Virus record (IMG/VR): IMGVR_UViG_3300028044_000064
Location: 1 to 25,956 of that record
From: a virus
Strand: one strand, 5' to 3'
DNA length: 25,956 nucleotides
Shown: positions 1 to 25,956 of the stretch, piece by piece
How positions within the stretch are numbered: position 1 is the first letter of the stretch
How the letters are laid out: each line of letters begins with the position of its first letter
The notes under the pieces: generated by a model
What the model saw: only the letters and a program-made list of their open reading frames with translations
Database searches by the model: none
What the model was told of the DNA's origin: nothing
Translations under genes and position numbers: made by a program

Positions 1-341
1 TATTAATGGGAGTACGTACCACAGGAAGCCTTGGAGGTGGTGCAGATATTAAGCAGGCTTATGTGATATTTGAAAAGAATGTAGTAATGGAGCTAAGAGG
101 ATGTGTGATGGCTATCTTTAATGAGCTCTTGACCATTGCCCGCATCCCTGCAGAATTTACTATCAATAACTTCCAGATAATAGATGAGAGTATAGTAGAA
201 TTAGAGGGTGATGCTTCTAGAATAAATAATTTAATTAGTGCTATGCACCCTACAGTAGCTCAAAAGATATTAGATAACATGACACCTGATGAGATAAGAG
301 CTTTAGCTGATTTGCCACCACTTACTAACCCCATTGTATAA
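1..341 (+). CDS. Portal protein, C-terminal fragment (cut by window edge)
   Basis: The reading frame is open to the left edge, so this is the last ~110 residues of a longer gene; the ATG at base 6 need not be the real start. The visible part resembles the C-terminus of Bacteroidota phage portal proteins: a TGSLGGGADIKQAYVIFEKN stretch (glycine-rich loop leading into the long helix), an EFTINNFQII segment, and the typical ending TPDEIRALADLPPL. The portal is the dodecameric ring at the capsid vertex through which DNA enters and leaves. The stop codon overlaps the next start by one base (TAATG), so the connector gene is probably translationally coupled. Family resemblance is from memory, not a search. 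Confidence 0.72.
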   Translation, partial: LMGVRTTGSLGGGADIKQAYVIFEKNVVMELRGCVMAIFNELLTIARIPAEFTINNFQIIDESIVELEGDASRINNLISAMHPTVAQKILDNMTPDEIRALADLPPLTNPIV

Positions 342-907
342 TGCTATACTTCATAACAGAAACATATTTAAAAGTTAATACTCCCATTACAGCCAATGTG
401 GATGTGACTGATGTGACCCCATACATTGCTACTCAGAGTGCATTGAGAATACAACCTATTCTAGGTACTACGTTCTACAATCACATGCTGAATGCATACA
501 ATACGCAGACCCTTACACCTGATGAGATAGATCTAGTTGAGTTCATTCAACCGGTCATTGCATGGAGGTCTGCAGAGGATGCAGTATTTGGATTAACTTA
601 CCAACTTAAAAACAAGGGATTACAAACACAATCAGGTGATTACTCTGCTAGTGTATCTCGTAGCGAAGTTGCCTTTGGAATGGAACACTATGCACAAAAA
701 GCATCATTCTTTGAGCAGAGATTAATCAGATGGTTACTAACTAATAAAAATCTATTCCCTATATTCATATCTACCACTAACATGGATACTGATCTTAGGC
801 CTATGTTTAACAACTGTAGCTGTATCACCCAATGGCAAACAACTTGTACTGGCATGTGTGGTAACCTTAGAGAGAATGGCTATAATAACAGCATACTAAT
901 ACTATGA
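341..907 (+). CDS. Head-tail connector protein (DUF6712-like)
   Basis: This 188-residue protein begins MLYFITETYLKVNTPITANV and has a central AWRSAEDAVFGLTYQLKNKG segment, the pattern of a family common in Bacteroidota phages directly after the portal and thought to be a neck/head-completion protein that docks on the portal ring. Its position here agrees. The C-terminus is unusual: after the IFISTTN segment it carries four cysteines in a short stretch (CSC, then C and C further on), which could bind metal or form disulfides. The start overlaps the portal stop by one base and the end overlaps the holin start by ATGA. Confidence 0.68.
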   Translation: MLYFITETYLKVNTPITANVDVTDVTPYIATQSALRIQPILGTTFYNHMLNAYNTQTLTPDEIDLVEFIQPVIAWRSAEDAVFGLTYQLKNKGLQTQSGDYSASVSRSEVAFGMEHYAQKASFFEQRLIRWLLTNKNLFPIFISTTNMDTDLRPMFNNCSCITQWQTTCTGMCGNLRENGYNNSILIL

Positions 908-1395
908 GACTACAGCTAGCCATCTTATTAGCCTCAATTAAACAATATATAATACAACTTTTAGCAGTGATAGGATCTTTCTTTTTACCTATATCAGGGA
1001 TATTGTTTTTAATTGGTTTTGCTATTGTGGTGGATACGCTTACAGGAATATGGAAGGCTAAGAAACTTAAGATACCAATTACATCACGTAAACTATCTGC
1101 TATCATATCTAAATTAATGCTGTATGAGGTGGCTGTAATTGGTTTCTACCTGATAGACTTTTGGATACTTAATGATATTATTTTAAAGTTTTTTTCAGTG
1201 CCCCTAATGCTAACAAAAATACTTAGCTTAATACTAGTAAGCATAGAAGTGATGAGCATAAATGAAAATTACAAAGCAGTAAAAGGTATAGATATTTGGC
1301 AGGGTATGAAAAACTTATTTGCCAGGGCTAAAGAAATTAAAACAGATCTAAATGGACTTAGACATAACAAAGATAATTCAACACCGATTATCTAA
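904..1395 (+). CDS. Phage holin
   Basis: This is a 163-residue membrane protein with hydrophobic stretches at about residues 14-42, 70-89 and 92-119 and a charged C-terminal tail. The segment VVDTLTGIWKAKKLKIPITS after the first hydrophobic pair (an acidic residue in the membrane, TG, then a basic loop and a serine) is typical of the broad 'phage holin family' of small pore formers. Holins form lesions in the inner membrane and so time lysis. The gene is followed at once by an amidase and a spanin-like gene, which supports the assignment. It begins with an ATGA overlap on the connector stop and overlaps the amidase by 44 bases. Confidence 0.78.
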   Translation: MRLQLAILLASIKQYIIQLLAVIGSFFLPISGILFLIGFAIVVDTLTGIWKAKKLKIPITSRKLSAIISKLMLYEVAVIGFYLIDFWILNDIILKFFSVPLMLTKILSLILVSIEVMSINENYKAVKGIDIWQGMKNLFARAKEIKTDLNGLRHNKDNSTPII

Positions 1396-1999
1396 AGATC
1401 AATACGTAGATGAGCTTACAGAAAAGAGACAAATCTATCTGCATCATACTGCAGGTGGGCCTAGTGGCATAGCTGTAGCAAAGTTCTTTAATCAGAAAGT
1501 AGGGAAGGTCGCCACTGCCTTTATAATTGGGGCAAACGGTACAATAGTACAATGTTTTAGTTCTAAAAATTGGGCTTATCACCTGGGATTAAAACAAGAG
1601 GTATTTAGTGAGGCAGGAGTAACTTATAGGAGTTTAGATAGATTATCTGTAGGGATAGAGATCTGTAACTATGGCCCATTAACTAAAAGAAACGGTTACT
1701 ACTATAACTATGTAGGTGGCAAAGTAGATTATACTCAGCTTACTATCTTAGACAAGCCATACAAAGGGCATATCTATTGGCAAATGTATACAGATAAACA
1801 AATAGAGAGCACTAGACAGCTTCTAGTGTACCTTTGTGACCAGTACAATATCCCTAAAGATTACTTTGCTAGCATATTTGATATAGATAAACGTGCTTTA
1901 AGGGGAGAAAATGGTATATTTACACACAATAGTGTGAGAAAAGATAAATCAGATATATATCCCTGCCCTAGAATGATAGCAATGCTACAGAACTTATGA
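1352..1999 (+). CDS. N-acetylmuramoyl-L-alanine amidase (endolysin)
   Basis: This 215-residue Amidase_2-type enzyme cleaves the amide bond between N-acetylmuramic acid and L-alanine in peptidoglycan. The first zinc-binding motif is YLHHTAGG (His31/His32). A VGIEICNYG strand lies in the core, and the C-terminal motif FTHNSVRKDKSDIYPCP supplies the second histidine (His192), the catalytic lysine region and a third ligand (Asp201 or Cys205). The domain fills the whole protein, with no signal peptide and no separate cell-wall-binding domain, so export depends on the holin. The start lies inside the holin gene; no later in-frame ATG would keep the first zinc motif. The end overlaps the next gene by ATGA. 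Confidence 0.9.
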   Translation: MDLDITKIIQHRLSKDQYVDELTEKRQIYLHHTAGGPSGIAVAKFFNQKVGKVATAFIIGANGTIVQCFSSKNWAYHLGLKQEVFSEAGVTYRSLDRLSVGIEICNYGPLTKRNGYYYNYVGGKVDYTQLTILDKPYKGHIYWQMYTDKQIESTRQLLVYLCDQYNIPKDYFASIFDIDKRALRGENGIFTHNSVRKDKSDIYPCPRMIAMLQNL

Positions 2000-2442
2000 G
2001 ATACATCCTACCAATTATCGCACTATGCCTCTTAGGCTCCTGCTCAAATGCTAAAAAAGCACAGTACCACTACAAAAAAGCTGTTAAGTTTGGCCTGCAG
2101 TTAGTCCAGGATAGCGATACTATCAGAATAATATCAGTGGATAGCATACCAGTGGTGGTAAATGATACTATCATATGGGAGAAGGTGATCAGAACTAAAG
2201 ATACTATAATCAATTTTAAGAATATCTATGTGCCTAAGACCAGGTGGCAAACTAGAATTGAGTACAGATATAAAACGCAACTTGTAAAGCAGGATGTGCT
2301 CAAATATAAGTACATATATAAAGCAGAAAAAAAGCAGAAAGCAAAAACTAATTGGTTACTCTTTATAATAGGATTTGGCTGTGGGATAGCTCTATTCTTT
2401 ATTCTTAGATTACTAGATAAACTATACAACCCCTTTAAATAA
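1996..2442 (+). CDS. Probable unimolecular spanin (lipoprotein with C-terminal TM)
   Basis: The 148-residue product starts with a lipoprotein signal: a short basic N-terminus, a hydrophobic core, and the lipobox LGSC with the acylated Cys at residue 16. The C-terminus has one transmembrane helix at about residues 119-140 (NWLLFIIGFGCGIALFFIL), followed by a short polar tail. The middle is charged and alternates like beta strands. A protein held to the outer membrane by a lipid and to the inner membrane by a C-terminal helix is the architecture of a u-spanin such as T1 gp11, which fuses inner and outer membranes in the last step of lysis. Its position right after the holin and amidase fits. 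Sequence similarity to known spanins is not claimed. Confidence 0.62.
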   Translation: MRYILPIIALCLLGSCSNAKKAQYHYKKAVKFGLQLVQDSDTIRIISVDSIPVVVNDTIIWEKVIRTKDTIINFKNIYVPKTRWQTRIEYRYKTQLVKQDVLKYKYIYKAEKKQKAKTNWLLFIIGFGCGIALFFILRLLDKLYNPFK

Positions 2443-2446
2443 ACTT

Positions 2447-3319
2447 ATGATTAGACATGGCAAAAATGTTCACGAACTTGTATTAGCAGGTAGTGAAGTT
2501 AAAGTAGCTATTCTTAGTGATTTGCACTGGGATAATCCTCACACTGATAGAGAACTAATCAAAAGGCACCTGGACTATTGTCTAAAAGAGGATATACCTG
2601 TGATGATTAATGGTGATATGTTCTGTTTAATGCAGGGTAGAGGTGATAATAGGCGTAACAAGTCAGACATAAGACCTGAGCACAATAATGCTAGGTATTT
2701 AGATAGTATAGTAGAGACAGCTGTTGATTGGTTCCTACCATACGCTAACATCATTAAGCTAATAGGATACGGTAACCATGAAACTGCTATAATTAAATTT
2801 CAAGAGACTGATATCCTGCAGAGATTTGTAGATCTTCTTAACTTTAAAGCAGGATCTAATGTACAGGTAGGAGGGTATGGTGGATGGCTAATAATAAAGC
2901 AAACATTAGAGACCACTACCTCATCTTTTAGCACTAAGATTAAATACTTCCATGGATCAGGTGGTGGTGGTATAGTTACCAAAGGTGCTATTAATTTAAC
3001 CAGGGCTTTGGAGCTTTATGAAGGTTTCGACGTATTTGTTATGGGCCATATCCATGAAAATTCATGCAGAAATGATGTAAGGGATACAGTAGATAGCCAT
3101 CCAGTATCAGGATACACACTTAAGCAGAAGCAATTACACCTAATGCTCACAGGAACTTATAAAGAGGAGTACGGTGATGGATCTCATGGATGGCATGTTG
3201 AAAGAGGTGCACCCATTAAGCCATTAGGTGGCAGGATACTTACTATTAAATGTGTGAGAGACTCTACCAAAGAAAGAAAAGCTACCAAGTATATAGATAG
3301 TATCAAATTTAATATGTAA
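2447..3319 (+). CDS. Calcineurin-like metallophosphoesterase
   Basis: This 290-residue protein carries the full set of metallophosphoesterase motifs in order: SDLH (Asp25, His27), NGD (Asp57), GNHE (Asn110, His111), a lone histidine in YFHG (His169), and GHIH (His201, His203). These residues bind two metal ions and catalyse phosphodiester or phosphomonoester hydrolysis. The substrate cannot be told from sequence. There is no signal peptide or membrane segment, so it should be cytoplasmic. It follows the spanin-like gene after four bases and is the last gene before a terminator, so it is probably expressed late with the lysis genes. Possible roles include nucleotide or DNA processing or counter-defence. 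Confidence 0.88.
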   Translation: MIRHGKNVHELVLAGSEVKVAILSDLHWDNPHTDRELIKRHLDYCLKEDIPVMINGDMFCLMQGRGDNRRNKSDIRPEHNNARYLDSIVETAVDWFLPYANIIKLIGYGNHETAIIKFQETDILQRFVDLLNFKAGSNVQVGGYGGWLIIKQTLETTTSSFSTKIKYFHGSGGGGIVTKGAINLTRALELYEGFDVFVMGHIHENSCRNDVRDTVDSHPVSGYTLKQKQLHLMLTGTYKEEYGDGSHGWHVERGAPIKPLGGRILTIKCVRDSTKERKATKYIDSIKFNM

Positions 3320-3356
3320 TTTTACAGCAGGTCAATACGCCCAATGTGTTACCTTA

Positions 3357-3400
3357 ACCCCTCTGCATCTTTGGTTAGTTTGGCAGGGGGGTATTTTTTT
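3357..3400 (+). terminator. Rho-independent terminator of the late/lysis operon
   Basis: A 10-bp stem ACCCCTCTGC / GCAGGGGGGT (one G-T wobble) with a 16-base loop is followed almost directly by seven T residues. It lies 37 bases after the metallophosphoesterase stop and separates the late module from the early region. Confidence 0.9.
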
Positions 3401-3477
3401 GCCTTAATTTTACAAAGATTTGTGACACAATTTTCCACTACTCGTATTATGCAAAGTATATTTAGCTTTATTCAGGG

Positions 3478-3522
3478 AATAACCTTATTTTTCAACGCAT
3501 TTTTAAGGCAATAACCTTATTT
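3478..3522. repeat. Two direct copies of a palindromic 13-mer (operator-like)
   Basis: AATAACCTTATTT occurs at 3478-3490 and 3510-3522, exactly 32 bases apart, about three helical turns. Each copy has the inverted arms AATAA/TTATT around CC. Placed 120-160 bases upstream of the early promoter, they look like paired binding sites for a dimeric regulator. No regulator gene is identified in the window. Confidence 0.6.
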
Positions 3523-3556
3523 CTTATGTTTATATTATTACATTTTCTATACATGA

Positions 3557-3571
3557 GGACAAAATATGTCC
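3557..3571. promoter_or_regulatory. Palindrome GGACA-N5-TGTCC upstream of the early promoter
   Basis: A perfect 5-bp inverted repeat around AAATA lies about 40 bases upstream of the -33 element. There is no T-run, so a protein-binding site is more likely than a terminator. The rest of 3401-3667 is AT-rich and holds no convincing ORF. Confidence 0.4.
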
Positions 3572-3609
3572 ACGTTTCTTATTTAGAATGATTATAAATT
3601 ACACAAAAG

Positions 3610-3642
3610 TTGCATACAATTAATTGTTTGTTCGTATATTTG
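3610..3642 (+). promoter_or_regulatory. Bacteroidota-type promoter of the early operon
   Basis: TTG at 3610-3612 and TATATTTG at 3635-3642 match the -33 TTG and -7 TAnnTTTG elements known for Bacteroides and Flavobacterium, with 22 bases between them. The -7 box ends 25 bases before the start codon at 3668, leaving a short AT-rich leader. A strong terminator lies upstream, which supports a new transcription unit here. Confidence 0.72.
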
Positions 3643-3667
3643 TTTCACTAATTTAAACTAACCAATT

Positions 3668-3847
3668 ATGAATGATCAAAAACTAACAGCTGTAGAGTAC
3701 CTACTCCAGCAAATTAACTCAAGCACATCCTTTACAGAAGAGAAATGGAAGCTGATCTGTGATGTGGCTCTAGCCATGGAGAAATCACAATTAATAGCTG
3801 CAGAAATCAAAGCAGTAACAGAAATCTACAAAATTCAAAGAAAATGA
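3668..3847 (+). CDS. Small conserved phage protein (first early gene)
   Basis: This 59-residue protein contains TAVEYLLQQI near the N-terminus and AMEKSQLIAA in the second half. The pattern 'TAVEWL..Q ... MEK.Q...A' occurs in many small proteins of Flavobacterium phages whose function is unknown. The gene at 9281-9499 has the same two blocks and is probably a paralogue. The leader reads AAACTAACCAATTATG, similar to the leaders at 6220 and 9741. The stop overlaps the next start by ATGA. Predicted to be helical and cytoplasmic. Confidence 0.7.
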   Translation: MNDQKLTAVEYLLQQINSSTSFTEEKWKLICDVALAMEKSQLIAAEIKAVTEIYKIQRK

Positions 3848-3981
3848 GAAAGAAACTATCAGACCTTGTGTATTACTTTACACCCCTCACAGATGAACAT
3901 AGAGACATTTTAAGCACCTCTGCTGTGTTTATATTGTTTTGGGTGAGTATTTACACCTTAGCTTACATTACTAACCTTTAA
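3844..3981 (+). CDS. Small membrane protein
   Basis: A 45-residue ORF with a basic start (MRKK), a polar first half and one transmembrane segment at about residues 25-43 (SAVFILFWVSIYTLAYI). It starts by an ATGA overlap with the preceding gene and ends 11 bases before the next, so its position in the operon supports translation. I do not recognise a family. Small early membrane proteins in phages can act in superinfection exclusion or host takeover, but nothing in the sequence shows this. Confidence 0.6.
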   Translation: MRKKLSDLVYYFTPLTDEHRDILSTSAVFILFWVSIYTLAYITNL

Positions 3982-3992
3982 AACGCTTTAAA

Positions 3993-4325
3993 ATGAATTT
4001 AGAAGATTTGCAAATAGAAAAATATACAGCATCCCTTTGGTATGAGGTGGGTAGAATTGAGTTTATACTTGATTTTGAATGGAGCTTTACCTCATTTGAT
4101 GAGGATACTAATGAAACAACAGTTAGTGTATGGCTAGAAAATGGACATCAGTGGCTTAATAACGTATGCCATCCCTTTACACCTAACTCAGATGAGCTAA
4201 AAGAAATTATTAGAGCTATTGAAGATTATATATTAGAAGATCCTGAGCGTTTTGATGTATGGCAGTGGCATTTAGATAATAGAGACTATTTTAATGATCT
4301 TAATAATGATAGAGATGACTACTGA
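3993..4325 (+). CDS. Acidic hypothetical protein
   Basis: This 110-residue, strongly acidic protein is rich in Trp, Asp and Glu (for example WYEVGRIEFILDFEWSF and DVWQWHLDNRDYF). It has no signal or membrane segment. The high negative charge resembles small inhibitors or DNA mimics, but that is only a property of the composition. I do not recognise a family. It overlaps the next gene by 11 bases. Confidence 0.65.
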   Translation: MNLEDLQIEKYTASLWYEVGRIEFILDFEWSFTSFDEDTNETTVSVWLENGHQWLNNVCHPFTPNSDELKEIIRAIEDYILEDPERFDVWQWHLDNRDYFNDLNNDRDDY

Positions 4326-4491
4326 AACTAACCCTACACCCACTACTTTTAGCCTACAGGCAAAGATGGAGTGGTGGAAAAACAAAAAGAGTGAGGGAGA
4401 TAAAGGGGGGAGCTTTAACCTACAGCTCTACATGGACTACCTCAGCTTACAGGATCATAAACCTAAAGATCAGGCAAATGAAAAGATATAA
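4315..4491 (+). CDS. Small hypothetical protein
   Basis: This 58-residue ORF begins MTTETNPTPTTFSLQAK and has a WWKNKKSEGDKGG segment. Start codons exist at 4294, 4306 and 4315; I chose 4315 because it gives the smallest overlap with the preceding gene (11 bases), as elsewhere in this operon, and removes an odd MILIMIE leader. It overlaps the following gene by 14 bases. No family is recognised. Confidence 0.5.
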   Translation: MTTETNPTPTTFSLQAKMEWWKNKKSEGDKGGSFNLQLYMDYLSLQDHKPKDQANEKI

Positions 4492-4633
4492 AGTAACCTA
4501 TAACTATTTTGATGGTGGTAAAAAAAGGATAGCTGTCAAAATACTAGAAGCCTTGGATAGAGACCACGCAATAATGATAATGGCTATGTGGCCAAAACTA
4601 ATTTTAAAAGTAGAACAGTATGAAAAAATATAG
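4478..4633 (+). CDS. Small basic hypothetical protein
   Basis: A 51-residue basic protein starting MKRYKVTYNYFDGGKKRIAV. The frame is open further upstream to an ATG at 4391, but that start would overlap the preceding gene by about 100 bases; 4478 gives the usual short overlap. The YKVTYNYFDGG...IAVKILEALD pattern suggests a small alpha/beta fold. Function unknown. Confidence 0.52.
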   Translation: MKRYKVTYNYFDGGKKRIAVKILEALDRDHAIMIMAMWPKLILKVEQYEKI

Positions 4634-4790
4634 AGTATGGCTAGAGGATAGCGTAGAGCCTGATGGTGGCTCATGGTGGAATTGCTACCTAGGCAAAGAT
4701 GGCAAGCTGCATGATTACATCTTCACAGATGAGCAAGCAGATACACCTCAGTGGTATATTGATAATGGTTATATAGTAGAAGAGTTATGA
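4620..4790 (+). CDS. Small hypothetical protein
   Basis: A 56-residue ORF, MKKYRVWLEDSVEPDGGSWW at the start, rich in Trp, Tyr and acidic residues. It overlaps the gene before it by 14 bases and ends in an ATGA overlap with the HNH-like gene, which argues that it is really translated. No signal peptide, membrane segment or known motif is visible. Confidence 0.6.
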   Translation: MKKYRVWLEDSVEPDGGSWWNCYLGKDGKLHDYIFTDEQADTPQWYIDNGYIVEEL

Positions 4791-5407
4791 ATATCAAAGC
4801 AGAAGTGATTAAAAGATACCCATTTGAGAGTACAGCTGTAATAGCTAAGGAATTAGGGATAACAATATCAAAGGTGTATAATATCGCATGGGCCTATAAG
4901 ATACATAAGGACATCAACTACCTTAAGACTGCAGCAAGTGGTAGATATAAGGCAGGTATGAGAAGTGGTGAGGCCTTCCAATTTAAGCCAGGGCACACAC
5001 CTTACAACAAAGGTAAAAAGATGCCTGCAGAAACTTATGAGAAGGTAAAAAATGCAATGTTTAAGAAAGGTAATAAGCCATTTAATACTAAACCTGTAGG
5101 TACCATTAATATAAGAGCAGATAATACAGGTAGATTTTACCAATATATCAAAATTAAAGATAGCCACTGGGAGTTATTACAACGGCATATATGGACTCAG
5201 GCAAATGGAGAAATTCCTGCAGGATATGTAGTAAATTTTATAGATGGTAACTACATGAACTGTGAGCTTAATAATTTGCAGTTAAAGACCAGGGGAGAAA
5301 TGGCAATAATGAACAGCATACACAGGTACCCTGCAGAGGTTAGGGACTTAATTAAATTAAACAATAAACTAAAAGCAAAAACAAATGGCAAACAACAAAC
5401 TAAGTGA
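4787..5407 (+). CDS. HNH endonuclease-like protein with N-terminal HTH
   Basis: This 206-residue protein has an N-terminal helix-turn-helix-like segment (about residues 15-40, IAKELGITISKVYNIAWAYK), a linker with the FKPGHTPYNKGKKMP motif often seen ahead of HNH domains, and an HNH_3-like core at 125-175: WELLQRHIWTQANGEIPAGY, then NFIDGNYMN and LNNLQLKTRGE. In the canonical family a histidine stands in front of the 'DGN' motif; here the position is Phe151 (FIDGN), while His134 and Asn163 remain. It may be a homing-type nuclease, a structure-specific phage nuclease, or a DNA-binding derivative that has lost activity. It sits in an ATGA-coupled early operon and overlaps the next gene by 23 bases. 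Confidence 0.75.
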   Translation: MNIKAEVIKRYPFESTAVIAKELGITISKVYNIAWAYKIHKDINYLKTAASGRYKAGMRSGEAFQFKPGHTPYNKGKKMPAETYEKVKNAMFKKGNKPFNTKPVGTINIRADNTGRFYQYIKIKDSHWELLQRHIWTQANGEIPAGYVVNFIDGNYMNCELNNLQLKTRGEMAIMNSIHRYPAEVRDLIKLNNKLKAKTNGKQQTK

Positions 5408-5627
5408 TCTAAGAGATCATATTTTCATGGCACTAGAAAGATTATCTGATGAGGGCATGACAGCTGAGCAGGTAGCAAGTGAAGTAGACAAGGCTAAAGC
5501 AATAGCACAGCTCAGTGCTTCTATTATAGCCAGTGCTAAAGTCGAGATAGATTATATCAATACAGTAGGATTAGTGGATAGTCAAAGTGAGCTATTCAAA
5601 TCAGTAAACCCTAAGCTTTTATCATGA
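5385..5627 (+). CDS. Small conserved phage protein
   Basis: An 80-residue, mainly helical protein with LRDHIFMALERLSDEGMTAE followed by VDKAKAIAQLSASIIASAKV. The 'LRDH.F..LERL ... KA.AI......I...AK.E' pattern is widespread in small phage proteins of unknown function from several host phyla. It has no membrane segment. It overlaps the HNH-like gene by 23 bases and is coupled by ATGA to the DnaA-like gene. Confidence 0.72.
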   Translation: MANNKLSDLRDHIFMALERLSDEGMTAEQVASEVDKAKAIAQLSASIIASAKVEIDYINTVGLVDSQSELFKSVNPKLLS

Positions 5628-5986
5628 GCAGATTAGAAGAGGTGCAGTATGTTATAGAAAAATATGACTTAAAAGAAAAGGGTAGATATATGCACATGAT
5701 TTATAAAAGATATTACCTATATAATGTGCTCAGAAAAGATGGCATGACCTTATCACAGATAGGTAGGCTATTTAATCAAAGCCATTGCACTGTATTAAAT
5801 GGAATTAAAAAGCATGAGGATTACATGGCTTACAAAGATCCTGCTTATATGTTGCACACTAGGGACCTAAGGGAAATCTTTGTACTACCACAATACTATA
5901 TGCCACTAAAACAAACCATATTAGAGATATATACCATTGAGAAATTAGAGATACTTAAAGAACAGATTAGGTGCAATTATTACTAA
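5624..5986 (+). CDS. DnaA domain IV-like DNA-binding protein
   Basis: This 120-residue protein has a segment at residues 41-62, MTLSQIGRLFNQSHCTVLNG, that matches the signature helix-turn-helix of DnaA domain IV (LS..EIG..F...H.TV), the part of the bacterial initiator that reads DnaA boxes. There is no AAA+ ATPase region, so it is a stand-alone DNA-binding module. The C-terminal half (ETIYTIEKLEILKEQI-like helices) may dimerise. It is the last gene before the iteron-bearing gap at 5987-6219 and the primase-helicase gene, which suggests a role in origin recognition or control of replication genes. That role is inferred from position. Confidence 0.68.
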   Translation: MSRLEEVQYVIEKYDLKEKGRYMHMIYKRYYLYNVLRKDGMTLSQIGRLFNQSHCTVLNGIKKHEDYMAYKDPAYMLHTRDLREIFVLPQYYMPLKQTILEIYTIEKLEILKEQIRCNYY

Positions 5987-6067
5987 GAAATGAAGCTATG
6001 ACAAATTCTCTTATTAGGGGAGGCTGGGAAAGATTTGAAAATTCAAATATTTTTTTTCGTTTTATTT

Positions 6068-6182
6068 CTTGTCATCTTGTCATAAAAACGCTAATAGTCA
6101 ATATCAGTGCACTTATTGCTAAAAAAAACTTGTCCTAAACTTGTCATAAACCCGTCATAAAATATAATAAACTTGTCATTTA
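6068..6182. repeat. 11-bp iteron-like repeats CTTGTCATAAA (candidate origin/operator)
   Basis: Copies are at 6068-6075 (CTTGTCAT), 6076-6086 (CTTGTCATAAA), 6129-6139 (CTTGTCCTAAA), 6140-6150 (CTTGTCATAAA), 6151-6161 (CCCGTCATAAA) and 6172-6182 (CTTGTCATTTA); 6162-6171 (ATATAATAAA) looks like a decayed unit. The central units are in tandem with an 11-base period, one helical turn, as in replication iterons. A very AT-rich stretch with an eight-T run lies just upstream (about 6041-6067). The gap 5987-6219 holds no convincing gene. Confidence 0.7.
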
Positions 6183-6201
6183 AGAATAATGATTACATTT
6201 A
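6173..6201 (+). promoter_or_regulatory. Possible promoter of the primase-helicase gene
   Basis: TTG at 6173-6175, inside the last iteron, is followed after 18 bases by TACATTTA at 6194-6201, one mismatch from TAnnTTTG. The start codon at 6220 is 18 bases further on. Overlap of the -33 element with an iteron suggests that whatever binds the repeats also controls this gene. Confidence 0.45.
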
Positions 6202-6219
6202 CAGCCCAATTAACTAACT

Positions 6220-8544
6220 ATGAACATATCTGTATTTAAAAGCCTATTTAACTCTAAAGAAACCCCCTACACTCAGGATGTAGTGGATGTTTACAACAGG
6301 ATAAAGGATGGCTACCCTGAGCTTATTGAAAAGATAACAGCTCTTAGAGCTATGAAAGATGATGATACTAACTATAGCAGCTTAAAAAATAGCCTTAGAG
6401 CTATCATGTTTAATGGCACCTTTAATGAACGTAATGATAACGGCCTTATTGAGCACTCAGGGCTTTGTATCTTAGACTTTGATGATTATCCTAGCAGTAA
6501 GGTAATGAAAGCTGAGAAGGCTAGACTAATGGAATGCCCTAATGTCTTTATGATATTTGTATCACCATCAGGTAAAGGCTTAAAGTGCGTGATTAAGATA
6601 CCACCATCTGATAAATTTACACATAAGAGAAGGTTTAAAGCCTTTCAGGAGTTTATTGATAGTGATTACTTTGATGCATCCAGCTGTAATGTTAGCAGGG
6701 TATGTTTTGAAAGCTATGACCCTAATGCTTATATAAATTTAGATGCTGAGGTATTTAATCTTATAGAAGAGGAGAAAGGGCATAGCTCTTTTGAGAGAGT
6801 GCCAGTGCTACCCATGACTAATGAAGGTAAGATTATTGAAAATATAATGAAGTTTAACCATGGAGATATATCTATGGGTAGAAATAATTGGGTATTTAAA
6901 GTGGCTAGCTGTTTTTCGGAGTATGGCATAAGTGAGAATACTGCTAAGTTATACCTCTATCAATTTAGTGATAAAGGATTTAGCCAAATAGAAATAAATA
7001 CCTGTGTAGGATCTGCTTACAAGCGAAGCAATAAAAACACTAAGTATTTTGAGGATAAAGAAACTATCTTAAAGGTTAAATCTAAACTAAAGGAAGGGAT
7101 TACACCTGGTGATATCTCTAAGCAGTTAGATATTAAGCCTGATGTGATAGAGGATGTGAAAAAAGAGGTAGCTAATAGTGAGGATACGTTTTGGGCTATT
7201 AGTGATAAGAAAGTTATCTCAGTGGATCCTATGAAGTATAGAGACTTCCTTAATAAATACGGCTTTCAAAAATACTACCCTGAAAGAGCAGAGAGATCTA
7301 CATTTGTAAGGGTGGTAGAGAATAAAGTTAATCTTAGCTCAGTGGATCAGATAAAGGATTTTGTACTAGGGCATCTAATGAAGCAGAAACAAGTGGATGT
7401 ATGGAACTACTGCAGTAAATCACCCTACCTCTTTACAGATGGGCACCTATCAATGCTAGATCCTATTGAGCTAATGATGCTGCAGGATACTAAGGATGTG
7501 AGCTTTATTCCTTATCGTAATGGAGTGGTTAAGATTACTAAGAATAAAGTGGATATAGTACCGTACATAGATATAGATGGGTACATTTGGGATAGGCAAA
7601 TTATAGACAGGAACTACAAGCCTACTAAGAACATTGAAAATGATTTTAAGAGCTTTGTATCCAAAGTATCTGCAGATGATGAGCAGAGGGTGAATGCTTT
7701 AGAGACTACCCTAGGATATTTACTTCATACCTACAAAGATAAAACAGATCAGAAAGCAATAATTTTTAATGATCAGGAGATAAATGATAATCCTAATGGA
7801 GGGAGTGGTAAGAGCTTAGTGCTAACTGCTATTGGTAAGATTAGAAATATAGTTAAGATAGATGGTAAAAGTTTCAACCCACAGAAAAGTGACTTTGTTT
7901 ATCAGAGGGTGAATTTAGATAGTCAGATCCTAGCCTTTGATGATGTAAAAAAGAACTTTGATTTTGAGCAGCTATTCTCACTGATCTCAGAAGGGATTAC
8001 AGTGAACAGAAAGAATAAGGATGAGATATTTATCCCATTTGAACGCTCCCCAAAGATTGTGATTACTACCAACTATGTAATTAATGGTGCAGGTGGTAGC
8101 CATGATAGGAGAAGGCACGAAATAGAGTTCAATCAATACTTTAATGCTCAAAGAAGCCCACTAGATGAGTATGGTAGGTTATTATTTGACCACTGGACTG
8201 CAGTAGATTGGTTAATCTTTGATAACTACATGATAAGTAACCTGCAGAAATTCCTATCAATGGGCTTAGTTAAGTCCAAGGCTATTAATGCAGATGATAA
8301 ACGCTTAATTTCAGCTACTAATAAGGAGTTTTATGATTACGCTATAGAGGGCAATATCACAATAGATGTGATGCACTATAATAATGCTTCTATTCAGGAC
8401 TTCCAAACTTACACAGGTGGATGGAGAGATCTTAACACACAAAGATATTTAAAGTGGATAAATGAATACTGTAAATTTAAGAAGTATGATTTAAAAAAAC
8501 ATAAGAATGTAGGAGGTAGATACTTTATAATAACTAAGATATGA
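6220..8544 (+). CDS. Primase-helicase (VirE-N/BT4734-like plus SF3-like helicase)
   Basis: This 774-residue protein combines two parts. Residues ~1-180 resemble the BT4734-like/VirE N-terminal domain found with primases in Bacteroidota phages and mobile elements, with LCILDFDDYP and the FVSPSGKGLKCVIKI motif typical of archaeo-eukaryotic-type primases. The C-terminal part is a superfamily 3-type helicase: Walker A GGSGKS (527-532), Walker B ILAFDDV (570-576), and the sensor motif KIVITTNY (612-619) followed by an arginine-rich HDRRRHEIEF. Such proteins open the origin and prime synthesis. The gene follows iteron-like repeats, has its own putative promoter, and is ATGA-coupled to the next gene. 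Polymerase is not encoded in the window. Confidence 0.85.
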   Translation: MNISVFKSLFNSKETPYTQDVVDVYNRIKDGYPELIEKITALRAMKDDDTNYSSLKNSLRAIMFNGTFNERNDNGLIEHSGLCILDFDDYPSSKVMKAEKARLMECPNVFMIFVSPSGKGLKCVIKIPPSDKFTHKRRFKAFQEFIDSDYFDASSCNVSRVCFESYDPNAYINLDAEVFNLIEEEKGHSSFERVPVLPMTNEGKIIENIMKFNHGDISMGRNNWVFKVASCFSEYGISENTAKLYLYQFSDKGFSQIEINTCVGSAYKRSNKNTKYFEDKETILKVKSKLKEGITPGDISKQLDIKPDVIEDVKKEVANSEDTFWAISDKKVISVDPMKYRDFLNKYGFQKYYPERAERSTFVRVVENKVNLSSVDQIKDFVLGHLMKQKQVDVWNYCSKSPYLFTDGHLSMLDPIELMMLQDTKDVSFIPYRNGVVKITKNKVDIVPYIDIDGYIWDRQIIDRNYKPTKNIENDFKSFVSKVSADDEQRVNALETTLGYLLHTYKDKTDQKAIIFNDQEINDNPNGGSGKSLVLTAIGKIRNIVKIDGKSFNPQKSDFVYQRVNLDSQILAFDDVKKNFDFEQLFSLISEGITVNRKNKDEIFIPFERSPKIVITTNYVINGAGGSHDRRRHEIEFNQYFNAQRSPLDEYGRLLFDHWTAVDWLIFDNYMISNLQKFLSMGLVKSKAINADDKRLISATNKEFYDYAIEGNITIDVMHYNNASIQDFQTYTGGWRDLNTQRYLKWINEYCKFKKYDLKKHKNVGGRYFIITKI

Positions 8545-8744
8545 AAATAAACAACAAAGAATTAGGTAGCTTTGAGATTACTCGATATAGTTTTGAGCTT
8601 GTAAATAATGATCCTAAAATAGTTATACACATGATTAAAGCATTAGATGTTAATGGTAATTATATTAAATTTTGTAAACTTGATAAAGTAGAGAAATTTT
8701 TAAATAGTTACCCTGTATTGTTTAAAAAAATTACTAAACCATGA
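8541..8744 (+). CDS. Small hypothetical protein
   Basis: This 67-residue protein (MKINNKELGSFEITRYSFEL...) is rich in Lys, Asn and Ile and looks like a small beta-rich fold with a C-terminal helix. It is joined by ATGA overlaps both to the primase-helicase gene and to the VRR-NUC gene, which strongly supports translation and suggests a replication-related role. No family is recognised. Confidence 0.6.
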   Translation: MKINNKELGSFEITRYSFELVNNDPKIVIHMIKALDVNGNYIKFCKLDKVEKFLNSYPVLFKKITKP

Positions 8745-9202
8745 ACAAACAAAACAAACAACGACTTAAGGAACTAGAGTATAAGTACATGAGCTACAGG
8801 TACCCATCAGTACCAGGGCACATCATACCCTTTACTAAGTACTCAGATGCTACGGCTAATGGGCTCACTAGATGTATTTGTGACTTTCTTAACTACAGTG
8901 ACCACCAAGCTGAACGTATTAATACTATGGGAGTGGCTAGAACTAAGAGGGCTACCTGTGGTAAGATAGTAGGGGTAACATGGACCAAAAGCACTAGCAC
9001 CCCAGGCTCAGCTGATATATCTGCTACCATCTATGGTAAGTCAGTGAAGATAGAGGTAAAGATTGGTAAGGATAGGATGAGTGAAGCTCAGAAGAGATAC
9101 CAGGAGAATATAGAGAGAGCAGGAGGGATATACTATGTGGCTAAGGACTTTGATAGCTTTGTGGAGTGGTATGATATATTTAGCCAAAACTATAAAAATT
9201 AA
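8741..9202 (+). CDS. VRR-NUC domain nuclease
   Basis: The 153-residue product ends in a VRR-NUC domain of the PD-(D/E)XK superfamily: GSADISATIYGKSVKIEVKI gives Asp92, Glu105 and Lys107, and SEAQKRYQENIERAGGIYYV gives Gln118 and the closing strand. Stand-alone VRR-NUC proteins in phages act as structure-specific nucleases, for example on branched DNA or Holliday junctions. The first 85 residues are basic and may hold DNA. It is coupled by ATGA to the gene before and is the last gene of the primase operon; a 78-base gap follows. Confidence 0.85.
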   Translation: MNKQNKQRLKELEYKYMSYRYPSVPGHIIPFTKYSDATANGLTRCICDFLNYSDHQAERINTMGVARTKRATCGKIVGVTWTKSTSTPGSADISATIYGKSVKIEVKIGKDRMSEAQKRYQENIERAGGIYYVAKDFDSFVEWYDIFSQNYKN

Positions 9203-9203
9203 C

Positions 9204-9260
9204 TACCTTTGGCGAAGTATAAAAACAAAACGATAAAAGATAAGTGGTAAAAGTTGCCAC
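9204..9260. promoter_or_regulatory. Intergenic palindrome and weak promoter-like box
   Basis: A 7-bp inverted repeat GTGGTAA/TTGCCAC (one wobble) with a 3-base loop lies at 9244-9260, without a T-run, so it looks more like an operator than a terminator. TACCTTTG at 9204-9211 fits TAnnTTTG, but I find no TTG at the expected distance upstream. Support for a promoter is weak. Confidence 0.3.
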
Positions 9261-9280
9261 ATTAATTAAATAGAAATAAT

Positions 9281-9499
9281 ATGAAACAAACAACAGTAGA
9301 ATGGTTAGAAGAAAGATTAAATCTATCCATAGGTGATGAATTAAAACCATTAAGAGGTTTTTTTGTGATTGCCAAAGAAATGGAACGGCAACAAATTATG
9401 ACGGCATTCACTCAAGGTGATATATTTGGTTCAGATTATTTTGACGGAGTAAATATAACTGAAGAGAATTACTATAATCAAACCTTTAAATCAGAATAA
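9281..9499 (+). CDS. Small conserved phage protein, paralogue of the 3668 gene
   Basis: A 72-residue protein with TTVEWLEERL at the N-terminus, AKEMERQQIMTAFTQGD in the middle and ENYYNQTF at the C-terminus. These three blocks define a family of small proteins common in Flavobacterium phages, of unknown function. The first two blocks also occur in the first early gene. The leader (AAATAGAAATAATATG) is AT-rich without a Shine-Dalgarno sequence. Confidence 0.72.
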   Translation: MKQTTVEWLEERLNLSIGDELKPLRGFFVIAKEMERQQIMTAFTQGDIFGSDYFDGVNITEENYYNQTFKSE

Positions 9500-9500
9500 G

Positions 9501-9704
9501 ATGAAAGCAACCCTAGAATATAATCTACCTGAGGACCAGGAGGACTTTGACTATGCTACCAATGGCTTCAACTATTACATGGCACTTGTAGAGATGGATC
9601 AGTGGCTAAGAAGTGAGTACAAGTACAATGGTAAAGAGGAGATGTGGGAAGTAAGGGAGAAGCTGAGAGAAATAATTTCAGAAAATAATGTGAAAATAGA
9701 TTAA
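9501..9704 (+). CDS. Small conserved phage protein
   Basis: This 67-residue acidic protein has the pattern MKATLEYNLPEDQEDFDYAT, then MALVEMDQWLRSEYKY and VREKLREIISENNV. Proteins of this pattern ('F.LPED..EF..A..G..Y...L...DQWLR') are frequent in phages of many hosts, generally near recombination or replication genes, with no established function. It starts one base after the previous stop and precedes the ERF gene, separated by a promoter-like sequence. Confidence 0.75.
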   Translation: MKATLEYNLPEDQEDFDYATNGFNYYMALVEMDQWLRSEYKYNGKEEMWEVREKLREIISENNVKID

Positions 9705-9711
9705 TAAGTAG

Positions 9712-9719
9712 TATATTTG
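9712..9719 (+). promoter_or_regulatory. Putative -7 box of the recombination operon
   Basis: TATATTTG matches TAnnTTTG and ends 21 bases before the ERF start codon, the same geometry as at 3635 and 6194. No clear TTG stands 17-23 bases upstream (ATGTG is nearest), so this may be weak or need an activator. The leader AATAACTAACCAATG resembles that of the first early gene. Confidence 0.45.
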
Positions 9720-9740
9720 TAAATAATTAATAACTAACCA

Positions 9741-10292
9741 ATGGAAAAAACAACTACAAGGGCTGTAAAGCCTAAGGAGGTTGAGCAACAACCCGCTCCC
9801 TTCTATGTTCGCCTTCACCAGGCTAAACAACTAATAGGTAAGGTACATAAGAACGCTACTAACCCCCACTTTAAAAAGTCCTATGCAGATATCAATTCTA
9901 TCTTAGAGACTGTTGAGCCTATTTTATTACAGCATGATCTACTTTTGCTACAGCCTATAGAAAGTGGTAGTGTTTGTACTCAGATTGTATGCATCTACAC
10001 TGGCTTTAGTATCTCTAGCTGTATGACTTTAGATCTTAGCTTAGATGCCCAAAAGCAGGGCAGTCAAATTTCTTACTTTCGTAGGTACACCATTCAGAGC
10101 CTGCTAACTTTACAAGCTACAGATGATGATGGTCACGTGGCATCTACTGCAAAGCCTAAGATGGATAACAAAAGATTTGCTGAGGCAGTGAAAGCTATAG
10201 CAGATGGTAAGTATACTGTAGAGAAGTTAAAGGATAGCTTTGACTTGAATGATACTCAGATTAATGCACTACTATTAATACCTGTAATATGA
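9741..10292 (+). CDS. erf: ERF-family single-strand annealing protein
   Basis: This 183-residue protein has the ERF signature: FYVRLHQAKQLIGKVHKNAT, then NPHFKKSYADINSILETVEPIL and, in the core, GSQISYFRRYTIQSLLTLQA followed by DDDG. ERF proteins bind single-stranded DNA and anneal complementary strands in phage recombination and in circularisation of the genome. The C-terminal part after the DDDG motif is short and variable, as usual. The gene is coupled by ATGA to a YqaJ-like exonuclease, the usual partner that produces 3' overhangs. The first ~20 residues are probably disordered. Confidence 0.9.
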   Translation: MEKTTTRAVKPKEVEQQPAPFYVRLHQAKQLIGKVHKNATNPHFKKSYADINSILETVEPILLQHDLLLLQPIESGSVCTQIVCIYTGFSISSCMTLDLSLDAQKQGSQISYFRRYTIQSLLTLQATDDDGHVASTAKPKMDNKRFAEAVKAIADGKYTVEKLKDSFDLNDTQINALLLIPVI

Positions 10293-10960
10293 AAATAAGA
10301 TGCAGTGCAATAGGTAAGATAATGACTTCACCCAAAATAAAAGGGGAGGTACTATCGAAAACAACTAAGACGTATATCCAGGGCATAGCCCTGGCACACG
10401 TTTATGGGATACAAAAAGAATTTACTTCTAAGTATACTGATAAGGGCAATGAATGTGAGGATATGTGCTTATCATTTGTAATGGAGGTAATAGATAAAGG
10501 ATTTCTGTTTAAAAATGAGGAGAACTATAGTAATGATTGGCTTACAGGTACTCCCGATATAATTACAGACCAGGTGCTAATAGATGTAAAAAACTCATGG
10601 AGTGGTAGCACGTTCCCATGGTTTGAAACTGAGTGTGCTAATAAAGATTACTACTACCAGCTTCAAGGGTATATGTGGCTAACTGATAAACAAGAGGCAC
10701 TGTTATGCTACTGCCTAACCAATACCCCCCATGCCATAGTAGAGCAGGAAGTAAAGAGTGCACACTATAAGTTAGGACTAATGGATGAGAGTTTAGATCT
10801 TAGAGACCAGGTGCAGAAGCAACACAGCTTTGATCATATCCCTGATGCTAAGAGAGTCAAGACTTTTGTAATACAAAGGGATGAGGAGGTGATAGAACAA
10901 ATCAAGGTGAGGGTAGAACAATGCAGAGAGTATTTTAACCAATTAATAACACAACTATGA
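10289..10960 (+). CDS. YqaJ-like/PD-(D/E)XK exonuclease
   Basis: This 223-residue nuclease of the lambda-exonuclease-like family has SAIGKIMTSP at the start (the usual 'S.IGK.M' motif), TDKGNECE (Glu55/Glu57), LTGTPDII (Asp90), LIDVKNSW (Asp99, Lys101), and YYYQLQGYMWL (Gln124/Gln126). These are the active-site motifs of 5'-3' dsDNA exonucleases that work with annealing proteins. It starts within the ERF stop codon (ATGA), so the two are almost certainly made together as a two-part recombinase. It is coupled by ATGA to the next small gene as well. Confidence 0.87.
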   Translation: MKIRCSAIGKIMTSPKIKGEVLSKTTKTYIQGIALAHVYGIQKEFTSKYTDKGNECEDMCLSFVMEVIDKGFLFKNEENYSNDWLTGTPDIITDQVLIDVKNSWSGSTFPWFETECANKDYYYQLQGYMWLTDKQEALLCYCLTNTPHAIVEQEVKSAHYKLGLMDESLDLRDQVQKQHSFDHIPDAKRVKTFVIQRDEEVIEQIKVRVEQCREYFNQLITQL

Positions 10961-11136
10961 ACAGAATGCAATTTGAACATGAGGCAGCTATAGCTGCTAT
11001 GAACGCTCTAATGATAGAGAACTCTAAAACATCTAAGCTATGGATAGCTAAAGAGGCTGTACAGATGGCTGAGATATTAGCTAATGAAGTCTATGGAGAA
11101 AGGATTCAATGGCCAACAGAGGACCTTATCGTATGA
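10957..11136 (+). CDS. Small helical hypothetical protein
   Basis: This 59-residue ORF, MNRMQFEHEAAIAAMNALMI at the start, is Ala- and Glu-rich and should form two amphipathic helices. It begins in the stop codon of the exonuclease gene and ends in the start codon of the next ORF (both ATGA), which is good evidence of translation. No family is recognised; the position suggests an accessory role in recombination. Confidence 0.58.
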   Translation: MNRMQFEHEAAIAAMNALMIENSKTSKLWIAKEAVQMAEILANEVYGERIQWPTEDLIV

Positions 11137-11231
11137 TTATCCTACTATCAATACTACTAGCCCCTGCTATTGTGTGGGGGTGGGTAGCCACAATATGGTA
11201 CATAGTGGATTTTTTTAATAATGAACACTAA
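11133..11231 (+). CDS. Very small membrane peptide
   Basis: A 32-residue ORF with a single hydrophobic helix (IILLSILLAPAIVWGWVATI) and a short acidic C-terminus. Support rests on the ATGA overlap with the preceding gene and on the clean hydrophobic pattern. Function unknown. Confidence 0.42.
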   Translation: MIILLSILLAPAIVWGWVATIWYIVDFFNNEH

Positions 11232-11267
11232 ATAATAGTTATTAACAATTTAAAACAAGTATAAACA

Positions 11268-11513
11268 ATGGAAACAAAGAACAATTCAGGAGCTATCTTT
11301 AAAAATGATAAAAAGACAGCAGAGACTCACCCCGATTACAAAGGGAAGGTAAACGTTAATGGTAAAGAGATGGAGGTAGCTCTATGGCTTAAGACATCAC
11401 AGGCAGGTATGAAGTATTTTAATGCATCATTTAGTGAGCCTTATGTTAAACCAGCAGTATTAAGACCACCTGCAGAAGCATTCAAGTTAGAGGAGGATGA
11501 TCTACCATTCTAA
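11268..11513 (+). CDS. Small SSB-like protein with acidic DDLPF tail
   Basis: This 81-residue protein begins with NNSGAIFKNDKKTAETHPDY and GKVNVNGKEMEVALWLKTSQ, resembling small DUF736-like beta-barrel proteins of phages and plasmids. It ends LEEDDLPF. A C-terminal acidic tip ending in Pro-Phe is the peptide by which bacterial SSB recruits partner proteins. The likely role is to bind single-stranded DNA, or to dock to the same partners, next to the ERF/exonuclease pair. It has its own 36-base AT-rich leader. The SSB role is inferred; an OB fold is not proven by sequence alone. Confidence 0.65.
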   Translation: METKNNSGAIFKNDKKTAETHPDYKGKVNVNGKEMEVALWLKTSQAGMKYFNASFSEPYVKPAVLRPPAEAFKLEEDDLPF

Positions 11514-11534
11514 TTAAATTACTATATTTGAGCT

Positions 11535-11783
11535 ATGAATTTATTAGCTCTTATACCTTTAGCGTGGTGGTTTGTTAATTTTGAGCCTTTACAGGCAACT
11601 ATAGACTATCTATTCAAGTATAAACCACATAGCACAATAGCCATACATATACACTCAGCAATGGGCTGTATTAAATGTGTGGCTTTTTGGCTTACTATAA
11701 TTTGCACCTTTGATTTTATACTTGCTTGTCAAGCCTCACTTATTGCTTATATACTAGACGAATGTTTACAGAAGCTGAGATAA
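11535..11783 (+). CDS. Small membrane protein with CxxC motif
   Basis: An 82-residue protein with a hydrophobic N-terminal segment (about 2-18), a central HIHSAMGCIKCVAFWLTIIC stretch and a second hydrophobic region reaching to about residue 75. The 'H..MGC.KCV.FWL' pattern occurs in small membrane proteins of Bacteroidota phages of unknown function. A TATATTTG box ends only four bases before the ATG, too close to serve this gene unless the mRNA is leaderless. It overlaps the next gene by 22 bases. Confidence 0.55.
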   Translation: MNLLALIPLAWWFVNFEPLQATIDYLFKYKPHSTIAIHIHSAMGCIKCVAFWLTIICTFDFILACQASLIAYILDECLQKLR

Positions 11784-11977
11784 AACTAATAGATGATATA
11801 GAGTTACTGCCTGAGAATATCAGGTACTCAAAGCACTCATGTGTGGCTATGTTAAAGATTAGAATTAAATATGAAGGGGTGCAACCTAGGGAGTGCTTCT
11901 GTGCATCTGTGAGGAGGAGGATTTGGTATAAAGATTTTATGATATGGTATGAAAAGGCTCTTAGATCAGTACATTAG
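11762..11977 (+). CDS. Small basic hypothetical protein
   Basis: A 71-residue protein, MFTEAEIKLIDDIELLPENI at the start, with RECFCASVRRRIWYKDFMIW near the C-terminus. Proteins with this 'ECFC...R......F..WY' ending occur in Flavobacterium phages; function unknown. The frame is open upstream to an ATG at 11726, but that would place 12 further residues inside the preceding gene, so 11762 is preferred. It overlaps the sigma-like gene by 29 bases. Confidence 0.55.
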   Translation: MFTEAEIKLIDDIELLPENIRYSKHSCVAMLKIRIKYEGVQPRECFCASVRRRIWYKDFMIWYEKALRSVH

Positions 11978-12491
11978 TAGGTCTTACCCTGAAGTAAGGG
12001 CATACACTACCTACTTTCTATCTAAGATGGGGCTGTACATAGACGCTGATACAGTCATAAACAACTCATACATTCATGTGCTTACCATTAATGATTATGT
12101 AGCAGATGAGGACAAGGTCAAAAGCTATCTTTTAAACACTATTAAATATCAAATCCTATGGAATACATCAAAGAGCCATAAAGATGATAGGATAACGGCT
12201 ATAATTGATAACTCAGGCGATAGAATGGAGGATGATGAGCTAGCAGATAAGATAAGGGAGGATAAGATGTACGCATTTAACAAGGGATTAATAGAAATTT
12301 ATAGATCAGAGATTACAGACCAGGTACAAAAGATAGTATTTGAGGCATATATTGATAAGGGGTATATTACCAGCAGAGCACTGGCTACCTATTTCGATAT
12401 CACTCATACCTCAGCTTACTACCTGATTAAAGACTTGAAACAAAATATAAACAAATTACAATATAGGTATGAAACCGAGTCAATTTATTAG
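11949..12491 (+). CDS. Sigma-70-like (ECF-type) transcription factor, putative
   Basis: This 180-residue protein follows the layout of a small sigma factor. Residues ~33-75 (DADTVINNSYIHVLTIN, then VKSYLLNTIKYQILWNTSK) resemble region 2, which binds core RNA polymerase and the -10 element. Residues ~125-172 (VFEAYIDKGYITSRALATYF followed by ITHTSAYYLIKDLKQNI) resemble the region 4 helix-turn-helix. The linker is acidic. It stands just before the terminase and structural genes, where a late-gene activator would be expected. Similar proteins occur at this place in other Bacteroidota phages, but divergence is high and a non-sigma HTH protein remains possible. Confidence 0.6.
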   Translation: MKRLLDQYISRSYPEVRAYTTYFLSKMGLYIDADTVINNSYIHVLTINDYVADEDKVKSYLLNTIKYQILWNTSKSHKDDRITAIIDNSGDRMEDDELADKIREDKMYAFNKGLIEIYRSEITDQVQKIVFEAYIDKGYITSRALATYFDITHTSAYYLIKDLKQNINKLQYRYETESIY

Positions 12492-12645
12492 TATCTTGTC
12501 CCTGTTTACAGCTCTTAGCGGTGGCTTAGCTTTGTTCACCCTAGATTATGAGTGGGCTAGTAGGGCAGGAGGATTATGGATAGCATTATATTACACTTTT
12601 TTAATTTTACTACAGTATGAAGATAAAGACAGAACACCTAGGTAA
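12469..12645 (+). CDS. Small membrane protein (two TM segments)
   Basis: A 58-residue ORF starting MKPSQFISILSLFTALSGGL with two hydrophobic segments at about 6-25 and 35-50 and a charged tail (EDKDRTPR). It overlaps the sigma-like gene by 23 bases and the next gene by 29 bases, filling what would otherwise be a gap of 125 bases. The clear two-helix pattern supports a real gene. Function unknown. Confidence 0.52.
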   Translation: MKPSQFISILSLFTALSGGLALFTLDYEWASRAGGLWIALYYTFLILLQYEDKDRTPR

Positions 12646-12826
12646 GTATATTACTATGTACAATGGTAACTATGAGACCAGCTTTACAGTAACAGAAGAG
12701 ACTGCTAAGGACCATAAGTATTATACCTCTAAAGGATTGGGGTATCTATTTGAAGAGAGCACTCCTAAGGCAAAGTATAAAGGGGTAGAGAACGAAGATA
12801 AAAAAGAGAAAGATGCCGAGGCCTAA
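12617..12826 (+). CDS. Small conserved hypothetical protein
   Basis: A 69-residue protein with MKIKTEHLGKYITMYNGNYE and FTVTEETAKDHKYYTSKGLG, then a Lys/Glu-rich tail. The pattern (a small beta structure, 'F.VTEE.A', then 'YY...G..Y.FE') recurs in small proteins of Bacteroidota phages located near packaging or structural genes. It overlaps the small terminase gene by 14 bases. Possibly a head or tail completion factor; not shown by the sequence. Confidence 0.58.
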   Translation: MKIKTEHLGKYITMYNGNYETSFTVTEETAKDHKYYTSKGLGYLFEESTPKAKYKGVENEDKKEKDAEA

Positions 12827-13226
12827 ACTTATAGAAACTCCTGAGAAGTTAATGGAGATATTTGAGGAGTATAAAGCTCACTGTGCTGCTAACCCTAGAA
12901 CTAAATGGGTGCTATCTCAAAAGACTGCTGAAATGGTAGCAGAGCCTTTAAGAGTACCTTTGACTAATGAGGGCTTTGAGATATTTTGCTATAAGAACTA
13001 CTCTGATGTGCATAACTATTTTGATAATACCGAGGGTAGATATTCTGCATACAAGGCAGTCTGTTCGCACATAAAGAAGGAGATCCGTAATGACCAGATC
13101 ACAGGTGGAATGGTAGGACAGTTTAACCCATCCATCACCCAACGTCTCAATGCACTAAAAGAGCAAACAGATGTGACCAGTGGTGATGAGAAGATATCTG
13201 CTATAACTGTTACTATAGTTAAGTAG
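12813..13226 (+). CDS. terS: Terminase small subunit
   Basis: This 137-residue protein begins MPRPKLIETPEKLMEIFEEY and has in its second half KKEIRNDQITGGMVGQFNPS followed by ITQRLNALKEQTD. This last stretch, a short acidic helix, a 'GGM.G.FNP.I..RL.GLK' turn and a closing helix, is typical of small terminase and DNA-packaging proteins of Bacteroidota phages. The small subunit recognises the packaging site and feeds the genome to the large subunit, whose gene starts 53 bases downstream. The stop is followed by a (TAA)6 repeat. Confidence 0.78.
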   Translation: MPRPKLIETPEKLMEIFEEYKAHCAANPRTKWVLSQKTAEMVAEPLRVPLTNEGFEIFCYKNYSDVHNYFDNTEGRYSAYKAVCSHIKKEIRNDQITGGMVGQFNPSITQRLNALKEQTDVTSGDEKISAITVTIVK

Positions 13227-13228
13227 TA

Positions 13229-13246
13229 TAATAATAATAATAATAA
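13229..13246. repeat. (TAA)6 trinucleotide repeat between terS and terL
   Basis: Six TAA units occupy most of the short gap after the small terminase stop. Trinucleotide tracts may change length by slippage. In this reading frame they give a series of stop codons. Confidence 0.75.
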
Positions 13247-13279
13247 CAATATAGTATCTAACTAGGTACTAGCTTTGCT

Positions 13280-14428
13280 ATGGATATAAAAGCGACTGCC
13301 ATCTTTGAAAAGAACTATGAGGCCATCTTAGGAGATAAGAGGTTTATTATAAATGAGGGTGGTAGTAGAAGCTCTAAGACTTACAGCCTGTGCCAACTCA
13401 TGATCATCTACTGCCTGCAGAATAACAATAAGGTGGTATCAGTAATTAGAAAGACCTTCCCTGCCCTACGTGCTACAGTGCTCAGGGACTTCATAGAGAT
13501 ACTAAAAGAGATAGGGCTGTATAAGCAGGAGAGCCACAATAAGAGTGAGCACATCTACACCTTTGCTAATGGTAGTATGGTGGAGTTTTTCTCTGTGGAT
13601 GACGAGCAAAAGATAAGGGGTAGGAAGAGGGATATAGCATGGTGCAATGAAGCTAATGAGCTTTACTTTGATGACTTCACTCAGCTTAACATGAGAACAG
13701 AGGACAAGCTAATCTTTGACTACAACCCATCTGATAGTGCATCATGGCTGTATGAGTTACCTGCAGATGAGAGCATAAAGATAAAGAGCACATACAGGGA
13801 TAACCCCTTCCTACCTGAAAGCATCAAGGCACAGATAGAGGATCTCAAGAGAACAGATGAGGCACTGTATCAAATCTATGCTTTGGGTGAGAAGGCTATC
13901 TCTAAGAGCAACATCTACAGCAACTGGTCCTTTGTAGCTCATAGGCCTGCTAGATTTGTTAAGTACGTATATGGATTAGATTTTGGTTACAACCACCCCA
14001 CAGCTTTGATGAGAGTCTACTACTGTGATAATGATATATACATTGAGCCTGTGATATATGAGAGCTACCTCACCACTACTATGCTCATAGAGAAGTTAGG
14101 CACCCTAGGGATAGAACAGACCGTAACCCTCCTAGCAGATTACTCTAGGCCTGAGATCATACAGGAGATGAACATAGCAGGGTATGATGTGCAGAACGCC
14201 AACAAGGTAGTTAAGAAAGGGATAGATAACCTTAAGAGCTTCGGGGTGATATGTCAAGATGATAAGGCACTGAGGAGGGAGTATGAGAATTACAAATGGA
14301 AAAAGATAGGTGACTTCATAACAGATGAGCCTGTCAAATTATTTGATGATGCTATGGATGCAATAAGATACGCCACTACTCACATAAGGCAGGAGTATTA
14401 CACTGATGATAGTTACTATGCATTCTGA
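13280..14428 (+). CDS. terL: Terminase large subunit
   Basis: This 382-residue packaging motor has both domains of the PBSX/Terminase_3 type. The ATPase has Walker A GGSRSSKT (27-34), a Walker B region ending IAWCNE with catalytic Glu124, and the coupling motif FDYNPS (147-151). The RNase H-like nuclease has GLDFGY (Asp234), LLADYSRPE (Asp287) and DDAMDAIRY (Asp356/Asp357 and Asp360). It translocates DNA into the prohead and cuts it. The length is slightly short but complete. The next gene overlaps the end by 11 bases. Unusually, no portal gene follows. Confidence 0.96.
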   Translation: MDIKATAIFEKNYEAILGDKRFIINEGGSRSSKTYSLCQLMIIYCLQNNNKVVSVIRKTFPALRATVLRDFIEILKEIGLYKQESHNKSEHIYTFANGSMVEFFSVDDEQKIRGRKRDIAWCNEANELYFDDFTQLNMRTEDKLIFDYNPSDSASWLYELPADESIKIKSTYRDNPFLPESIKAQIEDLKRTDEALYQIYALGEKAISKSNIYSNWSFVAHRPARFVKYVYGLDFGYNHPTALMRVYYCDNDIYIEPVIYESYLTTTMLIEKLGTLGIEQTVTLLADYSRPEIIQEMNIAGYDVQNANKVVKKGIDNLKSFGVICQDDKALRREYENYKWKKIGDFITDEPVKLFDDAMDAIRYATTHIRQEYYTDDSYYAF

Positions 14429-14618
14429 GACAATACATAAGATACAAGTGGTGCAGGCATACATCCACCATAAGACTGGTAAGCAGGTTAGGATAGTATT
14501 CAATAATCCTATGAGGGTGCAACAACATCTAGCCATGTTAGATCATGCATACATGATAGCTATGGGTGGCTTTAAAAACAATAACAGTAATGAAGCTAAT
14601 ATAGGTAAAGACAAGTAA
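14418..14618 (+). CDS. Small hypothetical protein after terL
   Basis: A 66-residue protein beginning MHSETIHKIQVVQAYIHHKT, rich in His, Gln and Asn, with a KQVRIVFNNPMRVQQHLAML segment. An alternative ATG at 14406 would add four residues; 14418 gives an 11-base overlap with terL as seen at other junctions. The stop overlaps the next start (TAATG). Function unknown. Confidence 0.55.
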   Translation: MHSETIHKIQVVQAYIHHKTGKQVRIVFNNPMRVQQHLAMLDHAYMIAMGGFKNNNSNEANIGKDK

Positions 14619-16093
14619 TGGCATTAGTAGCACAAGCAACCCCACAAGTAATAGTTCCTGCATACAACCCTATTAAGTACATCTACAGCAGTACCAATGT
14701 AAACCTGCAGGGCTTTAAGTTTATCTATGATATATATCAGAGTGGTACCCTAAATAAGATAGCAGAGTACAGGGTGCTTCCAACTTATGCCACTGGCTTT
14801 GGGGAGATAGATATATCTAAGCTGTTACAAGCCAAGGTAAGCTATGACCTTAACCTAGCTAACACCTCAGTATATAACGCTCCAGGATCCCACTACAAAT
14901 ATGATGTAAGCATAGGGGAGGAATATCTCACTACCACTAGTTACAACTTAGCACTTACTCAATATCTAACAGCTCCCTACAATGGTAGAGTAAGAATAAA
15001 CGTAGCTAACACATTCATAGTAGGAGATCAAATCAATATAGTGCAAACAGGTGTAGGTGTAACTAACCCTAACCTTGAAGGTCTCTTCACTGTGCTAGTA
15101 GCTAACCCTCTATACATAGTGGTGAACAGCTTATGGTCTCAGATAGTCAATGCTAATAAGGATGGAGATATCACATATGCAGATGGGAGAAAGACCGTAA
15201 ACAGAAACCTAACCTCAGTGCTAAACAGATATGTATTTAATGGTGCTATCAAATGGACTGAATGGCCAAGCTATAACTATCAGGACTATATGCTCAATGG
15301 CTTTACTGATAAGTTCCTTACTAGCTTCCCTGCAGGTAACAAAACTATGTACGCTACCCTATCGCAGGATATGTGGGTAAATGCTATAGCTAATGGCTCA
15401 CCTACCCCCCCTGATACAATGGTATTTGAAAATAGTAATGGTAGTATCTTTCAAAAGAATGTAACAGCTGTGGACCATGTTAGTGGTATATCTGTAGGGC
15501 CTAACAACTTTGGAGCTTTGACCCTGGTCTTTGGCTCAGGTAACTTGATAGAGCCTAACACTGATTTCTATGAATTTTACTATGAACGTAATGGGGTAGT
15601 GAGCTCAATTAGGTATATGGTAACCCTAGATAGAAGGATTAGAACCACTGAGTACAGCATCTTATTCTTAGATCGTATGGGCTCATGGAATAGTTTTGCA
15701 TTTAGTTTAAATAGCTATGAGAAAGGTAACGTAACACGAGAGCAATTTAACAAAGATGTGCAGGGCTTTATCAATGGCAGTAACCACTGGGACTATGAGC
15801 TAACTGATAGAGGCATGACTAACACATATGTAAGCACTGAAACAACCATTGACTTAGCTACCAACTTCATGACTATGGACATGGCTAACTACTTCACTGA
15901 ACTAATCAGCTCACCCTTCACTTATGTAAAGCAAAGCTCTTATGCTAATGACTGTGATGTGCCTGTGAGCACTGAATACATAAGCTGTAACATAGTGACA
16001 TCAGACTATCAGGTATACAACCAACGCAACAAGAATTTAATTAAGCAGAACGTAACTATAAAGCTAGCTAATAATAATATCGTAAATGGTTAA
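14618..16093 (+). CDS. Phage structural protein (tail/baseplate), putative
   Basis: This 491-residue protein is rich in Asn, Thr, Tyr and Ser and looks largely beta-sheet, with no signal or membrane segment. It contains ILFLDRMGSWNSFAFSLNSY near residues 345-365, a pattern that recurs in tail proteins of Bacteroidota phages, and ends in NLIKQNVTIKLANNNIVNG. Position between terL and a hub-like tail protein, with an 8-base overlap to the latter, suggests a distal tail or baseplate component. No exact family name can be given. Confidence 0.6.
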   Translation: MALVAQATPQVIVPAYNPIKYIYSSTNVNLQGFKFIYDIYQSGTLNKIAEYRVLPTYATGFGEIDISKLLQAKVSYDLNLANTSVYNAPGSHYKYDVSIGEEYLTTTSYNLALTQYLTAPYNGRVRINVANTFIVGDQINIVQTGVGVTNPNLEGLFTVLVANPLYIVVNSLWSQIVNANKDGDITYADGRKTVNRNLTSVLNRYVFNGAIKWTEWPSYNYQDYMLNGFTDKFLTSFPAGNKTMYATLSQDMWVNAIANGSPTPPDTMVFENSNGSIFQKNVTAVDHVSGISVGPNNFGALTLVFGSGNLIEPNTDFYEFYYERNGVVSSIRYMVTLDRRIRTTEYSILFLDRMGSWNSFAFSLNSYEKGNVTREQFNKDVQGFINGSNHWDYELTDRGMTNTYVSTETTIDLATNFMTMDMANYFTELISSPFTYVKQSSYANDCDVPVSTEYISCNIVTSDYQVYNQRNKNLIKQNVTIKLANNNIVNG

Positions 16094-18968
16094 GATACAA
16101 CTAAGCACAGGCTTCCTAGATGTCAAAGAGGGCACTGCCTTCCCTTTAAATTTTCAGGTAGGAGATATCAGGGATGTAAGCCAAAGGAAGGGTAACTTCT
16201 CTAAGACCATCACGCTTACTGGCAGTAAGAATAATAACAACCTACTTAACCACTACTATGATGTGAATATAGTGGAGGGCACCTTTAACATTAATGCTCT
16301 TACTACCTGTGCAGTTATTCAGGATGGCATACCAATAATGGAGGACTGCTCTATGCAATTAACAGGGGTAGTAAAGACTCAAGTAACAGATGGCTATGAA
16401 GAGCAGGTAACCTATGAGGTGCTAGTCAAAGATAGCAAAGCAGATTTCTTTACAGCCATTGCAAACAAGGAACTAACTGATATAGATTTCTCAGATCTTA
16501 ACCATCCATACGATGCCTTTAATGTGGTGGCTAGATTTAGTAACACTGTGATTAATGGCTTCAAATACTTTCTACCTGGCAGTGGTGATGCTGTCTATAA
16601 CACTCAAGAGTTTAAGCCTGCCATCTTTGCTAAGACTTACTTAGATAGAATTTTTGAGGATGCAGGATTTACATACAGCTGGCCTACATTATCTTATGAT
16701 AGATTTGACAAGTTATTCATACCTTACAATGGAGGGGTAGATAACTTTGATTATGCAGATTATTTAGTCAAAGCAGAAAAGACAGCACCTACTACTATCA
16801 ATGGAGCTAACAACTGGGCAGGCTTTTCTAACATAGCAGTAATAGCTACCACACAATCACCTGCTACTAAAATTAACATAACAGCCTGGACTGAGCTAGA
16901 GGATCCACAGAATATCTTTAACCCTATTACAGGTGTATACTCTACACCCTTTATCATAAGTTCGGCTAATGCTCAGAGCTATGATTATAGCGTTACTATG
17001 ACTTACACATTAAACTTAGTGAATAGTTCGGGTGGTGTTTTATATGGTAGTACTCCAGGTGGTGTGGCAGGTAATGTATTTTACAAGCCTGCTATAGGAG
17101 TAAGTGCAGGGACGCAACCTATTATCTTTAGTAACCTATATACAAACACATCACCTACTGCTACTTTGTTAGGCGTGCAAAATGCAGTGCAATGTCCTTT
17201 AACTATTCCTAATGGTACTACCACTTTATTAACACAAACAGTACAAACTACCATACCACTTAGTTACAATTTACTTAATAACTTATCATCTGCTACTATA
17301 GGATTAAATGTGAGCCAACATCCTGCTGTTATAGGTAACGGTTCATCTGTAAGATACTGGAGAAAAACTTCCCCATCAGGGGTAGCCCCTGCTTCAGGGC
17401 AAATAGTTATACAGGCCGTTATCTCTAATATACAAATAAGCATAGTACCTAGTAGCACAATCTATGCAATAGGTGGTACAATAGATGTAAATGATTATGT
17501 ACCTAAAAAGATAAAGCAGAGCGACTTCATTAAGGGTATCTTTAACATGTATAACATCTATGCTCAAGTAGATAGCACCCAACCTAACAAGCTACTCCTA
17601 CAAAATAGGGATGATTTTTACGATAGTGGGGTGGAGGTAGACTGGACTGCGAAGCTGGCTAAGGATCAAGAGCAGAACTTATCTTTTTTACCTGAGCTCA
17701 CCTCTAAGAAAATAATACTAACATACGCTGAGGATAAGGATAACCCTAACACAACCTATACCAATGCTACTAATAACATCTATGGCCAAGCTGAGGTTAT
17801 CTTTGATAATGAGTATGTAAAGGATGTAGATACTAAGGCTGTATTGTTTAGCCCTACCCCTGTAATTAAAACTATCTTTGGTGCCTTTGTACCAATGCTA
17901 GCAGGCTCAGCACCTGAGACAAACATACGTATTTTATATGATAAGACTACAGCAGGACAGCCACTAGCTACCTGTGGACAGTTCTACATATATGACTATG
18001 GTAGTGTAGGACAAATTAACCTTACTAACTATCCTTTGGTAGGCCACTTCGATGATCCACTTACCCCAACCTTTGACATTAATTTTGCCATCTGTGATTA
18101 CTACTACTACCAACCTTCTAGCTTAACAGAAAATAATCTGTACAACAGATACTGGAGGCGTACAATGGGGCAAATCAATAATGGTAAGATGCTCACTGCT
18201 ATGTTTAACTTGAAAGAGCCTGACATCCAAGCATTGAAATTAAATGATAAGATAAGGATAGATAACTCATGGTGGAATATCAATAAGGTAATTGACTATG
18301 ATGCCAACGCTAACAAGCTCACTAAGGTAGAGCTAATAAGTATAGATACTGAGATTAACTTCACACCGTTCATGGGGCCAAACGGCCCAGTGATACCTAC
18401 TCCTCCTGCAGGGATAGGGCCTATACAAATGTTAGCAATGAGTAGAGTCAACACTACTAAGATGGTTAACACAAATGTCTTTGGTAACCAAGCAACAGCA
18501 ACAGTAGAGGGTAGAGGTAATGTGATAGTGGGTGGCACTAGATCAGTGATAGTGGGAGATGATCGCATCATCAGTGAGAATACCTTAGCAGCAGATAGCT
18601 TAATGGTTAGTAGTTTAAATGGAGTAGCTACAGGTATAGTGCCCTTAATCTATATAGCTAACTTAACTCAGGCAGGGATAACAGATCCTATAGTGCAGGT
18701 TAAAAATGATAGCTTGGGTGGTGTTACTTGGACTAGAACAGGGGTAGGTACTTATGAGGGATACTTAGATGCTTATGAGCCTTCATATATATCTATCACT
18801 AATGTGCCTACTATCATGATTAACAATGGAAACTTTGACGGGGTAATCTCTGCTCAATACTCCACAAGCTCTAATACTGTATCAGTTACTACCACTCAAA
18901 TAGGTATAGGCTTTGTAGATGGATACTTAGACGGCACCACAATAGAAATTAAATACTACCAACCATAA
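16086..18968 (+). CDS. Tail hub/fibre-like structural protein
   Basis: This 960-residue protein is modular. Residues 1-200 begin with DVSQRKGNFSKTITLTGSKN, a hallmark of a tail protein family in Bacteroidota phages. A middle region (~467-700) has KQSDFIKGIFNMYNIYAQVD, DDFYDSGVEVDWTAKL and LTYAEDKDNPN, resembling baseplate-hub domains that form the distal tail ring. Residues ~810-835 (GRGNVIVGGTRSVIVGDDRI) look like a short fibre stalk. The C-terminus (~855-960) holds a module with LTQAGITDPIVQVKNDSLGG and WTRTGVGTYEG that I know from the ends of other flavophage proteins and that may bind receptors. It sits directly before the tape measure gene (TAATG overlap). Confidence 0.68.
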   Translation: MVKIQLSTGFLDVKEGTAFPLNFQVGDIRDVSQRKGNFSKTITLTGSKNNNNLLNHYYDVNIVEGTFNINALTTCAVIQDGIPIMEDCSMQLTGVVKTQVTDGYEEQVTYEVLVKDSKADFFTAIANKELTDIDFSDLNHPYDAFNVVARFSNTVINGFKYFLPGSGDAVYNTQEFKPAIFAKTYLDRIFEDAGFTYSWPTLSYDRFDKLFIPYNGGVDNFDYADYLVKAEKTAPTTINGANNWAGFSNIAVIATTQSPATKINITAWTELEDPQNIFNPITGVYSTPFIISSANAQSYDYSVTMTYTLNLVNSSGGVLYGSTPGGVAGNVFYKPAIGVSAGTQPIIFSNLYTNTSPTATLLGVQNAVQCPLTIPNGTTTLLTQTVQTTIPLSYNLLNNLSSATIGLNVSQHPAVIGNGSSVRYWRKTSPSGVAPASGQIVIQAVISNIQISIVPSSTIYAIGGTIDVNDYVPKKIKQSDFIKGIFNMYNIYAQVDSTQPNKLLLQNRDDFYDSGVEVDWTAKLAKDQEQNLSFLPELTSKKIILTYAEDKDNPNTTYTNATNNIYGQAEVIFDNEYVKDVDTKAVLFSPTPVIKTIFGAFVPMLAGSAPETNIRILYDKTTAGQPLATCGQFYIYDYGSVGQINLTNYPLVGHFDDPLTPTFDINFAICDYYYYQPSSLTENNLYNRYWRRTMGQINNGKMLTAMFNLKEPDIQALKLNDKIRIDNSWWNINKVIDYDANANKLTKVELISIDTEINFTPFMGPNGPVIPTPPAGIGPIQMLAMSRVNTTKMVNTNVFGNQATATVEGRGNVIVGGTRSVIVGDDRIISENTLAADSLMVSSLNGVATGIVPLIYIANLTQAGITDPIVQVKNDSLGGVTWTRTGVGTYEGYLDAYEPSYISITNVPTIMINNGNFDGVISAQYSTSSNTVSVTTTQIGIGFVDGYLDGTTIEIKYYQP

Positions 18969-21265
18969 TGAATGAAGTAGATATACCTATAAAAGTCTCA
19001 GGACTAGGAGCCATAAAGGCTGAGCTTATGGCACTCAAAGGTGAGATAGCTAATGCTACTGATCCCGAAACAATGACCCGTTTAGCACAGCGTGCAGGGG
19101 AACTTAAGGACCAACTCAAGGATGCCAATGAACAGGTAGCAGTCTTCGCCACAGGCTCTAAATTTGAGGCAGTATCTAACAGCTTCGGATCCATCAAGGG
19201 AGATCTCATGAGCTTAGACTTTGAGGGTGCATCTGAGAAAGCTCAGGTATTTTCTAAAACATTAGGAAGTCTTAACCCCAAGGATATCGGCAAGGCATTT
19301 AGTGGTCTTACTAGTACAATCACTACAGTAGGTGGTGCCTTTGTAAAGCTAGGCATGACCATTCTAACTAACCCAATCTTCTTACTGGTAGTAGTTATAG
19401 TGGCTATAGTGGCTGCAGTAGGTTTCTTTTTAGATAAGATAGGGGTGCTAGGTGCTGTATTAGATTTCATTATGATACCTATAAATGCTGTAATAGATGC
19501 CTTAAAATGGCTAGGAGATGCACTAGGGCTTACATCATTTGCAGAGGATGAAGCAGCTAAACAAGCTAAGAAAAACTCAGAGGCTGCAATAGCAGAAATT
19601 AAAAAAGAAACTGAGGCAAGAAATAGAAGCTTTGAAAGAAGGAAGGATGTGTATACACAATCAGATGATGCAATGGGTAGGCAAATTAAGCTAATGAAAG
19701 CCCAGGGTAAGGACACTACTAGCTTAGAAAGAGCAAGGCTAAAGGCGGCCATATCATATCAAACAGGAATAACAAATGAAACCTTTGCTATTCAACAACA
19801 ATTAAAAGCAAAAAATGAATTAACAGTAGCTGAGCTTAAAGCAAGTGCTTTGGCAACAGGAGATTATGCTGCATGGAATAAATTTGAGAAAGAGATGGCG
19901 GCCACAATGACGGCTAATGCTAAGGCAAATGCTGCTGCTAATACTGCTAGATTAAATTCAATAAATGACTTAGCTGTCTTTGAGCAGGAGCTAATAAATG
20001 ATAAAAAAAAGGCGGCTGATGATCAAGCCAAAGAGGCACAAAAAAATAACAGTGATAGTAAGGCAGCGGCGGCAACTAATGCAGCGGATAGATTAGCAGC
20101 TTCTCGAAAGATTAGAGATGGTGAGATAACTTTAATGGCAGAAGGTATAGCTAAAGAAGAGGCTATCATCAAAGAGAAATTTAAAAGAGAGAGAGAGGAT
20201 ATAGCTTCTAATACTAAACTAAAAACAAAAGAAAAAACAACATTAACTGAACAAGCAAATAAAGAAGAGATAGCACAACTTGAAGCAAAAAGAATAGCCG
20301 TTGCAGATCTTGAAAAAAAGAACTTGATAGCAGTGGAGGGTGAACTAGCTCAGCTTAGATTAGATGCCATGGCAGAGGGTGCTGAAAAGGAATTGATTAT
20401 ACAAAATGAGAAGTATCAAAAGTTAAGGGATGCTGCCAACGCTGATACTAGATTAACACAAGAGCAATTAAAAGAAAAGCTAGATCTTTATAACACAATG
20501 CAGATAGAAGAAGAGACTGCTAGGATGAAAGATAAAGTTAAGGCTGCTAGTGATTTACTTACTGAACTTACTACCACAGAAGAGGAAAAAAGACTAGCAG
20601 AATTAGAGGCTAAGTATATTAAGGATCAAGAGATGGCGATGGGTAATCAAAAGGCTTTGGAGATACTAGAAGCTAACCACAAAAAGGCTCTAGATGATAT
20701 TAATAAAGAGGCTACCTTAAAACAAATAGAAGAGGATCAGAAAGCAAGGGATGCAAAGCTAGCACTAGCAGGAGATATTGCCAAGGGTATTACTGATATA
20801 GGTGGTATGTTAATTAAAGACCAGGAGAAGCTAGCTAAATTTAACAAGGCCTCTGCTCTTATTCAAATAGGTATAGATACTGCTAAGGCAATTAGTGCTT
20901 TGGTAGCTAACTCACAAGCTAATCCTTTGAATAGTTTAACAGCAGGTGCAGCAGGTATTGCACAATTTGCTACAGGAATTATTCAAATCGCTACCAATGT
21001 CGCTAAGGCTAAACAGATACTTACATCACCAGGTACAACCCCTAGTGGTGGAGGTGGTGCTAGTGGAGGAGGTGGAGGTACATCCGCAGCCACAGCTTTG
21101 CCTCAGGCAGCCCAACTATTTGGCAGTGCTAACACAGGTGGTACCATGAATGCAGGGGGTGGATCTAGTAGCTCATCTATGACTGTAACAGCTGTAGTAT
21201 CTGAGACTCAAGTTACATCCACACAACAGAAAATAAACCGTATAAATAAATCAGCAGAACTATGA
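18968..21265 (+). CDS. Tail tape measure protein
   Basis: This 765-residue protein has the features of a tape measure: a helical N-terminus (1-100), hydrophobic segments at about 135-155 and 160-180, a long Ala/Glu/Lys-rich coiled-coil region (~195-600), and a second hydrophobic stretch near the C-terminus (SALIQIGIDTAKAISALVAN) followed by Gly-rich linkers (GGGGASGGGGG). Tape measures set tail length and later enter the cell envelope. At roughly 0.15 nm per residue the tail would be about 115 nm, which is an estimate from a known rule. The presence of this gene and the lack of any sheath gene here favour a siphovirus. ATGA couples it to the next gene. Confidence 0.88.
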   Translation: MNEVDIPIKVSGLGAIKAELMALKGEIANATDPETMTRLAQRAGELKDQLKDANEQVAVFATGSKFEAVSNSFGSIKGDLMSLDFEGASEKAQVFSKTLGSLNPKDIGKAFSGLTSTITTVGGAFVKLGMTILTNPIFLLVVVIVAIVAAVGFFLDKIGVLGAVLDFIMIPINAVIDALKWLGDALGLTSFAEDEAAKQAKKNSEAAIAEIKKETEARNRSFERRKDVYTQSDDAMGRQIKLMKAQGKDTTSLERARLKAAISYQTGITNETFAIQQQLKAKNELTVAELKASALATGDYAAWNKFEKEMAATMTANAKANAAANTARLNSINDLAVFEQELINDKKKAADDQAKEAQKNNSDSKAAAATNAADRLAASRKIRDGEITLMAEGIAKEEAIIKEKFKREREDIASNTKLKTKEKTTLTEQANKEEIAQLEAKRIAVADLEKKNLIAVEGELAQLRLDAMAEGAEKELIIQNEKYQKLRDAANADTRLTQEQLKEKLDLYNTMQIEEETARMKDKVKAASDLLTELTTTEEEKRLAELEAKYIKDQEMAMGNQKALEILEANHKKALDDINKEATLKQIEEDQKARDAKLALAGDIAKGITDIGGMLIKDQEKLAKFNKASALIQIGIDTAKAISALVANSQANPLNSLTAGAAGIAQFATGIIQIATNVAKAKQILTSPGTTPSGGGGASGGGGGTSAATALPQAAQLFGSANTGGTMNAGGGSSSSSMTVTAVVSETQVTSTQQKINRINKSAEL

Positions 21266-21696
21266 ACAGTTTACAAGCCATAACAAACCATATCACAGCT
21301 TTCTATACAGCACATAAGCAAGTATTCAAAGTAGGATGCGATTTTAAAGAGCAACTTTACAACTTTGCTACTCAGGATGAGAAGTATCCTTTGGTATATA
21401 TTGTGCCTAGTGGAGTGATACCAACTGAGAACACTACAGAGTTTAGCTTTGACATTTACTGCTATGATATCATACAAAAGGATAGAGCTAACATCATAAC
21501 TATTTTAAGTGATACACAACAGATACTTAGTGATCTTAATGTGTACTTTAATGATAGCTCAGACTTTAGCTTTGATGTGGTAGGAGTGCCTACATTCTCA
21601 CCCCTCAATAATGATCTACTAGATTATGCTGCAGGGTATCAGATGAGTATCACATTAACAGTAAATGATTGGACTGATTGTGCAGTGCCAATTTAA
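21262..21696 (+). CDS. Tail terminator/completion protein, putative
   Basis: A 144-residue protein with HITAFYTAHKQVFKVGCDFK, DEKYPLVYIVPSGV and, further on, SDTQQILSDLNVYFND. Small proteins of this pattern in Bacteroidota phages ('YPL....P......FS.DIYC.D.......I..SDT..IL.DL') lie among tail genes and resemble tail completion factors. It starts in the tape measure stop codon (ATGA). The final NDWTDCAVPI is also typical. The exact role is inferred. Confidence 0.55.
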   Translation: MNSLQAITNHITAFYTAHKQVFKVGCDFKEQLYNFATQDEKYPLVYIVPSGVIPTENTTEFSFDIYCYDIIQKDRANIITILSDTQQILSDLNVYFNDSSDFSFDVVGVPTFSPLNNDLLDYAAGYQMSITLTVNDWTDCAVPI

Positions 21697-21713
21697 ACAA
21701 ATGACTTTTATAA

Positions 21714-21727
21714 TATAATATAGGTAT
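21714..21727 (+). promoter_or_regulatory. Shared 14-mer TATAATATAGGTAT before a late gene
   Basis: This exact 14-mer occurs also at 24089-24102, each time at the start codon of a late gene followed by GGC. It may be a translation initiation region (AGG close to ATG) or a phage-specific promoter element. The upstream part, TATAATATAATATA, is itself repetitive. Confidence 0.45.
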
Positions 21728-22363
21728 ATGGCTAATGGATGGTGGGGTGATTGGAGACCCTCTTTACCTGCTCACACAGGAGACTTACAGGCAACAGATT
21801 TGATAGAGTGTACTTCCATTATAGGAGGGCTTCCTGTCAATACTGCTATTACAGGCACTCAAATTATAGCAGCTGCTAGTGGTGGTGGAGGTGCTTTATA
21901 CTGCTCATCTGCCGTAACAATAGTAACAGCAACAACTAATGAAACTTTGATAGCTTCTGTGCCTATCCCTACTACAATAACCAATGCTATGCTTCGCTCA
22001 TCTTTTACTGTAAGAGTAACAACTTTAGGTGGTGCTGCACCAAGAACACGAATAAGAATAGGTACTGTAGCTAGTCCATCACTTGCACAAATAACAGCTT
22101 CAACTCAAATAGCTACTAATGCAATAGGAAGTTTAGGGATGGTATCCATCTATAGGACTATGCCTGTAATAGGTGGTGCTTTAGGAGACATAAAAGCTTT
22201 TGCTACAGGAAGTAATGCTAATGCAGACTATGGACAGGTTGCTGCTTTTACTGTTACCCCTAGGGACTTTACTACTCAGCAATATTTATACTTTACAATT
22301 ACAAATAATACACTAACTGCAGTAACTGAAAGTTATGGAGTGCTAGTAGAAAAAATACAATAA
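21728..22363 (+). CDS. Putative tail fibre or decoration protein
   Basis: This 211-residue protein is poor in charged residues and rich in Thr, Ala, Gly and Ile, as typical of beta-sandwich virion surface proteins. Residues 17-50 (GDLQATDLIECTSIIGGLPV followed by an ITGTQIIAAASGGGG run) resemble the N-terminal attachment segments of phage fibres ('..ADLIE.S...G...V..T..ITG.QI..A'). The rest is probably a jelly-roll that could bind host surface glycans or decorate the virion. Preceded by the 14-mer element; the stop overlaps the next start (TAATG). Confidence 0.5.
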   Translation: MANGWWGDWRPSLPAHTGDLQATDLIECTSIIGGLPVNTAITGTQIIAAASGGGGALYCSSAVTIVTATTNETLIASVPIPTTITNAMLRSSFTVRVTTLGGAAPRTRIRIGTVASPSLAQITASTQIATNAIGSLGMVSIYRTMPVIGGALGDIKAFATGSNANADYGQVAAFTVTPRDFTTQQYLYFTITNNTLTAVTESYGVLVEKIQ

Positions 22364-22815
22364 TGGGAAGATACGCAAATACAGGTGAGTTTAATGTGCT
22401 ATATCCTACTAGAAGGAGGATGGCTACTATATTAAAACGAATACTAAGGAATGATATAGTAGATGGTGAGGGTACCCTAGTAGAAAGTATTAGGATTAAT
22501 GCTAAGATTACAGGCTTTGAAAAGCTAGAAATACAGATAATAGCTATGTATTATTTTATCTTTTTAAATAACGGTGCTTTCTTATGGAATGGTGGAGTAA
22601 TTACTCCTAGAGATTATGTAGCACAATTCACAGATGAGCTAAACTCTGCAGGGATTACTGCTGAAATATATGCTCAGTATACTGAGTGGCTTACTAAGAG
22701 ATTCCCTATACTAGATGTGGTGGAAGTATTACAAAAAAACCAAAGGATAGTTTATACATTTGAAGCACTAGATCCTCCTGCAGGATTTACTCCTGGCTTC
22801 CCTTTAGATGTCTAA
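22363..22815 (+). CDS. Putative neck or tail structural protein
   Basis: This 150-residue protein has RRRMATILKRILRNDIVDGE, a LVESIRINAKITGFEKLEIQ segment, then YYFIFLNNGAFLWNGG and EIYAQYTEWLTKRFPILDV. The central motifs resemble a small conserved protein seen among tail genes of Bacteroidota phages. The role is not known. Its 3' end overlaps that of the minus-strand gene by 12 bases, and no hairpin terminator is recognised between them (only a T6 run at 22819-22824). Confidence 0.5.
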   Translation: MGRYANTGEFNVLYPTRRRMATILKRILRNDIVDGEGTLVESIRINAKITGFEKLEIQIIAMYYFIFLNNGAFLWNGGVITPRDYVAQFTDELNSAGITAEIYAQYTEWLTKRFPILDVVEVLQKNQRIVYTFEALDPPAGFTPGFPLDV

Positions 22816-23541
22816 CTCTTTTTTCATACCCATCATATTAAATACATAGGTAAGGGGTAGAGATCCTATTTTATCAGACTTAGTAAGATCATTATTGCAC
22901 AGGCCGTATATCATACGCTCCCAACTCCACTTACTTTCTTTCTTAGTATCCTCCTCCTCTTTCAGTTCCTCAGGTGTGAGATCTGCTTTCTCTTCTGCTG
23001 TTAGTTCGGGTAGCTCCTCACCTTGAAATAAATTTTGGTAGGTCTTTAGAAAATTATCTCTGAACTTTAGGAACTCACTGATGATACCATACACATCTGT
23101 AATAGGAAGGTCTAAGAACTTATCTGCTCTGATAGTACAGTCATATTCATAAGGCTCTATTATCTCCTCACCCCACTCATTAACTTTGCTTTGCCTGTAT
23201 AAGATACCACAGATGTTAGCTAGGTTAGTTATGTAGTTATTAGTGAAATAATAATCTAGATCTATGTACTCATACAAACAAAGTTTATTAAAGGGCTTAA
23301 CCTTCATACCTAGAAGCTCTGATTTATAATGGTTAGATGGTTGTGATAATGCCCATTTGCACTGGCTTACTATCTTTCGCATCTCATCTGCATCTATATC
23401 ATCTATCACTTCAGTAGACTCATTACAAATGATAGATAGTATCTCAGTATTATAGTAGTAGGATCCTTGTGATTTATCTATTTCAGATATCTCTAGAAAC
23501 TGCTCTACAGTTATCTCACTCCACTGCTTCGGTAGGTACAT
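22804..23541 (-). CDS. Putative tail assembly chaperone, second of a pair
   Basis: This 245-residue minus-strand protein starts MYLPKQWSEITVEQFLEISE, contains an acidic linker rich in Glu and Leu-Thr-Pro-Glu repeats (about 175-205), and ends KIGSLPLTYVFNMMGMKKEL. The 'LP..W.E.T.EQF..I..I' start and the 'W..MIYGLCNNDLTK...I..LPLTYVF' ending fit proteins I associate with tail assembly chaperones of Bacteroidota phages. Its N-terminus also resembles that of the gene upstream on the same strand, so the two are probably paralogues. It starts 26 bases before the upstream gene ends. Convergent with the plus-strand gene at 22363. Confidence 0.5.
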   Translation of the reverse strand: MYLPKQWSEITVEQFLEISEIDKSQGSYYYNTEILSIICNESTEVIDDIDADEMRKIVSQCKWALSQPSNHYKSELLGMKVKPFNKLCLYEYIDLDYYFTNNYITNLANICGILYRQSKVNEWGEEIIEPYEYDCTIRADKFLDLPITDVYGIISEFLKFRDNFLKTYQNLFQGEELPELTAEEKADLTPEELKEEEDTKKESKWSWERMIYGLCNNDLTKSDKIGSLPLTYVFNMMGMKKELDI

Positions 23542-24058
23542 TCTCCACTTGGTTTTTTATCTTGTTAGCAACAAACATAATGTAAGGGATGCATATCTCA
23601 GCTTTCAACTTTCTAATGTGCTTAGACTTTAGTTTTAAGTGAGCCTCAGAGTAGTGCTCTGCTTTGGTAAGGTGATCTGCTTTAAACATTACAGCCATCA
23701 TATCTGATATATATCCCTTCTGTTTGTGGATGGCAATCTTTTCAATCAACTTTGTTTCACGTACTGTTAGCTTAAGCTCTGCAGTATATGTAAAGCCATC
23801 TAGCTCTAGTGTACCTATAGGCTCAGTGTTATTTGTAAGATTAGGTGTAGTATTAAACTCTTTAACAATATCAATAAAATCTGCAATATCAAAGTCAAAG
23901 AACTCACTTTCAGGAATACCTAAATACTCAAAGATTTGTAGATGCCTATCCACAGGATCCAGCTCTTTATTATTGTTAATATCTGTAATTGCTTCAAACT
24001 GCTCAATAGTCAGCTCTTCAATTCTGTTAGGGATCTCCCTTCCTAAAATAGTTACCAT
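23516..24058 (-). CDS. Putative tail assembly chaperone, first of a pair
   Basis: This 180-residue minus-strand protein begins MVTILGREIPNRIEELTIEQ and is acidic in its first half; the second half is helical and basic (KADHLTKAEHYSEAHLKLKS). The segment IPNRIEELTIEQFEAITDI parallels LPKQWSEITVEQFLEISEI of the gene that follows. Near its end, codons AUA-AAA-AAC give the slippery heptamer A AAA AAC (23558-23552). A TATATTTG box ends 14 bases before its ATG on the minus strand, suggesting its own promoter. Tail-chaperone function is inferred from these features and from the neighbourhood of tail genes. Confidence 0.48.
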   Translation of the reverse strand: MVTILGREIPNRIEELTIEQFEAITDINNNKELDPVDRHLQIFEYLGIPESEFFDFDIADFIDIVKEFNTTPNLTNNTEPIGTLELDGFTYTAELKLTVRETKLIEKIAIHKQKGYISDMMAVMFKADHLTKAEHYSEAHLKLKSKHIRKLKAEICIPYIMFVANKIKNQVENVPTEAVE

Positions 24059-24072
24059 AGTTAATTTTTTTA

Positions 24073-24107
24073 CAAATATATGAATAATTATAATATAGGT
24101 ATGGCAA
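24073..24107 (-). promoter_or_regulatory. Minus-strand promoter for the 22804-24058 gene pair
   Basis: On the minus strand TATATTTG lies at 24080-24073, followed 14 bases later by the ATG at 24058. A TTG (24107-24105) stands 24 bases upstream of the box, one base beyond the usual 17-23 range. The leader ends AAAAAAATTAACTATG, like the leaders of other first genes here. The box overlaps the start region of the divergent protease gene. Confidence 0.55.
24089..24102 (+). promoter_or_regulatory. Second copy of the 14-mer TATAATATAGGTAT
   Basis: Identical to 21714-21727. Here its last two bases form the beginning of the ATG at 24101, which supports that ATG as the start of the protease gene. It lies in the 42-base divergent region with the minus-strand promoter. 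Confidence 0.45.
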
Positions 24108-25051
24108 AAGATAATTTACCTGTATACAAAATTACTATTGATCCTGAATACTCTGAAAATGGGGAGGACTTAGGTATAGAACAAATAGCTTTTACATCCA
24201 CTCCTGCTATCAAAGTAATGGGTATGGCTTTCAATAGCCAGGTTAAGCCTATGATATTTACAGATGATATTAAGTATCGCATAGTAGCACCTGCTTTAAT
24301 CCCAATGGAGATATATAGAAAGGATGATGAGGATGGTAAAGAGTACTATGTTAAGTTTACAATAGAAGAGATAGAGAAAATTCATGCAAAGTTTATGCGT
24401 GATATGAGTAACAAGGATCTCTTTAACCTAGAGCATGATACTGATAAGACTGTACCTGCTTATGTATTGGAAGCATGGATAGTAGATACTCCCAAAGAGG
24501 ATAAAGCCTATTCTAGTTTTGGGATAGAGGTGCCTGAGGGGACTCTAATGGTTACAGCCCAGGTAACAGATAAAGAATACTATGCACAACTGGTAGCAGA
24601 TGGGCAGGTAGGTTTCAGCATAGAAGGATATCTAGGTATGAAGCTCAAAGAACAGCAACAACTTAAACTAAATAATATGAATAAATTACCTGATGGTGAA
24701 CACTTAATTGACGGCAAAATCTACGTTGTAGTTGATGGTGAGATCACTGAAATTAGAGAAGAAGAAGTAGTAGTAGAAGAGGAGGCAATGTCTGATACAG
24801 TAGTAGAAGAGGAGGAAGTAGTAGAAGAGGAAACTATGGCTGTAGATCCTGCTATGGATGCTGAGGCAATACTAGAAATAGTACGCCCATTAATTACAGA
24901 ACAAGTGGATGCTCTTGTGGCTATGATAGCTGATTTAAAAAATCAATTAGAAGAGTCTTTAGTAGTAGAAACAGAAGAGGAGTTAGAAGAGGCTGTAAAG
25001 ATGAGTGTACAGCAAAAATTAAGTTCATTTAATAAATTTAACAACCAATAA
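24101..25051 (+). CDS. Prohead protease (XkdF-like) with scaffold-like C-terminus
   Basis: This protein of 316 residues (323 if the ATG at 24080 is used) has an N-terminal XkdF-like serine protease domain: IEQIAFTSTPAI near the start, then NLEHD (catalytic His), AWIVDTPKEDKAYSSFG, PEGTLMVTAQVTD and GFSIEG (catalytic Ser). Such proteases cleave scaffold and capsid N-termini during head maturation. The C-terminal third is very acidic (Glu/Val repeats) and then a coiled coil (ILEIVRPLITEQVDALVAMI), typical of scaffolding domains, so protease and scaffold appear fused. I prefer the ATG at 24101 because it follows the shared 14-mer. The capsid gene starts 15 bases downstream. Confidence 0.82.
   Translation: MAKDNLPVYKITIDPEYSENGEDLGIEQIAFTSTPAIKVMGMAFNSQVKPMIFTDDIKYRIVAPALIPMEIYRKDDEDGKEYYVKFTIEEIEKIHAKFMRDMSNKDLFNLEHDTDKTVPAYVLEAWIVDTPKEDKAYSSFGIEVPEGTLMVTAQVTDKEYYAQLVADGQVGFSIEGYLGMKLKEQQQLKLNNMNKLPDGEHLIDGKIYVVVDGEITEIREEEVVVEEEAMSDTVVEEEEVVEEETMAVDPAMDAEAILEIVRPLITEQVDALVAMIADLKNQLEESLVVETEEELEEAVKMSVQQKLSSFNKFNNQ
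24770..24831. repeat. Glu/Val-coding direct repeats in the protease-scaffold gene
   Basis: GTAGTAGAAGAGGAGG occurs at 24770-24785 and 24800-24815, with a 14-base match at 24818-24831. They encode the acidic VVEEE linker between protease and scaffold. The tract could expand or contract in frame-dependent steps. Confidence 0.75.
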
Positions 25052-25066
25052 AAACAAACAAACAAA

Positions 25067-25956
25067 ATGAGAAAATTAAGATTTGATTTAAACATTGATG
25101 CTTCTGCACTATTAGCACCAAACGCTGATGCGTTCTACGCACAGGCTTATCTTTCAGGTAGTGAAATTCCTGATAACTTCCGTACTTTACCTGGCATTAA
25201 GTACAAAACTAAAATTGGTACAGTTACTTTTGGTACAGGCTTATTAGCTACATCCCCTTGTAACTTCCCTAACCTTAACACTGATGACTTAAGCTCTCAT
25301 GAAGTAGACGTATGTGCTCTTTCTGCTATGGCTCAAGTTTGTCAATTTGACTTAGAGCAGTCTTTTGTTTCTTTGCAAATGGCAGCAGGATCTAATGGTG
25401 ATTTCACAGTAGCATCTTTCTTTAGCTTCTACTGGTCTGAGATGGCTAACGCTATTGCAGGACAAATTGAGTCTTTAAGATGGCAAGGTGATACCTTATC
25501 TCCAAACCCACAACTTGCTTTGTGTGATGGTTATGAGAAAGGATTAGCTGCAGCTTTACCTCCTCTAGTTCCTGTCCCAGGTGTTAATTACGTTATCAAT
25601 GGTGGTACAGGTGCTATCACTACGTTTACAGGTGTAGCTGGATTAGGTGCTAAATTAGCAACTGCTTTTGCTTTTGTTCCTGCAGCTATTGCTTCCCGTA
25701 CTGCTGACTTGCGTATCTACATGCCTACTCAATTGGTTAATATCTACCGATTAGGTGTAGCTTCAGGTAACACTAATGCATACATCACTCAAGATTTGGC
25801 TTTGACTTACTTAGGTATCAAAATAGTTCTTTGTCCAGGGATGTCAAATGATACTTTTGTAATTACTTTGAAAGATAACCTTATCTATGCTTTTGATGGT
25901 GAGGGTGACTCTTCAGACTTACGTGCTGTGAACTTAGCAGATACTGTTGCTGAGCC
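25067..25956 (+). CDS. Major capsid protein, N-terminal part (cut by window edge)
   Basis: An open frame of 296 codons runs from ATG at 25067 off the right edge. It begins MRKLRFDLNIDASALLAPNA and contains CALSAMAQVCQFDLEQSFVS, SFYWSEMANAIAGQIESLRW and LRIYMPTQLVNIYRLGVAS, a pattern of the major capsid proteins of Bacteroidota phages. Position right after the protease-scaffold gene is the standard one. The leader AAAACAAACAAACAAAATG is A-rich. Codon use differs from the rest: more CGT for arginine and more CpG than in the early genes, as expected for a highly expressed gene. Confidence 0.82.
   Translation, partial: MRKLRFDLNIDASALLAPNADAFYAQAYLSGSEIPDNFRTLPGIKYKTKIGTVTFGTGLLATSPCNFPNLNTDDLSSHEVDVCALSAMAQVCQFDLEQSFVSLQMAAGSNGDFTVASFFSFYWSEMANAIAGQIESLRWQGDTLSPNPQLALCDGYEKGLAAALPPLVPVPGVNYVINGGTGAITTFTGVAGLGAKLATAFAFVPAAIASRTADLRIYMPTQLVNIYRLGVASGNTNAYITQDLALTYLGIKIVLCPGMSNDTFVITLKDNLIYAFDGEGDSSDLRAVNLADTVAE

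Follow-up and report, generated by a model that had tools for sequence, protein, structure and literature searches.

A conserved Fur-type box, helically phased with the -7 element, in an early control region of phages and before iron-using genes of Flavobacteriales

Host iron regulators are known to act on genes carried by phages: Fur controls the Shiga-toxin 1 promoter, and DtxR controls diphtheria toxin. In Neisseria, Fur directly activates transcription from an upstream site, and in the class I promoters of Escherichia coli another activator, CRP, is placed at about -61.5, -71.5 or -82.5. To our knowledge, neither phage early promoters nor helical phasing have been described for the activation by Fur in Neisseria or Salmonella.

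The closest described system is the Fur regulon of Riemerella anatipestifer. A Fur box of the form ATTTAGAATTATTCTAAAT was predicted by software in this bacterium, and EMSA showed binding of Fur to four promoters that contain variants of this consensus (PMC5609570); a further box, ATTTAGAATTATCCTAAAT of rhuB, was bound in the same kind of assay (PMC10986502), and the E. coli-type consensus has also been quoted as the Riemerella Fur box (PMC7976709). Respiratory genes fall in iron-restricted Riemerella (PMC5609570, Table 2), and many iron-using genes of R. anatipestifer still fall under iron restriction in a fur mutant (PMC5609570), which speaks against Fur proper as sole regulator there and leaves room for a second protein of the Fur family or for indirect control. 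The quinol:cytochrome c oxidoreductase genes of Elizabethkingia are 4.1-8.6-fold higher in iron-rich cells (PMC7221216), and Fur is a direct activator of hilD in Salmonella (PMC3089636).

Here we describe a control region in an IMG/VR virus record (IMGVR_UViG_3300028044_000064); the whole stretch analysed, 25,956 bases, is called the window. With the class I promoters of CRP this region has in common that the allowed positions upstream of the core promoter lie one helical turn apart; there, the regulator family and the sigma factor are different, and contact with the polymerase is here proposed from the phasing. As with Shiga-toxin 1 and diphtheria toxin, a host iron regulator would act on a phage-carried gene, but those are repressed cargo genes, whereas the target here is a replication-side operon that is probably activated. 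The Fur-activated genes of Neisseria and Salmonella hilD, which belong to other phyla and another promoter type, would share with it the raising of target transcription by metal-bound Fur. The same 19-bp inverted repeat as in the R. anatipestifer regulon is found (17 of 18 positions in the window), but the targets listed there are host genes, several of them for iron uptake, whose start codons are no farther than about 100 bp from the box (PMC5609570, PMC10986502), whereas here it belongs to an early promoter and lies upstream of the -33 element at a phased distance.

The early control region and its Fur-type box

The features of the region, in window coordinates, are as follows.

3357..3401, plus strand: intrinsic-terminator-like hairpin with a T run, 3' of the upstream lysis/metallophosphatase genes
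3473..3486, no strand assigned: repeat 1, CAGG-N6-CCTT, overlapping the first 13-mer (3478-3490)
3505..3518, no strand assigned: repeat 2, AAGG-N6-CCTT, overlapping the second 13-mer (3510-3522)
3557..3571, no strand assigned: palindrome GGACA-N5-TGTCC, candidate accessory operator, 9 nt before the box
3581..3599, plus strand: Fur-type box ATTTAGAATGATTATAAAT, its end 35 nt before the -7 element
3610..3612, plus strand: -33 element TTG of a Bacteroidetes-type promoter, assigned by sequence
3635..3642, plus strand: -7 element TATATTTG, the same in all 10 family members that were aligned
3668..3847, plus strand: first gene behind the promoter (ATG at 3668; 59 aa, no family found)

The region is preceded by holin-, amidase/endolysin- and metallophosphatase-type genes; farther to the right lie genes for an HNH nuclease, a DnaA_C-like HTH protein, a BT4734-type primase, a VRR-like nuclease, ERF and an exonuclease. 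Its site, behind a terminator-like hairpin after lysis-type genes and before replication and recombination genes, bears out the preliminary description of this DNA as an early control region. The hairpin folds as RNA with -19.6 kcal/mol (z -2.75), a terminator scan detected a shorter form of it, and several relatives carry a similar sequence. The host-type promoter, TTG at 3610-3612 followed by N22 and TATATTTG at 3635-3642, was also correctly described, and it has the -33 TTG and -7 TAnnTTTG expected for the primary sigma factor of Bacteroidetes. In an alignment of 10 family members the TT of the -33 element is invariant and its G is kept in at least 90%. From these elements transcription would be predicted to start near 3648, placing the centre of the box near -58.

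A blastn search with window positions 2400-6400 found no relative among isolate phages, and primase relatives, sought in the genome_contigs collection for host identification, were not found there. The relatives considered below are 80 viral loci brought in by the primase. Two of them, L014 and L016, are parts of one 37,405-base contig on which the primase is present twice, and this relative is therefore taken to be terminally redundant, each unit measuring about 27.8 kb; the stretch of it that the window lacks carries smaller ORFs in addition to one portal gene and one virion-structural gene.

The Fur-type box is the best-conserved control element of the region. It agrees at 17 of 18 defined positions with the predicted Riemerella Fur-box consensus, which was used in the form of a 19-bp inverted repeat (ATTTAGAAT-N-ATTCTAAAT); relatives L072 and L075 agree with it at all 18 positions. 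The pattern ATTTAGAATNATT[AC]TAAAT did not arise in 20000 simulations of the region, which makes this 19-mer a stronger feature than the 13-mers or the palindrome. When the region was compared by blastn, a short block starting near 3572, which contains the box, extended to distant relatives. At a threshold of at least 15 of 18 positions, the box was present in 41 of the 50 primase relatives examined (36 distinct control regions), 2.0-4.3 kb before the primase. It was absent at this threshold from nine, which have upstream sequence of at least 8 kb (L047, L048), about 3 kb (L056, L061, L069) or 1.9-2.4 kb (the others); one of the listings consulted took in 11 loci irrespective of upstream length. 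Across the family (26 members, counting the window), mean agreement is 99% over the first 15 positions of the box and 57-60% over the 54 bases farther upstream; the comparison was ungapped, and differing spacings depress the upstream figure.

The 13-mers and the palindrome, on which the preliminary description centred, are present as claimed: AATAACCTTATTT occurs exactly at 3478-3490 and 3510-3522, its starts 32 bases apart, and GGACAAAATATGTCC (GGACA-N5-TGTCC) at 3557-3571. No further exact copy of the 13-mer exists elsewhere in the window. When the 263-base region was simulated 2000 times by a first-order Markov model, 37 of the simulations contained an exact 13-mer repeat and 16 of 2000 a 5-N5-5 palindrome whose arms each had three or more G/C; the GGACA palindrome with at most one mismatch appeared in 22 of 100 shuffles of the whole window. 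Judging from these frequencies, the repeat and the palindrome are only moderately unusual. Among the 80 relatives, exact 13-mers were found only in L003, which is 98% identical to the window across the region, and the 13-mer was therefore rejected as the main operator. The earlier interpretation thus holds for the control region and its promoter but not for the poorly conserved 13-mers, and it did not list the Fur-type box, which is conserved.

What the relatives preserve around the 13-mers is AAGG-N6-CCTT, present at no fewer than 7 of 8 positions in 18 of the 26 family members, and the palindrome register of the preliminary description, AATAA-CC-TTATT, was rejected for this reason. The 13-mers sit within these repeats, of which nine pairs were found at a spacing of 32-33 bp (450 nt were scanned in members with no detected terminator, and one of the three repeats of L031 lies far upstream). 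In the window, as in L003, 9 nt separate GGACAAAATATGTCC from the box; in L071, L091, L174 and L178 the gap is 19-20 nt, a difference of about one helical turn. Matches to GGACA in L056, L060 and L065 were not counted as the same element, because their shared flanks look coding and no box stands beside them (judged by eye). Bacteroidetes LexA boxes, linked to phage-like repressors, have the forms GGA-N5-TCC and CTAA-N5-TTAG (PMC8565304). They are palindromic like the candidate operator GGACA-N5-TGTCC, but neither motif occurs in 3405-3667 (the nearest in the window are at 5207 and 20883), and the palindrome was rejected as a LexA site on account of its spacing (GGA-N9-TCC). A second factor, specific to the phage, probably has its operators in the AAGG-N6-CCTT repeats and the GGACA palindrome. 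The protein encoded at 5624-5986, with a DnaA C-terminal-like HTH (E=1e-5, under the Pfam cut-off), is a candidate binder of the repeats.

Further arrangements were observed in other loci. Several relatives (L004, L005, L014, L017, L020 and others) have another conserved stretch, approximately AACATAGTAGCTAGAATGGTGGCATAATGTATAATATAGCTAACATATTA, between terminator and box, which is absent from the window. Two boxes in tandem, at a spacing of exactly 64 nt or some six turns of the helix, stand upstream of early genes in L073 (6311/6375), L074 (5745/5809) and L076 (91/155), and several Fur-type boxes lie within about 150 nt in L158 (from 2211 onward) and L146 (28 and 98). Three phage contigs of 50-55 kb (L126, L156, L194) carry perfect 27-bp palindromes, CCTTATTTAGAAT-N-ATTCTAAATAAGG; a -7 element lies at a distance of 13-14 nt and, in L126, another at 34 nt on the other side. 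The palindromes of L156 and L194 precede genes that look similar by eye.

Helical phasing in viral and bacterial sequences

In a scan of viral contigs, the box with a CCTT flank was found in at least 120 stretches and the reversed box in none, and at the loci so found the -7 element lies at preferred distances from the box. A flank-free scan, for the box and TAnnTTTG at 28-58 nt, again gave at least 120 stretches; a scrambled box under the same -7 rule gave none in the viral contigs. The distances were analysed in 87 newly fetched loci out of these stretches, reduced to 52 by removal of sites at least 60% identical over 50 nt. The -7 element was at 34-35 nt in 16 of them, at 44-46 nt in 9 and at 55-56 nt in 17, so that 42 of the 52 are phased and 10 lie elsewhere. 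In a Rayleigh test at 10.5 bp, R was 0.72 (p~2e-12); a harsher identity cut of 50% left 25 sites with R=0.55 (p~6e-4), and R was 0.70 when the set was widened to 69 non-redundant sites. The distances differ by whole helical turns, as for a phased upstream activator, and such preference at 10.5 bp points to helical phasing of the kind typical of a protein touching RNA polymerase.

Nearly the same phase was found for all variants of the box arms: forward-asymmetric (76 sites, R=0.77), symmetric (35 sites, R=0.67) and reverse-asymmetric (43 sites, R=0.63), these three sets being pooled from several scans, and a fourth variant with TTATAAT arms (47 sites, R=0.65). A strict orientation rule for asymmetric boxes was abandoned as not absolute, the reverse form occurring in 73 stretches of the whole viral collection and being phased as well. 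Natural changes of spacing are also seen: at one promoter the box is 34 nt from the -7 element in L080 and 44 nt in L081 and L082, and the window's own family includes distances of both 45 nt (L023 and L038) and 34-35 nt (35 nt in the window).

The same arrangement is observed in bacteria. A scan of the genome_contigs collection for the R. anatipestifer consensus gave at least 119 stretches; titles were obtained for 80 (L206-L285), of which 45 were taken as Bacteroidetes. The 62 ORFs beside these 45 boxes matched 68 families in all, among them seven TonB plug proteins, three NqrA, three cytochrome c and one SufBD, and in L211 the box is followed by a FUR-family gene; the motif thus marks an iron-related regulon in the phylum. 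A strict pattern of box and -7 element matched seven times, in 6 of 296 Bacteroidota genomes, and a looser one 40 times, in 31 of 196 Flavobacteriales genomes, with no match for the reversed control. Among the 30 host loci returned from these 40 matches, 26 have the box at 35-37, 45-47 or 54-56 nt, and four at 29 nt, the latter apparently within one coding gene (by eye). Many loci come from close relatives; the 18 non-redundant ones give R=0.73 (p~8e-5), with spacings centred about 1 bp later than in the phages.

The Flavobacteriales genes that follow this arrangement are for the most part iron-using, with at least 23 such genes among the 26 ORFs scanned. Downstream of the boxes we found 13 cytochromes c, seven NqrA, three 4Fe-4S ferredoxins and one HmuY of the heme-uptake type, and one further ORF, judged by eye, looks like a membrane subunit of succinate dehydrogenase; the 26 are what remains of 28 after two coding-looking 29-nt matches were set aside, the two other 29-nt matches having no ORF. 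The ferredoxin genes of L447, L448 and L449, with a phased box at 35-36 nt, are in small Flavobacteriales genomes. An earlier set of ten phased examples comprised seven cytochromes c, NqrA, glutamyl-tRNA reductase and a NADH dehydrogenase 20-kDa subunit; it was chosen by hand, loci beyond L285 are of unlisted organism, and at least two phased examples before proteins with no evident iron role by eye (L262, L271) were left out. Host nqrA genes chosen regardless of a box had a degenerate one in 3 of 10 cases, at 46, 47 and 56 nt, and none in 7 (the ten being the matches over the cut-off, with six under it omitted).

The regulator and the direction of control

The preliminary description saw no regulator in the window, and this is confirmed for the FUR family: neither the window nor any of 41 further IMG/VR records matches it (0 of 42), though most of these may be fragments. 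The records include G005, the terminally redundant and apparently complete relative of about 27.8 kb per unit. Since four sampled Bacteroidota genomes contain 1-4 Fur-family genes each, the host Fur family is the likeliest source of the binder, and we infer that in the phage's own host this is a Fur-family protein.

The reading that we consider reasonably probable is that the region is an iron-gated early promoter, activated by a host Fur-family regulator when iron is plentiful. A host-encoded protein of this family would bind at 3581-3599, directly upstream of the -33 element, on a face of the helix from which it could touch RNA polymerase, and would activate early transcription once the cell holds enough iron; the phage would have this arrangement in common with the iron-using respiratory genes of the host.

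A possible, if rather doubtful, variant is that a different Fur-family member binds, above all PerR or a heme- or manganese-sensing paralogue, and that the signal is the oxidative or heme state of the cell and not free iron. Cellulophaga phages use ATTTATAATTATTATAAAT, with a core TTATAAT-N-ATTATAA equal to the Bacillus PerR box, and 62 viral stretches with both arms of the TTATAAT type show the same phasing. The presence of up to four Fur-family genes per sampled genome, and the iron response that iron-using genes keep in the R. anatipestifer fur mutant, also support this variant. However, the box of the window retains one TTAGAAT arm as in the published Fur box, the other being shifted toward the PerR type, and the symmetric boxes of Bacteroidetes adjoin TonB plug proteins (7 of 62 ORFs) and a FUR-family gene.

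Fur is best known as a repressor, and the regulator might instead repress from its upstream site, the early genes being silent in iron-rich cells and opened on starvation. In some phages the box does lie over or adjoining the -7 element, and there repression is likelier. In the bacterial genomes, boxes placed on or close to the -7 element are followed by nine ORFs, which include an Fe-S assembly protein and a TonB receptor, both in keeping with repression, together with an aldehyde dehydrogenase, a pyridine-nucleotide oxidoreductase and three proteins with no family; like the phased set, this one numbered ten hand-chosen proteins. Boxes up to 30 nt from a -7 element gave four matches in 60 genomes, two of them coding-looking (the 29-nt type), against one in the control, and the division of host promoters into phased and -7-overlapping therefore rests on the small earlier set. 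We regard repression of the early promoter as unlikely, as its box is set at phased distances, clear of the core promoter, and the host genes with this arrangement are of kinds reported to be higher in high iron, the opposite of repression by Fe-Fur.

It is more improbable still that a phage-encoded protein binds the box, the likeness of the box to Fur sites reflecting a captured Fur-like domain or convergence. Two Polaribacter phages, Freya_1 and Danklef_1, do encode a FUR-family protein (32 bits; L200:4082-4510 and L201:44806-45234) and each has three boxes, which stand 3, 5 and 16 nt from -7 elements that precede genes of the structural side; they possibly represent phages with a Fur circuit of their own. 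The whole words ferric, Fur, iron, promoter and regulator do not occur in the main text of the paper describing them. These are, however, the only two matches among 46 records (the window and 45 loci out of about 200), a phage-encoded Fur having been rejected on this ground; the family is lacking from the window, the 41 IMG/VR records, Arctus_1 and laban6-1, and the same phased site precedes host genes. Finally, that the region serves chiefly, through iterons, as an origin of replication or a site of packaging, the box being incidental, is scarcely credible: the region is intergenic and AT-rich, with short repeats at a 32-bp interval and a DnaA_C-like HTH protein (below the Pfam cut-off) in the early operon, but it is the box and promoter that are conserved and not the repeats, and the phasing to the -7 element would be left unexplained.

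The arrangement is also present in cultivated phages, which makes the model of an iron-gated, Fur-activated promoter testable. Cellulophaga phages phi19:1, phi10:1 and Nekkels_1 have one box (16/18) that lies 34 nt from a rightward and 56 nt from a leftward -7 element. The annotated flanking genes start upstream of both -7 elements in phi19:1 and phi10:1 but downstream in Nekkels_1, and because of the latter the starts in the former two are taken as misassigned. In Leeuwenhoekiella phage Arctus_1 the box (16/18), located where an S24-type gene adjoins the rightward operon, precedes a -7 element by 56 nt, and in Flavobacterium phage laban6-1 it is 57 nt (16/18) before the -7 element of the leftward operon, adjoining an HTH regulator gene. 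Boxes in Lak-B1 (no -7 element nearby) and DAC19 (inside a gene) lend no support to the model.

The phenomenon is far more general than the original finding suggested. In the open-access literature, searched by title and start of abstract (most subscription papers lie outside this scope), we found neither Fur-type boxes in early promoters of Bacteroidetes phages nor phased Fur-type boxes before iron-using genes in Bacteroidetes, and a phased Fur-type promoter class is not described in the literature searched. It is, in our judgement, an evenly balanced question whether many Bacteroidetes phages use a host Fur-family activator, through a promoter class common with respiratory and heme genes of the host and a rule of whole helical turns, with iron gating infection phylum-wide.

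Taken together, our observations suggest that the virus times its attack by the iron state of the host. If this is true, a large group of phages would have their early transcription wired to the iron (or redox) sensor of the host, and phage productivity would be linked to iron supply. Bacteroidetes would then also possess a class of promoters turned on via a Fur-type box according to simple rules of position.
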